Shown: positions 1 through 64,000 of the stretch, one piece after another
Numbering within the stretch: the stretch's first letter is position 1
How the letters are laid out: every line of letters starts with the position of its first letter
Assembly: GCF_937770335.1 (NCBI RefSeq)
Contig: NZ_CALJHY010000014.1
Coordinates: forward strand, 40,803-104,802
From: an uncultured Glaciecola sp.
GTDB lineage: Bacteria > Pseudomonadota > Gammaproteobacteria > Enterobacterales > Alteromonadaceae
Direction: 5' to 3'
DNA: 64,000 bases
Program-made: the position numbers and the translations under genes
The notes under the pieces: model-generated
What the model saw: the letters and a program-made list of their open reading frames with translations, nothing else
What the model was told of the DNA's origin: nothing
The model's database searches: none

Positions 1-258
1 ATGCAAATGGACATACTTGAGTTGAATGAAGACCCCCAATTTATGCAACAGGTTCAGCAGTGGAATCAAGAGCGTCAAGGTAACTATGAAAAACAGCGGG
101 AAGCGGAACAACAGTGGGCCAAAGATGGGCACAAGCCAGAATTAAAGGAATTATGGAACTCCAATTATGCCAAAGGCAAGGCTTGTCCGGCTCCAAAAAG
201 CGCCCATCAAAACTTATTTAAATGTGCCCCCCCTATCGACAAACGCATCGTTAAGTGA
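1..258 (+). CDS. Hypothetical protein, possibly cut by the window edge
   Basis: An 85-codon open frame runs from the first base of the window to a TGA at 256-258. The ATG sits exactly at base 1, so the gene may begin upstream and only its C-terminal part be visible. The protein is hydrophilic and rich in Q, E and K (for example QQVQQWNQERQ near the start), with two cysteines towards the C-terminus. No signal peptide or membrane segment is visible. I do not recognise the family. It converges on the lipoprotein gene that follows on the minus strand. Confidence 0.5.
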   Translation: MQMDILELNEDPQFMQQVQQWNQERQGNYEKQREAEQQWAKDGHKPELKELWNSNYAKGKACPAPKSAHQNLFKCAPPIDKRIVK

Positions 259-312
259 GCTAAGAGACTGATGCCACATAGTAATCAGTTGTGTTTTGCT
301 TCAGATAGTGAA

Positions 313-1485
313 TTATTTGTTTACTCGTGCGGATAACAATTTGGCTTGATACACATTAAGCCTTTCTTTATCGTGCTCAAGATCAATGGCTTGTTCTAGT
401 AGTGTTTGCGTTTGATTAATTTTACCTTGTTGATACTTAATCTTTGCTAATTCTACATAAAGTTCTGCTATGTAGGGAGCTTGAAATATTGCTTGTTCAA
501 TATGCCTTTTAGCTCTATTAAGATCGCCCGAACGTACGTCACTTGCAGCCAGAGCAAGCAGCTCAAATGGATCTTTCTGTTCATTTTTAAGCTTCGCTGA
601 AAGCTGAGAAACAAGCTCATGGTCCCCTAACATTTGAGCCAAATATCTGTAATTACTTAATAAATTGACACTGGACAGATTACTATCAAGTGCCGATTGA
701 TAGATCGCTTTCGCACTTTGTAAATCACCGGCTCTACGATGCAATATACCTGCGATGTTATAAAGTTCAGGATCATAAGGTGTGAATTTATGTGCTTGCA
801 GTATGACTGAATAAGCGAAGTCTAGCTGTTCGTCGGCTAATGCTTGTGCCGCCAAATTACTGTAATATTTGGACACTAAGTCATTGTAATCAGCATTATT
901 AGAAAAATAACTACCTCTGCTTGGAAAATAATCAATTAATGTGCCGGCGCGACGTATAATAAATAGGTAAGGATCGTTATCGATTGAATCGTTACTAGGA
1001 GCATAGATTTTGGTCCTAAAGTGATTAGATACATACACTAACCCATTTTTTTTTGCATAAATTGGTTCGTTTGACATTTCTTGAAAACTGGTCTCTAAGT
1101 TAAGCTCGTTTGCATAGCTTTGGGTCAATATTGCTAGGCTTATACAATTGCCATGAGAAAGATCAAGCGTTTGCTGAGCCGTTAGGGTATCGCCATGATA
1201 TTGAAAATTACTTAATTCGCTTTCAAGGTAATTGAACACTATTTCATCAGCCCGAGTTTGCATTTGTAACTGCTTATACACGTAGGTCAAAAAGCGTTTT
1301 TTTTCTGCATCAGGAAGTTTGAAAATAGACGCTTGTGAAGGGGTCAATTGTTCTTCGAATAAGGCATGATTGATCAGTGATTGTAATTCAGGAGGCTTTA
1401 CTTGAGTTTGTTTTATTTTGGTAGTGCTATTACAACCGGTCAGCATTAAAACAGCTAAAATAATAGTTGAAGCAAAAAATTTCAT
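313..1485 (-). CDS. TPR lipoprotein with transglutaminase-like N-terminal region
   Basis: 390-residue predicted lipoprotein. The N-terminus MKFFASTIILAVLMLTGC is a type II signal peptide with lipobox LTGC, so the mature protein would be membrane-anchored and face the periplasm. Residues about 100-150 contain LSHGNCISLAILTQSYA, typical of the Cys region of transglutaminase-like folds, followed by a His-containing stretch (SNHFRTKIY). The C-terminal half (about 210-380) is built of TPR-like helical repeats (PELYNIAGILHRRAGDLQSAKAIYQSAL and similar). Such proteins usually act as scaffolds or peptidase-like factors in the envelope; the substrate is unknown. It stands alone, with convergent and divergent neighbours. 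Confidence 0.75.
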   Translation of the reverse strand: MKFFASTIILAVLMLTGCNSTTKIKQTQVKPPELQSLINHALFEEQLTPSQASIFKLPDAEKKRFLTYVYKQLQMQTRADEIVFNYLESELSNFQYHGDTLTAQQTLDLSHGNCISLAILTQSYANELNLETSFQEMSNEPIYAKKNGLVYVSNHFRTKIYAPSNDSIDNDPYLFIIRRAGTLIDYFPSRGSYFSNNADYNDLVSKYYSNLAAQALADEQLDFAYSVILQAHKFTPYDPELYNIAGILHRRAGDLQSAKAIYQSALDSNLSSVNLLSNYRYLAQMLGDHELVSQLSAKLKNEQKDPFELLALAASDVRSGDLNRAKRHIEQAIFQAPYIAELYVELAKIKYQQGKINQTQTLLEQAIDLEHDKERLNVYQAKLLSARVNK

Positions 1486-1849
1486 AAGCTCATTCCTGTT
1501 TAAAATTCAATAGCGAGTTTAGCAGACTTTGAATCAAGCACTAGCTGATAGTAATTTAACTAAGCATTATACTGCACTCGCTGGTCACGGTTTTTTTAAA
1601 GAAGGATCGAAAGCCGCTTGTTTCCAGAAAATCTCCATATTGTTGCAGGAGAATCTGCTATAAGAAGTGGCGGGTGATTTACGTGAAATTTCTAATAAGC
1701 CTATAATCTTGTCATTAATGAGTACTCCTTGCCCAACTTTGCATGTAATCTGAAACTATACTTTCAGTAGAGATGTTAATATTATTTGCAGTGGAATTAG
1801 TCTTAGCCACTTTTCATTCAAAAAAATCAGAAAAAATAGGAAGCTTAAA
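1486..1849. other. Intergenic region, no gene seen
   Basis: 364 bases between two divergent genes. It must hold the promoters of both, but I see no convincing ORF, RNA gene or strong repeat. The opposite-strand ORF at 1756-1956 is a hydrophobic shadow overlapping the next gene. Confidence 0.5.
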
Positions 1850-2389
1850 ATGAAAAAAACAATCGCTTTAACAATACTTTTGACAAGCCCATTAAGTATT
1901 GCCAATTCGATGAGTATTCCAGACTTAAGGACCTGCACCGCGATTAAAAATGACATAGAAAGACTTACTTGCTTTGATCAGGTTATGACCAACCTGCCAT
2001 TAACAGAAACTGAACATGTAGACAGCACTTCTGCGCCTCTGATACTGATACCAAAACCAAGTAAAGCAGATGCAGCCTTGGTTTCATCAGAGAAATCAAA
2101 GCTGCCGACAAGTGCTGATGCAAACTTCGGTATAGAAACTAAGATATTACAAAAAAAACGATCTCAGGTAGATAGTATTAGCGCGCAAGTAGATTCTATC
2201 GAAGAATCAGCACGCGGAAATAAGACCTTAACGCTAAATAATCAGCAAAGGTGGGAACAAGCAGAATCGAGACCTTTTCGAATTAAGGTAGGAGACACGG
2301 TTATTATCTTAAGAAGTGCTATGGGGTCATTTCGAATAAAAAAACAAGGAACAAATAGGACTATTAGAGTGAGGCGGATAGAATCATGA
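1850..2389 (+). CDS. Exported hypothetical protein with CxxI-RLxCFD motif
   Basis: 179 residues with an N-terminal signal peptide (MKKTIALTILLTSPLSIANS) and therefore probably periplasmic. Just after cleavage comes CTAIKNDIERLTCFD, the two-cysteine motif seen at the N-terminus of several small exported proteobacterial proteins, including VasI-like type VI accessory proteins. The middle is a low-complexity/coiled segment (VDSISAQVDSIEE). The C-terminus (QQRWEQAESRPFRIKVGDTVIILRSAMGSFRI..NRTIRVRRI) resembles a conserved gammaproteobacterial C-terminal domain of unknown function. No type VI genes are nearby, so that role is not supported. Start: ATG with an upstream AGGAAG. Confidence 0.7.
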   Translation: MKKTIALTILLTSPLSIANSMSIPDLRTCTAIKNDIERLTCFDQVMTNLPLTETEHVDSTSAPLILIPKPSKADAALVSSEKSKLPTSADANFGIETKILQKKRSQVDSISAQVDSIEESARGNKTLTLNNQQRWEQAESRPFRIKVGDTVIILRSAMGSFRIKKQGTNRTIRVRRIES

Positions 2390-2505
2390 CGCCTTCATTT
2401 ACTGAGTAGTGCCAGGTCTGGCGTCATTAAGCCTAAGATAACCAAGCATCAGTACAATGAATATATTTAAACTTCTAAAGCCCCTAGTAACTTTAAGGGG
2501 GATAC

Positions 2506-2534
2506 AAAAAAGCCCCGCATTTGCATGCAGGGCT
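2506..2534 (-). terminator. Stranded native terminator of tRNA-Phe
   Basis: On the minus strand a 10-bp stem (AGCCCTGCAT / ATGCGGGGCT, one G-T pair) with a 4-base loop is followed by TTTTTT. It lies 9 bases beyond the CCA-end copy of the tRNA-Phe 3' end at 2544. Before island insertion it would have been the Rho-independent terminator directly behind tRNA-Phe; it now sits 15.6 kb from the gene. Confidence 0.8.
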
Positions 2535-2543
2535 TCAGAATAA

Positions 2544-2557
2544 TGGTGCCTCGACCC
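2544..2557. repeat. Left attachment-site copy of the tRNA-Phe 3' end
   Basis: TGGTGCCTCGACCC is identical to the last 14 bases of the tRNA-Phe gene at 18178-18191 (complement strand). The match continues outward with one mismatch: agaataAtgg here, agaataGtgg at the right end. A tyrosine recombinase gene begins 146 bp inward. This is the classic attL/attR arrangement for integration into a tRNA 3' end. Confidence 0.9.
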
Positions 2558-2702
2558 AGCACCATTTATACGTCTAAAATAACCCATAACAATCCGCCAA
2601 ACCCCTTTAAAATAAAGACCTATAGCATTAAACTTGTCTAAACCAATCTAATACTATACAATGTTATCTATATTTTTATGGCTGGTATTAAGGCGGGCCA
2701 AA

Positions 2703-3926
2703 ATGCCCAAGAAAGCGAAAGAGTTAACGGATAAAGCAGTTAGTGCGTTGGTCAGTGCAAAGAGGGCAGGCGTTTTTAGTGTTGGTAGAGTTGCAGGATT
2801 GTCAATTCAAATACGCCCGCCTGAATCGGCAAGTTGGATTTTGCGGACTGTTATTAAAGACAAGCGCAAATGGATAGGACTTGGCGGTTATCCCGAAGTA
2901 TCGTTAAAAACGGCTAGGATTGAAGCTGATGAACTGAAGCGCAAGATTAAAAGAGAAGGTTTCGACCCGGTTGAGCATCGAAAACAGTCACGTTCGATTG
3001 CTAAAGAAGAGCAGTTAAAATTATTTACCTTTAAGCAACTTGCTAACGAGTATGTTGAAAAGCGTTCTCAAGAATTTAAAACCCAACAACAAGTAAGAAA
3101 GCTCAATAATATTTTTGCAAATTATGCTTATCCCATTATTGGCAATTTACTAATAAATGACATTAACCTGAATACCATCAAGTCAATGCTAGACCCAATA
3201 TGGTCAACAAAGACTGAAACAGCAAACCGATTGCGGATCTATGTTGTTCACGTATTTGATATGGCAATTGCCCGAGGGATTTATTCTGAACTAAACCCCG
3301 CGCGTTGGGATGGTGGATTAAAGACTTTACTACCCGCACCACGCAAGATAAGTAAAACAAACCATTATAAGACATTGGATGTCGAGCTAATGCCAGAGTT
3401 TTGGGCGAAATTAATCAAACAAGAATGGCAAGGAGCTAAGGTTTTACAATTGGGTATATTAACTGCAGCACGTTCTTCTGAAATGCGCGGTGCTTTGTGG
3501 ACTGAAGTGGACTTCAAAAATAAAGTTTGGCATATACCTTCTGAACGTATGAAAGGACAAAACCCCAAAGACCATAATGTTCCACTGAGTAATGAAGCGA
3601 TCTCGTTACTCGAATCAATGCCAAAAATATCGAAGTATATATTTCCAAACACAAAAGATGGTGTTTTAACCGATGCTACGATATCCAAAGTGCCCAAGCG
3701 CATTGGCTACGATGTAACTGCACATGGATTCAGAACCACATTTAAGGATTGGGCACGGCAATATGTGAAGTTTTCACATAACCCATACGACGACGATTTA
3801 ACCGAACTTGCTTTATCTCATGTTAGTAGCGATAGCACGCGCTCAGCATATGCACGTAATGAGCTGTTAGACGAGCGCAGACCGCTAATGGAAGAATGGG
3901 CTAACTTTTGTAGTAAGGGAGAGTGA
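2703..3926 (+). CDS. int: P4-type tyrosine recombinase (island integrase)
   Basis: 407 residues from the ATG at 2703, preceded by AAGGCGGG; the track's longer start at 2661 adds an unlikely hydrophobic leader. The N-terminal arm-binding DUF4102-like domain (LTDKAVSAL..RVAGLSIQIRP, about 5-90) precedes a core-binding domain and the catalytic domain. The catalytic residues can be read: Arg in LTAARSSEMRGALW, His-x-x-Arg in HGFRTTFKDWA, and His...Tyr in LSHVSSDSTRSAYAR near the C-terminus. This family integrates elements into tRNA 3' ends, which matches the adjacent tRNA-Phe att copy. The stop codon overlaps the next start (TGATG), so the downstream gene is probably translationally coupled. Confidence 0.93.
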   Translation: MPKKAKELTDKAVSALVSAKRAGVFSVGRVAGLSIQIRPPESASWILRTVIKDKRKWIGLGGYPEVSLKTARIEADELKRKIKREGFDPVEHRKQSRSIAKEEQLKLFTFKQLANEYVEKRSQEFKTQQQVRKLNNIFANYAYPIIGNLLINDINLNTIKSMLDPIWSTKTETANRLRIYVVHVFDMAIARGIYSELNPARWDGGLKTLLPAPRKISKTNHYKTLDVELMPEFWAKLIKQEWQGAKVLQLGILTAARSSEMRGALWTEVDFKNKVWHIPSERMKGQNPKDHNVPLSNEAISLLESMPKISKYIFPNTKDGVLTDATISKVPKRIGYDVTAHGFRTTFKDWARQYVKFSHNPYDDDLTELALSHVSSDSTRSAYARNELLDERRPLMEEWANFCSKGE

Positions 3927-4426
3927 TGGATCTTGATGAACTGAAACATTTAGATGAAGCAGCTGAACAACTTGCTAAAGATTGGGGGAATCTTGATCTA
4001 GAGCAGGAGCTACAGCTTGCAAAAATACTATTAGAGGCTTCTGACAAGCTTCCAGTAACACCAGTAGGGGCAATACTTTTAGCTTGTTCCAATGAGTTAT
4101 ATTCAAATAAAAAACTCTTTCCAATCTTATCTGAACTTAGGCCAGAAAAAAGTAAGTCTACAAAAGGCCGCAAAAAAAAACATGAACCTAGTAAGTATCT
4201 TTATTTTTTCTTTAGAAGTGGTAGAAACGTCAGTGAAACAGCAAGGTTATTAGATGTAGGTAAAAAGACTGTTAGAGATAACCTGCCTCGCTATGCTGAA
4301 TTTAAGTACGGTTTGTACAATGGGAACGATAAAAGCGATTTGCCAATGAGTTTCGTTGATGAATTTATCCGTCTAGATAAAGATGATTTTGAGGAAGATT
4401 ACTTAGAAGCTTTTACGAAAGACTAA
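3926..4426 (+). CDS. Integrase-coupled hypothetical protein with C-terminal HTH-like segment
   Basis: 166 residues from the ATG at 3926, overlapping the integrase stop by one base (TGATG) and therefore co-translated with it; GGGAG upstream serves as ribosome binding site. The N-terminal 60 residues are acidic and helical. A basic linker (KSTKGRKKKHE) leads to NVSETARLLDVGKKTVRDNLPRY, which reads like a helix-turn-helix as in resolvase/homeodomain-like folds. The tail is acidic. I do not recognise the family. The tight coupling suggests a partner of the integrase, such as a directionality or copy-control factor, but this is inference. Confidence 0.7.
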   Translation: MDLDELKHLDEAAEQLAKDWGNLDLEQELQLAKILLEASDKLPVTPVGAILLACSNELYSNKKLFPILSELRPEKSKSTKGRKKKHEPSKYLYFFFRSGRNVSETARLLDVGKKTVRDNLPRYAEFKYGLYNGNDKSDLPMSFVDEFIRLDKDDFEEDYLEAFTKD

Positions 4427-4567
4427 GCAAAACATAAAATTTTGCATGGGGGAAATTAAAAACTAAAAAGCCCCAATTTTAAAACGTTTTTTCGTCCCCT
4501 AATATAATGGTGCGATGCTATTCAATGCACTGCAAATCCATTTATTTAGACGAAGAGGCTCAAGAAA

Positions 4568-4741
4568 ATGCATTATTTATCAGTAAAATCACTAGCAAAC
4601 CGCTACGACATTGCCATATCAACAGTATGGCTTCGCCTTAAGCAAGGCAAGCTCCCCCAACCCATAAAACTGCACGGAACTTCAACTCGCTGGAAATTAG
4701 ACGATCTCGAAAAATGGGAGCAGCAATCTAATGAAAAATAA
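4568..4741 (+). CDS. AlpA-like small DNA-binding regulator
   Basis: 57-residue ORF below the ORF-track cutoff: MHYLSVKSLANRYDIAISTVW... to ...WEQQSNEK. The layout (LSVKSLANRYDIAISTVWLRLKQGKLPQPIKL...RWKLDDLEKWE) is that of AlpA/MerR-like HTH proteins of P4-type elements. There the recognition helix is followed by a G-x-(F/L)-P-x-P turn and a C-terminal D-L-xx-W. In P4-like islands AlpA regulates integrase or excision. The gene overlaps the next ORF by 11 bases and leads the replication gene set, which suggests it controls this operon or excision. Confidence 0.8.
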   Translation: MHYLSVKSLANRYDIAISTVWLRLKQGKLPQPIKLHGTSTRWKLDDLEKWEQQSNEK

Positions 4742-4916
4742 ACCCTCTAAACAGCGAGAACAGAACAAAAGAGCCGAAGTTCAACTGCCGCTTAATCTAG
4801 CCTGCAAAAGGACTAGTGTAAGCCAGTCTTGCTCATTAAGTGCATTAGAAAATATAAAGAGAATTATTAAAAAACCTGTGACGACGAGGGGATCTAATTG
4901 TGATAAACAAAAATAA
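4731..4916 (+). CDS. Small basic hypothetical protein in replication operon
   Basis: 61 residues, very basic (KNKPSKQREQNKRAEVQLPLNLACKR...), overlapping AlpA upstream (ATG inside its last codons) and the primase-like gene downstream by 17 bases. The dense packing argues that it is translated. No recognisable domain; it may bind nucleic acid, judging only by charge. Confidence 0.5.
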   Translation: MKNKPSKQREQNKRAEVQLPLNLACKRTSVSQSCSLSALENIKRIIKKPVTTRGSNCDKQK

Positions 4917-5961
4917 TAAAGCCGTTGCTGCAAACAACGGCCATATAAATATTGTCCAAGGACAACTGATTAACGAAATTAATGATACTAAATCTAACGG
5001 CAAATTGACAACTAATAGTGTGATCAGTGGCGTTGGTCAATATCACACAGATAAGAACGGCTATGTTTACGATACAGTCAGTTACGCTGACATCAAAAGC
5101 ATGGCTCATAACCCTGAGGTGGTGCCAAAATCGCAAGCACGTTGGGTTATCCCAAGTTCATTTGAAAGCCGGTCTCATGGCTTACAGAAGCAGCGAGGCA
5201 ACTTCAAGCTACTTTGGGTTGATATTGATAAGAACGATGTTGGCTTTTACGATGTAGTCACAATTGCCAGAAATATCGTAGATGCTAGATTTGTTGCCTA
5301 TACAACAAAAACCGCTACCGTTGAAAATGAAAAAATGCGGATCATTATTCCATTAGAGAAAGCGATCAATGGTTTTCTATTTAAGTTTTGCCAAGAGGTA
5401 CTGATAAACAAGTTTGCTGAAAAAGGTATAGAGTGCGACCTGACTTCTAAACGCACCGCGCAGCTTTGTTACTTGCCAAATAAAGGTGATAACTATCGGT
5501 ACCATATTCAGGGCGGCAAGCGTTTTGATCATTACGGTTGGCTTAGTTCATTGTCTGTAGTTTTCGCACAGAAACTAAAATTTAAAGAGGAATTAGGAGC
5601 ACGAAGAAAAGCGGCTTTAGAGAAGCGATTGCGGTTTGCTAATAATCCAAATCAGAGTCCAATCGATTTATTTAATTCCCAAGCTGATATTGAACTTCTA
5701 TTGCTGCGATATAATTATTTGCAAATTGGATCTCGATGGTTAAGTCCAAACAGCAGTTCAAAAAGCCCAGGCGTTAGTATCAAGGATGACCGTTGGATTT
5801 CTTCTCATGCTTCAGACAAAGAGATCGGCTTAAAGCTGGATTCAGGTTCGTGCGGTGATGCCTTCGACCTGTTTTGCTATTACGAGCACCACAATGATAA
5901 GCAACGCGCAATCAATGCCATTAAACAGCAAATAAAGGATTGTGGAGGTGCTTATGAATGA
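4900..5961 (+). CDS. Primase-polymerase-like replication protein
   Basis: 353 residues, starting at GTG 4900 behind GAGGGG. Features consistent with the archaeo-eukaryotic primase (AEP) fold of element replication proteins: an acidic metal-site-like motif KLLWVDIDKND (about residues 105-115), then a basic/aromatic strand MRIIIPLEK, then CDLTSKRTAQLCYLPNKG (about 180-197), typical of RepB'/PrimPol-type relatives. The C-terminal region (RWLSPNSSSKSPGVSI...CGDAFDLFCYYEH) resembles the domain that often follows primase cores. It overlaps the RecA-like ATPase gene (ATGAATGA), so primase and ATPase/helicase form one replication operon. The AEP assignment rests on motif reading only. Confidence 0.65.
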   Translation: MINKNNKAVAANNGHINIVQGQLINEINDTKSNGKLTTNSVISGVGQYHTDKNGYVYDTVSYADIKSMAHNPEVVPKSQARWVIPSSFESRSHGLQKQRGNFKLLWVDIDKNDVGFYDVVTIARNIVDARFVAYTTKTATVENEKMRIIIPLEKAINGFLFKFCQEVLINKFAEKGIECDLTSKRTAQLCYLPNKGDNYRYHIQGGKRFDHYGWLSSLSVVFAQKLKFKEELGARRKAALEKRLRFANNPNQSPIDLFNSQADIELLLLRYNYLQIGSRWLSPNSSSKSPGVSIKDDRWISSHASDKEIGLKLDSGSCGDAFDLFCYYEHHNDKQRAINAIKQQIKDCGGAYE

Positions 5962-7012
5962 CAAAAAGCAGCCTTTCAATTTAGAGCAATTTTCGTTGCG
6001 AGGCAGGTCAGCGGACATGAAGAAAACTCTATCTAACCAACACTTTGTTTGGGTTGATATTGCAATAGCTGGCCAATCTACCGCCATTTATGCACAACCG
6101 AACTCAGGTAAAACCCTGCTTTCAATGCATCTTGTTTGCGAGGCAGTTAGAAAGAAACTAATTGAAGGTGAACAGGTTTTTTATATCAATGCAGATGACA
6201 CTGCAAAAGGATTGACGGAAAAAACTGAAATATTGGAGCGCTTTGATATACACCAAATTTCACCGCATGACCCAACACGGAAAACCGAGTTTAAAGCTAA
6301 TGACTTTGGCTTATATTTGCAGCAACTTTGTGCCGAAGGAAGTGCTAAAGGTAAGATCATAATATTAGACACATTGAAGAAATTTACCAAGCTAATGGAA
6401 AAGCAACAGGTGTCCGAATTCAATACCGTCATTAGGCAATTTATATCGCATGGCGGCACGTTGATTGCCCTAGCGCACGTAAATAAGTATAAGGACGAGG
6501 AAGGCAACTCTATTGCAGAGGGTACTAGTGACGTTATAAATGATTGGGATTGCGTTTATATTTTAGAGCAAGTCACTGACAACGGCTGCCTCAAAACAGT
6601 GGAGTTTCGCAACCAAAAAAACAGAGGTAATAACGCCAAGTCTGTATCGTTTAGCTATTCGATAGATGATGACTATCAAGCCATGCTGAGGTCAGTCAAA
6701 CGCCTTACAAATGAGGATCATTCCCAAGCAAAAATGACCGGCGCATTGCAAAAATCATTGAGTAAAAACAATGACATTATTGTAGCAATTCAGCAAAACA
6801 TTATGAGCCAGACTACGAATAGAACGGAACTGGTAACGGCTTCATATTTAGAGGTCAAGGATCTAGGTTATTCTAAATCACAAGTAAGGAATACACTTGA
6901 CGACCATGAAGGCAGAAATTATGAGTTGGGCCATAGATGGAAAAGTAAAAAAGGTGATAAGAACGCACAAATTTATACTTTATTGCACCCACCCACCCCC
7001 TTGAAAAACTGA
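5954..7012 (+). CDS. RecA-like replicative ATPase (RepA/AAA_25 type)
   Basis: 352 residues from ATG 5954, with GGAGGTG 4 bases upstream; the track's GTG at 5942 is less likely. Walker A is YAQPNSGKTLLS (about residues 47-58) and Walker B is KIIILDTLKK (about 138-147). A further RecA-family segment, GGTLIALAHVNKYKDEEGNS, resembles RepA of RSF1010-like replicons and AAA_25 ATPases. The C-terminal third (SQTTNRTELVTASYLEVKDLGYSKSQVRNTL) looks like a winged-helix DNA-binding domain. It is translationally coupled to the primase-like gene, and together they would allow autonomous replication of the excised island. The last codons before the stop are proline-rich (HPPTPLKN). Confidence 0.8.
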   Translation: MNDKKQPFNLEQFSLRGRSADMKKTLSNQHFVWVDIAIAGQSTAIYAQPNSGKTLLSMHLVCEAVRKKLIEGEQVFYINADDTAKGLTEKTEILERFDIHQISPHDPTRKTEFKANDFGLYLQQLCAEGSAKGKIIILDTLKKFTKLMEKQQVSEFNTVIRQFISHGGTLIALAHVNKYKDEEGNSIAEGTSDVINDWDCVYILEQVTDNGCLKTVEFRNQKNRGNNAKSVSFSYSIDDDYQAMLRSVKRLTNEDHSQAKMTGALQKSLSKNNDIIVAIQQNIMSQTTNRTELVTASYLEVKDLGYSKSQVRNTLDDHEGRNYELGHRWKSKKGDKNAQIYTLLHPPTPLKN

Positions 7013-7240
7013 AAAGTTTGAAAAACAGGAAAACTGAATAAAAGAATGGCGTGTTTGTTGAAAAACACAATCAGTTTAATGTAGTTATAACCCTTATGTA
7101 TATTGAGCTTAACAAGTTTTTCAATGCATAGAGAGTGAGGTATATAAAAACTGGTCCGAAATACAGTTGTTCAATTAATGCCAGTCTATATCATTGCATA
7201 ATCTTTCGGTTATAACGTATTGCAATGATCGCTTGATACT

Positions 7241-7267
7241 CGCCCTGACATTATGTCGGGGCGTTTT
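7241..7267 (+). terminator. Rho-independent terminator
   Basis: Stem CGCCCTGACA / TGTCGGGGCG (10 bp, one G-T pair), loop TTA, then TTTTT. Plus-strand orientation. It lies 230 bp downstream of the RecA-like ATPase gene, so it either ends that operon or ends an unseen small transcript starting in 7013-7240. Confidence 0.8.
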
Positions 7268-7970
7268 TATGCGCCTTCGACAATAAAAAATCACCCTTTT
7301 AATATCTAATAGACCGTTATGGGCAGATTGCAGACCTAGCAATTTCCGGTAAATCAATCTCGTTTAAGCGAGTTTTGGTAATCCAACCTTGCTGAGTCGA
7401 AAGGCTGCTTTGCCCAAGAAAGCGGTCGTAGCGATTTTTTGTGGTTTAGTCCCCTTTGAGTGAACCAGTCATACGATTAATTTGTGGTGAAGATCGCCAT
7501 TACTGATTTAGAGAACAGTCGAAACATTAAGTAGAAATAATGAGTTTTCCAAGAGAGGATGTTCACACTAGCTTGCTATTCAATTTCATCAAAAGGAAAG
7601 AAGATACTGGCTAAATCATAAAACTGTGGCCAATATCACATGAGTACTACAAAGGCTGTGTTCAGGATCACAGCGAACATTCTTAGTGTTATTTATAGTG
7701 ATTGTTGTCGATCTTCTGCGTATGGCCAAAAAACGATTGCTTCTGTTGAGTGAAAACATTCCAAGATCCCTTTGAGTACTGCTGCGAGATCAACACCTCT
7801 TATTTCTGAATCTAATAGAAGGCTTCTTCAAAGTCAGGATTGATCCTTGTATTGGTTTTAGCCCCTTGAGGATAGTGTAATTGGAAGTATAGAGTATGGA
7901 TCACTTCTAGGCTGGATACATAAAATCAATAACATCATGGTGTACTAGCTAAGCTTAATTGGCAGAAATA

Positions 7971-7998
7971 AAAAAACACTGATTAATCAGTGTTTTTT
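7971..7998. terminator. Bidirectional terminator
   Basis: AAAAAACACTGAT / ATCAGTGTTTTTT palindrome just downstream of the minus-strand VOC gene. The T-tract on either strand makes it usable in both directions; its natural client is the VOC-family gene ending at 8015. Confidence 0.8.
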
Positions 7999-8014
7999 AA
8001 AGACTCAGTTACAT

Positions 8015-8398
8015 TTAAGCTTCTTTAAAGCAGTAAACCGCTAATTTGTTACCGTCAGGGTCGCGAGTATAGGCTGCATATGCATTTGGTGCCCAATCGC
8101 GAGTTCCGGGTGCGCCTTCATCTGGACATCCAGCACCCAAGGCCGCAGCATGAAAAGCGTCGATAGCAGCACGGTTAGGTGCTTCAAAACTGACCGTAAC
8201 GCCGTTGCCAATACTAGCTGGTTGACCGTTCGCTGGCTTTAAAACAAAAAATGATGGTGCGTCTACGCCCCAAATAGAGCCGTTTTCATCTAAATCGGCA
8301 ATGCGTTTAAGGCCAAGCGTACTCAAAACATTATCGTAGAAGGCGCGTGATTTAGTTAAGTTGTTAGTACCGACAGTTACATGAGTAAAAATGCTCAT
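8015..8398 (-). CDS. VOC-family (glyoxalase-like) protein
   Basis: 127 residues with the single-unit vicinal-oxygen-chelate layout: N-terminal FTHVTVGTNNLTKSRAFYDNVLSTLGL, central SFEAPNRAAIDAFHAAALGAGCPDEGAPGTR, and C-terminal YAAYTRDPDGNKLAVYCF. Likely metal-binding positions are the His near residue 6 and the acidic residue of the last strand is replaced by a hydrophobic stretch, so catalytic competence is uncertain. Such small VOC proteins (often called lactoylglutathione-lyase-like) may act on glutathione adducts. That would fit the adjacent glutathione-dependent formaldehyde genes, but the substrate is not determined. Terminator follows at 7971-7998. Confidence 0.85.
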   Translation of the reverse strand: MSIFTHVTVGTNNLTKSRAFYDNVLSTLGLKRIADLDENGSIWGVDAPSFFVLKPANGQPASIGNGVTVSFEAPNRAAIDAFHAAALGAGCPDEGAPGTRDWAPNAYAAYTRDPDGNKLAVYCFKEA

Positions 8399-8675
8399 AA
8401 TTGTTCTCCATTAATTAAGATTAAATATTCGATTATCAATGTATAGCGTTATTGCTAATGAGTGATTCGATGGGAAGTATCTTACATTTATTCCAAATAT
8501 TGATAATCCCATGAAATGTAAAATAACTATTTCTGAGTGGTAACAATGTGATGAATAAATTGAAATATCTGGAAATGAAAGGGAAATTAAAAACGCCATT
8601 GAAATGAGCGCTTATAAAGCTCCCCATTTCTGCTAGCAAACGACTCAGTTTTTTGCGGCTTGTCGCATCGAAAGG

Positions 8676-9545
8676 TTAGACTAATTGCTCAGCCAAATAA
8701 TCTACTAACAATCTTATTTTGGGTGATAGGTGGCGGTTATGGGGATATATCGCCCAAATACCCTCGTCAGGTTCGCGATAAGTATCAAGTAAGGTGATCA
8801 GTTCTCCACTTAGCAGATGCTCTTGCACATAATAATCGGGTAATTGCACTATGCCCAAGCCTTTCAACGCTGCATCAACCAGCCCAAAACCACTGTTATA
8901 GCGGAGTTTTCCCGTTACCCGAATGTTCTTTTCTTTGTCTGATTCCCTAAAATGCCAATAATCCAAGGTCCCCAGCAGGCAACTGTGTGAATTAAGCTCT
9001 GACAAGGAATGCGGTATACCATGTTTGTCCAAGTAAGCGGGTGATGCACACACATAGTTTGTGCGCTTTCCTAGTTTTTTCGCCATCATAGAAGAATCAA
9101 TTAACTTACCAAGGCGAATGGCTAAATCATATCCACCCTCAACTAAGTCCACTTGTTGATTGCTTAAAAATGCAGTTACTTCTACGTCACTGTATTGCTG
9201 CATAAAATTATTCACCAGCGGCAATATTTGCTGTTCACCATAAGTTACTGGCGCGGACAGTTTGACTTTGCCTTGGGGTTTCGATTGCAAATTTGTAATG
9301 GCTCTTTCGCCGGCCTCTAATCCATCCAGTACGCCGCGGCAGTGTTGATAAAAAACCCGACCTTCTTCAGTTAAAGATACCTTACGCGTAGTACGATAAA
9401 ACAATTTCACATTGAGTCGTTTCTCTAATGCGCTTATCTGACGGCTTACCTGAGCAGTAGAAATAGCCATTTTTATTGCAGCCTGAGTAAAGCTTTCATT
9501 CTCGGCGACGTAGACAAATTCGCTAATACCATCCCACTGCATCAT
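8676..9545 (-). CDS. LysR-family regulator divergent from formaldehyde operon
   Basis: 289 residues. The N-terminal winged HTH FVYVAENESFTQAAIKMAISTAQVSRQISALEKRLNVKLFYRTTRKVSLTEEG (about 8-65) is canonical LysR, followed by the periplasmic-binding-protein-like effector domain. It is transcribed away from the SMR/frmA/frmB genes across a 179-bp shared promoter region. This is the usual position for a LysR activator of the neighbouring operon, so control by formaldehyde or S-hydroxymethylglutathione is plausible but inferred. Confidence 0.9.
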   Translation of the reverse strand: MMQWDGISEFVYVAENESFTQAAIKMAISTAQVSRQISALEKRLNVKLFYRTTRKVSLTEEGRVFYQHCRGVLDGLEAGERAITNLQSKPQGKVKLSAPVTYGEQQILPLVNNFMQQYSDVEVTAFLSNQQVDLVEGGYDLAIRLGKLIDSSMMAKKLGKRTNYVCASPAYLDKHGIPHSLSELNSHSCLLGTLDYWHFRESDKEKNIRVTGKLRYNSGFGLVDAALKGLGIVQLPDYYVQEHLLSGELITLLDTYREPDEGIWAIYPHNRHLSPKIRLLVDYLAEQLV

Positions 9546-9724
9546 TGTTACCTATATGTAAAAGACATTTCACAAATTAGCATATTATCATTTATTTCGG
9601 AACAACTATAATACCTGCCATAACGTAAAGCTGCTGCGAACTAACAAGTGCTAAGTAAAGCCCTTCAGTCAACAAGTCGTTTACTTCATTACCAATACGC
9701 TACGTAACAATATAGGAAGCAAAT

Positions 9725-10051
9725 ATGAGTTGGTTATTTCTGTTTTTAGGTGTTGCCGCTGAAGCCATGTCGCACGTTGCATTGAAAGAGACTGATGGTT
9801 TTTCCAAGCCACTGCCAAGTATTTTGGTACTGCTCGGACATTTAGCGGCCTTTATGTTTTTAGGGCAAGCCATGAAAGACATGCCGGTTGGAATAGTGCA
9901 TGCCCTTTGGGCAGGACTCGCGATTATCACAGTAACCTTATTGTCTACCGTCATTTATCGTCAACACCTTGACTTAACCACATGGTTTGGCATGGCGTTT
10001 GTGGCAGTCGGTATTGCCATGATTAACCTGTCACAAGGTCATGCTCATTAG
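9725..10051 (+). CDS. Small multidrug resistance (SMR)-type membrane protein
   Basis: 108 residues with four predicted membrane helices, the size and pattern of SMR/DMT transporters. The conserved acidic residue of helix 1 is present (LFLGVAAEAMSHVALK), at the position equivalent to Glu14 of EmrE. First gene of the operon with frmA; 58 bp separate its stop from the frmA start. Similar SMR genes accompany adhC-type dehydrogenases in other gammaproteobacteria, perhaps exporting a toxic intermediate; the substrate here is unknown. RBS AGGAAG at about 9715. Confidence 0.85.
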   Translation: MSWLFLFLGVAAEAMSHVALKETDGFSKPLPSILVLLGHLAAFMFLGQAMKDMPVGIVHALWAGLAIITVTLLSTVIYRQHLDLTTWFGMAFVAVGIAMINLSQGHAH

Positions 10052-10079
10052 CCCAACTGCAAACAACTTAATCATTTAA

Positions 10080-11240
<1,161 letters not shown>

Positions 11241-11251
11241 TAACCACTTTG

Positions 11252-11282
11252 CAGCCCAAAATCATTTTGATTTTGGGCTGCT
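11252..11282 (+). terminator. Hairpin between frmA and frmB
   Basis: A 14-bp perfect inverted repeat (GCAGCCCAAAATCA / TGATTTTGGGCTGC) with a 3-base loop lies in the 57-bp gap between the two genes, 15 bp before the frmB ATG. Only a short TCTTT follows, so it may be a partial terminator or an mRNA-stabilising processing site that sets different levels of frmA and frmB. Confidence 0.6.
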
Positions 11283-11297
11283 CTTTGAGGAATTCCA

Positions 11298-12137
11298 ATG
11301 ACAATTGAAAATTTAAGTGCCAATAAAAGTTTTGGTGGCTGGCACAAGCAATATAGCCATCAATCCCTTACATTAAATTGCAGTATGCGGTTTGCTATCT
11401 ACTTACCTCCGCAAGTATCAAGTGGACAAAAAGTACCTGTGTTGTACTGGCTTTCGGGCTTAACCTGCACCGATGAAAACTTTATGCAAAAAGCCGGTGC
11501 CCTGCGCATCGCCGCCGAATTAGGGATCGCGATAGTAGCGCCAGATACTAGCCCTCGCGGTGAAACCGTTGCAGATGATGAAGGTTACGATTTAGGACAA
11601 GGTGCGGGATTTTACGTGAATGCAAGTCAGTCACCCTGGGATCATCATTATCGGATGTATGACTATGTGGTTGATGAGCTACCTGCGTTGATTGAAGCGA
11701 TGTTTCCGGTGTCAGATAGACGCGCAATTAGCGGTCATTCGATGGGCGGACATGGCGCATTGACCTTAGCGATGCTAAATCCCCAGCGTTACACATCTAT
11801 GTCGGCATTTAGTCCCATTTGTAATCCAATGACCGCTCCTTGGGGCAAAAAAGCCTTCACAGCCTATCTCGGTAAAGATAAAACGACTTGGAAAAAACAT
11901 GATGCCAGTGAATTGATGCGACAAGCGACACAGTTCGTGCCGGCTAAAGTGGATCAGGGCGGCGCGGATGATTTTCTCGTTGAGCAGTTAAAGCCTGAAG
12001 ATTTAGAAGCAGCAGCGAAAGTGAGTGCTTATCCATTGGAGTTGGCTATTCATGAGGGCTATGACCACAGCTACTACTTTATATCGAGTTTCATTGAAGA
12101 GCACCTGCGCTTTCATGCCATTCATCTGTACAAATAA
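11298..12137 (+). CDS. frmB: S-formylglutathione hydrolase
   Basis: 279 residues, the standard length. Esterase-D-type serine hydrolase that releases formate and glutathione from S-formylglutathione, completing the pathway started by frmA. The nucleophile elbow is [10 protein letters not shown] (Ser148); the Asp in QGGADDFL (about 226) and His in [10 protein letters not shown] (about 258) complete the triad. The oxyanion region [12 protein letters not shown] is intact. Also called fghA/yeiG-type. Start ATG 11298 follows TGAGGAA. Confidence 0.95.
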
Positions 12138-12176
12138 CCTATATCGCCCGCTTTAAAACCATAGTAGGAAGTAATA

Positions 12177-13103
12177 ATGATTGTTCGTGATAAACCTAAT
12201 GCATTTCAACTTTTTTTCATCTTACGTGGTTCTATTGTGCCGCTTATTTTTCCACAAATTCTTTTTGTCACACTGCTTGGAGCGGGAGTTGCCGCCACAC
12301 AATACTATTTACCGGCAATATTTCCGAGCTTTACACTCGCGCCATTGCTGCTATTAGGGGTGGCATTGTCACTATTTCTTGGCTTTAGAAACAACGCAAG
12401 TTATGACCGTTGGTGGGAAGCCCGTAAACAATGGGGACAACTCATTGTCGATTCCTGCAGTTTATCCCGCCAGGTGATTTCACATATTGATGGGCAAGCT
12501 ACAGACGGCGTTGGCGTACAAAAGCGGATTATATATATAACCATTGCTTTTAATCATGCGCTAAGACACCAACTTCGACAATCAGATCCCTGGGCAGATA
12601 TTGAAAAGTACCTTGAAGCTGATGACATCCAAAAATTACGCCAATCGCAGAATTTACCGGATGCGCTACTGCGCTTGATGGGACGCAAATTGGGAAGCTG
12701 TCGCCATAAAAAACTTCTTTCCGATTTTTTGATACAGAGTCTTGATGAACACATAACTTCCATGGCAGGCGTCCAAGCGGCATGTGAGCGTATTCAAAAC
12801 ACCCCTGTGCCTTTTGCTTATACGTTACTTGTTCAGCGTACTGCATACCTCTACTGCTTTATATTATCTTTTGGCATCGTAGCCTCACAGGGATTATTAA
12901 CCCCGTTATTTTGTGCCATTGTTGCATATGCGTTTTTTGGATTAGATGCATTGAGTGAAGAGTTGGAGGAACCATTTGGACGTTCAGCTAACAATTTAGC
13001 GTTAAGCGCTATGACGCGCTCTGTTGAGATAAATTTATTAGAGAGCTTGGGTGAAACAGACTTGCCCGAAATAATTGAACCGAAAAAACACCGAATTGAA
13101 TAA
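12177..13103 (+). CDS. Bestrophin-like membrane channel protein
   Basis: 308 residues with the bestrophin/UPF0187 (YneE) signature: FRNNASYDRWWEARKQWGQLIVDS (about 70-93) after two N-terminal membrane segments, and two further hydrophobic segments near 230-260. Bacterial homologues form pentameric ion channels in the inner membrane. The gene starts 40 bp after frmB in the same orientation and behind AGGAAG, so it may be part of the operon. A role in exporting formate or another anion made by the pathway is conceivable but not shown. Confidence 0.85.
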   Translation: MIVRDKPNAFQLFFILRGSIVPLIFPQILFVTLLGAGVAATQYYLPAIFPSFTLAPLLLLGVALSLFLGFRNNASYDRWWEARKQWGQLIVDSCSLSRQVISHIDGQATDGVGVQKRIIYITIAFNHALRHQLRQSDPWADIEKYLEADDIQKLRQSQNLPDALLRLMGRKLGSCRHKKLLSDFLIQSLDEHITSMAGVQAACERIQNTPVPFAYTLLVQRTAYLYCFILSFGIVASQGLLTPLFCAIVAYAFFGLDALSEELEEPFGRSANNLALSAMTRSVEINLLESLGETDLPEIIEPKKHRIE

Positions 13104-13160
13104 TATCTAAATAACAAATTTAGTTGTGACTTAATAAAATTTAACAATGAGTAAAAAAAC

Positions 13161-13637
13161 ATGAAAAAAATTGAAAACGAACCTCTCATTAATCGTTTAG
13201 GTAATGCTGTCCATTATGCCGTTCGAGTTCTTGCTGTCATGATGACATTGGTTATTTTATGGGGCGTAATTGATGTCGGACTGACTCTTTATAAAGAAAT
13301 TACTACCGTGCCCTATGGTCTATTAAGCATAAATGACATCTTGGCTATTTTTGGCGCATTTCTGGCCGTATTAATTGCGATCGAAATATTTCAAAATATT
13401 ACGATTTATCTAAAAGAAGAAGTTATCCATGTGCAGATCGTCGTTGCAACGGCATTAATGGCCATATCCCGAAAAATTATTGTTCTGGACTTCGAAAAAG
13501 TGACTTCATAATATGTATTTGCATCCGCGGCAGTGATTCTCGCTTTGGGGATCTCCTATTGGCTAATTGTTATAAAAACAGGTAGCTCTGTTATCTCAAT
13601 ACCTAAACAAAGTATTAACGAACATATCGTTAAATAG
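13161..13637 (+). pseudogene. psiE-like membrane protein interrupted by an in-frame stop
   Basis: The ORF track shows 116 residues (13161-13511) ending ...RKIIVLDFEKVTS. After the TAA at 13509-13511 the same frame stays open for 41 more codons, YVFASAAVILALGISYWLIV..., to TAG at 13635-13637. Together they give about 158 residues with four hydrophobic segments. The IIVLDF...YVFASAAVILALGISYW junction is what an intact PsiE-family (phosphate-starvation-inducible) protein shows at this point. A single substitution creating TAA (for example from GAA or CAA) explains it. The upstream part alone would lack the last membrane helix. It may still be transcribed with the bestrophin gene. Confidence 0.75.
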
Positions 13638-13670
13638 GTCTATTATATCCGTATTAATTAGGAGTAAATC

Positions 13671-13937
13671 ATGGCAGGTGGATGGGCAAAAGATGGGGCT
13701 GTACAAGATCAAATTGATGCTAACGTAGAAGATGCAGTAGCAAGGTCGCGCAGCCAATTATCTACAGGTAATAGTTTAACTCATTGTGAAGAATGTGAAG
13801 TCAAAATTCCAGAAGCTCGCCGTAAGGTTGTCCAAGGAGTACGTTTCTGTGTCACATGTCAGACAAAGTTCGACGATGAGCAGTTATCACAAGCTGGCTA
13901 TAATCGTCGGGGTAGCAAAGATAGTCAATTGAGGTAA
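13671..13937 (+). CDS. DksA/TraR-type zinc-finger protein
   Basis: 88 residues. The C-terminal CEECEVKIPEARRKVVQGVRFCVTCQ is the C4 zinc finger of DksA/TraR proteins (YbiI-like small members). The N-terminal MAGGWAKDGAVQDQIDANVEDAVARSRSQL is typical of this short subfamily, with no long coiled coil. Small members bind RNA polymerase or act as phage/plasmid-borne transcription modulators; they are common on mobile elements, which fits the island. RBS AGGAG at about 13661. Transcribed in the same direction as, and 33 bp after, the broken psiE-like gene. Confidence 0.88.
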   Translation: MAGGWAKDGAVQDQIDANVEDAVARSRSQLSTGNSLTHCEECEVKIPEARRKVVQGVRFCVTCQTKFDDEQLSQAGYNRRGSKDSQLR

Positions 13938-14536
13938 GTTAATCGCTTCTGGCTCAAATGACCTTAACAGTAAGAAACATTACTTTTCACTTACATTACT
14001 ACTTAAGAGCTCGTTTAGCCGTTCTTGACTTCAATAAAACGGGCACTACATTTAGTATTGTCGTTTGGCTAATTCAACTGCGATCTGGAAAATTGGGCTA
14101 AATCTCAAAAGTACCAATTTTATTTTTTAAGTCATTGTTAAAGAAATACGCTGTAACCAAAATTCAGTTCAAGTAAAGTTCAATCCATATCTAGCAGGGC
14201 TAGTTTCTATTTCGAGCCAATTAGAATTGAAATGCCTGGCAGTCAGATTACGTTCGTAGTTTTACAATGGTTTAAAATTTGACTGACGGCTGAACCCTCA
14301 TATTTTAAGGTTGATTGATGACAATCTTTGACCGTCTCCTACCTTCTATAACGCTCGACTGTCCGGTTTTAGGCTCAGAGCTGCCTGTCACTTTGGCTCA
14401 CCTCGGCAAGCGCTGATAACACAAAATTCTCACTCAATTTTGAACGGCGTGCGGCCCCTTTTGCCGTGGTCCTGTCCTAGAAAAAAAGGCGATTCAGGCG
14501 TTTTAAAGCGTTAACCATTTTTCGCGCATAGTTAAT
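13938..14536. other. 600-bp region without a recognisable gene
   Basis: Convergent region between the DksA-type gene and the TPR lipoprotein gene. No ORF, RNA gene or clean terminator is evident. It may hold decayed sequence from an earlier insertion. Confidence 0.4.
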
Positions 14537-15220
14537 CTATGTCTCTGATTTTTTATGTGAAAGCGCAGTAATAAACGACTCTGGGAATGGCCTTGCGTTC
14601 AACTCTCTAGCGCGCTTTACCTTAACCCAAGCTTCTGAATATTTACCTTGCTCAAATAATGAGAAGGCCCATCGACGCCATGAATTAGCATACATTGGAT
14701 CTAGCTCCGTGCTTGCAGCAAAGTTCTCATTTGCGAGGGAAAAATAACGGTTTTTTTCTGTCGCTGTTTGAGCTAACGCAGTATAGGCTGTGCCTGTATC
14801 AGCGAGCAGTGCCACTTCCTGAAAAGGGTCATCAATTAGGCCTTTAGCCATACTCAGAAACTCAATGGCTTCAGCTGTTTTTCCTTGCTCTAGCGATACG
14901 CGTGCAAATCCCCAATATGGTTGATAATTGTCGGGATCAATCAGCCATGACTGATTGTAGCGTCGCATTGCTAAATCAATATTGCCTTGGGCCATAAACT
15001 TTTCTGCTTGTGCCCACCAAATTTTACTAGCCTCTTTTCTATCAGGAATTTTACTGGCAACTTTCTTTATGAAGTCCTCGTCAGCTTTCTTTAATGCTGG
15101 AAGTCGGGCAGCTTCTGGCTGCCCATACATTGGAATATTGTCGATTCGTACTCCGTCGGGAGACGCACATGCAGTTACCAGTATTACTAAAAGAAAATAT
15201 ATGAATGTTCTACTGAGCAT
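14537..15220 (-). CDS. TPR lipoprotein
   Basis: 227 residues. N-terminus MLSRTFIYFLLVILVTACAS is a lipoprotein signal with lipobox VTAC. The rest is TPR-like: WWAQAEKFMAQGNIDLAMRRYNQSWLIDPDNYQPYWGFARVSLEQGKTAEAIEFL, then ANENFAASTELDPMYANSWRRWAFSLFEQGKYSEAWVKV. Probably an outer-membrane-anchored periplasmic scaffold; partner unknown. Weak similarity in style to the lipoprotein at 313-1485 but a different architecture (no transglutaminase-like part). Confidence 0.75.
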   Translation of the reverse strand: MLSRTFIYFLLVILVTACASPDGVRIDNIPMYGQPEAARLPALKKADEDFIKKVASKIPDRKEASKIWWAQAEKFMAQGNIDLAMRRYNQSWLIDPDNYQPYWGFARVSLEQGKTAEAIEFLSMAKGLIDDPFQEVALLADTGTAYTALAQTATEKNRYFSLANENFAASTELDPMYANSWRRWAFSLFEQGKYSEAWVKVKRARELNARPFPESFITALSHKKSET

Positions 15221-15767
15221 AAATACCCTCTAGGTGGTTAACAACTTATTATGAAGACTTCATAACAACGGGATACTGTCATTTTATAAACTCTTCATAC
15301 TTTATCATTTTCAGTACATTACCAACCTATTGATAATAATTGCCACCACTTTTTATACGATTACTATAACAACATAGTGGCAACAGGGTCCAAAACCGTT
15401 CTAAACATGAGGATTAGCTGGCCTAACTGCTTATCTTTAAGCTTATTGAATGTAGATAACTTAAAAGGGGAATTCAAAGAATGTCCGCTTTTATGCTTAC
15501 GGGGCTTATTTTGATGTCAAAAGGTTCTCAAAACTCCACATGTTAAATTCTTTTCCAAATCCCTCCAATAATATTCTGCGACTGTCTGCAATTGCCGTAT
15601 TCAAGCCCGTTATGATTTGACAAAATATACAATATGATGATCTTACCTAATCAGGCAAAAAAGGGCAGTTTGCAGACTGTAAGGATTTTTTTGCACTACG
15701 ACGGCTTACAGCGATCAGTTGTCATTGGGGATATTCGGTTTCTGATAGGGCTACGCTCTATAGCAGA
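15221..15767. other. Non-coding stretch next to the gene cassette
   Basis: About 550 bases, no supported gene. The plus-strand 60-codon ORF at 15634-15816 runs into the attC site and is unlikely to be real. The part nearest the cassette (…AGCAGACATTAACGCC…) is the presumed insertion target of the cassette. Confidence 0.4.
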
Positions 15768-15858
15768 CATTAACGCCTCAATAACCGGCAGCGTTGTGGC
15801 GAAGCCACGCTTCTAGCTGACCGGCGCCGAAGGCGCGTAGTTAATTGGCTTGTTATAC
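15768..15858 (-). other. attC recombination site (59-base-element type)
   Basis: 91-bp imperfect palindrome on the minus strand, beginning with inverse core GTATAAC at 15858-15852 and ending with core GTTAATG at 15774-15768. Arms TAACAAGCCAATTAA and TTATTGAGGCGTTA pair. GGTCAGC against GCTGCC leaves an unpaired A, the kind of extrahelical base expected in attC. Two small internal hairpins (GCGCCTTCGGCGC and GTGGCTTCGCCAC) fill the centre. It starts 8 bp after the stop of the 15867-16724 gene, as integron cassettes do. The inverse core is the exact complement of the GTTATAC at the other end of the cassette. Confidence 0.85.
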
Positions 15859-15866
15859 GTTGCTCG

Positions 15867-16724
15867 CTATTTCAGCCATATTGTGTAATCAAGCTTTCCT
15901 AGATAATTTGAAATGTTTGCAATAGCGATAGCCTGGCCAACACTTGTTAATTCGACTCTAAAAAGATTTTCAGAATTGAACTGGTCTAAAACACTTCCAT
16001 ATGACGGTGCTTGTTGAGCGATGGCATCTTTAAAACTTGTACCTTCGGGTGGAGCAAGATACTTATAGGTCTCTTTTCCGAGCGCCTCGTATATGTCGCC
16101 GCCAACCAATTTGTTTATTGATGCGGCGCCAGCATATTGAATGTGTTGCCATTGAGACTGGGATAGTTCATAGCCGGGTCTACAAAATATTAGCGCTTGC
16201 CGGCCAAATGGTTCTAGCCCTCCTATATTTGGGAGGTTTTGAACTGCAACCGATTTCACAAAATGTACGAATGACAAAAGACCTATTTGCGAACGAGTCA
16301 ATCGTGGCACTACCTGTACCGCCTCAGAAAGAACAATGTCTTTGTAGTCATTTGTATTTCTAGCTACTCTTTCAGAAATTAGCGTAGAAAGAATTTCTGG
16401 GTTTGCAGCGTGGCCTTTACGTGCACTCGCCTGCACAGCATCGTTTATTGAAGCTTGTACATCTGGCTCTCGAAATTTTTCTAGAACGATTGAGGCAGCA
16501 TCTTTAGCGATGCGGTTCTCAAGCAAGTCTGCGAAGGTCTTCACATGCTGTTCTGCGGTGATTCTGGCATCTTCACGCAGTTGTGGGAAATTGTCACGCA
16601 AGACTAAGACACATATCTCTTTGACCTCAGCAACAGAGAGCCCATGATAGTTCACATCGCGACCCGCCTGAATCGCGGTTGATCCACCATCGGCTTGCTG
16701 ATCTTGTTTTTTATCACCGATCAT
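15867..16724 (-). CDS. Cassette protein with N-terminal IQAGRDV motif (LPO_1073/Vpar_1526-like)
   Basis: 285 residues from ATG 16724, overlapping the stop of the preceding gene by one base (TGATG) with GGTGA as RBS; the track's start adds a TTG. The N-terminus DKKQDQQADGGSTAIQAGRDVNYHG (motif GGSTAIQAGRDV at 13-24) is followed by a helical region: GLSVAEVKEICVLVLRDNFPQL, then ARITAEQHVKTFADLLENRI, then FREPDVQASINDAVQASAR. The rest shows no catalytic motif. The layout recalls proteins annotated as LPO_1073/Vpar_1526 family, whose function is unknown to me. No signal peptide: cytoplasmic. Partner is the upstream membrane protein, which repeats the motif. Confidence 0.75.
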   Translation of the reverse strand: MIGDKKQDQQADGGSTAIQAGRDVNYHGLSVAEVKEICVLVLRDNFPQLREDARITAEQHVKTFADLLENRIAKDAASIVLEKFREPDVQASINDAVQASARKGHAANPEILSTLISERVARNTNDYKDIVLSEAVQVVPRLTRSQIGLLSFVHFVKSVAVQNLPNIGGLEPFGRQALIFCRPGYELSQSQWQHIQYAGAASINKLVGGDIYEALGKETYKYLAPPEGTSFKDAIAQQAPSYGSVLDQFNSENLFRVELTSVGQAIAIANISNYLGKLDYTIWLK

Positions 16725-16963
16725 CAATCTTCACCTTTCTTGCTAACATGGACATCACGGCCAGCTTGAATACCTTGACTCCCACCTGAAATATTTTGAG
16801 TCTGGCTAGATTCTTCTGGCTTTTTCTTTATCAATAGAGATCCAAAAAATGCCGCCAAAGCAGCCGCAGTAGCTACGCCTGAATCAAAGCCAGGTGATAA
16901 TACAAGCCAAGTGCATGCCAATATAAAGGCCAGAAAAGCTATTAGTTTCACTATGAATATCAT
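16724..16963 (-). CDS. Small membrane protein with C-terminal IQAGRDV motif
   Basis: 79 residues. Two hydrophobic helices (about 3-23 and 28-46), then a positively charged KKK boundary and a hydrophilic tail, SSQTQNISGGSQGIQAGRDVHVSKKGED, probably cytoplasmic. GGSQGIQAGRDV (60-71) shares 10 of 12 positions with GGSTAIQAGRDV at the N-terminus of the next protein. First gene of the cassette: ATG 11 bases after the core hexamer, RBS AGAGG. A tail motif repeated at the head of its partner suggests homotypic contact that brings the soluble protein to the membrane or triggers the membrane protein. Confidence 0.75.
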   Translation of the reverse strand: MIFIVKLIAFLAFILACTWLVLSPGFDSGVATAAALAAFFGSLLIKKKPEESSQTQNISGGSQGIQAGRDVHVSKKGED

Positions 16964-16981
16964 GCTACCTCTTCGTATAAC

Positions 16982-17406
16982 ACTTATTATCGAGCATTTC
17001 GTGTATGCAATTACCCGATTTGATTTTAATCGCCATGAGTTTTAGCCCTTACCTTCTGATTTAATTGAGTATTTTTTACTCTGTTCACCACAAATTTACT
17101 TCATCCACAAAAAGTAAAAGGAGACCTGATTTTAACTCGACTTTTATGCTTCTTATTAAATAGGATGTGAAGAATATTTTCAATAGCTAAATTTTGACTC
17201 TGCAAGCTGATGTGCTTTACTCAGATTTTTGTTCAATACTTCCATTTGAATATCGTTTAGTGTCATTAGTGCTGCTCTTTTTTTGAGCAAACACAACAGC
17301 AGTGAACAGTAAGAAGATAATCTATTTTGTGATGGTTTCTAAGTAAATTTTGCGGAGTGTCTAATTTACTCTACTTTAGATATCTATGCCGAACATATCA
17401 TCAGTT
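16982..17406. other. Intergenic region upstream of the cassette
   Basis: About 425 bases between the cassette boundary and a small minus-strand gene. It must supply any promoter for the cassette genes, since cassettes are usually promoterless. No second attC is visible: the sequence before the core reads ATAATAAGT, not the GGC of an attC end. Confidence 0.4.
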
Positions 17407-17691
17407 TTATGTTTTCGATAGATTTTTTGATGTAGCTTCTTCCTCATCAATAAGCCCTTTATTCTCCGCATCAAAACTAGAAATAGAATTGAGTGGAGGT
17501 AAAGCAAATTTTGATAACTTGCAAACTGCATCAACTCTTTCTGATGGGGTCAGTTGTTCTAGTAATGATGGTAAGTTACAAAGTTCTGCATTGATAACGT
17601 TAACCAAAATTTGACGAGTTTGAAAGGTTAACTTATTTGGTGTTCCTTTCTGGCGTCCACCTGTCTTTTCACCTCTCATTTTTGTCACCAT
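17407..17691 (-). CDS. DUF5681-like small protein
   Basis: 94 residues starting MVTKMRGEKTGGRQKGTPNKLTFQTRQILVNVINAEL. The GGRQKGTPNKLT opening followed by helices with LPSLLEQLTPSERVDAVCKLSKFALPPL is the look of small phage- or mobile-element-associated proteins of the DUF5681 kind. Function unknown. The C-terminus is acidic and low in complexity. It stands alone at the right end of the island. Confidence 0.55.
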   Translation of the reverse strand: MVTKMRGEKTGGRQKGTPNKLTFQTRQILVNVINAELCNLPSLLEQLTPSERVDAVCKLSKFALPPLNSISSFDAENKGLIDEEEATSKNLSKT

Positions 17692-18110
17692 CTTATTGAT
17701 ATTAGATGACTTATTTTAACCTATCTGATTATGTAACGCACTAACCCATGCTTTTTTACTCTGAATAATGCCAAGGTTCATGGACCGCAACAGACATACA
17801 CGATAACTGCGTGGCATAAGATGCAAAATCACAAGATAATGAGTTTATTTCAATGTCTTAAAAACTAGTGAAGCCATAGCCAAGGATGGCTATTCTTTTT
17901 CACAGGGGAAAGTCTTTACAATCACCATAAAGATTATTGCCGGTTTTGGCACCAGAGAACGAACAAGAAATAATAACTAAAAGTAAGGCTGCTGGATCTA
18001 GTTTCATTACATGACCCTATTTTTAATTAACAAGGCAATGTAACAAAATAAGTTCATTGATGAACCTGATCGAAATGATTGTTTTATTTTTTGATTGTTT
18101 TTAGCTAAAA
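17692..18110. other. AT-rich right end of the island, no gene seen
   Basis: About 420 bases with no supported ORF. AT-rich, leading to the inverted repeat next to tRNA-Phe. Recombinase arm-binding or excision sites could lie here, but I cannot identify them. Confidence 0.4.
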
Positions 18111-18166
18111 TTTAAAGGTATGCTTTATGGCAGGTTTTTTACTTCTCTGCCCCGCATACCTTTAAA
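18111..18166 (-). repeat. 13-bp inverted repeat beside the right att site
   Basis: TTTAAAGGTATGC (18111-18123) and GCATACCTTTAAA (18154-18166) are perfect inverted arms with a nested GGCAG/CTGCC stem. The structure ends 12 bases from the tRNA-Phe CCA. It is element-derived, because it lies inside attR. On the minus strand only a weak T-tract (AATTTT) follows. It could act as a substitute terminator for tRNA-Phe or as an excision-related structure. Confidence 0.65.
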
Positions 18167-18177
18167 TATAAGAATAG

Positions 18178-18191
18178 TGGTGCCTCGACCC
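18178..18191. repeat. Right attachment-site copy (tRNA-Phe 3' end)
   Basis: TGGTGCCTCGACCC, the tRNA-proximal copy of the island's 14-bp direct repeat, matching 2544-2557. Confidence 0.9.
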
Positions 18192-18254
18192 CGGGATCGA
18201 ACCAGGGACACGCGGATTTTCAATCCGCTGCTCTACCAACTGAGCTATCGAGGC
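18178..18254 (-). tRNA. tRNA-Phe (GAA)
   Basis: Minus-strand cloverleaf: acceptor GCCTCGA/TCGAGGC, D-arm GCTC...GAGC, anticodon stem GCGGA/TCCGC around loop TTGAAAA (anticodon GAA), T-loop TTCGATC, and an encoded CCA. It is 77 bases, one more than the usual 76. The extra G is between the T-stem and the acceptor stem, where four G residues stand (…CCGGGGTCG…). It is the island's integration target; its last 14 bases are duplicated at 2544-2557. Confidence 0.95.
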
Positions 18255-18297
18255 ATTTGCGATTGCGCTTTAGGGCTGCATTTCGCTGTGGGGGCGT

Positions 18298-18326
18298 ATT
18301 AAACGGATTTTGCCCTTCCAAGTCAA
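18298..18326 (-). promoter_or_regulatory. tRNA-Phe promoter
   Basis: Minus strand: -35 TTGACT, 17-bp spacer, -10 TTTAAT, then a GC-rich discriminator ACGCCCCC typical of stable-RNA promoters under stringent control. It lies about 45 bp upstream of the mature tRNA 5' end and was not disturbed by the island. Confidence 0.8.
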
Positions 18327-18375
18327 CTATTTTCTAAACTTTTGTGCCTTTATCTTAATAAAAAGGCTCAAACGG

Positions 18376-18648
18376 TTATTTTGTAGGCGGAACGTAGCCT
18401 TCAATCGTCGGTTCAATACCCTCAAACAAATAGGCGACCATTTTTTCTTCAAGAAATTTTCTATCGTTCGCTTCCATCATGCTCAACTTATTCTCGTTGA
18501 TCAGCATGGTCTGTTTTTTCTGCCAAAGACTAAACGCTTCTTTGGATATTGTATCGAATATACGTTTGCCAACTGGCCCTGGATATAACTGAAAATCCAA
18601 ACCATCAGCTTCTTTGTTCAAACACACACAATTTACTGTTCTTGCCAT
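18376..18648 (-). CDS. yggX: Probable Fe(2+)-trafficking protein YggX
   Basis: 90 residues, the family length. [52 protein letters not shown] is the YggX signature with the conserved N-terminal cysteine (C7) and the WQ..QTMLINE helix. The cytoplasmic protein is linked to iron handling and protection of Fe-S clusters. It sits downstream of mutY, which encodes a Fe-S glycosylase, the same order as in enterics. Confidence 0.95.
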
Positions 18649-18765
18649 GTTATATACCTTCGGATAAATAGTAATGGCGAGTAGTATAGCTCAATAAACA
18701 AGTCGACTTAAGCAATGATTGCTCAAAATCACTTAACTTTCAGCCGTTAAATAATATATTTACCG

Positions 18766-19950
18766 TTAATAGCCGCTTTTCAACATTTCTAGTATTTTCA
18801 TTGTAGGCGCCGACAAGCCAATTTTACTTGGGTTGTATGCGTCGAACCAAAGTTGGTTTATAGCGCTATCATCCAACCCCGCATTACTCTCGTTTACTGC
18901 TTGCAACGGCGGTTCTTTTAACTTAATAAGTACAGGTGAAATCAATAAATGAAAATGACTAAAAGTATGTTTAAAGGTCTTGAGCTCAAGTACTTTAGCA
19001 TCCTGTAAATTTACTTTGAGCAAACTATCTTGGAGCATCAACAGCGCTTCGTCTGTCGTTTTTTCGAATTCTTTCTCGAAACCTGTTTCTAGAAACCCCC
19101 AAAGTCCGCCCCAAATACCCGATGGTGGTCTTTGTTGCATTAACACTTGCCCATTAAATGACGGGATCAACATTGTCGTGTACTTTGTCGGTATTTGCTT
19201 CTTTGGCTTCTTAAATGGAAAATCAGTCTGTTTTCCTTGAGCGTAAGCTAGGCAATGAGACTGCATTGGGCACTCATCACATTTAGGTCTTGAACGAGTA
19301 CATATTGTCGCACCCAAATCCATAATTGCTTGCGTATAATCCCCGTACCTTAGCTTCCCATAAGTGTCTTTTTTTTCTTGCACATCAAGTTGCTCTAGCG
19401 CGCTTTTACCTAGATGAAGAATTCCAGGCTTTAACGCCTCAGCTTCAGCCCACAACCTATCTTCTATTTTTTTACTACCTGTCCAGCCTTCAATCGCCAT
19501 ATAGCGAGTGAGTACTCGCTTTACGTTTCCATCCATAATTGCATAGGCTTGATTCAGAGATAAAGACAAAACAGCTGCTGCGGTGGAGCGACCTATTCCG
19601 GGTAGGGCAATGACTTCATCAAAAGTTGTTGGAAATTTACCTGCATGCAAATCTCTAACTTGTTGAGCAGCCTTGTGCAGATTTCTAGCCCTCGCGTAAT
19701 AACCCAAACCAGTCCATAGGTGCAAGACCTCGTCAACCGGAGTATTGGCTAAATCGTTAACAGTCGGGAAGCGCTTCATGAAAGTATCGTAATAAGGGAT
19801 CACCGTTGCGACTTGGGTTTGCTGCAACATTATTTCAGAAATCCAAACTGAATAAGACGATTTGTTTTTTTGCCATGGTAAATTTTTGCGCCCGTGTTGG
19901 TCAAACCAAGTTAAAAGCGCGTTTGAAAAAGAAAAGCTACTTGAAGTCAC
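18766..19950 (-). CDS. mutY: A/G-specific adenine DNA glycosylase
   Basis: Removes adenine mispaired with 8-oxoguanine. The catalytic Glu lies in SEIMLQQTQ, the HhH-GPD motif is [15 protein letters not shown] with Asp in [11 protein letters not shown], and the 4Fe-4S site is [17 protein letters not shown] (C-x6-C-x2-C-x5-C). A C-terminal NUDIX-like domain follows ([14 protein letters not shown]). Compared with E. coli MutY, about 20 extra residues ([21 protein letters not shown] region) precede QAIMDLG. The track's start at 20088 overlaps trmB and adds 46 residues unlike MutY. I place the start at GTG 19950 ([16 protein letters not shown]), with ATG 20022 as the alternative. Confidence 0.92.
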
Positions 19951-20074
19951 ATTAACCGCACATCTGCCAAAGAATGAATTATAATACCGGACTTTTGCAC
20001 TAATAGACCAGTCTAGCGTCATATTTCGGCTGCTCCGTTCATTTACCAAACATTTAATAAAGACCACGAGATAC

Positions 20075-20800
20075 ATGAAGTCATTCAAAAGCCTAGAAGA
20101 AGCCCGCGCAGCAGGCGTATATATTAGTAAAATAAAAAGCTTTGTAAAACGCGAGGGCCGCCTAACTAATGCTCAAGCCAAAGCAATTGAAGAAAACTGG
20201 CCAACTAAAGGCCTAACTATCGAGCAAGGCATGCTTAACTTAGATGACGTTTTTGGTAGCACCGCGCCAACCGTTCTTGAAATTGGCTTTGGTATGGGCA
20301 AGTCTTTTGTTGAAATGGCGACAGCTGCTCCGCAGAATAACTTCATTGGCATTGAAGTGCATCGTCCCGGCATTGGAGCTTGTTTAGCAGACGCAGAGGA
20401 AGCTGGTATCGAAAACGTTCGTGTATTTGAACACGATGCCGTTGAAGTGCTAGCCCAATCGATCGCGGATAACTCACTACATCGTTTGCAGCTATACTTT
20501 CCTGACCCTTGGCATAAAACGCGTCATCACAAGCGTCGAATAGTACAGCCTGATTTTGTGCAGAACTTGCGTTCAAAGCTTGCCATTGGTGGCACTTTTC
20601 ATATGGCGACCGACTGGGAACCTTATGCAGAACACATGATGGAAGTTATGACCCAAGCACAGGGTTATGAAAACACTTCAAGCGAAGAAACGAAGGGTTT
20701 CGTTCCTCGCCCAGATTATCGCCCTATTACCAAATTTGAAGTTCGTGGCCAGAAGCTCGGTCACGGCGTTTGGGATCTCATTTTTAAGCGAGTAAACTAA
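20075..20800 (+). CDS. trmB: tRNA (guanine-N7-)-methyltransferase
   Basis: 241 residues. It methylates G46 of tRNAs with S-adenosylmethionine. SAM-binding motif [12 protein letters not shown] (about 71-82); the family hallmark [21 protein letters not shown] (about 140-160); C-terminal [21 protein letters not shown]. Divergent from mutY with a short 5' region, and immediately followed (0 bp) by a second methyltransferase gene. Confidence 0.95.
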
Positions 20801-21865
20801 ATGCTGTCATTACCTAGTCAGTTGTTATTACGTAACACCGATATTTTCGAAAGTGGCAAGTGGGCGATTGTTAATCCCTCAGATGCTGCTATTTTTGACG
20901 AACTGCGTGACCCAAGTATCAATTTCGATATTACTGGTCTCCATCAGTTTCATGATATTTATTTTCAGAGTGAGAATACCAGTAAGTTTCCACAAGTTTT
21001 TGCTGCCAGCTTTAGTGTTGATGATCTCAAAGATAAACAGCAACTAGATGGGGCGGTTATTTTTCTGCCAAAAGCAAAGCAGCATCTTGAAATGCTTATC
21101 GCTAACATGACTGACTTGGTCAAAGTGGGCGGTAAATTATTGATTGTTGGCGAAAACAAAGCTGGCATTAAAAGCGTAGGTAAATTGTTGGAGCGTGTAG
21201 GCTCAACAGTTAACAAAATTGATGGCGCTAAACATTGCGGTTTAATTTGTGTTGAGATTGAAACACCTAACAAGTCAGCTTTTGAGATAAAGCAATTTGG
21301 TGTTATCAGAAAGTATTTGGTAAATGGTCAAGAACTCAAAGTATTTTCACTTCCTGGCGTATTTGGTCACAAACAATTCGACCCAGGTACTCAATTATTG
21401 TTAGCGCAATTTGAGCCACGCTCGGTTAAATTAGTCAACATGAAAGGCCAAGTATTAGACTTTGCTTGCGGCACAGGTATCATCGGCACTTATTTTGCTA
21501 AGCTTAATGCCAAGGTAAAAGTCACTATGAGCGATGTATCAGCGCTCGCCATTTATTGCACGAAACAAACACTTGAGCTTAATGCTGTTGAAGGAACGGT
21601 AATTGCGAGTGACGGCATGAAACAAGTCGAAGGTTACTTTGATCACATCGTGAGTAACCCGCCGTTTCATACTGGTATCCGCAACGACTACACCATTACA
21701 CAACAATTTATAGCACAGGCGCACAAGCAAACTCGCCCGCGCGGTACTCTTGATATTGTGGCAAATAAATTTTTACCTTACAGTGAGGTCATGAGTGGCT
21801 TGTATTTCCGCTCTAAAACACTCGTCAGTACGAATAAATATAATATTTATGAAGCTGCTAAATAG
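20801..21865 (+). CDS. rsmC: RsmC-like rRNA (guanine-N2) methyltransferase
   Basis: 354 residues with the two-domain layout of RsmC/RlmG: a degenerate N-terminal methyltransferase-like half and an active C-terminal half with the SAM motif VLDFACGTGIIGTY (about 220-233) and catalytic NPPFH in DHIVSNPPFHTG. The linker GVFGHKQFDPGTQLLL is conserved in RsmC. RsmC modifies G1207 of 16S rRNA. The ATG abuts the trmB stop, so the two form an operon of RNA methyltransferases. RsmC is preferred over RlmG from length and the FGHKQFDPGTQLLL segment. Confidence 0.85.
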   Translation: MLSLPSQLLLRNTDIFESGKWAIVNPSDAAIFDELRDPSINFDITGLHQFHDIYFQSENTSKFPQVFAASFSVDDLKDKQQLDGAVIFLPKAKQHLEMLIANMTDLVKVGGKLLIVGENKAGIKSVGKLLERVGSTVNKIDGAKHCGLICVEIETPNKSAFEIKQFGVIRKYLVNGQELKVFSLPGVFGHKQFDPGTQLLLAQFEPRSVKLVNMKGQVLDFACGTGIIGTYFAKLNAKVKVTMSDVSALAIYCTKQTLELNAVEGTVIASDGMKQVEGYFDHIVSNPPFHTGIRNDYTITQQFIAQAHKQTRPRGTLDIVANKFLPYSEVMSGLYFRSKTLVSTNKYNIYEAAK

Positions 21866-21901
21866 GGCAACATTGCTCTTACGGCGACTTTCAGGTGCTA
21901 C

Positions 21902-21933
21902 GCTAGACCCAATGTTATTGACTTTTGGTCTAG
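21902..21933 (+). terminator. Hairpin after rsmC
   Basis: GCTAGACC / GGTCTAGC 8-bp stem 37 bp past the rsmC stop. No T-run follows directly, so it is a weak intrinsic terminator or an RNA-processing structure. Confidence 0.45.
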
Positions 21934-21981
21934 CATTGTAACAAGTGACATTAAAAATTAGATAAGAAGACTTTGTACCTT

Positions 21982-23394
21982 ATGAAAATACTCTTTTTGA
22001 TATCTGAAGTAGAAGACATTGTAAAAACCGGAGGCTTAGCCGATGTTGGTAAAGCACTGCCCATTGCCTTGTCTGAACTTGGACATGACGTTAAGATTGT
22101 TCTTCCTTATTACAAAGCCGCTGCGGACTCTTTGAAACTTGCCAATGCAACACCCCAACAGATTATCTATACCAACGGTCACAGTTACGCATTTAATATA
22201 AAGGAATTAAACTTTAACGGTATTTCTGTCTATTTTGTCGATTACCCTGAATACTTTAATAATGACAAGCTTTACAGCGACGATAGCAAAGTCAGCAATG
22301 CAGAAAAATTCACCTTTTTCTCACTAGCAGCACTAAAAACAGCTGAAGCTGTGAGCTTTAAGCCAGACATTTTACACACAAACGACTGGCATACTTCAAT
22401 GGCATGCTATTTTGCCAAGCATTCGCCGCTTACCTACAATTATTTTGCACACACTAAGTCAGTCTTAACTATCCACAATGCTGCATTTCAAGGAACTGAT
22501 AATTTAATCAATATTCCAAGTATTGATCCCACATCACCCGGCATGTATGTTGAAAACAATCATTTAAATATGCTGAAAACAGGGCTGTTATATGCTGATA
22601 ATATTTGCCCTGTAAGCACTACCTACGCACAAGAGATTGCCACACCATTAGGTAGTCATGGAATTGATGACGTTATTCGACAACGTATAAATATTGTCGA
22701 GGGCGTGCTTAATGGCTGCGATTACGAACAATGGGATCCAAGCTCCGACGAATTTATTGCTGCACATTATTCTGTTGATGATATGTCAGGAAAAGCGGCC
22801 TGCAAAGAAGACCTACAAAAGACATTTGGTCTAAAGCTTGACTCAAAAACCCCTATTATAGGGATGGTTTGCAGAACAACATTGCAAAAAGGCTTTGGAT
22901 ATTTAATGCCCATCATTGCAGATATTCTCAAGCATAATGTGCAAGTTGCCCTAGTGGGAACAGGTCAAAAAGACATAACTGAACAACTACACCAAATCGC
23001 AAATGCCCACCCAAAACAATTTGTCTTTGTAGAAGACTTCAAACCAGACTTCGCACATAAGGTCGAAGCTGGTGCTGATTTTTTCTTAATGCCATCGGAG
23101 TTTGAGCCCTGTGGCCTAAATCAAATGTACAGCTTAGCCTACGGAACGACGCCTATTGTGCGCGGCATTGGTGGCTTAAAAGACACGATTGTTGATATTA
23201 ATGAGCCTCAAGGAACCGGTTTTGTGTTTGATCAACCTACGCCAGAAGCATTGCTTAGCGTGGTTAGAAGAGCATTACTAGTGAGACTTGAAGACAGTGA
23301 AAAGTTACAGACTGTCATAAAGCGCGGAATGCAGAAAAAATTCACTTGGAAAGAAGCCGCTGACAAATATGTAAATATTTATCAGCACAAATAA
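21982..23394 (+). CDS. glgA: Glycogen synthase (ADP-glucose type, GT5)
   Basis: 470 residues from ATG 21982 (the track begins at a TTG three codons earlier). It transfers glucose from a nucleotide sugar to glycogen. The N-terminal KTGGLADV (Lys15-x-Gly-Gly) binds the sugar-nucleotide diphosphate. The C-terminal GT-B signature SEFEPCGLNQMYSLAYGTTPIVRGIGGLKDTI contains the catalytic E-x7-E region. Slightly shorter than E. coli GlgA (477). No other glg genes are adjacent, so the rest of the pathway must lie elsewhere. Confidence 0.93.
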   Translation: MKILFLISEVEDIVKTGGLADVGKALPIALSELGHDVKIVLPYYKAAADSLKLANATPQQIIYTNGHSYAFNIKELNFNGISVYFVDYPEYFNNDKLYSDDSKVSNAEKFTFFSLAALKTAEAVSFKPDILHTNDWHTSMACYFAKHSPLTYNYFAHTKSVLTIHNAAFQGTDNLINIPSIDPTSPGMYVENNHLNMLKTGLLYADNICPVSTTYAQEIATPLGSHGIDDVIRQRINIVEGVLNGCDYEQWDPSSDEFIAAHYSVDDMSGKAACKEDLQKTFGLKLDSKTPIIGMVCRTTLQKGFGYLMPIIADILKHNVQVALVGTGQKDITEQLHQIANAHPKQFVFVEDFKPDFAHKVEAGADFFLMPSEFEPCGLNQMYSLAYGTTPIVRGIGGLKDTIVDINEPQGTGFVFDQPTPEALLSVVRRALLVRLEDSEKLQTVIKRGMQKKFTWKEAADKYVNIYQHK

Positions 23395-23718
23395 CAAAGA
23401 AAAACCGTAATAAACTCACAGTGATAACTGACTTAAAAAAACAATAATTACAACCAATATGAAAATTAAACCAAATCAAATTTTCAATTTAGTCATATTT
23501 TGAATATACTGTAAGAAAGAATGTAATTTTATTACATATTCAGAAGTTTATTACAGCTCGTGACGTGTTAATTTTCAGAAGTTTAGATTATTAGTGCAAT
23601 GTACTCCAACTGCGCAAAATGTATCGTGAGCTAACAATCGAAATTTTTCGTATAAAATAAATGATGTTTATCAATATTCTGATAAACTCAATTTATAAAT
23701 GTTAATAGAGTGTAAAAA
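23395..23718. other. Long AT-rich arcA leader/promoter region
   Basis: 324 bp between glgA and arcA with no gene. AT-rich, with several ATAAAT and TTATTAC tracts. It probably carries the arcA promoter(s), which in enterics include Fnr-controlled ones; I cannot point to a convincing Fnr box here. Confidence 0.45.
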
Positions 23719-24423
23719 ATGCAAACGCCAAACATACTTATCGTCGAAGACGAAGTCGTCACCCGTACTACGTTGAAGAGCTTATTCGAAGCTGAAGGCT
23801 ATAATGTATTCGAAGCTGAAAACGGCCAAGAAATGCATGACTTTTTCCAGAACAACCAGATAAATTTAGTTATCATGGATATTAATTTACCGGGCAAAAA
23901 TGGTTTGATCCTAGCGCGTGAAGTACGTGACAGAAAAAATGTCGGCCTTATTTTTCTCACCGGCCGCGATAATGACGTTGACCGTATTCTTGGTCTTGAA
24001 ATTGGTGCCGACGATTATTTGACGAAGCCTTTTAATCCTAGAGAACTAACTATTCGCGCTCGCAATTTATTGTCTCGCACTAGCAGCGCTTCTGAAGATG
24101 ATGATTTGCCAAGCAAAGTTAACTTCAATGGTTGGACACTAGATGGCGACAGCCGTAGCTTAATATCTCCGGTTGCAAAAGAATTTAGATTACCGCGCAG
24201 CGAATTTAGGGCACTGCACTTGTTCTTGAGTAATCCGGGTAAAATACTAACTCGCGAGCAACTCATTATGGAAATGACGGGCCGTGAATTGCGCCCTAAT
24301 GACAGAACAGTAGATGTAACTATTCGCCGCATTCGTAAACACTTCGAATCACAACCAGACGACGAAGAGTTAATCGTAACCATTCATGGCGAAGGTTACC
24401 GTTTTTGTGGTGCTGTAGATTAG
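23719..24423 (+). CDS. arcA: Aerobic respiration response regulator ArcA
   Basis: 234 residues, collinear with E. coli ArcA (238). The receiver domain has the acidic pair E10-D11, the phosphoacceptor Asp54 in [13 protein letters not shown], Thr in FLTGRDN and Lys in TKPFNPRE. The C-terminal OmpR-type winged helix contains [12 protein letters not shown] and [25 protein letters not shown]. Cytoplasmic DNA-binding regulator of respiratory genes under low oxygen. The cognate sensor kinase is not in the window. Ends at a strong terminator. Confidence 0.96.
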
Positions 24424-24458
24424 TAGAGACAAAACATAGAGTTTAGAAGCTCAATAGC

Positions 24459-24488
24459 AAAAAAGCCCGTTCATGAACGGGCTTTTTT
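24459..24488. terminator. Bidirectional terminator between arcA and pmbA
   Basis: AAAAAAGCCCGTTC / GAACGGGCTTTTTT palindrome. It serves the convergent arcA (plus) and pmbA (minus) genes. Confidence 0.92.
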
Positions 24489-24508
24489 CGGTCAGGTCAA
24501 TTCGATAA

Positions 24509-25840
24509 TTAAGAGCCAGCAACTTGCATAGACTCAATGAGTATAGAGCCTGTTTGAATGCTGCCTTGGCGTTCTGTTTCAGCGCCAATTGCAACAATGT
24601 TTTTAAACATATCTTTTAAATTACCAGCAATCGTAATTTCATGTACTGGATATTGAATAACCCCATTTTCCACCCAAAAGCCAGCTGCACCGCGAGAGTA
24701 ATCTCCGTTCACAATATTCACACCTTGTCCCATGAGTTCAGTAACAATAAGCCCTGTCCCCATTTTTTCAAGGAGTTCTTTATCCGACTCACCGGTCGAA
24801 CTTAACAACCAATTATGAATACCACCTGCATGACCATTCGTTTGCATTTTCATTTTACGCGCCGAATAACTAGTCAACAAATAATGCTGTAATACGCCTG
24901 ACTCAACAATCGTCATATCTTGTGTGCGTACACCTTCATTATCAAATGGTGAGCTTGCCAAACCTTTCAACAAATGCGGTTTTTCATTAATTGTTAGCCA
25001 ATCTGGAAATACGTTGGTTCCTAAGCTATTTAACAAAAATGAAGATTGTCTAAATAAACTACCACCACTAATTGCACTCACAAAATGACCGAAAATGCCC
25101 GATGCAATATCACGATGAAATAGCACTGGTACTTTGGCTGTTTTTATTTTTCTAGCACCTAGACGGCTCAGGGTCTCTTTAGCTGCATCAACGCCTACAA
25201 CGCTAGCTGAGTCGAGTAAATGCGCTTCACGGTTCATTGTGTAGCTGTAATTGCGTTGCATGTCGTTGCCGTCTTGAGCGATTAGCACACAACTTAAATT
25301 ATAACGACTACTAGCGTAACCTGCATTAATACCATGAGTATTTCCGTATACTCTCACACCTAAATTAGCATTATATGACGCACCATCTGAATTAATAATC
25401 TTTGGATCAAAGTCCATTCCGGCAGTTTCGGCTTCAATTGCCAATTTAATCCCTGCTTCGGTATCTAATTCTATAGGATGATATAGGTCTAAATCGAGTA
25501 TTTCGGTAGCAATAAATTCTTTATCAGCGATGCCTGAGCAGTCGTCTTCGCTTGTATATTTTGCAATCTCTACGGCTTTTTCTACCGTTAATTTTAACGC
25601 TGCGGGGCTCAAATCGGTAGTTGATGCACTACCCTTCCGTTTCCCTACAAACACCGCTATGCCTAGCCCGCCGTCATTTGTAAACTCTACAGTTTCAACT
25701 TCTTTTAGTCTTGATGATACAGCTATGCCCTGAACTTTAGACATGCTTGCCTCGGCCGCTGTCGCACCCTTTTGAATAGCCAGACGCAATGCGTCATCTA
25801 CGACATTTTGAATTTCTGCTAACTGCTTTTCAGATTCCAT
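24509..25840 (-). CDS. pmbA: Metalloprotease PmbA/TldE
   Basis: 443 residues, the full family length. PmbA (TldE) works with TldD as a heterodimeric zinc protease that degrades unfolded peptides and, in enterics, matures microcin B17 and degrades CcdA. Family blocks are visible: AAEASMSKVQGIAVSSRLKEVETVEF near the N-terminus, SAISGGSLFRQSSFLLNSLG in the middle, and NGDYSRGAAGFWVENGVIQYPVHEITIAGNL near the C-terminus. Divergent from yjgA, a pairing conserved in many gammaproteobacteria. TldD is not in the window. Confidence 0.94.
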   Translation of the reverse strand: MESEKQLAEIQNVVDDALRLAIQKGATAAEASMSKVQGIAVSSRLKEVETVEFTNDGGLGIAVFVGKRKGSASTTDLSPAALKLTVEKAVEIAKYTSEDDCSGIADKEFIATEILDLDLYHPIELDTEAGIKLAIEAETAGMDFDPKIINSDGASYNANLGVRVYGNTHGINAGYASSRYNLSCVLIAQDGNDMQRNYSYTMNREAHLLDSASVVGVDAAKETLSRLGARKIKTAKVPVLFHRDIASGIFGHFVSAISGGSLFRQSSFLLNSLGTNVFPDWLTINEKPHLLKGLASSPFDNEGVRTQDMTIVESGVLQHYLLTSYSARKMKMQTNGHAGGIHNWLLSSTGESDKELLEKMGTGLIVTELMGQGVNIVNGDYSRGAAGFWVENGVIQYPVHEITIAGNLKDMFKNIVAIGAETERQGSIQTGSILIESMQVAGS

Positions 25841-25922
25841 ATATTATTTTTACTGTCCAAACTATAGTGTGGCGGTTACAATCAAACATAATTCTAGCAC
25901 TAAAGAAATCAAAAAACTTTAT

Positions 25923-26450
25923 ATGAATGCCGATTACAACGACGAGCCACTTTTAGACGAAAATGGCGACATAATAAAAAGCAAAACTCAGCTGAAGCAA
26001 GAAGCAGAAGATCTGAAGCAATTAGGCGTCGCCTTAGTTGAGTTTTCAAATGCGCAATTAGACAGTATTCCTCTGACTGAGGAGTTACGTGATGCCATCC
26101 AATTAGCAAATCGTATTAACAAGAAGAAAGACGGCTTTAGACGTCAACTTCAATTAATCGGTAAGATACTTCGCCGATGCGAGCTTGCACCCATTGAGGA
26201 TGGAATCAACAGATTGCGCGCACATCACATAAAATCTGACAGCCAATTTCATGAGCTTGAGCAACTTCGAGACGACATTGTGGCTCAGGGCGATAGTGTG
26301 ATTTCGACTCTTTTGGATAAACATCCTGATTTAGACCGACAAAAGCTAAGGCAAATGCAGCGTCAGGCGGTTAAACAGAAGGAAGCGGAAAAGACACCAA
26401 AAGCGGCCCGCGAGATTTTTCAGTATTTAAAGCAGCACATTAAAGACTAG
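25923..26450 (+). CDS. yjgA: Ribosome-associated protein YjgA (DarP)
   Basis: 175 residues from ATG 25923. The track's GTG at 25869 would add 18 residues unlike the family (YjgA 183 in E. coli). Conserved blocks: SKTQLKQEAEDLKQLGVALVEFS, then GFRRQLQLIGKILRR, and the C-terminal KAAREIFQYLKQHI. It is associated with late 50S ribosomal subunit assembly. Divergent from pmbA as in enterics. The acidic N-terminus followed by a helical, basic body fits an RNA-protein binding role. Confidence 0.92.
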   Translation: MNADYNDEPLLDENGDIIKSKTQLKQEAEDLKQLGVALVEFSNAQLDSIPLTEELRDAIQLANRINKKKDGFRRQLQLIGKILRRCELAPIEDGINRLRAHHIKSDSQFHELEQLRDDIVAQGDSVISTLLDKHPDLDRQKLRQMQRQAVKQKEAEKTPKAAREIFQYLKQHIKD

Positions 26451-26728
26451 GTATTTACAAGGTAGTTGTTAAGTTACACCAACAACTGAATAGCTGCCTT
26501 GGGTGTATCTGGATCTGAACATGTCATTGGTATATATCGCGCTTACGGCATAAAAGTCCCCACGACACGATTAATAGCGAAGTAATAGTAATTTAACTCT
26601 CGACTTTCTAACTATGCTTTGGGTTCTGGGAGTTATTATCGCTTTGGACTATTTTGCTGTTGGTTGCTCTTCGCTTAATTATTTATTGATATATTAAAGA
26701 TTGATAGGTGCTTCATTTTTTACCAAAG

Positions 26729-28126
26729 CTACTTCTGTTCCCAACGCAATCCTGTCGAGAACCGGCTATCAAAACCTTTCCAGGGCTTAGGTAGTTCGCC
26801 ATCCACCTGCACTTGATCCGAGCTTGCAGGCAGATCCAGATACTCGCAAGTTTCAGCGTGTTTTTTTACATGACAATCCATCATTGCTAAAACAAAGTGT
26901 TTATTAATATCGTTTAGCACTGCATTTGACCAAGCCGATTCATAATAGTGACCAAAATCAGTTTCATTGCCCCAAGCTTCTTTTGGTGCTGGATGGGGGG
27001 CAATATTATGGCGAGCATTTATCATTGTAAGTAAGTACGTACTAGGGGCTTGAGTTCTTTCATATAGAGACTGTACCCCCGCATAACCAGAAATGTCATC
27101 CAGATTTCCTGATACAAATAAGGTAGGCACTGGAATGCTGGCTAGACTGGCATCTGTAAATAAATTATTCTGCCCACCCCAGGCAGCAAATGTAACTGCG
27201 GCTTTCCACTTCTGGTCAACTTTTGGAGTTTCGTACTGACCTGCAGCGCAACTATTTAGGGCTTTTTGTAACAATGGCAGCATGTTTTCATCCTGCGTTG
27301 CGGTAAACGTACCTGCTTGCTGTAGCGAGAAATTGTAACACCCGCCCACGGTGTTTAATGCACCAAAGGCACCCATTGAATAACCAATTAGCCCTGCATT
27401 GTTACGATCCACAACGTCGCTTAAAAAGTGTTTTTCCTGGGTGATAAAATCTAATGTAAATTGTTGATCACGACTGCGGTTCATCAGCGTACTAGGGAAT
27501 CCCTTAAACGGCGCATTCACTATATCAACGTCTTCGTTTGTTGAATCCGTGTGATCAATGGCTGCCACAATATATCCATGACTAGCTAAGTGTTCGCCGA
27601 AGTAAAACATAATTTGTCTGTAGCCAGTGTAACCATGTGATAATACCACTACCGGATAGGTTGATTCAGAAGCTAACGGAGCAACGTCTCTCGCAGCATT
27701 AGCTTGAATACTGAATTTTTTAGCTAATCTGGTTTCGTTTTCATAAGATGTTAAAGGCGTTCCGCCCTTATAATCTGCTGGGTACCAAACTTCAATTTTG
27801 AGTGTTCTCGGCTTAATTTGATCGGTAAGTAAATCAACGTATTTTTGGTCAGTAATATCAAGCGTCTTGACGCCAACTTTATAATCGCCGACAGCCGCTA
27901 GTTCAGGTTGCATATCAGGATGAGTGACAGGATATAACTGCTGAGGTTGCAGTTTCTCGGCGTCAGTGAGGATAGAAATCGTATCAACAATTACTGTGGC
28001 ATCGCCGGGTTCATTATGTTGATCACAACCACTAATTAGTGAAACAAGCAATAAGCAGGAACCGATGAATAAAACCGGTTTCCGCTTTTCAATTTTGCTT
28101 TTAATATTTTCTACATGCTTATGCAT
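26729..28126 (-). CDS. Lipoprotein alpha/beta hydrolase (PAF-acetylhydrolase-like)
   Basis: 465 residues from ATG 28126 (ATG 28147 is also possible). The N-terminus has a basic stretch, a hydrophobic helix and lipobox LISGC, so it is exported and lipid-anchored. The hydrolase fold shows VVVLSHGYTGYRQIMFYFGEHLASHGYIVAAIDH, the nucleophile elbow GYSMGAFGAL, and a late His (INARHNIAPHP). This matches the platelet-activating-factor acetylhydrolase / dienelactone-hydrolase-like group. Its place after galT-galK-Gfo/Idh suggests action on a substituted sugar ester, but that is speculative. Confidence 0.78.
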   Translation of the reverse strand: MHKHVENIKSKIEKRKPVLFIGSCLLLVSLISGCDQHNEPGDATVIVDTISILTDAEKLQPQQLYPVTHPDMQPELAAVGDYKVGVKTLDITDQKYVDLLTDQIKPRTLKIEVWYPADYKGGTPLTSYENETRLAKKFSIQANAARDVAPLASESTYPVVVLSHGYTGYRQIMFYFGEHLASHGYIVAAIDHTDSTNEDVDIVNAPFKGFPSTLMNRSRDQQFTLDFITQEKHFLSDVVDRNNAGLIGYSMGAFGALNTVGGCYNFSLQQAGTFTATQDENMLPLLQKALNSCAAGQYETPKVDQKWKAAVTFAAWGGQNNLFTDASLASIPVPTLFVSGNLDDISGYAGVQSLYERTQAPSTYLLTMINARHNIAPHPAPKEAWGNETDFGHYYESAWSNAVLNDINKHFVLAMMDCHVKKHAETCEYLDLPASSDQVQVDGELPKPWKGFDSRFSTGLRWEQK

Positions 28127-28173
28127 AATGGTCACATTTCCCCTCATTACTATGTTGTTTATGATTCTATTAC

Positions 28174-29166
28174 TTACTGTTCGCCTTCATATTCAAGACC
28201 CCATTGACTGCGCAAGGTGTCCATTGTCTGCATTATTTGCACACTTTCGTCACTTGCAAATAGTGGGCTTTCCAATAACCCTTGTTTTATACAATCTTGC
28301 ATATGTTGGATTTCGAAACTGAAATTTTCATTATCGCTGAACGGGTAACTGTGAGTTTGCGACTCCTGCCCTTCTTTGTGAACAGAAAAGCCTTGCGCAG
28401 CGAAGAATTGAGGTATTCGAATATAACCTTCCGAGCCAGAAATTATCGCTTCACAAGGTGCAACTTGAGAATACCCTGAGGACAATGAAGCGATTCGCCC
28501 ATCACTATATTCAAAAAGATAAAATGAACGTTCATCAACGCCTGTGATGTCCATTATCGCTGAACTTTGAACTTTTTCAGGAGCTTCGCCAAATACAATA
28601 AATGAAAATGTAATAGGGTAAATTCCTAGGTCGAGTAATGCGCCACCTGCCAATTTTTTATTACGCAGTCGATGACTTTCATCTAGCTTTGGATTGATAC
28701 AGAAGTCAGCTCTGACACTCAAGATATCGCCAATTGCATTATCTGAAAGCACTTTTTGCAACATACGAATAGCGGGTAAAAAACGAGTCCATACTGCCTC
28801 CATGAGAAAGCATTTATTTTCTCGCGCTAATGCATAAAGCTCAGCAGCTTGGTGAGCGTTTAATGTAATGGGTTTTTCACATAAAACATGTTTATGATTT
28901 TGTAGACACAATTTAACTGACTCGTAATGAAAATTGTGTGTATTGGCAATGTAAACAGCCTGCACGTCACTGTCATTTACCAGTGCTTCATAGCTGTTAT
29001 ATACCGAGCGAATATCATGTTGAAACTTTTGATTCTCAGCCCATGCATGACCTCGTTGCATTGAAGTAGAGGCACACGCAATCAATTTTCCAGAGTCCAG
29101 ACAAGCTAATCCATCTGCAAACGTATTCGCTATATTACCGCAACCAATGACACCCCAATTTAGCAT
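28174..29166 (-). CDS. Gfo/Idh/MocA-family oxidoreductase
   Basis: 330 residues. NAD(P)-binding Rossmann motif GVIGCGNIANTFADGL at the N-terminus; the family's catalytic-lysine motif LCEKPITLNAHQA (about 93-105); C-terminal substrate-binding domain with GGALLDLGIYPI. Related enzymes oxidise or reduce sugars. It follows galK by 9 bp and is thus co-transcribed with galT-galK, so a galactose-derived or galactoside substrate is likely. The precise reaction is unknown. Confidence 0.88.
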   Translation of the reverse strand: MLNWGVIGCGNIANTFADGLACLDSGKLIACASTSMQRGHAWAENQKFQHDIRSVYNSYEALVNDSDVQAVYIANTHNFHYESVKLCLQNHKHVLCEKPITLNAHQAAELYALARENKCFLMEAVWTRFLPAIRMLQKVLSDNAIGDILSVRADFCINPKLDESHRLRNKKLAGGALLDLGIYPITFSFIVFGEAPEKVQSSAIMDITGVDERSFYLFEYSDGRIASLSSGYSQVAPCEAIISGSEGYIRIPQFFAAQGFSVHKEGQESQTHSYPFSDNENFSFEIQHMQDCIKQGLLESPLFASDESVQIMQTMDTLRSQWGLEYEGEQ

Positions 29167-29175
29167 TTTGTTTCC

Positions 29176-30336
29176 TTATATCGTTGTTACTTTTAGTCCT
29201 TCACCTGCGCTACAAACATAGATATTAGCAACTAAATTAAATTCTTTCTCGTACTCTGCCTCAACTGCTTTAGTAATTGATGCTATGTCATCGGTTCGGC
29301 ATAAACACACAATTGCCCCGCCAAAACCACCGCCAGTCATTCGCACAGCACCTCGGTCTTGCAAAGCTGCGGCACAGATTCTCACTAAGCCGTCGGTTGC
29401 TGGCACGGTCACTTCAAAATCATACTTCAAAGACTGATGAGATGCCCTCATCAATTCGCGTAATACGGTCATATCGTTATTTTTTAGTGCTTCTACTGCA
29501 TCTAAAACACGCTGATTTTCGCTGATAACATGGTGGGCACGCTTGTATTCGTTTGAACTTAAACTGGCTTTTACAGCATTTAACTTTGCCATATCAGCCC
29601 CCCGTAAAGTGCTAACTTGCATCTTCTTAGCAGCTTGTTCGCAATCAATTCGACGCTGATTATATTCACTATCAACCAGTTTTCTAGGGTAGTTTGAATT
29701 CACGATGACAATAGCTAAATCATCTGGGATTGACACAGCTTGGGTTTCTAAACTTTCACAATCCAACAGCATCGCATGACCCTTGACTCCGCAAGCAGAT
29801 ATCATTTGATCCATTACGCCACATTGACAGTCAATAAAGTCGTTTTCTGCGGCTTGGCCTAATACAGCGACGGTGGAAGCAGGTAAACCAAGTTCACATG
29901 CATAATTAAACATGCCACCCACGGATACTTCTAATGCCGCGGAAGAAGATAGACCACTGCCCTGAGGAACATCGCTATCAATCAAAATATCAAAACCATT
30001 GAGTAAGAAACCTTCGCGCTTAAACACAAAAGCAACAGCCCTGATGTAATTTCCCCACTGAGAATCACCCGGCACTATTTCCTCGCTAACATCGAAGCGT
30101 TCTGTTTCACCTGGATAATGAGTTGAATACACATTGATTACGTTATCACTGCGCTTTTTGAACAAAATGCGCGTGCTGTATTGCAACGCACAAGGCAAAA
30201 CGAAACCGTTATTATAATCAGTAAATTCACCAATTAGATTAACGCGACCCGGCGCATTTGATAACCCCGTTGGATAGGCTCCATAAATATCGAAAAAGGT
30301 TTTATAGAAAATAGAATCTTGTATGTTTTTCGTCAT
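29176..30336 (-). CDS. galK: Galactokinase
   Basis: 386 residues, ATP-dependent kinase making galactose-1-phosphate (Leloir pathway). GHMP motifs: GRVNLIGEFTDYNNGFVLP (about 30-48; the usual His after GE is Phe here), ATP-binding PQGSGLSSSAALEVS (about 125-139), and VRMTGGGFGGAIV near the C-terminus. Second gene of a galT-galK operon (31-bp gap to galT). Confidence 0.95.
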   Translation of the reverse strand: MTKNIQDSIFYKTFFDIYGAYPTGLSNAPGRVNLIGEFTDYNNGFVLPCALQYSTRILFKKRSDNVINVYSTHYPGETERFDVSEEIVPGDSQWGNYIRAVAFVFKREGFLLNGFDILIDSDVPQGSGLSSSAALEVSVGGMFNYACELGLPASTVAVLGQAAENDFIDCQCGVMDQMISACGVKGHAMLLDCESLETQAVSIPDDLAIVIVNSNYPRKLVDSEYNQRRIDCEQAAKKMQVSTLRGADMAKLNAVKASLSSNEYKRAHHVISENQRVLDAVEALKNNDMTVLRELMRASHQSLKYDFEVTVPATDGLVRICAAALQDRGAVRMTGGGFGGAIVCLCRTDDIASITKAVEAEYEKEFNLVANIYVCSAGEGLKVTTI

Positions 30337-30366
30337 AGTATCTCCCAGCGCGCTCTTTTCAGAACT

Positions 30367-31401
30367 TTAGCCTTTGTAATGTATAGAAGGAACATCACGG
30401 AGGATCTTCGCTGCGGTTTCTGCGGTTAAATCTCGCTGACTTTCAGCTAACATTTCATACCCAACCATATGCTTTTTCACTGACGCTGAGCGCAGTAATG
30501 GTGGATAAAAATGAGCATGTAATCGCCAATGTTTAGCATCATCTAAATCAAGTGGTGCATTATGCCAACCCATTGAATATGGGAAGCTACAATTGAAAAC
30601 GTTGTCATATCGAATAGTGAGTTCTTTGAGTATTTTTGCGAGGTCATGCGATTGACTATCATTAAGCTGCGCAATAGTTTGCACCGCATCTTTGCATATC
30701 AATAACGTTTCGAATGGCCATTTCGCCCAGTAGGGAACAACAACCAACCAGTGTTTATTTTCGATCACAATGCGCTGTTGCTCTGCCTGTTCTTTTTCAA
30801 TATAAACTTCAAGCAAACTGCGTTGGTGCTTTGTATAAAAAGCGAGTTGACGTTCTTCTTCGGCTTGAATTTCGGTAGAGCGGTGATTGTGTGCCCAAAT
30901 CTGACCGTGCGGATGAGGCTGTGAGCAGCCCATTACTTCGCCCTTATTTTCAAAGATATGAATGCACGAATAGCTAGATGATAAGTCAATAAATTGCTGC
31001 TGCCAGGTGTTTACCACTTCAGCAATTTCATTAACGGATAGCTCAGGTAATGTTTTATTGTGCTTAGGAGAAAAGCAAATGACTCGGGCCGTGCCGGTTG
31101 CCGCTTCGGCTTCAAATAACTCATCAGGGTCCAGACATGCATCATCGCTAAGGGTTGGTGTTAATGCTCCAAAATCATTGGTAAAAACGTGAGTATATTC
31201 ATAGTTTGGATTTGTATCACCGTTTGCTCTCGTATTAGTTGGGCACAAAGGGCAATTTGAGTCACGAGAATCAGGAGAAGTTTCCGTAGGTGCCTCGGTT
31301 GCTCCCAACCAAGGTCTATTATTGCGATGTGGGGAAACCAAAACCCACTCGCCATTTAGCAAATTTTTGCGGCGATGTGTAAATTCGTAGTTTTTAGTCA
31401 T
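30367..31401 (-). CDS. galT: Galactose-1-phosphate uridylyltransferase
   Basis: 344 residues. Catalytic His-Pro-His in GCSQPHPHGQIWAHN; zinc-site Cys pair in SNCPLCPTNTRANGD; C-terminal HAHFYPPLLRS. It exchanges UMP between UDP-glucose and galactose-1-phosphate. First gene of the minus-strand galT-galK-Gfo/Idh-hydrolase operon. A 13-bp palindrome lies 101 bp upstream of its ATG, mirrored by one 101 bp upstream of the divergent TonB receptor. UDP-galactose epimerase (galE) is not in the window. Confidence 0.95.
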   Translation of the reverse strand: MTKNYEFTHRRKNLLNGEWVLVSPHRNNRPWLGATEAPTETSPDSRDSNCPLCPTNTRANGDTNPNYEYTHVFTNDFGALTPTLSDDACLDPDELFEAEAATGTARVICFSPKHNKTLPELSVNEIAEVVNTWQQQFIDLSSSYSCIHIFENKGEVMGCSQPHPHGQIWAHNHRSTEIQAEEERQLAFYTKHQRSLLEVYIEKEQAEQQRIVIENKHWLVVVPYWAKWPFETLLICKDAVQTIAQLNDSQSHDLAKILKELTIRYDNVFNCSFPYSMGWHNAPLDLDDAKHWRLHAHFYPPLLRSASVKKHMVGYEMLAESQRDLTAETAAKILRDVPSIHYKG

Positions 31402-31501
31402 ACTTTAGTAGCACCTAATAAATCCAACATATGTGATTAACTTGCCCGATTTTCAATTCTTATGTTAGCTTTCACACGTTTACAAATCAACATTAATCGT
31501 A

Positions 31502-31514
31502 TTTATACGATAAA
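31502..31514. promoter_or_regulatory. Candidate operator A (galT side)
   Basis: TTTATACGATAAA, a palindrome with arms TTTAT/ATAAA, 101 bp upstream of the galT ATG. The same 13 bases occur at 31722. Related TATATGATA sites occur before GH36 and the GntR gene, so a common regulator is likely. Confidence 0.6.
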
Positions 31515-31721
31515 AAGAAAATATTAATATGATTAATTTTAGTGAATTAAAAAACGATTAAGCCCCCTTCTCAATCCATAACAATTGTATATAAAACATT
31601 AATTTAACTATTCCAAAAACTCCGTATCATAGAATGCATTGTTAACCTTTTGTCAAAAAAAAGTAAATTTAATTTATCTAATTTAACCAAAATTGTTGTA
31701 ATTCTCACTCAATTGATTATA

Positions 31722-31734
31722 TTTATACGATAAA
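31722..31734. promoter_or_regulatory. Candidate operator B (TonB receptor side)
   Basis: A second exact copy of TTTATACGATAAA, 101 bp upstream of the TonB-receptor ATG at 31835. With operator A it frames a 433-bp divergent promoter region that otherwise shows only AT-rich sequence and no gene. Confidence 0.6.
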
Positions 31735-31834
31735 TAGGTTTTAATCTATTTATTCCGTGCCAACACACAGACACTCACACAAATATCAGCACGCTAAAAA
31801 CAAGAAAGCTCGATTAAGCAAAGGGGAAACACAC

Positions 31835-34594
31835 ATGAATAAAACATTATCAATGTTTGGTAAACGCACATCGGTTGCTATTGCAGTGGCTGGCGCGTTA
31901 CTAAGCTCAAATCAAGTTATTGCTCAAGAAGAATCAGCTTCTGATCCTGTGGAAGTAATCTTGGTCAGCGGAATTAGAAGCAGCCTTAAAGCTTCGATGG
32001 ATGACAAGAAAAACTCAAACCTAGTATCTGATGGTATTAAAGCAGAAGACTTAGGTAAATTCCCAGACTTAAACGTCGCTGAATCATTGCAACGTATCAC
32101 GGGTGTAGCTATTGACCGAAGCGGTGGTGAAGGCCAAGCAGTTACTATTCGTGGTTTCGGTCCTCAATTCAACACAGTACTTGTTAATGGCCGTCAAATT
32201 GCCACTGACAGCGCTGGTCGTGCATTCAATTTCGACGTATTAGCAGCTGACCAAATTGTTGGTGCTGATATTTATAAAAGTACTAATGCAACCATGCAAG
32301 AAGGTGGAATTGGCGGCACAATCGGTCTTATCACCGCGAAGCCATTCGATTATCAAGGTTTCAAGGCTGTTGCTTCTGTTAAAGGCATGTATGAAAGCTT
32401 GAGTGAGAAAACGTCTCCTTCTGTTTCGGCATTAGTAAGTAACACATTTAATGATGACACAATGGGCGTATTATTAGCTGTAAGTCATCAAAAACGCGAC
32501 ATACAGATTAACCAAATCGCAACTGCAGGTTGGCGAGGTGGTCAGACCATTCAAAACAATCGCGACGGTGTTTTGTTCTCAAACGCGTACATTCCAAGAA
32601 ACTGGGATCAAATCGTTGATAATCAAGAGCGCACTCGCACAAACGCAAGCTTAGTGTTTCAGTATGCACCATCAGACGATATCACTATCAGCCTAGACGG
32701 CTTCGTATCAAAATTCGAAGTTGATTCAGTGGTTACCGATCTCGCATCTTGGTTTGAGCCTGATCGTGTTGGTTCAGCTACTATTGACCCCGCAACCGGC
32801 ACTTTGCTTACATTTAGCCAAGACATTGGTTTAGATGCGCAAGGTAGTGGTAACCCTGCGAGTGACTTCGTATCAGCAACACGTAACTCTCGTGATGTTT
32901 CAAACGATGGTTTTGGTTTGAATGTTGAATGGGATATTAATGATTCATTAAAAGCAGAGTTCGATTTATCAACGTCGTCTGCTGAAAATGACCGTGCTGG
33001 TAAAGACCGGTTTAACGTTGTAGGTATTATTAATAACTACTCGTTTGATGGCACTGGCAGTGTTCCTACTGTGCAACATGACAATTTTGGAAACGGTAAT
33101 TTACCTGACGCTTCATTGTCTCGTTTACACTACAATGAAAAAGGGTTTACACGCACTGAGCAAGACGAAATAAGTGAACTCAAAGCGGACTTTACTTACC
33201 GTCCAGATAGCGACGTGTTAGATAATGTTAAATTTGGTGTTTACCGACAAGAACGAGAGAAAAATTCATTCCAGATATTCGGCAACCAATGTGCATTTTG
33301 TGGCTACGGAACTGAAGCACCAAATGATGTTATCAACTTCCGTCCATTTACTGCGAATAACTTTTTCCCTGGTTTAATTGACACTTTCTACACTTATGAT
33401 GGTGATGCGATGGTCGATTACCTAGCGTCTACTGGCAATCCAATTGTTCCTACATTGCAAAACAACCGCTACACAATCAATGAAGACATTACCAGCCTGT
33501 ATATGGATTTCACCTTCGTATATGATTTAGGTGACATGCCTTTATCAGTAAATGTTGGAGCGCGTTATGCACAAACTGATATTGCAGTTTCTGCGGTTCA
33601 AAGCTTCTTAACCGATATTATTCCAACAACAGATGCAACATTGTTCCAAAACGTATTTGGTCCAGCAACAGATATCGTTCAAGGTGGCAGTTACGCGAAT
33701 CTTTTACCGAGTGTGAATACTAAATTACAAGTGACTGACGAAATGATCGTGCGTTTCTCTGTATATGACTCGTTAACTCGTCCAACAATGAGCCAGTTAT
33801 CACCAGCGACGACTTTCAATGAGCCGCGCCGTCAGAATTTGACAGCATCAGGTGGTAACCCGGTATTGAAGCCGTTCCAGTCAGCCAACTGGGACATTTC
33901 ATTCGAGTATTATTATGGCGATGCTAATTTGTTGACGTTCGCATTCTTTAATAAAGAAGTAGATAACTTCATTACTCGATTGACTGGCCCTGAAACTTAT
34001 ACGCTGAATGATCGCTTAAATACGCCTAATAACAGATGTAGTGTTACCAATACTGCTCTGTGCAGCAATGATGTAACAGCGGGTGCCGACGAACTCAATG
34101 GCTTAACCGAACTTTATACAGTTACTCGCCCACAAAATGGTGATTCTGCGACCGTTACCGGTTATGAAATTGGTTTAACTCACTTGTTCGACAACGGTTT
34201 TGGATTTCAAGCAAACGCGACTGTCGTAGACAGCAACGTTTCATTGAGTAGCGATTCAACTCAGTCGTTTGCTCTTGAAGGCTTAGGTGATTCTCAAAAC
34301 TTAGTCGTTTTCTATGAGAAAGACCAGATTCAAGCACGTGTTGCTTATAACAATCGTGAAGGTTTTTTACGTGCGATTGATAACGGCTTTAACGGCGAAC
34401 CAATTAACACTGAAACATTCGGTCAATGGGACGTTAGCGCGAGCTACGACATTGATGAAACGTTCACCGTATTCTTAGAAGGTATCAATATTACTGAAGA
34501 AGAATTGGTGCAAACAGGTCGTTTCCCTAACCAAACTTATTCAGTAGAAGACAATGGTCGTCGCTTTGCATTTGGCGTACGCGCGGTATTCTAA
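31835..34594 (+). CDS. TonB-dependent outer-membrane receptor
   Basis: 919 residues from ATG 31835 with AAGGGGA 9 bases upstream; the track's start adds 26 non-signal residues. Signal peptide to about residue 30 (VAIAVAGALLSSNQVIAQ), then a TonB-box-like stretch EVILVSGIRSSL and the plug domain (NVAESLQRITGVAIDRSGGEGQAVTIRGFG). A 22-strand-type barrel ends in the aromatic GRRFAFGVRAVF. The N-terminal plug pattern is that of the large Alteromonadales/Caulobacter carbohydrate-uptake subfamily. Position between galactose catabolism and halogenase/SapC/symporter genes implies galactoside import. Confidence 0.93.
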   Translation: MNKTLSMFGKRTSVAIAVAGALLSSNQVIAQEESASDPVEVILVSGIRSSLKASMDDKKNSNLVSDGIKAEDLGKFPDLNVAESLQRITGVAIDRSGGEGQAVTIRGFGPQFNTVLVNGRQIATDSAGRAFNFDVLAADQIVGADIYKSTNATMQEGGIGGTIGLITAKPFDYQGFKAVASVKGMYESLSEKTSPSVSALVSNTFNDDTMGVLLAVSHQKRDIQINQIATAGWRGGQTIQNNRDGVLFSNAYIPRNWDQIVDNQERTRTNASLVFQYAPSDDITISLDGFVSKFEVDSVVTDLASWFEPDRVGSATIDPATGTLLTFSQDIGLDAQGSGNPASDFVSATRNSRDVSNDGFGLNVEWDINDSLKAEFDLSTSSAENDRAGKDRFNVVGIINNYSFDGTGSVPTVQHDNFGNGNLPDASLSRLHYNEKGFTRTEQDEISELKADFTYRPDSDVLDNVKFGVYRQEREKNSFQIFGNQCAFCGYGTEAPNDVINFRPFTANNFFPGLIDTFYTYDGDAMVDYLASTGNPIVPTLQNNRYTINEDITSLYMDFTFVYDLGDMPLSVNVGARYAQTDIAVSAVQSFLTDIIPTTDATLFQNVFGPATDIVQGGSYANLLPSVNTKLQVTDEMIVRFSVYDSLTRPTMSQLSPATTFNEPRRQNLTASGGNPVLKPFQSANWDISFEYYYGDANLLTFAFFNKEVDNFITRLTGPETYTLNDRLNTPNNRCSVTNTALCSNDVTAGADELNGLTELYTVTRPQNGDSATVTGYEIGLTHLFDNGFGFQANATVVDSNVSLSSDSTQSFALEGLGDSQNLVVFYEKDQIQARVAYNNREGFLRAIDNGFNGEPINTETFGQWDVSASYDIDETFTVFLEGINITEEELVQTGRFPNQTYSVEDNGRRFAFGVRAVF

Positions 34595-34624
34595 GAGTAA
34601 GGATAAGTCAGCACGTTTGACTTC

Positions 34625-34662
34625 GTGAATGCCAGCCTTTGTGTCCCGGGCTGTGCATTCAC
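34625..34662 (+). terminator. Hairpin after TonB receptor gene
   Basis: GTGAATGCCAGCC and GGGCTGTGCATTCAC form a long imperfect stem 30 bp past the receptor stop. No strong T-tract, so it may attenuate rather than end transcription into the halogenase-like gene. Confidence 0.5.
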
Positions 34663-34826
34663 ACTTTGTATTAATATTCTGTATAAAAGCTTTGTATAAA
34701 GCCTTTATGTTACAATCAGAGCATGCATCTAACGCTCAAATCATATTTACTTCACTTCACACAGCGTTTATCGTTGCTTAGGGTAAAAGCCTTTTGAAAC
34801 TAAATATTTAACGGATTTCGCAAGCT

Positions 34827-36365
34827 ATGTCTGAAGCCATAAGAACAATTGCAATTGTAGGTGGTGGTACAGCCGGTTGGCTAAGTGCAGCTATCATTGC
34901 AGCTCATCATAAATCAAAGTCAGGCGACAGTAATGCGCCCGGCATTAATATCAAGTTAATTGAATCATCTGATATTCCCACCGTAGGTGTTGGCGAAGGT
35001 ACTTGGCCAACCATGAAAAATACCTTGCGTGATATTGGGATTAAAGAATCTGACCTATTTGCAAATTGCCACGCTGTATTCAAACAAGGCGGTAAATTCG
35101 TCGATTGGGTGCACGGCAATGGTGATTTTTATTATCATCCTTTTACCGTGCCATTAGGATATGGTCGAATCGACCTAGCACCCTATGTTTCCGATATCGA
35201 AAAGTACGCAGTGGAAGCAAATTTTCAACATCACATATGTGAAGCTGGATTAGCACCTCGTACTATTTCAGAAGCTGAATACAGCGGGCAATGTAATTAC
35301 GCATATCACATAGATGCGGGCGAATTCGCAGAGCTCTTAAAAAGTCATTGTAAAAACAACCTAAATGTCACTCATATTGTGGATACGGTTAATCAAGTAA
35401 CCTTAGCAAATGACGGCAGTATTAAATCTATAAGCCTTGATAAGCATGCTGATGTCGAGGCCGACCTGTATGTCGACTGCACCGGTTTTGCTGCCTTGTT
35501 ACTTGGTGGTAAATTGAACGTTCCATTTATTAAAATGGACGATGTGCTTTTCAACGATTCAGCTCTAGCTATGCATGTGCCATACGATAGAAAAGATAGT
35601 CCTATTGCATCTCATACTATTGCGACCGCACAAAACGCAGGTTGGATTTGGGATATTGGACTAACTCACCGGCGCGGTGTGGGTCATGTTTATTCATCTA
35701 AATATCTATCCGATGATGAGGCTGAAGCTAACCTTCGCAACTATATTGGTGAAGCGAGCAAAAACTTAACTGCTAGAAAAATCTCATTTCAATCGGGCCA
35801 TAGAGAACGTTTTTGGGAAAAAAATTGCGTTGCTGTCGGTATGGCGGCTGGTTTTGTTGAACCACTTGAAGCTACAGCTATTATGTTAGTTGAAATTTCA
35901 GCTCGCTATATTGCTGAAAATTTACCGCCAACAAAAGCGGTAATGCCTACAGTAGCCAAACGCTTTAATCAACAAATGCGTTATCGTTGGTCCAGGATCA
36001 TTGATTTCTTAAAGCTACATTACATGCTAACCAAACGCCCGGAACCTTATTGGCAAGCGCATACTGACCCCAAGAATATCCCAGAGAGTCTGCAAGAAGA
36101 CTTAGCAATATGGGGCTATCGAGGCCCGACAAGCGGAGACTTCGAAAGTGCGATAGAATTGTTTCCTGCCGCCAGTTATCAGTATGTAATTTATGGTATG
36201 GGCTTTAAACCTGATTTCTCTCAGCAAGCGCATCTTTATCAAGAAAAGCAGCAGGCTGAAATGATCATTCAAAGAAATCAGAAAATAACCGAACAAATGC
36301 TACAAACACTTCCCGTGCATAGAGAATATATTGAGAAGTGGCTTGCAAGCGCACAAATGAAGTAG
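34827..36365 (+). CDS. Tryptophan-halogenase-like flavoprotein
   Basis: 512 residues of the flavin-dependent tryptophan halogenase family. FAD motif IVGGGTAGWLSA at the N-terminus; GVGEGTWPTMK (halogenase GxGEx(T)xP block, about 57-67) and FKQGGKFVDW with the lysine aligned to the catalytic Lys of PrnA. The usual WxWxIP tunnel motif reads WIWDIGL, with the Ile-Pro changed. In marine and Caulobacter-like genomes such genes sit beside TonB receptors and SapC in sugar loci, where halogenation is unproven. Operon with sapC 8 bp downstream. Confidence 0.85.
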   Translation: MSEAIRTIAIVGGGTAGWLSAAIIAAHHKSKSGDSNAPGINIKLIESSDIPTVGVGEGTWPTMKNTLRDIGIKESDLFANCHAVFKQGGKFVDWVHGNGDFYYHPFTVPLGYGRIDLAPYVSDIEKYAVEANFQHHICEAGLAPRTISEAEYSGQCNYAYHIDAGEFAELLKSHCKNNLNVTHIVDTVNQVTLANDGSIKSISLDKHADVEADLYVDCTGFAALLLGGKLNVPFIKMDDVLFNDSALAMHVPYDRKDSPIASHTIATAQNAGWIWDIGLTHRRGVGHVYSSKYLSDDEAEANLRNYIGEASKNLTARKISFQSGHRERFWEKNCVAVGMAAGFVEPLEATAIMLVEISARYIAENLPPTKAVMPTVAKRFNQQMRYRWSRIIDFLKLHYMLTKRPEPYWQAHTDPKNIPESLQEDLAIWGYRGPTSGDFESAIELFPAASYQYVIYGMGFKPDFSQQAHLYQEKQQAEMIIQRNQKITEQMLQTLPVHREYIEKWLASAQMK

Positions 36366-36372
36366 TGAAAAT

Positions 36373-37143
36373 ATGAAAAAATTGACGTTGGTAGAACTAA
36401 GTAGTAAAACGCACAAAGAGTTGAAAATAACAAACAATGCGGTCATACAACATATCGCAAAACAGCACTTAATGAATTTGCGAGCAACCGAATTAGGTCA
36501 AGCAGCAACTTGCTACCCTGTATTTGCGACCAAAAATACACATAATGGATTTTGGACGTTTTCGGCATTGACCAGTTTTGTACCGAATGAAAACTTGTTT
36601 GTAAAAAATGACAAGTTTGATGTTATTTATCGTCCAACAAGTACGCAAACCTTCCCGTTTTATCTGATGAAAGCGCCGGCTGAAGAGAATGCCTACACCA
36701 TAGGTATTATAGAAGACCAGGGTGACTTTTCAAAAACGACTGGCGAGCCATTGTTTGATGAAAACAGTAATCCTACTGAAGCAACAAAAAGACGGGCTCA
36801 GCTGCTAGATGCGGATGTTCAAAAGGACATACAAACGGCTCAGTTTAGTAAAACATTAGACGACCTCGGTTTATTTAAACACCTAGATATGAATGTGCAG
36901 TTGTTTGATGGTGAGCCTAAGACAATTAAAGGCTTGCACACTATTGATGAAGATCGTTTTCAAGCCCTCAGTATTGAAGAGCTAGATTCACTGCGTAAAC
37001 AAGGTTATTTAATGCCTATTCATGCAATGTTGATATCACTGCTACAGGTTAATAGACTGATCACCATTAATAATGAGAATGTTGAAAGAGCACGGATTGT
37101 TGAAGTAAAAATGGAAGTCGCAAAGGATGCTACTATTTCATAA
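36373..37143 (+). CDS. SapC-family protein
   Basis: 256 residues. Matches the SapC family (named from a Campylobacter S-layer-associated protein) in length and in blocks such as TELGQAATCYPVFATKN, FPFYLMKA and the C-terminal LHTIDEDRFQALSIEELDSLRKQGYLMPIHAMLISLLQ. No signal peptide. The function is unknown; genes of this family recur in TonB-receptor/halogenase sugar clusters. It follows the halogenase-like gene by 8 bp and is surely co-transcribed. Confidence 0.85.
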   Translation: MKKLTLVELSSKTHKELKITNNAVIQHIAKQHLMNLRATELGQAATCYPVFATKNTHNGFWTFSALTSFVPNENLFVKNDKFDVIYRPTSTQTFPFYLMKAPAEENAYTIGIIEDQGDFSKTTGEPLFDENSNPTEATKRRAQLLDADVQKDIQTAQFSKTLDDLGLFKHLDMNVQLFDGEPKTIKGLHTIDEDRFQALSIEELDSLRKQGYLMPIHAMLISLLQVNRLITINNENVERARIVEVKMEVAKDATIS

Positions 37144-37318
37144 CTGCAGTGCTTATTAAGTGACTCATTCAAGAAATAGTTATTCCTCAGCACAAGCTGG
37201 ATGCCTGAGTTGATAGCTGCCTATGATTGCAGGCAGCTATCAATTTCAGCAAACAATACGCAATACTAAAAACAATAAAGACTCGCCATTTTATTTAATG
37301 AGTGAGTAAGGAAATGCT

Positions 37319-38782
37319 ATGTCAGATAATCTAATTCAAATTTCGGTGTTTTTGGGCGTCACTGTCCTAATCGCATTTTTAACTTATATGCACTGTCGAG
37401 GTAAAGGGCATAGCTCAACCAACCAAACAAAAGAATACTTTTTGGCGGGCGGCGGTTTGGCTTGGTATTTTGTTGCCGGCTCAATCACGTTAACCAACTT
37501 AAGTACCGACCAGTTAGTTGGCATGAATGGAAATCAAATGGCCCTGTTGGCGCTTTGGGAGTTTTCAGCTGTAGTGGGCTTAATTGTTTTAGCAAAAGTG
37601 TTCTTGCCTGTTTACTATCGATATAAATGCACAACAACCACTGAGCTTCTTGAGCGCAGATATAACGATAAAAATATTCGTGCTGTCATTAGTGTTTTAT
37701 TCTTTGCTGGAAGCGCATTAATTTTTTGCCCTGCCGTTATTTATAGTGGCTCGTTATTTATGATAAATATGTTCGACTTGAACGTGAATATTATGTATGT
37801 CGCACTTGCCTTTGCAGCTATAGGTGCAATGTATGCCATATTTGGTGGTCTGCGAGCAGTTGCTGTATCCGATACTTATTCTGGCGTGTTGCTATTAGTT
37901 ATGGCCCTGGTAGTGGTCTTTGTAGCACTCGAAGCAATAAACTACGATTTTTCTGGGATCCCCCCAGAACGCTTAACGCTCATTGGCGATAACGAGTCTC
38001 CTATTCCTTGGCATACGTTGCTGACAGGCATGATATTCATTCAGATGTTTTACTGGGGAACAAACCAAGTTATTACGCAACGCGCAATGGCGGCTCCTAG
38101 TTTAAAAGAAGCGCAGAAAGGTGTATTTGCAGCAGCGGCTATTCGTTTATTGATTGTCCCAACTATTATTGTAGTGCCCGGTATTATTGCTTTTAAACTC
38201 TATGGCGACATTGGTGATGCTGCTTATGGCACCATCGTAGGTAATTTATTAGACCCATCATTATCTGGTATTTTTGCAGCAGCTATGGCTGCAGCAGTAT
38301 TGACTACGTACAACAGTAATTTGAATTCAGCGACCGCATTGTATGTGTGTGACATTCATCAAGCGTATATTAATGACAAGCCTAACGTACCTAAATTGAG
38401 TGGCTTTGTTACTGCTATTTTAACTATTATTTCACTAGCGCTAGTACCAGTATATGCCAGTGCAGATAGTATTATTAATTTAATACAGCAGTTATATGGC
38501 TTGCTTAGTATGCCCATCCTTTCGGTATTTGCGGTGGGTCTATTATTCAAAAATGTACACGCTAACGCAGCAATAACGTCCGTCGTATTTGGTATTTTAT
38601 TGTATGCTTCTTTGTCCTTTGAATTCTCACCAATACATGCACCTTTTGGCCTGCATTACATTCACTTAATGTTTATTACTCTCTTTTCTTGCATTAGCGT
38701 TGCATTGATAGTGAACAAAGTTGTGTTTGGACAAAACCCCGTACTTTCTTGGGCAAATACAGCAGAAATGACAGAGGCTTAG
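37319..38782 (+). CDS. Sodium/solute symporter (SSS family), probable sugar transporter
   Basis: 487 residues with about 13-14 membrane helices. SSS landmarks: KEYFLAGGGLAWYFVAGSITLTNLSTDQLVGMNG (helix 1/2 region with the unwound Na-site) and YGGLRAVAVSDTYSG-like FGGLRAVAVSDTYSGVLL. It resembles the SglT-like sugar branch. Context (galactosidase, galactose kinase) implies import of galactose or an alpha-galactoside across the inner membrane. Ends at a terminator. Confidence 0.9.
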   Translation: MSDNLIQISVFLGVTVLIAFLTYMHCRGKGHSSTNQTKEYFLAGGGLAWYFVAGSITLTNLSTDQLVGMNGNQMALLALWEFSAVVGLIVLAKVFLPVYYRYKCTTTTELLERRYNDKNIRAVISVLFFAGSALIFCPAVIYSGSLFMINMFDLNVNIMYVALAFAAIGAMYAIFGGLRAVAVSDTYSGVLLLVMALVVVFVALEAINYDFSGIPPERLTLIGDNESPIPWHTLLTGMIFIQMFYWGTNQVITQRAMAAPSLKEAQKGVFAAAAIRLLIVPTIIVVPGIIAFKLYGDIGDAAYGTIVGNLLDPSLSGIFAAAMAAAVLTTYNSNLNSATALYVCDIHQAYINDKPNVPKLSGFVTAILTIISLALVPVYASADSIINLIQQLYGLLSMPILSVFAVGLLFKNVHANAAITSVVFGILLYASLSFEFSPIHAPFGLHYIHLMFITLFSCISVALIVNKVVFGQNPVLSWANTAEMTEA

Positions 38783-38808
38783 CGGGTAATACAGTTCCGT
38801 TACATTGG

Positions 38809-38838
38809 GCCGATGTTTAGAATCATCGGCTTTATTTT
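38809..38838 (+). terminator. Terminator after SSS symporter
   Basis: GCCGATG / CATCGGC 7-bp stem, 8-base loop, then TTTATTTT. Separates the receptor-halogenase-sapC-symporter genes from GH36. Confidence 0.75.
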
Positions 38839-38976
38839 ACCTATTTATTGGTGAGCGAATTAAACTGTGATTTAGAGCGAAGCTCTTTAGTCCCCAGAAT
38901 TATGATTACAAATATTGATAGCCAATCAACCAAAAATATAATGATTCTAAAAATACATGACTTTATAATAAACGTA

Positions 38977-38989
38977 TTTATATGATATA
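38977..38989. promoter_or_regulatory. Candidate operator C (GH36 side)
   Basis: TTTATATGATATA, preceded by CGTA exactly as at operator A (CGTATTTATAYGATA shared), 90 bp upstream of the GH36 ATG. One arm is less perfect than in A and B. Confidence 0.5.
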
Positions 38990-39078
38990 TTCCAGGTCTA
39001 ACTTATTTATCGCTTAACTCAATTTCAGTTGCATGAATCAATGCGTTAAGTACACCTGTATTACAAGGATTATTCAAC

Positions 39079-41211
39079 ATGACTGCTTTATTAGACTTTG
39101 TTCAATTAGATAGTCACCAAGCAAGCCTGGTGATTGATTGCACATCAAACACACCAGCGATCGCCTATTTTGGCAAGCGCTTAAATGAACAAACTTCTTT
39201 TGACATGCTGCAGATATTACTCACTCGCCAAGAGGCGAAATGCGCAGTGGTTGTTGAAGCCCCTATTTCACTCTCACCGTCCATGGGTGAGGGTTTTACA
39301 GGCGGTCCTGGCATTGAACTAAATAATGATAGCAATGCATGGTCGATAGGCGGACAACTTAAAAAAATTGAGCAACTAAATAGTCAAGAAGTACGCTTTG
39401 AATGTTTTGATGAAGTGCGCAAACTCACACTCAGCCATGTTATTAAATTGGATCAAACCACTAACGTAATAAGTGCATCAACGACATTACTTAACAACAG
39501 TGAAAAGGCTGTTGGCGTTAATTATTGTGCAGCACCTACAATACCAATGCCCGATCATATAACTAAGTTGATGTCGTTTGAAGGACGTTGGTCGAATGAA
39601 TTCCATCGCAATACCATCGATTTATTTTTGGGCTCCGTACTGCGCGAAAACCGCAAGGGTAAAACCTCACACGATAGTTTCCCAGGTGCGATATTACATG
39701 AGCAATTTACCAATGAGAGCCAAGGTGAATGTTATGGTTTTCATTTAGGTTGGAGCGGTAATCACCGAACGCGTATCGAGCTATTACCAGAACAACGCAC
39801 CTACATTCAAATGGGTGAGCTGCTAATGCCCTCAGAAATTACGTTGCAGCCTGGCGAAGCTTATACTTCACCAATGATCTATTGCTCATACTCGCAAGCT
39901 GGCTTTAGCTCACTTTCGAACAATTTTCATCGGTTTGTGCGAACTCAAATTCTTACTTCAAAACAGCAAGCTAAGCCAAGACCAGTGCATTACAACACTT
40001 GGGAAGGTATTTATTTTGATCACAATGTAGACACATTAAAGGCATTGGCCGACCGAGTTGCAAGCTTAGGTGTTGAGCGTTTTGTGCTCGACGACGGCTG
40101 GTTTAAAGGGCGTCGCGGTGACTATGCTGGTTTGGGTGATTGGACGGTAGATTATGCTATTTATCCAGATGGGCTTTCTCCGATAATTGATCACGTCAAT
40201 AGCTTGGGCATGGAATTTGGTATTTGGTTTGAACCTGAAATGGTTAACCCAGACAGTGATTTATATCGAGCGCATCCAGATTGGGTATTACAAACTGAAG
40301 GCAATGAGCAATTGCAGTTTCGAAATCAGTTAGTGCTTGATTTAACACGCCAAGAAGTTGTGGACTATCTGTTTAAGTGTATTGACGATATCTTAAAAGA
40401 GTACGCCAGCATTCGGTATATAAAGTGGGATATGAATCGCGATATTAATCATGCGGGTAACGCTCATGGGAAGCCTGCTGTAAGTGCACAAACCCACGCT
40501 CTATATAAACTTATAGATGACTTACGCGAAGCACATCCTGAAGTAGAAATAGAGAGCTGTTCATCCGGTGGTGCTCGCATTGATTATGGCGTGCTGAGTC
40601 ATACCGATCGCGTGTGGACCTCAGATTCAAATGACGCTATTGACCGTCTCGATATTCAACGAGGTTGCTCATTCTTCTTTCCATCAGAAGTTATGGGGGC
40701 GCATATTGGCCCACGAGACTGTCATATTACTGGGCGCCGCGTCAGTATAGAAATGCGCGCTGGTGTTTCGTTCTTTGGTCACTTAGGTTTAGAAATGGAT
40801 CCAAGAGAATTAAGTGAACACGAAATGCAGGCAATTAGCGATATTATTGCATTGCATAAAAAGCACCGTGCGTTAATTCACTCGGGAGAACTCATTCGCT
40901 TGGATACTGATGGCAACTCAGTCGATTTTGGTATAGTGAATAGCGACAAATCGCAAGCCTTATACGCTTACAACAGTATCACTGAAACTAAACGGACTTT
41001 GCCTAAAAAATATAGATTTACCGGTTTAGATGCAGCTAAAACATATCAGTTTAATAAGATTTGGCCAATCAGTCTGAAAGAATATTCACCCTCTATTTTG
41101 GCAAAAATAGAAGGCCAGAAAATCAGTGGACAAGCCTTGATTCAAGTCGGTATGCAACTGCCTATTAGTTTCCCACAAACGACGCTTATTTTTGAATTAA
41201 ACGAAGTTTAG
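39079..41211 (+). CDS. Alpha-galactosidase, GH36
   Basis: 710 residues, the size of bacterial GH36 enzymes. An N-terminal beta-sandwich is followed by a TIM barrel. Nucleophile Asp lies in YIKWDMNRDINH (about 450), the acid/base Asp in WTSDSNDAIDR, and the substrate-binding stretch in ESCSSGGARIDYG. No signal peptide, so it acts on imported alpha-galactosides (melibiose/raffinose type or algal galactosides such as floridoside). Own promoter region with candidate operator C; released galactose feeds galK or the SDR branch. Confidence 0.94.
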   Translation: MTALLDFVQLDSHQASLVIDCTSNTPAIAYFGKRLNEQTSFDMLQILLTRQEAKCAVVVEAPISLSPSMGEGFTGGPGIELNNDSNAWSIGGQLKKIEQLNSQEVRFECFDEVRKLTLSHVIKLDQTTNVISASTTLLNNSEKAVGVNYCAAPTIPMPDHITKLMSFEGRWSNEFHRNTIDLFLGSVLRENRKGKTSHDSFPGAILHEQFTNESQGECYGFHLGWSGNHRTRIELLPEQRTYIQMGELLMPSEITLQPGEAYTSPMIYCSYSQAGFSSLSNNFHRFVRTQILTSKQQAKPRPVHYNTWEGIYFDHNVDTLKALADRVASLGVERFVLDDGWFKGRRGDYAGLGDWTVDYAIYPDGLSPIIDHVNSLGMEFGIWFEPEMVNPDSDLYRAHPDWVLQTEGNEQLQFRNQLVLDLTRQEVVDYLFKCIDDILKEYASIRYIKWDMNRDINHAGNAHGKPAVSAQTHALYKLIDDLREAHPEVEIESCSSGGARIDYGVLSHTDRVWTSDSNDAIDRLDIQRGCSFFFPSEVMGAHIGPRDCHITGRRVSIEMRAGVSFFGHLGLEMDPRELSEHEMQAISDIIALHKKHRALIHSGELIRLDTDGNSVDFGIVNSDKSQALYAYNSITETKRTLPKKYRFTGLDAAKTYQFNKIWPISLKEYSPSILAKIEGQKISGQALIQVGMQLPISFPQTTLIFELNEV

Positions 41212-41234
41212 TCATTACATAATAATCGCTCAAA

Positions 41235-41267
41235 AGGCGTTGATCGAAAATTTGACGGTCAACGCCT
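41235..41267 (+). terminator. Hairpin after GH36 gene
   Basis: AGGCGTTGA / TCAACGCCT 9-bp perfect stem with a 15-base loop, 24 bp past the stop; no T-tract follows. Confidence 0.45.
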
Positions 41268-41385
41268 AGAACCAAGCAAGCTAAGGACTTAAATAAAGAA
41301 TTTGAGTAACTAACTTAGTCAATTGTGCTGACGGATTAAGCAGGTTAGGATAGTAACTTAAACGGAATTTAAAATTGAGATTAAT

Positions 41386-43275
41386 ATGCGAATGAACAAA
41401 ATTGCACTTGCTACACTTTCTATCATTACTAGTCTTACTCTCTCGGGTTGCGGTAAACCTGCTGACACCATGGTTTCTCCAGTCGACCAGCCAGCAGCAT
41501 CCACCGTCGTTAATTCAACAATACAGTCTGCAGAAACAGCGAAATTGAACGCATGGTTTGAAGATAAGTTTGAGCAAGAGCTGATGCTAAGCCCTACTTT
41601 CCTAACGTCTTTAGGCCGAAGTGAACGTCAAGACGAAATAGATGACTATTCAGAGCAAGCTTACGAAGCACGAATTGCGCTCAAACGAGTAAACCTAGAT
41701 GAATTACGAAGTGTATTTGATTATACAAAGTTAAGCGATGACGCTAAGTTATCTTATGATCTTTGGGTATACATGAGCGAGAAAGCACTCGCCGAGTTTG
41801 AGTTTCGTGATAACACCTACGTATTTGAGCAAATGAATGCGGTGCATAGCTTTTTCCCACAATTATTAATTGCACTGCATAAAGTCGAAACGGGCGAACA
41901 TATGCAACAATACCTAAAGAGGGTATCGGCTACTGGCAGAGCGCTTGATCAGCTTATTAATAACTCAAAGAAAATCGCTAAAAAAGGAATAAGACCACCG
42001 TATTTTGCCTTTGAAGCTGTTATTGACGAGTCAACTAAGATCATCACGGGTGCCCCTTTTAGCAATGGCGAAGACAGTGCAATTTGGACCGACGCGCAAG
42101 CTAAAATAGCCAGATTACTTCAACAGACTAAAATCACTCAAAGCGAAGCTGACGAGTTAACTAAGAACATTAAGCAAGCACTCATCAATGACTTTAAACC
42201 GGCATACGAAAGACTCATTGCATGGCAGAAAGCAGATAAAGTAAATGCAACAGAGCAAGCCCTAGGTGCCAGTGCATTGCCCAACGGCCTCGCATTTTAT
42301 AACGAGCGCTTAGCGAACCAAACAACAACAAATCTTAGTGCCGACGAAATACACAACATCGGCTTAACAGAAGTTGCTCGACTGCGCAGTGAAATGGAAG
42401 TGGTACAAGCTGAATTTGGTTTTGAAGGTAGCTTACAAGAATTTTTTGTTTTCCTAAGAGACACCAAAGATGATCGACGTTTGTATTACCCTGATACTGA
42501 TGAAGGCCGCCAAGGTTATATTGACGACGCTACGGCGGCGATCAATAAAATCAAAAAAGTACTGCCTGAGTATTTTGGGATATTGCCAAAAGCTGACATG
42601 GTGGTAAAACGCGTTGAAGCTTTTCGCGAACAAGACGGTGCAGCGCAACATTACTCCTCGTCCACGCCAGATGGATCAAGACCAGGCGTTTACTATGCTC
42701 ACTTATCCGATATGACTGCAATGCCTAAACGTGAGCTTGAAGTAATTGCTTATCATGAAGGTTTACCTGGTCATCACATGCAAATTGCTATTTCACTGGA
42801 ACTGGAGAACGTACCTACGTTTCGTAAGCAGTCTTATTTAAATGCTTACGGCGAAGGATGGGCTTTATATTCAGAATGGCTAGCTAAGGAAATGCCAGGC
42901 ACTTATCAGGACTCACTTTCAGAATTTGGTCGTTTAGGTTCTGAAATGTGGCGTGCAATTCGCTTAGTTTTAGACACCGGTTTACATGCTAAAGGGTGGA
43001 GTGAGGAGAAAGCGATTGCCTATTTCAAAGAGAATTCTGCGATTACCGAGGAGCAAGCACAGTCAGAAGTACGCCGCTATTTAACCATGCCCGGACAAGC
43101 GACAGGTTATAAAATTGGGATGATAAAAATTCAGGAGCTGCGAACACTTGCCGAGCAAAAACTCGGTGATAATTTTGATATTCGTTCGTTTCATGATGTC
43201 ATTTTAGGCGGGGGAGCTTTACCCATGGTTATGCTGGAACGTAAAGTCAAAGCATGGATTGCTAGTCAGGAATAA
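41386..43275 (+). CDS. DUF885 lipoprotein, probable zinc metallopeptidase
   Basis: 629 residues. Lipoprotein signal MRMNKIALATLSIITSLTLSGC. The catalytic block VIAYHEGLPGHHMQIA (about 455-470) is a gluzincin-like His-Glu...His motif, followed by NAYGEGWALYSEW carrying the third metal ligand. Both are typical of DUF885 (S-layer-associated peptidase-like) proteins about 600 residues long. Extracytoplasmic, specificity unknown. It lies between sugar genes without an obvious sugar role; own promoter likely. Confidence 0.87.
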   Translation: MRMNKIALATLSIITSLTLSGCGKPADTMVSPVDQPAASTVVNSTIQSAETAKLNAWFEDKFEQELMLSPTFLTSLGRSERQDEIDDYSEQAYEARIALKRVNLDELRSVFDYTKLSDDAKLSYDLWVYMSEKALAEFEFRDNTYVFEQMNAVHSFFPQLLIALHKVETGEHMQQYLKRVSATGRALDQLINNSKKIAKKGIRPPYFAFEAVIDESTKIITGAPFSNGEDSAIWTDAQAKIARLLQQTKITQSEADELTKNIKQALINDFKPAYERLIAWQKADKVNATEQALGASALPNGLAFYNERLANQTTTNLSADEIHNIGLTEVARLRSEMEVVQAEFGFEGSLQEFFVFLRDTKDDRRLYYPDTDEGRQGYIDDATAAINKIKKVLPEYFGILPKADMVVKRVEAFREQDGAAQHYSSSTPDGSRPGVYYAHLSDMTAMPKRELEVIAYHEGLPGHHMQIAISLELENVPTFRKQSYLNAYGEGWALYSEWLAKEMPGTYQDSLSEFGRLGSEMWRAIRLVLDTGLHAKGWSEEKAIAYFKENSAITEEQAQSEVRRYLTMPGQATGYKIGMIKIQELRTLAEQKLGDNFDIRSFHDVILGGGALPMVMLERKVKAWIASQE

Positions 43276-43295
43276 TCCTGCCGTTGCATCACAAC

Positions 43296-44231
43296 TCAAA
43301 CTACACAAACGGGTTCTATAACGCCTTCAATTCCTTGTAATTGATAGATGAAAATATTACCCGATTGTGGTTCTATCTTTAAACGTTCGGGGGCCAATGA
43401 GTGCTTAGCGGTTGTCACAATCAACCAATCCATATTTGGTCCTCCTATCGCCACGCTCGACGGTTGACTAACCGGCATATCAACGACTAAATCAATATCA
43501 CCCTTGGGATTATAACGGACAACTTGCGACGCCCCCCATTGTGCATTCCACAAATAATCATGTGAATCGACTATGGCACCATCAGGAAACCGATGCCCTT
43601 GGGTTGTTGCAAACACTCTTGCATTAGAAAGCAGTGCAGTTTGCGTATCAAAATCGTAAGCGATAATAGTGCGCTTCGGTGAATCGGCATGATATAGCGT
43701 TCTTCCATCCCGACTCCAACATAACCCATTGGAAATAGACACATTCGAAATTTTCGCATCACATTGTCCTGCTGCATTTAGACAATATAGTTTACCTAAA
43801 ACAGGCGCTTTCAAGTTTGTATTATCTTGTTTTTCGTCTTCATCATATTCATTCATTGTGCCAGCCCAAAAACGACCTTGTCGGTCAGTGCGGCCATCAT
43901 TAAATCGATTTGTTTTTAGATGTTTTTCAGGCTGAGCTAACCATTCCAGATGTTCGGTTATCAAATTATAACGTGCTATCCCAATATCAAACGCGGCTAT
44001 TATCTCATTCTCAATGGGTGTAAACGAAAAACAGCCAATGCGATATGGCATATTAAAAGTCTCAACGCCATGCGTTTTAGGCGAATAACGTTGAATTTTA
44101 GCTCCAATGATATCGACCCAATATATGGCTTGCTGAAAGTTATTCCAAAGCGCGCATTCGGCTAGAATGCATTGGGAATTGATGCTGAATAGTAAATTGC
44201 CAACCTTTTTCGATCGTTGAACGAATGTCAA
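43296..44231 (-). CDS. SMP-30/gluconolactonase-family lactonase
   Basis: 311 residues with the six-bladed propeller blocks of SMP-30/regucalcin: ECALWNNFQQAIYWVDIIGAKIQRY (metal-binding Glu), RFNDGRTDRQGRFWAGTM (Asn/Asp ligands), VSISNGLCWSRDGRTLYHADS. It hydrolyses sugar lactones. Third gene of the SDR-dgoK-lactonase operon, so it most likely opens galactono-1,4/1,5-lactone made by the SDR. 33 bp after dgoK. Metal ligands Glu, Asn and Asp are all present. Confidence 0.88.
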   Translation of the reverse strand: MTFVQRSKKVGNLLFSINSQCILAECALWNNFQQAIYWVDIIGAKIQRYSPKTHGVETFNMPYRIGCFSFTPIENEIIAAFDIGIARYNLITEHLEWLAQPEKHLKTNRFNDGRTDRQGRFWAGTMNEYDEDEKQDNTNLKAPVLGKLYCLNAAGQCDAKISNVSISNGLCWSRDGRTLYHADSPKRTIIAYDFDTQTALLSNARVFATTQGHRFPDGAIVDSHDYLWNAQWGASQVVRYNPKGDIDLVVDMPVSQPSSVAIGGPNMDWLIVTTAKHSLAPERLKIEPQSGNIFIYQLQGIEGVIEPVCVV

Positions 44232-44264
44232 TCTGAGAGCCCCTTTGCGTGAGTAAAAAAATGC

Positions 44265-45224
44265 TTAGGCTATTTTTTTACTTAATTGATTGATACTTTG
44301 GAACACAGAATTAAACCCTAATAAAGTAGTCGTTGTTACCTGACAAATTTCTGTAGCGATCAATTGCGAATTCAATACACTGGCAAAACAAGAACTCAGG
44401 TGGGGTGCACCAATAACACTCACTTTATCCATTTTCGTAAGGCTCCATTCGGTAGCGTTCATTGCCGCACGAACATCGCTGCCTATCAGCAAACCTGAAA
44501 GATAGGAGGTTGCCTCATCGGCATTTAACTGTCCAAATAATTGTCTTGAACGCACACTAAATAGCCCATGAATCAAACTACCTGTTTCGCTATTCAAGGT
44601 GAAAACCGCACCAGAGTTGAACGCTTCCTGATTAAACACCGTTGCTTTTTCTTGGATTAACACACTGTGATTGGCAATGAGGTCAAACAATTCACCCGTT
44701 AATGCCGTTTTAAACAGTTTAATTTTGCCATCTTCCACTAACACCCATTTAGTATGAGTACCCGGTAAGCAAACTAAATGTTGCCCTATTTGGTTATGTT
44801 CTGCCAATTGCAACCAACCTAAAATTTGTAACTCTTCGCCGCGCATACAGTCGTAATTATTATTTTCGAGCTTACAACTTAGGCCAGGAATAACATTAAT
44901 ATCATAGCCATTACATTGAAAATTAACGCATGATTTTGCCAGTTCCTGTGGTGAAATAGGACTCGCCAGATAAGGTGTTTCTTTCCAGCCAATACTTGAA
45001 CCTATTTGTCCTGCCATTAATACCGGCAGTTTGCCGTACTCAAATTCCCAAGGCGATATGCATTCCATGAGGGTTTCTTCAAAACTTAAAGCTGACTTGC
45101 TAACGCCTAAGCCTGCGCTGCGTGTGACTAATTTTAAACTACCATCAGTTTTGACGTTACAAAGAAAAGCGCGAAGTCGACTCGTCCCCCAATCGACAGC
45201 AATGAAATGGGAAGGCTTCTGCAT
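44265..45224 (-). CDS. dgoK: 2-dehydro-3-deoxygalactonokinase (DgoK-like)
   Basis: 319 residues. IAVDWGTSRLRAFLCN at the N-terminus is the phosphate-1 motif of DgoK in the ASKHA kinases; further blocks are VLMAGQIGSSIGWKETPYL, LPGTHTKWVLVEDGKI, and SGLLIGSDVRAA. It phosphorylates 2-keto-3-deoxygalactonate in the De Ley-Doudoroff route. The ATG overlaps the SDR stop (TAATG), so translation is coupled. The partner aldolase gene dgoA, usually adjacent, is missing from the window. Confidence 0.9.
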   Translation of the reverse strand: MQKPSHFIAVDWGTSRLRAFLCNVKTDGSLKLVTRSAGLGVSKSALSFEETLMECISPWEFEYGKLPVLMAGQIGSSIGWKETPYLASPISPQELAKSCVNFQCNGYDINVIPGLSCKLENNNYDCMRGEELQILGWLQLAEHNQIGQHLVCLPGTHTKWVLVEDGKIKLFKTALTGELFDLIANHSVLIQEKATVFNQEAFNSGAVFTLNSETGSLIHGLFSVRSRQLFGQLNADEATSYLSGLLIGSDVRAAMNATEWSLTKMDKVSVIGAPHLSSCFASVLNSQLIATEICQVTTTTLLGFNSVFQSINQLSKKIA

Positions 45225-46021
45225 TAAGTTCTCCCGCCGTCAATATTAATAGCCTGACCCGTGATCATAGATGAATTGTCAGAAGCTAAAAATAGAGCTA
45301 AATTAGCGACATCGTGTGGTTCTATCCGCCTTTTTAGAGCCATGGTTTCAGTCCATTTATGCTCTTCTTCTTTAGTTAACCAACTCGCCAGTTGTCGATC
45401 AGTGGCAACCCACCCTGGCAAAATAGCGTTAACTCGAATATTGTCGACACCGAAATCGCGAGAAAGCGACTTTGTCATACCCATTAGTCCGGCTTTCGCG
45501 GTCACGTAACCTGTCATCTGCTGTGGACCAATAAGCGCGTTAATAGAACTAAAGTTAATAATGCTACCAGAGGTATTCTCTCGCATGATTTTAAACGCAG
45601 CTTGGGATGCAAAAAAAGCAGGGTCAAGATTAACCTGCATACATTTGTGCCAATCATAAGCAGAGATATTTTCGACTTCTTGACGAGCATCGTTACCAAC
45701 ATTGTTGACCAGAACGTCTAGGCCACCCAATGCGTTTGACGCTTCTACGATAGCAAGCTGCAGAGTTTCAGGATCAGTAACATCCACTTTTCGATACCAA
45801 AGCTCAGCGCTCGTGTTTGCAGCTTTAATCGCATTGATTAATATTGCCGAGGCGTCCTCGTCGATATCAATAAAAGCAACTTTAGCTTTTTGTCCGACAA
45901 ATGCCTTTACCATTGCAGCGCCAATACCAGTTGCGCCACCAGTTATAAAGACGACCTTGCCAATGAGGCTTGAATACTGTGTCGCGTTTTTGTCAATAGA
46001 ATCGGTCACCCAATCCTCCAT
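45224..46021 (-). CDS. SDR oxidoreductase, probable galactose/sugar dehydrogenase
   Basis: 265 residues, classical short-chain dehydrogenase. Cofactor motif TGGATGIGAAM, then DVLVNNVGND, catalytic Ser in INFSSINA and Tyr-x3-Lys in GYVTAKAG. First gene of the operon with dgoK and the lactonase, transcribed divergently from the GntR gene. By context it would oxidise D-galactose to galactonolactone, but other sugar dehydrogenases of this fold are possible. Candidate operator D lies in the shared promoter region. Confidence 0.87.
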   Translation of the reverse strand: MEDWVTDSIDKNATQYSSLIGKVVFITGGATGIGAAMVKAFVGQKAKVAFIDIDEDASAILINAIKAANTSAELWYRKVDVTDPETLQLAIVEASNALGGLDVLVNNVGNDARQEVENISAYDWHKCMQVNLDPAFFASQAAFKIMRENTSGSIINFSSINALIGPQQMTGYVTAKAGLMGMTKSLSRDFGVDNIRVNAILPGWVATDRQLASWLTKEEEHKWTETMALKRRIEPHDVANLALFLASDNSSMITGQAINIDGGRT

Positions 46022-46100
46022 TTATCGTGTGTTGAAGAATATTGTTCAGGTTTGAGCATTTAGACATTACTCATGTAATCAGTTAACGTCTTTTGGCTTA

Positions 46101-46136
46101 TTATCATATTATATTAACAAAAAACATATATGATAA
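46101..46136. promoter_or_regulatory. Candidate operator D (GntR/SDR divergent region)
   Basis: TTATCATAT and ATATGATAA are exact 9-bp inverted arms 18 bp apart, midway between the divergent SDR operon and the GntR gene. Each arm matches the TATAYGATAA core of operators A-C. Likely autoregulation plus control of the SDR-dgoK-lactonase operon. Confidence 0.6.
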
Positions 46137-46194
46137 TTCAAACATCAAATTAAGTATGATATAACCGATTTATTATAAAAATGGAAACGTTAAC

Positions 46195-46893
46195 ATGAAA
46201 AGCCCACAACGGCATAATCTAACTCACCAGCTCACGCACGATTTAGGGATTGCTATCGTCAATGGAAAGTATCCCATTGGTAAAGGTATGCCATCGGAAG
46301 CTGACTTGTGCGTGGAATACGATGTGAGTCGCAGCTCGACTAGAGAAGCAGTGAAGATGCTTTCGGCAAAAGGGCTTATTTCCTCTCGTCCCAAACAAGG
46401 TATTAGAGTGCTACCGGAAAGTAGCTGGAATATGTTCGATACCGATGTGTTGACTTGGATTTTGAGTAGTAAACCTTCTCTTGCTCTTCTTAAGGAATTT
46501 ACCCAAGTACGCTTTGCGATTGAACCTGAAGCCGCGGCGCTAGCAGCTAAAAATGCAACAAACGAGCAACTCGCACAAATAGAGAGCGCTCTCAGCAGAA
46601 TGGCAGATGCCGACAGTGGCTTAGACGACCCATTAGAAGCTGATATCGAATTCCACACCAGTATATTAGAGGCAAGCGGCAACCGCTTTCTCGCTCAGCT
46701 TTCGGATTTTATCGGTACCGCATTGCGGGTAAGTATTCGTTACACCAATAAAATAAAAGGGGTCCCTGGGGCAGATGTGCAAAAACATGCTGATATTTTC
46801 AATACCATAAAATCAAGAGATGAAAAAGCCGCACGTGAAGCCGTTTCAACCATTCTTGTTGAAGCTCTCGAGCTTATCGAATCTAAGCTTTAA
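46195..46893 (+). CDS. GntR/FadR-family regulator (DgoR-like)
   Basis: 232 residues. N-terminal winged helix GKGMPSEADLCVEYDVSRSSTREAVKMLSAKGLISSRPKQGIRV (about 25-70), then an FCD effector domain with the metal-binding pattern ADIEFHTSILEASGN...HADIF. FCD regulators of hexonate catabolism (DgoR, UxuR-type) respond to sugar acids. Divergent from the SDR-dgoK-lactonase operon with a palindrome between them, so galactonate or a related acid is the likely inducer. It could also serve the TATAYGATAA sites at galT, the TonB receptor and GH36. Confidence 0.9.
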   Translation: MKSPQRHNLTHQLTHDLGIAIVNGKYPIGKGMPSEADLCVEYDVSRSSTREAVKMLSAKGLISSRPKQGIRVLPESSWNMFDTDVLTWILSSKPSLALLKEFTQVRFAIEPEAAALAAKNATNEQLAQIESALSRMADADSGLDDPLEADIEFHTSILEASGNRFLAQLSDFIGTALRVSIRYTNKIKGVPGADVQKHADIFNTIKSRDEKAAREAVSTILVEALELIESKL

Positions 46894-46902
46894 GCGAGTC
46901 AT

Positions 46903-47961
46903 ATGGCTAACCATACTCAACAGTTACTCAACACTTGGTATTCACAACGCGACGAAATGGACTGGGTACTCGCTACTATTATTGGCACCGAGGGTTCTTC
47001 GTATCGCAAACCAGGCGCGATGATGATGATTAACAGTCTAGGTCAATATCATGGTTTACTTAGTGGCGGCTGTCTCGAATCCGACATCATGCGCCAATCA
47101 CGTCAATGTTGGGAGTCAGGTAATAACCGTATTATTCAATATGACATGCGTGAAGAAGAAGATATAGCATGGCAACTTGGTATTGGTTGCGGTGGGCTCG
47201 TACGCATATTATTGCAGCCCATCAATGCGAAAAATAGGTATTTGCAACTCACCGAATTACGCCAACTAATTAATCAAAATCAAGCGTGTAAGTATGTCCA
47301 ACATATGGATGAGGGGCCACCTAAAAATAGCCTTGTATCGATTGACAATAGTCCTGAGTTTTCAGTTCAGCAGGAAGCACAGCTAGCTGCTAAAACGAAG
47401 GCTGACGTTTTCGAACACACCATAAAGCCCTCACTAAAATTAGCTATTTTTGGTGGCGGTATCGATGCCATACCAGTGGCTAAAATTGCGCATAATTTAG
47501 GTTGGCATGTAACCGTTGCGGATCCGCGCACGGGTTACGCGAGGCAAGCACAATTTGCAGATGCAAAGCAGATAATTAAAACCTCCTTCGACAGCATATC
47601 GGAGCATGCATGGCTTTTAAATATCGATGCTATTGTCATCATGACTCACAATGTAACGTTAGATGCCCAGGCGCTGTCATTGGTGCAACATAGCTCAGCT
47701 AGCTACGTTGGGATGCTAGGGCCCCTGCATCGCACTGAAAGGGTGCTCAAAGAAGCCGGTCTGGTTTCATCCGAGCTGGATACTGAAACCAAACTGAAAC
47801 TGCAAAAAAGTACCAGCATATTGAACAAACCGCTGGCAAACCCTATTGGTTTGAGACTAGGCGGGGAACTTCCTGAATCGATCGCTCTATCAATTTTGTC
47901 TGAAATCCATGCTTTCATCGAACAAGCGGACGCAAAGTCGATTAGTCGCATGCTGAACTAG
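46903..47961 (+). CDS. XdhC/CoxI-family molybdoenzyme maturation protein
   Basis: 352 residues. N-terminal XdhC_CoxI domain: VLATIIGTEGSSYRKPGAMMMINSLGQYHGLLSGGCLESDI; C-terminal Rossmann-like XdhC domain: LAIFGGGIDAIPVAKIAHNLGWHVTVADPR. XdhC inserts (sulfurated) molybdenum cofactor into xanthine-oxidase-family enzymes. It starts 9 bp after the GntR gene and precedes a MocA-like gene, so the pair would mature a molybdenum hydroxylase. No such hydroxylase is in the window. Confidence 0.9.
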   Translation: MANHTQQLLNTWYSQRDEMDWVLATIIGTEGSSYRKPGAMMMINSLGQYHGLLSGGCLESDIMRQSRQCWESGNNRIIQYDMREEEDIAWQLGIGCGGLVRILLQPINAKNRYLQLTELRQLINQNQACKYVQHMDEGPPKNSLVSIDNSPEFSVQQEAQLAAKTKADVFEHTIKPSLKLAIFGGGIDAIPVAKIAHNLGWHVTVADPRTGYARQAQFADAKQIIKTSFDSISEHAWLLNIDAIVIMTHNVTLDAQALSLVQHSSASYVGMLGPLHRTERVLKEAGLVSSELDTETKLKLQKSTSILNKPLANPIGLRLGGELPESIALSILSEIHAFIEQADAKSISRMLN

Positions 47962-48135
47962 CATATTATAAATAAGTAGGTTCATCATTAGAACGCGGAA
48001 TTTGCGCAGCAAAGCATAAATATCATTGGCAGAACGCCACGCTTCCGTAGCAGCGCATAAATTGGTAATTTACCCAATAAGAAGCCGCATTGCCGCAGCT
48101 GTTCAATAATTTGTATAAGCAGTCTGGATATAACT

Positions 48136-48801
48136 ATGAGCAATCAAGATAAGCATTACTGTATCGAAGCAATATTGCTTGCAGCCGGTGAAAGCAAGCG
48201 CTTCAATGATACTAAACAGCTTGCTATTGTTGATGATAAGCCAATGCTGATTGGCACTATAGAAATGTTGAAACACGTTGACTTCAAAGCAATTACGGTT
48301 GTTTTAGGGGCAAATTCGAGCGCTATTGAAAAGGCTCTACAGGCAGTCTCTTTGAAGACGCTTTGGGCAAATAAAACCTCACCAAACGTAACATCCATTA
48401 TTGCAAGCACGTGGCAGCAAGGAATGGGCGCGTCAATAGCCGCTGGTGTAAAGAATGTAGACTCCGAAATTACGCATGTTTTTATCGGATTAACAGATCA
48501 AGTGGAAATTCGCGCACAGCAGTGTAATCTTATGTTATTCGAGTCTCGGAAAAATCCTGATAGCATTGTAGCCGCGTTTTATAATAATAAAGTGGGTGCT
48601 CCTGCTATTTTTCCGAGAGCATATTTTGCTGAACTATCGAAGCTAGAAAACGATAAAGGTGCTCGGGATATGTTGCGTGCTAATGCTGCATCTGTCATCA
48701 GTATTGATATGCCAGAAGCGGCTAGAGACATCGATACCAAAAAAGATTTATTATTGTATACATCAACCGTGGAAGCGCATAAGGGACTTATCAATAAATA
48801 A
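48136..48801 (+). CDS. MocA-like molybdenum cofactor nucleotidyltransferase
   Basis: 221 residues. NTP-transferase motif AILLAAGESKRFNDTKQLAIVDDKPML at the N-terminus (LAAGxSxR...K), GMGASIAAGVKN, and HVFIGLTDQVEI, the variant of the LADQP motif. MocA adds CMP to molybdopterin for xanthine-oxidase-type enzymes, consistent with the neighbouring xdhC. The motif residues around RFNDTK and GLTDQ deviate somewhat from consensus, so CTP/GTP specificity is not certain. It lies 174 bp after xdhC. Confidence 0.87.
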   Translation: MSNQDKHYCIEAILLAAGESKRFNDTKQLAIVDDKPMLIGTIEMLKHVDFKAITVVLGANSSAIEKALQAVSLKTLWANKTSPNVTSIIASTWQQGMGASIAAGVKNVDSEITHVFIGLTDQVEIRAQQCNLMLFESRKNPDSIVAAFYNNKVGAPAIFPRAYFAELSKLENDKGARDMLRANAASVISIDMPEAARDIDTKKDLLLYTSTVEAHKGLINK

Positions 48802-48859
48802 AGATTTTACGGCCTCCACTCGTATGAATGAGCATTGGACTGACAATAATGTTGATTAA

Positions 48860-49015
48860 TCATCGGTTTTCACTGCTTTTATTGGCGGTTCTGCGCAATT
48901 TCATAGCTTAGCAGCTAACAAAGAAAGTCCGTTGTTTGAAAAGGAAATCACCTATTCTATCGCTACTGCGTTTGTGTGGCGTTTCTATAAGAGTGAAACA
49001 AAAGCGAAGTGGTAA
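48860..49015 (+). pseudogene. Possible gene remnant
   Basis: A 51-codon open stretch without a start codon (SSVFTAFIGGSAQFHSLAANKESPLFEKEITYSIATAFVWRF...), read in the same frame as the 48659-48859 track ORF after a TAA. It reads like the C-terminus of an enzyme, but I do not recognise it. It may be a decayed gene tail or chance. The rest of 48802-49098 shows nothing else. Confidence 0.25.
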
Positions 49016-49098
49016 GTATTCAATTAAACTAAACAGCACCTCCGTGCGGCTTCCTCAGAATGGTCATCATTCCGAAGAGGCGCGGAGCAGTGAGTAGA

Positions 49099-51342
49099 TT
49101 AGTTTACTAATTTGAAAGGAACGTTAAGTTCAAGCGAACTATTCGCTCCAACACCAAGTAAAAAGTCACCAGTTTCAACATTTAATTGATTGCGAATGTC
49201 ATAGAAAGCCAAGTCATCGGTGTGCATTTCAAACGCGACATCAACGCTCGAGTTAGCTTTTACTAATAAGCGTTTAAAGCCTTTTAATTCCTTTACTGGA
49301 CGAGTGACAGAACCAACTAAATCTCGAACATACAGTTGTACAATTTCTTCTGCATCGACATCACTTTTATTTTCTACCGTTACGGTAACGACAAATGCGC
49401 AGCCTAGTTTAATTTCATGTTGGCTAATGTTTACGTGACTATATTCGAACTCAGCGTAGGACAATCCATACCCAAAGGGATATAACGGTGAAAAATGCGT
49501 GTCTAAATGAGTTGCCGCCATGCCAAGTGAAGTCTGAGCAGCTCTAACAGGCACATCATCGATAAAAACGAAGCTCTCTTCAGTCGGCGGGCGGCCTGAA
49601 TTTTTCTGCGCATAATAAATCGGAATTTGCCCTACAACCCGAGGGAACGATACCGGCAACTTACCAGAGGGAGATGCATCACCAAACAGTAATTCTGCAA
49701 TAGCGACTCCACCCATAGTACCCGGATGCCACGCATATAAAATACTGTCAACTTTGTCGAGTATTGGCTGCAAGGTTAGCGGTCTGCCAGCTAACACTAC
49801 CAATACAATAGGCGTATTTGATTGCGATAAATGCTCAATCAGTTCCACCTGAGCCCCCGGTAAGTCGATAGTTGACCTGCAATGCGCTTCTCCTGACAAT
49901 ATCGACTCTTCACCTAAATATAGAATCGCCACGTCAACGTTATTAGTGAGTTCAAGGGCTTTCTCAAAATTCTGAATGTTTCTATCTCTTGAAGTGCTAA
50001 ACACCGGTTCGAATTCTATCTCGACGCTCTTTCCCGCCAGCGCAATTAAACCATCAAGGCAAGTAACACTGTGCTTCTCATCACCGTCGAACACCCAAGT
50101 ACCTAATTGTTCATAACCATCGTGCGCCATCGGCCCAATAACAGCAATCCGGTTGGTTGCGCCCCTATTAATGGGCAAAACCGGACTATCATCGTGACGA
50201 CTTTTATTTTGCAACAATACACAGCTTTTTTGTGCCGCTTCTTTAGCCGCTTCCAGATTCTTAGCATTCAATAATTCGGGTAATGCTGAGGGCTCCGTAA
50301 ACGCATTTTCAAATAAGCCTAACGCAAATTTCATCTGCAGAATATTCAGTACCATTTGATCGACTTCAGTCTCTTCAATCTGATTTTCTGCTATTAAAGC
50401 GGCCATATTATCGATATAACAACTACTCGCCATTTCCATATCAACCCCGGCTGTAGCTGCTAAGTAGGCAGAATCTTTTTCACTGGCAGACAAACCATGT
50501 ACCTGAAGCTCTTTTATCGACTCCCAATCGCTCACTACCAATCCTTGATAATTCCACTCATCTCTTAACACCTGCTTTAACAACCACTGATTGCCCGTTG
50601 CAGGCACACCATTCAAGTCACTGAATGAAGCCATAAAAGAGGCCACACCTGCTTTAGCCGCTTGATGGAATGGTGGCAGATAAACGTTACGAAGTTCGTT
50701 TTCAGGAATATTAGTCGTATTGTAATCGCGACCACTTTCACTCGCCCCATAGCCAGCGAAATGCTTTGCGCAAGAAGCGATAGATCCTGGCGATGATAAA
50801 TCATTAGTTTGAAAACCCTTTACCATTGCTGCGCATAGCACTGAACATAAATACGGATCTTCACCCAAACTTTCTGCGATCCTGCCCCAACGTGGATCAC
50901 GCGCAATATCAATCATAGGTGCAAACGTCCAATTCACGCCGACTGTCGCGGATTCTTCCCCAGCTATTCTCGATCCTTTCTCAACGATCTCAGGCGACCA
51001 CGTTGCCGCTTGTCCTAGGGGAATTGGGAATATCGTTTTAAAACCATGAATAACATCACGACCAATCAGCAGAGGAATGCCTAAGCGAGTTTCTTCAACA
51101 GCTAAGCGTTGCAACTCATTATTAGTCGCTAAATCGACTTCATTGATAACAGAGCTAACTCTACCTTGTCTTATTGCATCTGCTAAATCGTGCGGTATAT
51201 GGGCTCCAGCACTAGATATTTGAGACAATTGTCCCAACTTCTCGTCTAATGTCATTTTGCTGAGTAGCTGCTTAGCTTGGTTGATAATGTCAGGAGAATA
51301 CAAATTTGATGTATACGAATTGGATGAATGCGAATTGGACAT
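49099..51342 (-). CDS. Beta-glucosidase, GH3
   Basis: 747 residues with the three-domain GH3 layout: N-terminal barrel, central alpha/beta sandwich, C-terminal FnIII-like domain. The nucleophile Asp is in GLVVSDWESIKEL; substrate-binding RIAESLGEDPYL, KHFAGYG. No signal peptide: the N-terminus is a short Ser/Asn-rich tail (MSNSHSSNSYTSN). It is therefore intracellular and suited to imported beta-glucooligosaccharides such as laminari-oligosaccharides. Divergent from the GPH transporter gene. Confidence 0.93.
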   Translation of the reverse strand: MSNSHSSNSYTSNLYSPDIINQAKQLLSKMTLDEKLGQLSQISSAGAHIPHDLADAIRQGRVSSVINEVDLATNNELQRLAVEETRLGIPLLIGRDVIHGFKTIFPIPLGQAATWSPEIVEKGSRIAGEESATVGVNWTFAPMIDIARDPRWGRIAESLGEDPYLCSVLCAAMVKGFQTNDLSSPGSIASCAKHFAGYGASESGRDYNTTNIPENELRNVYLPPFHQAAKAGVASFMASFSDLNGVPATGNQWLLKQVLRDEWNYQGLVVSDWESIKELQVHGLSASEKDSAYLAATAGVDMEMASSCYIDNMAALIAENQIEETEVDQMVLNILQMKFALGLFENAFTEPSALPELLNAKNLEAAKEAAQKSCVLLQNKSRHDDSPVLPINRGATNRIAVIGPMAHDGYEQLGTWVFDGDEKHSVTCLDGLIALAGKSVEIEFEPVFSTSRDRNIQNFEKALELTNNVDVAILYLGEESILSGEAHCRSTIDLPGAQVELIEHLSQSNTPIVLVVLAGRPLTLQPILDKVDSILYAWHPGTMGGVAIAELLFGDASPSGKLPVSFPRVVGQIPIYYAQKNSGRPPTEESFVFIDDVPVRAAQTSLGMAATHLDTHFSPLYPFGYGLSYAEFEYSHVNISQHEIKLGCAFVVTVTVENKSDVDAEEIVQLYVRDLVGSVTRPVKELKGFKRLLVKANSSVDVAFEMHTDDLAFYDIRNQLNVETGDFLLGVGANSSLELNVPFKLVN

Positions 51343-51671
51343 AAAAGACTCTTTTGAACTGGGTTTAAAAATCGTTGCAAACTCTAGTCAGTCAAACGTC
51401 TGCACGGGCAACTTATGCAAAGATAAATAAAACATGCATCTTAAGCATGAGACTCACTTAGTCTAGCAAAACAAGGCAAAGTGGACTGCTGCTGAGGTAG
51501 CGTGACATTCCTGTTGCGGTTCTCAGCAGGAATGAAAACATAATACGACCCTACTTCCTAATTTGTTACTTTTAGTGCCAATCCGCCTGATAGATTCCTA
51601 TTTAACGCAGCATAAGGCCAAGCTATCGCATATTATTTGTGAAAGTAGCCTAGCAACATTAGGTTGGAGAT
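51343..51671. other. Divergent promoter region of GH3 and GPH transporter
   Basis: 329 bp with no gene. It contains an ATTCCTG/CAGGAAT inverted repeat near 51507-51533. It must hold both promoters. No TATAYGATAA palindrome is present, so the glucan locus is probably under a different regulator from the galactose locus. Confidence 0.45.
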
Positions 51672-53126
51672 GTGAAGTTACAATTATTTAACATGAGCCT
51701 ATTGATGAGCACAGAAGTAGCAGTAAACGGAAAAATCCCCATTCTTCAAAAAATTATTTATGGTCTTGGCGCCCTCATCAATAATCTCTTATCCGCGGCT
51801 ATTGGTGGCATGGTTATTGTCCTTAATTTAGGTCTTGGCATGAATCCAGCTTTGGTCGGCTTAGTGAGTGCACTGCCGCGCTTAACCGATGCTATTACGG
51901 ATCCATTGATGGGTTATATATCCGACCACACCAAAAGTAAATGGGGTCGTCGTCGGCCGTATATTTTTTGTGGTGCAATAGCGGCAGGGATAATTTTTGC
52001 ACTTTTATGGCAACTTCCTGAAGGAAAAAGTGAAGAATACTATTTTTGGTTTTTTCTTATCGGCTCATTTGTTTTTTATCTGGCTTACACTATGTTTGCT
52101 ACCCCTTGGGTGGCCTTAGGTTATGAGCTAACACCAGATTATCATGAGCGCACTCGACTCATGGCAACGCAGAACTTTATGGGACAAATAGCCTACTTAA
52201 TTGCCCCCTGGTTTTTATGGTTTATGCAAAATGACCTGTTATTTGATGACATGATAGCGGGCGCTGCTTGGCTGGCCGTTATCATTGGTGCTTTCACAAT
52301 ATGTGTTGGCGTATTACCCGCTATCTTTTTAAAAGAACCTATTAGACATGTGCAAGCGGGACCTATCCCAGGTGAGCAATTTATTACGCCTGGTGTAAAA
52401 GGCTTTTTTAAAGGCTTCGCAACAACGATCAAATTTACGCCATTCCTATTTTTATGTGCTGCGACTTTTTTAGTATTCAACGGTTTTATGATGGTGGCGT
52501 CATTCCAGTCCTACGTAATTATCTATTATATATTTGGCGGTGACACGTCAATGGGTGCCGAATATGCAGGTTGGTCTGGCACGCTGGCTGCTATATCTAC
52601 TTTCTGCGTTATTTTTATTGTAACCAAGTTTGCTACACACTTTGATAAGCGCAAAGGCTTCTTTTTTGCCATCGGTATATCGGTTATTGGTTATGTATTG
52701 AAGTGGTTTTGCTACACCCCTGACTATCCGTTATTGATGCTATTGCCAGTCCCTTTTATTGCTTTTGGTCTTGGTGGTCTGTTTACGCTTATGGGGTCCA
52801 TGATTGCAGATGTGTGTGACATGGATGAACTGAATACTTATGAAAGACGTGAAGGCATGTTTGGCTCAATATACTGGTGGGTTGTTAAGCTTGGAATGGC
52901 TGCAGCGCTTGCTGCAGGTGGATTCTTGTTAAACGCAACGGGATTTGATGTCGCATTGGGCGGTGCTCAGTCCCCAGAAACCATTTATCTAATGCGGATC
53001 TTCGATGCATTCATTCCAGCATTGTGCTCTGTCATTGCGATATTAATGGTGTACTGGTATCCAATTACTGAAGAAAAAGCAGGCGAGGTAATAGCAGCTT
53101 TGGACGCTCGTAAAGTACAATATTGA
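51672..53126 (+). CDS. GPH-family sugar transporter (MelB-like MFS)
   Basis: 484 residues, 12 predicted membrane helices. GPH landmarks: PALVGLVSALPRLTDAITDPLMGYISDHTKSKWGRRRPYIF (helix 2/loop), TPWVALGYELTPDYHERTRLMATQNFMGQIAYLIAPW, and GLFTLMGSMIADVCDMDEL with the late acidic pair. It imports glycosides with Na+ or H+. Start taken from the track's GTG; ATG 51693 (MSLLMSTEV) is an alternative. Intact paralogue of the broken transporter at 60994-62449, and thus presumably the working laminari-oligosaccharide importer. Confidence 0.92.
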   Translation: MKLQLFNMSLLMSTEVAVNGKIPILQKIIYGLGALINNLLSAAIGGMVIVLNLGLGMNPALVGLVSALPRLTDAITDPLMGYISDHTKSKWGRRRPYIFCGAIAAGIIFALLWQLPEGKSEEYYFWFFLIGSFVFYLAYTMFATPWVALGYELTPDYHERTRLMATQNFMGQIAYLIAPWFLWFMQNDLLFDDMIAGAAWLAVIIGAFTICVGVLPAIFLKEPIRHVQAGPIPGEQFITPGVKGFFKGFATTIKFTPFLFLCAATFLVFNGFMMVASFQSYVIIYYIFGGDTSMGAEYAGWSGTLAAISTFCVIFIVTKFATHFDKRKGFFFAIGISVIGYVLKWFCYTPDYPLLMLLPVPFIAFGLGGLFTLMGSMIADVCDMDELNTYERREGMFGSIYWWVVKLGMAAALAAGGFLLNATGFDVALGGAQSPETIYLMRIFDAFIPALCSVIAILMVYWYPITEEKAGEVIAALDARKVQY

Positions 53127-53147
53127 TCTAGTTAAATTACGCTTGAT

Positions 53148-55589
53148 TTAAGAAAGCCAAGCCACATCTGGTTTCCAATCTTTAATCCACGCAGGTAGAT
53201 CACTCGCAGGCATCGGTCTTGCGATGCCGTACCCTTGCGCTAATTCGCAGCCCATTTGTAATAGTGCGATACCATGCTCAGTGGTTTCGACCCCTTCCGC
53301 AATTACTTCAAGCTGGAAGGCTTTCGCTAAACTGATAACCCCCCTAACGATGGCTAAGTCATCCGCGTCAGTGAGCATATGTTGTATAAAGCTCTGATCT
53401 ATCTTGATTTCACTGGCTGGCAAGCGTTTGAGATAGGTAAGAGAGGAATAGCCGGTACCAAAATCATCTAGAGAAAACTTTACGCCAAGAGCAATACAAG
53501 ATTGCATGGTAGCTATAATATGATTGATGTCACTAAATGCACTTGTTTCTAAAACTTCTAATTCCAGAAAGTGAGGTGACACGTCAGGATGTGCAATGAG
53601 TAACGCTGCCAAGTTTTCTACAAAATCATCTTGCTCGAGTTGATAAGCACTGATGTTGACGCTGATAGGGTGTTTGATGCCCATTGTCTGCCATTGGCTT
53701 ATTTGGTTGAGTGCTGTATCGATAACCCATTCACCGATATCGAGGCTAACCACGTGGTTTTCTATAATAGGTAGAAAATCCAATGGTGGAACTAAACCGC
53801 GTTCAGGATGTTGCCAGCGGATCAACGCTTCAACACCCACTACATCACCTGTGGACATATTTACTTTTGGTTGATAGTACAAAACAAACTCGCGGCGACT
53901 AAATGCACCTCTAATATTGTCGATACTTCCCTGCATCATATTAACGGCGTCGTCGTGTGCGCTATCAAACAAATGATAACGATTTTTACCAGCTTGTTTC
54001 GCAATGTACATCGCCTGGTCCGCATGGCGTACTAGTATATCTGCATCTGCGTAATCTTGAGGGTATAGCGTAACGCCTATGCTGGCTGACACATTCAAGA
54101 CCACATCAGCCATGACTATAGGCTCTGACACTGCATGCAGTAATCTTTCTAATGTACGTTTACAATCTTCATTTTTGGTTAAATTAGTTAACACTATGAC
54201 AAATTCATCGCCACCAATACGGGCGAGTGTATCCACTTGACGCAACACACCTTTCATTCGATTAGACACTTTTATGAGTAGTTCATCACCAACTGCATGG
54301 CCATTGGTATCATTGATCTCTTTAAAGCCGTCTAAATCCATGAAAATGACGGCAAGTACACTATGCTCACGTTTGCATTGCAGCATAGCTTGGTTCAGGC
54401 GGTCAGCAAGTAATGCGCGATTCGGTAAGTTGGTTAAGGCATCGAAATGGGCCATTTTTTCTAGTTGGTGTTGATGCTCGTGTTGCTTAGTAATATCACT
54501 AAATAATGAGACGTAATGGCTGACTTGGCCAACACCATTTTTTACTGCGTTGATAGTGATTCTAGAGAGATATTTTTCACCATTTTTACGACAACTAAAT
54601 ATTTCACCAATCCATCGTTTGGTGGTATTAATTTTACTCCACATCTCAGCGTAGAACTCTTGTGGGTGCATATTTTCATATAGGAAATGCGCAGTTTGAC
54701 CGATAGCCTCTTCGCGCGAGTAACCCGTAATTTCAGTAAATGTATCGTTAACGTCGATGATAGTTGTCGCAGCATCGGTAATCAGAATACCCTCTAGAGC
54801 GTGGCTAAACACACTGGCAGCGAGGGTTAATTCGCTTGCTCGTTTATCTTTTTCTTCGTTTTGAAAGGCAAGTTCTTGGTTGGCAATAACAAGTTGCTCG
54901 TCAACACTTAATTGATCTAAGACTAACCGTTTGATATTTAGAAAAGTAATAATGCCAACTAGGAAAAGGGTCGTAAATCCAATTACTTGAATTGAAGTCA
55001 CAAGAGTGTCGGTTTTCTCTAAATCCTGCTCTCTCTCCACTAGAAGCATAGCTTCTTCATTTGCCATTTTATCGATTAGGTCAAGTAGCCTGTCCATCAG
55101 CTTTTTTCCTTTACCACTCTTTACGATATCAATTGCTACTGGCCTCTGTTGAGTGACCACTAAAGTAATTGTTTCGTCTAATTCATTTAACTTTTTATCT
55201 ATCAGAGAATTAATTTGTAACAATCTGTCTTGTTGACTGATATTGTCCGAAGTTAGCAGTTGAAGATTGATTAAGAGCTTATCTATTCTTGCTCTAGCAT
55301 TGGTATAAGGCTCAAGATAGCGTTTGTCTATAGTCAGAAGGTACCCGCGTTGGCCTGTCTCTGCATCTTTAAGAGCCAAAATCACTTGATAAAGGGATGC
55401 TTCAACTTCATGAGTATGGACTATGCGGCGTCTATCTTGTTCTGCTTTATCACTCAGCCAGAAATTTGTTGCTATAATAATCATCAAGATTGAGATTAAG
55501 AAGAGACTCGCGAAAAAGCCAGTTTTTTTGACCTTAATGTAAGATGACTGACTCAGAACAGAGGTAACCTCTGCAGTATCCGTTTTCAT
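53148..55589 (-). CDS. CHASE3-PAS-GGDEF-EAL cyclic-di-GMP protein
   Basis: 813 residues from ATG 55589 (the track start adds 20). Inner-membrane sensor: one helix near 20-42, a periplasmic CHASE3-like region (LKDAETGQRGYLLTIDKRYLEPY), a second helix near 205-225, then PAS (FSHALEGILITDAATTIIDVNDTFTEITGYSREEAIG). The GGDEF domain has RIGGDEFVIVL and an inhibitory-site RxxD (RQVD). The EAL domain has GVEALIRWQHPERG, DDFGTGYSSL and VIAEGVET. Both catalytic motifs are intact, so it may make or break c-di-GMP. It lies within the glucan locus, convergent with the transporter (21 bp between stops). Confidence 0.92.
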   Translation of the reverse strand: MKTDTAEVTSVLSQSSYIKVKKTGFFASLFLISILMIIIATNFWLSDKAEQDRRRIVHTHEVEASLYQVILALKDAETGQRGYLLTIDKRYLEPYTNARARIDKLLINLQLLTSDNISQQDRLLQINSLIDKKLNELDETITLVVTQQRPVAIDIVKSGKGKKLMDRLLDLIDKMANEEAMLLVEREQDLEKTDTLVTSIQVIGFTTLFLVGIITFLNIKRLVLDQLSVDEQLVIANQELAFQNEEKDKRASELTLAASVFSHALEGILITDAATTIIDVNDTFTEITGYSREEAIGQTAHFLYENMHPQEFYAEMWSKINTTKRWIGEIFSCRKNGEKYLSRITINAVKNGVGQVSHYVSLFSDITKQHEHQHQLEKMAHFDALTNLPNRALLADRLNQAMLQCKREHSVLAVIFMDLDGFKEINDTNGHAVGDELLIKVSNRMKGVLRQVDTLARIGGDEFVIVLTNLTKNEDCKRTLERLLHAVSEPIVMADVVLNVSASIGVTLYPQDYADADILVRHADQAMYIAKQAGKNRYHLFDSAHDDAVNMMQGSIDNIRGAFSRREFVLYYQPKVNMSTGDVVGVEALIRWQHPERGLVPPLDFLPIIENHVVSLDIGEWVIDTALNQISQWQTMGIKHPISVNISAYQLEQDDFVENLAALLIAHPDVSPHFLELEVLETSAFSDINHIIATMQSCIALGVKFSLDDFGTGYSSLTYLKRLPASEIKIDQSFIQHMLTDADDLAIVRGVISLAKAFQLEVIAEGVETTEHGIALLQMGCELAQGYGIARPMPASDLPAWIKDWKPDVAWLS

Positions 55590-55827
55590 TTTATGCCAAC
55601 TTATATTCTGTGGTACTTCATATTGAAGTAGACTATAGAGATATAACATAAAACAAAAAAATTACACAATAAAAATAACTATTTAAGTTACGCTTTTATA
55701 ACAAAAAATTACAATCAGACGGCGCTCATAACTAAGAATTCAAACGACTGCCCTTTGATTTTAAACATTAAACGAATTGCACAACTGCCTTTTGTTTCTT
55801 TGGCAGTTGCGCAGAGTATCGCGTTAC

Positions 55828-58800
55828 CTAACTTTCGGTATAAAGCTGATTACTACTAACAGATACATCAACTCGAACAATCTCTCCTGAACGAGCAAAA
55901 AGCATTTGACTAAACTCTTGATTAAGTTCGTTTGCCTTAACAACGTGCTTTTCTCCGTCTTTAGAATAGATTGTCACTTGAGCATCAGCATCATTACTTA
56001 TCGAGTAGATAATCGGCACTTGGCACCATGTAAAGCCTAAACCTCCACTATCGAGATCAATTGTCTTCCAAGCTTCATTGATATCCAAATAACGGAACGT
56101 TGTCGCTTGCGTGGTGAACTCCTGCGCTCTTAGCAAGAACGGGTCGAAGCTAACCTTACCTTTAGTCACAAAACAGCCTAGCTCGCCCATTCTGGTCAAT
56201 AACTCTTCTTTGACTTGGCCGGTCATACCTGGCTGTTGCGCGCCAGCATGTTTTGGTGTGTGCGAATAAGGATCTGCAGGAAAAGCACCGTATTCTTCAG
56301 GTGTTTTGTTAAAACCGATACCTTCTCGAACGTTATAATAGTGCGCGATCAGTGCCTGAGATGTATTTGATTTACCTTGCTGATTAACACTTTTTATTGC
56401 AACTTCTTGAACCGCAAGTAACAATTTAGATACCATGTGCCAGTAGATACATCCTAATCCTTCAAAGCCAAACATGCCGCCAGAACGCCCGGTAAAGGCA
56501 CTGTGATTAAAGACCGATTCATAAGTATCTAACATCGCATTTAATGCACTGTCAGTGGCTAAATCTGGGTACTCTTTAGCTATTTGAGGCCAAATTTGTT
56601 TGATGGCATTGGCGTTAGTCAATTCGCTATTGAAGCGATAGTTGTCCATCGCATCCAGTTTAATTAAGCGATTATCGCCCTGTGCAAGCATACCCGCTAA
56701 CAGTGGATGATTAGTGACATCACGCTTTGGAACACAGTTTTTGCTGATAAACCCCTGCTGCTTTCTATCTGGATACAACATAAACGTTTTTTGGTCTTCT
56801 CTATACATCTCACTCGCGTACAATGTATCCATAATCTCAACCGCTCTCTCAGCGCTAAGAGCCCCTGAACTAAGCGCTGCTACTTGCCCTTCTAGCATGT
56901 CGTACAAATGGCTAACGTTTAGTGACTTCTGGTTAATACTAAGCACATTGTAAGCATGGTATAAACCAGAATCGCTATAATTCGCTTCTATACTGCGGCT
57001 TATTAATGGCTTCGCACTAGAAAGTAGCGCGTTGAGTTCATCTATACTCACAGTTTGCTTATTATAATTACCTGAGTGCTGATACATTTTTGCGCGGTAT
57101 TCGCTGGCTAACGTACCTAATTTATGTAAGGTGGAAAATTGTAAAGTCGCTGACACTGCCCCTTGTTCTATCTGCGCACTCGCACTTTGAAGAATATGTG
57201 TCGTTCCGGTTAACCACTCGGCAACTTCTGTGGTCATCAAAAATTGTTTGTTACGGTCTTCAATCGATGCGAGTAAGTCGCTTACAAACGACAAATAACG
57301 ATTCAGGTAACACAATGTAACCATCGACAAACCTTGGCCCACTAGCGCATTGTTAGCGTCATTCCACTCTGGGCGTTGTGTATTTAGCCAAATACCACCA
57401 TCGATAACTAAGTTGCTCAATTTTGATAGCAGCGGTATAAATAGCTTTTCAACTAAGGACACTTGATAAACTTGGCCCTGGGCATCTAGGATTAGTTTGC
57501 CATCAGATCCTAAGCGCTCAATATTTTTTTCGATATCTTCAGCCATTTCATTATCAAATAGAACCGTGTCTTTGGGTGAATCAATAATGTTGTGCAACGG
57601 TTTAATGCGATAAGGCACATTGGCATAACTGTAAACTGACTGCTCGAGTAAAGATGCCAGTTTCCCTGGGTGGAAATTATTAGACGATTCTAATAATTTC
57701 AGCAAATAAATAATCTGATGGTCGCCCCAGTAACCGATGTAACTCCACGGGTCATCTGGCTCTTCAATTTCCCAATCAATACCTTGCTTAGTGATGCGAT
57801 ATGGATTGTAACCATCTAGTGTTGACGCGTTGACAAACTTTGCGATAACCGACTCAATAAATGAAGGATAACTGAGCGTCAAGGCTTCCCAATTTTGGAA
57901 AATATCGCGCCAATTACCTTGATAAGACAAGAGCGGCTGACCTCGGTCGTCTTTCAATTCGATAGCAAATTGATTCCAAGGACGACTAGGATCGCCATGA
58001 CGACGGCCAAAAGTAATCGGTAAATATTCATAGATTAGTCGGCTCAGCTGCGCATCTTGCAACTCTTCAACAGATAGCATGAGCTCGTCTAAGCTTACAT
58101 TTTCTGGCAGATTGCTCAATGCAGCCTTTTGCCTTTCATAAATATCATGATTGAAATGCTGTAGAGTCTTGAGTAAATCCGCACGCGAAATCTGATATTG
58201 ATTAGCAAAAATACCGCCACGCAAAACGTTAAATAACGTGTTTGCATAGTGATGCAAAGAAACGTCTTCTTCTCCGGTGACTTGGAATCCATCAGACGAT
58301 GCCATTATGCGTGCTAATTTGTCACTGCCCGTCACAAATGATTGCTGCATTTTCTCAGCGACAGCCGATTCATTTAACAAAGCATGTTTCAGAGCCACGA
58401 CATCCGTTTGGTCTTTCTCAACGTCAACATTAATCGACCACTTTTGCTCGCCATGCGCAGCTAATGTAACGTGACTATGTACTAAGTAACAACTGCGCAC
58501 ACCACGGCAATAATCTGAACTTTCAAGGACGTTGCCTGCTTTAAACAAATCTAAACTTGAAGATGTTAAATGCACCGTAGAACCAGGTAAACCCAACCGA
58601 AAAACAGTATTTGCACGAAGCGCTTCTACAGGCTCAGCGCGATCAGTAATTGCTGAATAAAGCGTATATAAAGCCAATCCAGTTTCATGGTCTACTTCTG
58701 TCCATTTATAAGCGTCAACGAGATTACTCGACTGTGACTGGGTAAAAAGAGGCGTGCCTGCAGGAAGAATATTTTGTAAACCATCGATTATTTCAAGGCT

Positions 58801-59310
58801 ACAAGTTTGCTCAGACATATTTTCTAATTTGCATTGTCTACTAATACCGAACTCGCTCGAAAACTGCCATGAATAACGAAATGCCAGCTGTAAATCATGA
58901 TTTATTTCTTCAAAACAAAGGACATTACCCAATAAGTTTTTATACAAATTACGGGTCACATGGTATCTATCATCATGCTCGCGATTATAAGGTTCCCAGT
59001 ACACGCTTTTTTGCTTGGATTGGATAACCTTAATGATGGTTTTTGGACCTGTATGCGGCGTACTCTCGTATAATTTATCCACGGTAACATAAGGGAAAAC
59101 AGCTTTGTCCGGGGACACTCTACCCATGGTTAATCCACCGGTAGAACCTGCAAATAACCAATGATCTTGATCAGAAACCACACTGATAAAAAATGGGGCC
59201 ATTTGGTCAACATGACTAATTTTGTAATAGGTGTCGCCATCCATTTGCACAAAGGCACCACTGACGTTGTTATCTGATTGAGCGTCAACATTAAGTGACT
59301 TGTTGTCCAT
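55828..59310 (-). CDS. GH94/GH149-like beta-glucan phosphorylase (probable)
   Basis: 1160 residues from ATG 59310 (the track begins at TTG two codons earlier). No signal peptide. N-terminal part resembles the beta-sandwich of GH94-clan phosphorylases (HWLFAGSTGGLTMGRVSPDKAVFPYVTVDKLYE). Around residue 650 NTQRPEWNDANNALVGQGLSMV matches the DWND-type motif that carries the general acid in cellobiose phosphorylase. Length of about 1150 and location beside GH16, GH3 and a GPH importer fit GH149 beta-1,3-glucan phosphorylases. If so it releases glucose-1-phosphate from laminari-oligosaccharides in the cytoplasm. The family call is inference from motif, size and context. Confidence 0.65.
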   Translation of the reverse strand: MDNKSLNVDAQSDNNVSGAFVQMDGDTYYKISHVDQMAPFFISVVSDQDHWLFAGSTGGLTMGRVSPDKAVFPYVTVDKLYESTPHTGPKTIIKVIQSKQKSVYWEPYNREHDDRYHVTRNLYKNLLGNVLCFEEINHDLQLAFRYSWQFSSEFGISRQCKLENMSEQTCSLEIIDGLQNILPAGTPLFTQSQSSNLVDAYKWTEVDHETGLALYTLYSAITDRAEPVEALRANTVFRLGLPGSTVHLTSSSLDLFKAGNVLESSDYCRGVRSCYLVHSHVTLAAHGEQKWSINVDVEKDQTDVVALKHALLNESAVAEKMQQSFVTGSDKLARIMASSDGFQVTGEEDVSLHHYANTLFNVLRGGIFANQYQISRADLLKTLQHFNHDIYERQKAALSNLPENVSLDELMLSVEELQDAQLSRLIYEYLPITFGRRHGDPSRPWNQFAIELKDDRGQPLLSYQGNWRDIFQNWEALTLSYPSFIESVIAKFVNASTLDGYNPYRITKQGIDWEIEEPDDPWSYIGYWGDHQIIYLLKLLESSNNFHPGKLASLLEQSVYSYANVPYRIKPLHNIIDSPKDTVLFDNEMAEDIEKNIERLGSDGKLILDAQGQVYQVSLVEKLFIPLLSKLSNLVIDGGIWLNTQRPEWNDANNALVGQGLSMVTLCYLNRYLSFVSDLLASIEDRNKQFLMTTEVAEWLTGTTHILQSASAQIEQGAVSATLQFSTLHKLGTLASEYRAKMYQHSGNYNKQTVSIDELNALLSSAKPLISRSIEANYSDSGLYHAYNVLSINQKSLNVSHLYDMLEGQVAALSSGALSAERAVEIMDTLYASEMYREDQKTFMLYPDRKQQGFISKNCVPKRDVTNHPLLAGMLAQGDNRLIKLDAMDNYRFNSELTNANAIKQIWPQIAKEYPDLATDSALNAMLDTYESVFNHSAFTGRSGGMFGFEGLGCIYWHMVSKLLLAVQEVAIKSVNQQGKSNTSQALIAHYYNVREGIGFNKTPEEYGAFPADPYSHTPKHAGAQQPGMTGQVKEELLTRMGELGCFVTKGKVSFDPFLLRAQEFTTQATTFRYLDINEAWKTIDLDSGGLGFTWCQVPIIYSISNDADAQVTIYSKDGEKHVVKANELNQEFSQMLFARSGEIVRVDVSVSSNQLYTES

Positions 59311-59346
59311 ATTCAAACTCTCTTTTTAATTAGGCTGTTTTTGTTT

Positions 59347-60714
59347 TTATTCTGCCAATTGATAGATTCGCACATAGTCTACTTCCATTCTTAAAGGGAA
59401 AATAGAGTCGTCGATTGGGCCGCCAGCGCGTCCCCAATTACCGCCTATGGCAAGATTTAAAATTAAGTTGTAAGGGTGATCAAACGGCCAAGCTTCCCAT
59501 CCGCTCCCTTCATTCTGGTAATAAAAATAAGGAACATTATCAAACGAGATGATGATATGTTCTGGGCTCCACTCCATAGAATAAAGATGAAACTCCTTAT
59601 CAACATCACGTCCTTCAACGCTCGCTTTACGCTGTTCGCCGTTTACCCAATAATATGCTTTAGTGTGAACCGTTCCGTGCACGGCTTGCATGTCGTATCC
59701 AACATGTTCAAGGATATCTATTTCACCCGAGTTTGGCCACGCATCGCAGATTCTGCTACCTTGCCAATCCTCATTAGGCTTGCATGAAGTTGCGTATTTG
59801 TAAGGGTCTAAAGGTAGCATCCATATCGCAGACCATGTACCTTGACCACGCGGGATTCGGGCCCGCGCTTCTACTTTGCCATAGAGGAAATCACCACTAC
59901 CACTGTTATGTAGCCTTGCTGATGTATATTCCGCTTCGTTGAATTGTTCTTTATGGGCCTCTATCACGAGCACACCATCTTCTATGCGAGCGTTTTTCGC
60001 TCTAGCCGTATAAGCCTGATCTTCGCTATTCACTTTACCTGCTGACCAAATATTATGTTGCCATTTAGTAGGGTCAGGTAAGCCATCGATTGCAAACTCA
60101 TCATTCCACATCAGTTGCCAATTACGTGGGTCATTAAGTAATTTACGAATTACGATCGCATGAATTAAAGGCTGACCAGTAACCGCTGCCAATTCGACGT
60201 TTAAGATCCCATCTGTAACCTTGATAGCAGTGACGGTTCTAACCAACGAAGACAACATATTATTGTCGCGAGCAAGGAGAATATCCAAGTCGGCAATGAC
60301 CGTTTCACCTTCTACGTTAATATCAAATGTGCGTTCTCCAATCTTTATACTATCGGGTTCTGCAAACATAAAACTAACGGCGTACTGACCATTATCTACA
60401 GGGAGCTGAAATGTAAGCTTATTTGTTTCTGTCGCAAGTCGATATGTCTTAAATAAGGTAGCATCCTGACTACCCTTAATCTCCGTTGAAGATTCTTTTG
60501 AAGACGCTATCGCAGCATTTATATCAAGTGTGTCTGCTGAATATAAAACACCATCGCTGCCCTTATATTCAGAGCCACCAAAGTTGAATGCGGCGACTAC
60601 TGACAATGCAAATGGATGCAGCTCTGCTGTTGAATTTTGATTTTTATTGTGGACTTTAGGATCGTTTGAATTGGGCTTGCATGCGGCGACTGAAACCAGA
60701 AGTAAAAAATACAA
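59347..60714 (-). CDS. GH16 laminarinase lipoprotein with frameshifted signal peptide
   Basis: 455 codons from the track's TTG at 60714. The mature part has a malectin-like N-terminal domain (AAFNFGGSEYKGSDGVLYSADT, about 35-180) and a GH16 domain with catalytic SGEIDILEHVGYD (E-x-D-x-x-E) and the strand RIPRGQGTWSAIWMLP typical of beta-1,3-glucanases. The natural start seems to be ATG 60751 in another frame (MNNACYKLLTLIFVF). Removing one T from the T6 run at 60704-60709 fuses it to LLLVSVAACKPN, giving a perfect lipoprotein signal. As written, only the weak TTG start yields the enzyme. It follows the phosphorylase-like gene's promoter side; same strand. Confidence 0.85.
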   Translation of the reverse strand: MYFLLLVSVAACKPNSNDPKVHNKNQNSTAELHPFALSVVAAFNFGGSEYKGSDGVLYSADTLDINAAIASSKESSTEIKGSQDATLFKTYRLATETNKLTFQLPVDNGQYAVSFMFAEPDSIKIGERTFDINVEGETVIADLDILLARDNNMLSSLVRTVTAIKVTDGILNVELAAVTGQPLIHAIVIRKLLNDPRNWQLMWNDEFAIDGLPDPTKWQHNIWSAGKVNSEDQAYTARAKNARIEDGVLVIEAHKEQFNEAEYTSARLHNSGSGDFLYGKVEARARIPRGQGTWSAIWMLPLDPYKYATSCKPNEDWQGSRICDAWPNSGEIDILEHVGYDMQAVHGTVHTKAYYWVNGEQRKASVEGRDVDKEFHLYSMEWSPEHIIISFDNVPYFYYQNEGSGWEAWPFDHPYNLILNLAIGGNWGRAGGPIDDSIFPLRMEVDYVRIYQLAE

Positions 60715-60993
60715 ATATGAGTGTTAAAAGTTTGTAGCAAGCGTTGTTCATATGAATCCAATTTAGTCGATTTACCGATTGTTCAAACGTTAAACGTAAT
60801 AAAAAGTCGGCTGAAGTTAATCATTTGGTGAATGATTACAATCAAAACAAGATAAAGCGGACTATTACTAAGGCAAAGTGACTCGATTATCAGCTGCTGC
60901 TGCTTTTAAGCAGCAATAAGCGGAACCTTCACCGCCAGCTTCATTAACTCATAACAGCTGGGTTTAGTTAAGCACACCACACGGCTAAAAATG

Positions 60994-62449
60994 TTAGATG
61001 TCGCCACGACGTTCAATCAGTTTCTCTTTTATTTGATGTGCTTTCTCTTCGGTAATATCATAGTTCCACATCATCAGAATAGCCAACGCGGCAGTACTTG
61101 CAGGAATGACAATGTCTGCAATACGTAAATTAGTCATCGTTTCAACAGTTTGAGTTGTGACACCAGCGTCAAACCCGACAACCTTCAGTACCACTCCACT
61201 TAATATCAATGCTAATGCTTGGCCAAGTTTAACCATAAGCCAGTATATTGCGGCAAAAGTCCCCCTCCTTGCGCGGCATCCCATTATTTAGTTCGTCTAA
61301 ATCACACACATCAGCAGTCATGCTCAGCATTAATGTAAATAAACCGCCTATTCCAAAAGACATCAAAGGGATAGGCATGAATATTAGCCATGGGTTTTCA
61401 GGATTGAATCCGTACCATTTTAATGCATAACCAAAAATTGATAACACTGTGGATATGATAAAGGCTTTACGTTTACCCCATTTGTTTGCCATCCAACTGA
61501 CGATAGGAATAACAAGGAAAAAGCGGTAACAAAGGCACTTACCGTAGAAAACCATGCGGGCCAAGAACCAGTTGCTCCGTAATCGCCATCAAAACATGTG
61601 AAACACAATAATAAAATAACTAAAGGAAGCTACTAACTGAAAACCATTGAATACAAAGAAAGTGGCACCGCACAGTCTTACGAAAGCAGCATTTTTGAAT
61701 GCTTGGCCAATGCTTCTAAATATTCCCATTACATTACTTGATAGCGTGCTAAATGAAATTTCAGCTCTATTGTCGATATGAGAGCTATCAATTCCCTTAC
61801 AAAACAGTCCGGGTACAATCCCTAAAACGATACAAGCGCCTGAAACATATATTGCCAGATGCCTTACGCCCTCAGCCTGACTATCAAATAAATCCGGGTC
61901 GGCGATCATGACCCAAAACCACGGCACAATCATCCATGCAATTTGCCCCATAAACTGTGAGGGCAGCCATTAAACGAGTTCGCTCTTTATAGTCGGAGGG
62001 TCATTTCATAGCCTAAGCCAACAAAGGGCGTTGCAAACATAGTGTTACCGATGGTGAAGGGCCATCGAAAATAACAATATATACCAAAATGTATAGTTTT
62101 GAGAGTTAGCGGGATCGAGTTGCCATAACAAAGCAAAACAAGTGCCACTTAAAATTGCACCCACTACTATGTAAGGTCGGCGTCTACCCCATCTGGATTT
62201 TGTATTATCGGTGATAAAACCCATGATAGGGTCGGTTATAGCATCAAACAAGCGGGGTAAGCCGCCTAACAAACCAGCGAGTATTGGATCTACGCCAAAT
62301 GCTGTTATTAAAAAGAATGCAAATATGCCTAACGCCGCAGGCAACAAATTGAGTACTAATGTTCCTGTTCCATAAGCGGCTTTTTCACCGAATGGAATTC
62401 GATCTTTTGCAGCAGTATCGTAATGCGACATATATTGATTCAAATGCAT
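60994..62449 (-). pseudogene. Second GPH-family transporter, multiply frameshifted
   Basis: Four track ORFs (62045-62449, 61589-61951, 61229-61564, 60994-61284) are successive pieces of one MelB-like transporter collinear with the intact gene at 51672. The N-terminal piece has LLGGLPRLFDAITDPIMGFITDNTKSRWGRRRPYI. Later pieces have MGQIAWMIVPWFW, GGLFTLMLSMTADVCDLDEL and TFAAIYWLMVKLGQAL. I count about six frame changes. Three fall between 62060 and 61940: FSMAL|FTIGNTMFATPFVGLGYEMT|..YKERTRLMAA|SQFMGQIA. Others fall near 61590, 61530 and 61270. Non-functional. Confidence 0.9.
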
Positions 62450-62723
62450 TTGTAAATGGTTTGTAAATATATGTTATTTAGGAAGCATTTTCTAAGTAAA
62501 ATGACAATAATTCGGTAACTTGAACTTTTAACGTGTTGGGTTGGACAAAATAATCAGATTAATAGATACATTGAACAACATAAAAGTAAATTTAGTCGTT
62601 CTAAGCTCAACACAAAGACCCCCTATAACCCAGATAAAGTCCTTTTAAACTCAAATAACTTGCTAATAGCAAGCAACAACTGCTGTACTTAGGCAATTGT
62701 TTTTACGTTTAAAGTAAATTTAT

Positions 62724-63752
62724 ATGAAATTATTATCTGCTATTACCTGCATCGTAGTACTAGTTAGTTTTAACTTACAGGCGAACCACATGACCGAGCG
62801 ACACAGCAAATTCTTTATACATCAAACCCGTCTTTGAACCCATGATAAATGAAAAAATGGATTGGTTTGGGTATTGCGTATGGCTCTTATCGTGACAATG
62901 AAAGCCCAGATAAGAAAAGCGTATCATCTGAACAAGATATTCTTGAAGACATGACTATTTTAACCACTAACGAAGGAGTGCAGTGGAACCTTATACGCAT
63001 GTACGCAGCTGATCCTGCTAGTGAGCAAGTATTAAAGACAATACGGAAACATAAATTACCAGTAAAGGTGATGCAAGGAGCTTGGCTATCGTCCACTCAA
63101 AGCGATGAAGAAAATGAACTGCAAATTTCGGAGGTTATTCGTTTAGCCAATGAATATAAAGATATTGTTGTTAGCATCAACTTAGGTAATGAAATTTTTG
63201 TCGATTGGTCGGCGCATAAACTAGAACTGAGCGATATTCCGACGTATTTAAAATGGGTTGAAAAAGTACAGACCGCTACAGACGTTCCTGTGACCCTTGC
63301 CGATGATTATAATTTTTGGAATAAACCGTGGAGTCAGGAGATAGCTCAAGCGCTTGATTATATCGTGTTGCATGCCTACGCTATGTGGAATTCACAAGCA
63401 CTTGAAAATGCGGTTCCTTGGACAGAAACAACTTATCATGATATTGCTGTGTTACATCCAAATAAGCAGATTGCTCTCGGAGGAATCCGGTTGGGCGACT
63501 AGTTCTGTCAGCAGCAATGGCGATGAGGAGCCTGATTATTGGTGAGGCCAATGAAGAAGCCCAAAAAATATTTTTTGATGCTTATCGACAATGGCTTAAA
63601 GACAATCGTATTGTGTCTTTCTATTTCGAGGCTTTTGACGAAAAATGGAAAGGGGGGGTGACGATCAACCCGACGCTATAGCAGAAAAAAACTGGGGGGT
63701 TTTTCGCTCCGACAGAACGCCTAAGTTAGCCGTTGAGGCAGTCTCTAAATAG
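62724..63752 (+). pseudogene. GH17-like beta-1,3-glucanase, multiply frameshifted
   Basis: A signal peptide (MKLLSAITCIVVLVSFNLQA, ATG 62724) loses frame before the mature part. Further frame changes occur at the A6 run near 62850 (PMINEK|WIGLGIAYG), at 63480, near 63537 (GEANEEAQKIFFDAYRQWL resumes) and at the G7 run near 63652 (KWKGG|DDQPDAIAEKNWGVF), ending ...KLAVEAVSK. GH17 features: proton donor Glu in SINLGNEIFVDW. The nucleophile Glu of LGESGW is destroyed by one extra G at the third frameshift. Track ORF 62849-63502 is its largest piece. Confidence 0.85.
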
Positions 63753-63939
63753 ACGTTTAGCGAATGTGCTGGGTGCGGATTAACGCCGCGCCCATTAGCG
63801 AGCATAGGTATTATTTTCTCTATACTTTGTTTAAAAATCATTCATCGGGTTGATTTTGGCCCTTTAACTTGGCATTAGTTTTCTCCTTGCCTTACTATTG
63901 CAGTATCATTCCCAATATTTGTCCGAGTGGAAATACCCT

Positions 63940-64000
63940 ATGTTTCGTTTTATATTTGTTTTATCTGTTGTGATTTTCTCATTCTCAGCACCCGCGGCAC
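63940..64000 (+). CDS. Start of a secreted protein, cut by window end
   Basis: ATG 63940 opens MFRFIFVLSVVIFSFSAPAA, a clear signal peptide with an Ala-x-Ala-like end, and runs off the window. Identity unknown. Confidence 0.55.
   Translation, partial: MFRFIFVLSVVIFSFSAPAA

Follow-up and report, generated by a model that had tools for sequence, protein, structure and literature searches.

Introduction

The 2TM/SLATT-type effectors of CBASS, Thoeris-like and retron systems are short membrane-spanning proteins that lie beside a soluble sensor. Fungal and bacterial amyloid signalosomes consist of a membrane protein with a C-terminal motif and a soluble partner with an N-terminal motif, specified by adjacent genes (PMC7889193, PMC12261475), and in the BASS pairs the two are a Bell effector and an NLR receptor (Dyrka et al. 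2020, as reported in PMC7889193, PMC8086366 and PMC12261475). Reviewers of amyloid signalling have asked whether bacteria also possess signalling amyloids in NLR-independent pathways (PMC7889193).

Here we describe two adjacent genes within a 64,000-nucleotide stretch of DNA (the window) from an uncultured Glaciecola sp. (contig NZ_CALJHY010000014.1, positions 40,803 to 104,802). They specify a small membrane protein and a soluble protein of the LPO_1073/Vpar_1526 family, and both proteins carry the same motif. The pair is a compact and widespread natural candidate for NLR-independent amyloid signalling, and the version found in E. coli prophages is directly testable.

The cassette and its flanks

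Both genes lie on an integron cassette, the limits and surroundings of which are as follows.

15774..16980, minus strand: integron cassette holding both genes; R'' (GTATAAC) is complementary to the cassette start TTATAC
15768..15858, minus strand: attC recombination site, with R'' GTATAAC at 15858-15852 and R' G^TTAATG at 15774-15768
16976..17193, minus strand: upstream flank of 218 bp, attI-like; in relatives, the homologous copies stop at the same G^TTAT, with different cassettes beyond it
15705..15773, minus strand: downstream flank, TTAATGTCTGCTATAGAGC..., which follows different attC-like ends elsewhere in the genus

A preliminary description of this DNA, made by reading the letters and open reading frames, had proposed an attC-bounded cassette coding for a 79-residue two-helix membrane protein and, coupled to it by TGATG, a 285-residue protein. 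The cassette limits proved to be exact to the base, as the cassette start G^TTATAC (16981-16975) and R'' GTATAAC show perfect complementarity upon circularisation, and the lengths of the two reading frames, their overlap and the predicted helices also agree with what had been proposed. The TTAATG beyond the cassette belongs to the flank. The homologous cassettes L021, L023 and L024 show the same architecture of start and attC. Single-strand folding of the attC was no better than that of shuffles (z -0.29) and was dropped as a means of identification; because folding energy was uninformative, the attC call is based on the boxes and flanks. No sigma-70 site was found on the gene strand within the region, the content of which is compact and promoter-poor.

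No integron integrase adjoins the cassette, and the subset of the genome's tyrosine recombinases that was inspected held no intact-looking IntI. The flanks (218 bp upstream and about 86 bp downstream) recur in the genus around different cassettes with the same G^TT cut, and so behave like an attI site without an integrase; since they recur with other cassettes, the cassette in the window is taken to be solitary. That the flanking repeats might form an integron array was ruled out, as the genes on either side of them are unrelated. A search of 13 genomes of the genus gave no intact empty site.

Copies of this attI-like platform, also without an integrase, were seen at several loci across the genus (L044, L045, L047, L048 and L049, on contigs C40 and C12 of genome G946 and C87 of G950), the 218 bp upstream element ending in ...CTCGATAATAAG[TC]G and the downstream element starting with TTAATG[TC]C[TC]GCT. 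The window also holds short dispersed intergenic repeats at 15580-15670, 14412-14468 and 15239-15367, with several copies in its own genome (contigs C7, C12 and C16) and in the relative G946. Further away, at 2661-7012, lies a small integrative element with genes for a tyrosine integrase (421 aa), a regulator, a primase-like protein and a RecA-like/AAA ATPase, which, with its ORFs read by eye, resembles a phage satellite or small island.

The two encoded proteins

The two genes and the main domain of the longer product are given below.

16724..16963, minus strand: 79-aa membrane protein, the upstream gene; two hydrophobic helices followed by a C-terminal tail that is disordered and bears the motif
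15867..16724, minus strand: 285-aa protein of the LPO_1073/Vpar_1526 family (NF045477, E=1.1e-72; phrog_19542, E=9.8e-58)
15870..16634, minus strand: all-helical domain predicted by AF2 (residues 32-286), with a first helix of 44 residues

The start of the 285-aa protein is the ATG in TGATG, which gives a one-base overlap with the 79-aa gene, and the TTG start chosen by the ORF caller gives 286 aa. It matches NF045477 with 244.8 bits (curated cut-off 45) over positions 1-257 of 257, and so belongs to a family that is already named but functionally uncharacterised. No Pfam domain fits it, including no NLR domain. Its E. coli prophage version is phrog_19542, and that of the small protein is phrog_27656 (E=2e-11), both of unknown function. 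The small protein is without any Pfam, NCBIfam or PADLOC family, the small membrane partners of the other pairs likewise gave no Pfam domain, and matches of the small membrane partners to SLATT and Cap15 were insignificant. The preliminary description had known of no account of the pair, which stands in so far as a search confined to open-access papers found neither the pairing nor its motif described, and no functional paper on NF045477, phrog_19542 or phrog_27656, but the long protein is NF045477 and each of the two E. coli members has a PHROG family of its own.

The hydrophobic helices of the small protein are predicted at residues 2-22 and 26-43 by hydropathy and AF2, and its AF2 model is a two-helix hairpin with most of the C-tail below a pLDDT of 50. 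For the long protein, an AF2 run using 11 sequences gave a helical domain (residues 32-286) with pLDDT mostly 75-96 and a pTM of 0.78; no relatives of this fold were found in PDB or BFVD, and none in PDB by sequence. Residues 1-27, which include the motif, have a pLDDT below 50 and form a disordered tail in the model. The prediction thus places the motif outside the folded domain, on an unstructured tail, where low AF2 confidence signifies simply that the monomer has no fold there. The positions invariant in a broad alignment of the LPO_1073 protein are A, P, Q, G and L, and no catalytic-looking residue set is present among its widely conserved columns; the protein is probably non-enzymatic. 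In PADLOC-DB 2.0 only PDC-S47 was matched, with 19.8 bits across the motif-proximal residues 21-55. PDC-S47 was ruled out as the family of this protein, its strong members L051 and L052 having another domain and no motif.

Conservation and distribution of the pair

The pair was collected from genomes, plasmids and viral contigs, and 19 complete distinct loci, including that of the window, were obtained along with two fragments (L012 and L019) that are outside this count. At 19 of the 19 the membrane gene lies immediately upstream and its product carries the motif C-terminally, and the LPO_1073 protein has the motif at its N-terminus; one of these loci, L074, was discovered only after the motif had been defined. 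The upstream partners are 61-93 aa in length, have one or two TM helices, and their genes either overlap the LPO_1073 gene or lie within a few tens of bases of it. The LPO_1073 proteins of the pairs are 285-360 aa.

Hosts include Gammaproteobacteria, Betaproteobacteria, Chlorobi, Brocadiaceae and prophages. The family is rare, being present in 2/369 genomes of the class, 8/248 of the order and 3/399 of the phylum. A separate scan of genome contigs used a three-sequence alignment because the broad alignment A1 was too divergent, and is biased toward the subfamily of the window. Phage GenBank records gave no match to the pair. Close relatives (66-72% identity) occur in assemblies of Comamonadaceae, Chlorobiaceae and Brocadiaceae, which are metagenome bins with host assignment as deposited, and each has the GTTATACGTAGGA start and an attC, from which it follows that the cassette has moved between phyla. 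These attC cassettes thus place the pair in three lineages besides that of the window, which differ from one another in phylum or class.

A motif shared by both partners

The motif is about 21 residues long, with the consensus QxQxxxGxxSTxIQAGxDVxI (alternatively QxQxVxxxSTxIQAGxDVxx), and the Q of IQ is the single invariant position when the motifs of both partners are aligned. Its two copies in the window, located by alignment and motif profile, are the following.

16742..16804, minus strand: copy in the membrane protein, at residues 54-74, QTQNISGGSQGIQAGRDVHVS
16644..16706, minus strand: N-terminal copy in the LPO_1073 protein, QDQQADGGSTAIQAGRDVNYH

The shared stretch of 12 residues first noticed in these two proteins is real and extends further: the best local alignment of the window pair is the motif, spans 22 residues (ESSQTQNISGGSQGIQAGRDVH / DKKQDQQADGGSTAIQAGRDVN), and has a BLOSUM62 score of 60, where 300 shuffles of both proteins reached 43 at most. 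In each of the other pairs too, the best local alignment is the motif, always joining the C-tail of one partner to the N-tail of the other. The long sensors L013, L020 and L032, which have a 1-TM partner, carry a shortened motif (IQAQDI, LQGQQV, IQAEQV), and their partners keep the full GGN/GRN form, making these pairings asymmetric.

Given the Gly/Ser/Gln-rich composition of the motif, and its placement at adjacent ends of adjacent genes, it could be supposed that this is an ordinary hypothetical cassette, in which the motif is a low-complexity feature of the tails, or a remnant of gene splitting or duplication, and has no signalling meaning. Against this, at most a few of 300 shuffles score as well as the motif alignment in nearly every pair, the exception being L026 (63/300), and the codon usage, partner matching and genome-wide occurrence described below also speak against it, so that we regard it as very improbable.

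Matching of motifs and selection

At the 161 motif residues identical between partners, the same codon is used at 68, where 69.6 would be expected from codon usage. Agreement at the level of codon usage means that there has been no recent duplication of DNA, and that the likeness is kept by selection on the protein; an origin of the motif from a split gene or recent duplication was ruled out on these grounds. In other words, codons have been randomised while residues were retained.

The motifs also match by pair. Cognate motifs have a similarity of 39.3 and non-cognate motifs 25.7 (19 pairs), and the match persists when the shuffling of partners is restricted to within subfamilies (p=1e-4, 19 pairs). 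A partial Mantel test between the two motifs, with similarity of the sensor bodies removed, gave r=0.35 with 0/5000 permutations as high (18 pairs). By group, the signal was seen in the long-sensor pairs (p=0.003) and in a third group (p=0.04); in the cassette clade of the window itself the pair-specific match was not significant (p=0.15), because the motif there is too conserved to tell. One well supported clade of sensors (L032, L074 and L033, 51-59% identical) has a 1-TM partner in one case and 2-TM partners in the others, and within it the motif of the sensor switches along with the type of partner, indicating an exchange of effectors.

When a profile of the motif (21 residues) was run against 248 genomes of the order, strong matches all fell within the pairs, a result that is circular for those pairs used to build the profile and that misses divergent pairs such as L017. 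The weak matches checked outside the pairs were mostly filamentous-haemagglutinin proteins (PF13332). With no other convincing carriers in the 248 genomes, the idea of the motif as a widespread modular tag was rejected.

None of the three outcomes that the preliminary description had named as refuting it was seen, and its proposal of a membrane-effector/sensor module working by homotypic templating is supported in part: the two genes are conserved together at every complete distinct locus, both partners bear the motif in pair-matched form, and it is not buried in a globular fold, since the AF2 models leave both motif-bearing tails, for the most part, at low confidence.

Genomic neighbourhood and a possible role in defence

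In E. coli, the pair is found in 6/5426 genomes, within P2-like prophages or phage-plasmids, where it occupies precisely the interval that separates the replication gene from the portal gene, i.e., the P2 gpA-gpQ (old/tin) hotspot. According to the main text of Rousset et al. 2022 (PMC9122126), this and other prophage hotspots carry diverse anti-phage systems, and that text shows no test of the E. coli pair. The pair directly adjoins Hp1-Hp2-Hp3, which are defence proteins according to PADLOC. At locus L055 (E. coli H3), where the pair lies at 9047-10159 (WP_000687980 and WP_000490525), Hp1-Hp2-Hp3 occupies 5991-8741 in the same P2 hotspot, on the strand opposite to the pair, and may be the set of three genes for which PMC9122126 reports protection against P1. 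Elsewhere, the pair adjoins an intact ThsB-ThsA of Thoeris (L032, a viral contig), and a gene with an FRG domain that matches PDC-S15, a candidate for defence (L016). These neighbourhoods comprise few but independent loci (a single P2 lineage, Thoeris locus and FRG locus each), and provide circumstantial evidence, drawn from gene context, that the pair may be a phage-defence module.

Toxin-antitoxin modules are common integron cassettes. The small hydrophobic protein could be a membrane toxin, the tail of which is masked by the LPO_1073 protein for neutralisation, with the two serving as an addiction or exclusion module in the cassettes and prophages that carry them. The sizes, the small hydrophobic gene coming first, the overlap of the genes and the mobile contexts would all fit. 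A helical neutraliser of 285-360 aa is, however, large for an antitoxin, and it is unusual for antitoxins to bear the same motif as their partner; we consider this explanation unlikely.

Proposed mechanism

We judge the chances to be about even that the pair is a two-protein signalling module of sensor and membrane effector, coupled by the motif and acting in defence through cross-beta stacking and membrane damage. Since the arrangement of genes and motifs is like that of amyloid signalosomes, we propose that the LPO_1073 protein senses or relays infection, and that the small protein acts on the membrane. The former would be a soluble, helical sensor or adaptor with one beta-forming motif of about 21 residues on a flexible N-terminal tail, and the latter a membrane effector presenting that motif on a C-terminal tail that is flexible and cytoplasmic. 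The sensor would expose or cluster its tails in response to a trigger, probably phage infection, and the motifs would then pair homotypically, each chain contributing one beta-rung to a stacked cross-beta assembly. This assembly would recruit and cluster the membrane helices, leading to damage of the inner membrane, and the infected cell would be stopped.

The same conservation data would also fit a complex without amyloid, in which the LPO_1073 protein is held at the membrane through a small, defined hetero-oligomer (a beta-rung zipper) made by the shared motif, and is itself the real effector or an exclusion factor there, with no templating or polymerisation. The shortened motif of some sensors opposite a full motif in their partners would suit such an asymmetric, heterotypic contact, and Vpar_1526, one of the namesakes of the family, is listed in a membrane proteome of Veillonella parvula (PMC5491611). 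On the other hand, most pairs bear the whole motif on both tails, as homotypic stacking predicts, and dedicated hetero-contacts usually diverge to complementary rather than similar sequences. Such a tether seems to us rather unlikely.

In its most specific form, the interpretation of the pair as homotypic stacking would make it a non-NLR amyloid-signalling immune module, and the first bacterial pair of sensor and membrane effector outside NLR systems, in which the specificity of the wiring lies in a single homotypic beta-solenoid rung, spread occurs by integron cassettes and P2-like prophages, and types of effector are exchanged with the motif of the sensor following. We put this forward tentatively, and give it somewhat less than an even chance. 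If true, a role would be assigned to an uncharacterised family, integrons and P2 hotspots would gain a minimal module of about 1.2 kb for defence, and there would be a natural series of matched motifs with which the evolution of cross-beta specificity could be studied.

Comparison with known systems

The database entries NF045477, phrog_19542 and phrog_27656 provide a name or number only, and the pairing and shared motif are not stated there. Among described systems, the motif has a likeness to the repeats of filamentous haemagglutinins (PF13332), which are beta-solenoid adhesins: its second half, xxIQAGRDVxI, recalls repeats that contain nearly the same string, VAIQAGGDVNV being an example. 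In the pair there is a single copy on a predicted cytoplasmic tail, whereas a secreted adhesin has dozens, and the likeness is probably a convergence on a beta-rung. The haemagglutinin-like weak matches suggest that the motif could form one rung of a beta-solenoid, and, by analogy, the geometry of such a rung is suggestive of that which stacks into signalling amyloids of the HET-s or RHIM type.

RHIM itself (PF12721) was not matched by any of nine membrane partners at E<=10, nor by the LPO_1073 protein at E<=1, HMMER filters limiting the detection of very weak matches. From the ten BASS families, the comparison covered two published BASS3 or BASS3-like peptides, including the validated Frankia BASS3; the best profile match was 5.7 bits, and 36/2000 shuffles scored as well. 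Kinship with RHIM or BASS3 is weak.

The anatomy of the pair is nevertheless close to that of BASS. The genes are adjacent or overlapping, the motif is C-terminal in a small membrane-active protein and N-terminal in the protein paired with it, and the motifs are of about 21 residues, matched between partners, with a G[IV]Q[VA]G core resembling BASS3. Unlike BASS, the LPO_1073 protein is without an NLR (no NB-ARC or NACHT, and no repeat domain), there is no Bell domain as judged by size and anatomy, the membrane protein being a bare stub with one or two TM helices, and the hosts are Proteobacteria, Chlorobi and Brocadiaceae rather than filamentous actinobacteria and cyanobacteria. As there is no NLR, Bell or RHIM match, and the likeness to the Frankia BASS3 peptide is weak, the pair was not filed as BASS or RHIM. 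With the 2TM/SLATT-type systems it shares a short membrane protein adjoining a soluble partner, but it has no nucleotide cyclase, TIR, RT or ligand-binding domain, and coupling in this pair appears to be based on the motif carried by both proteins rather than on a second messenger.
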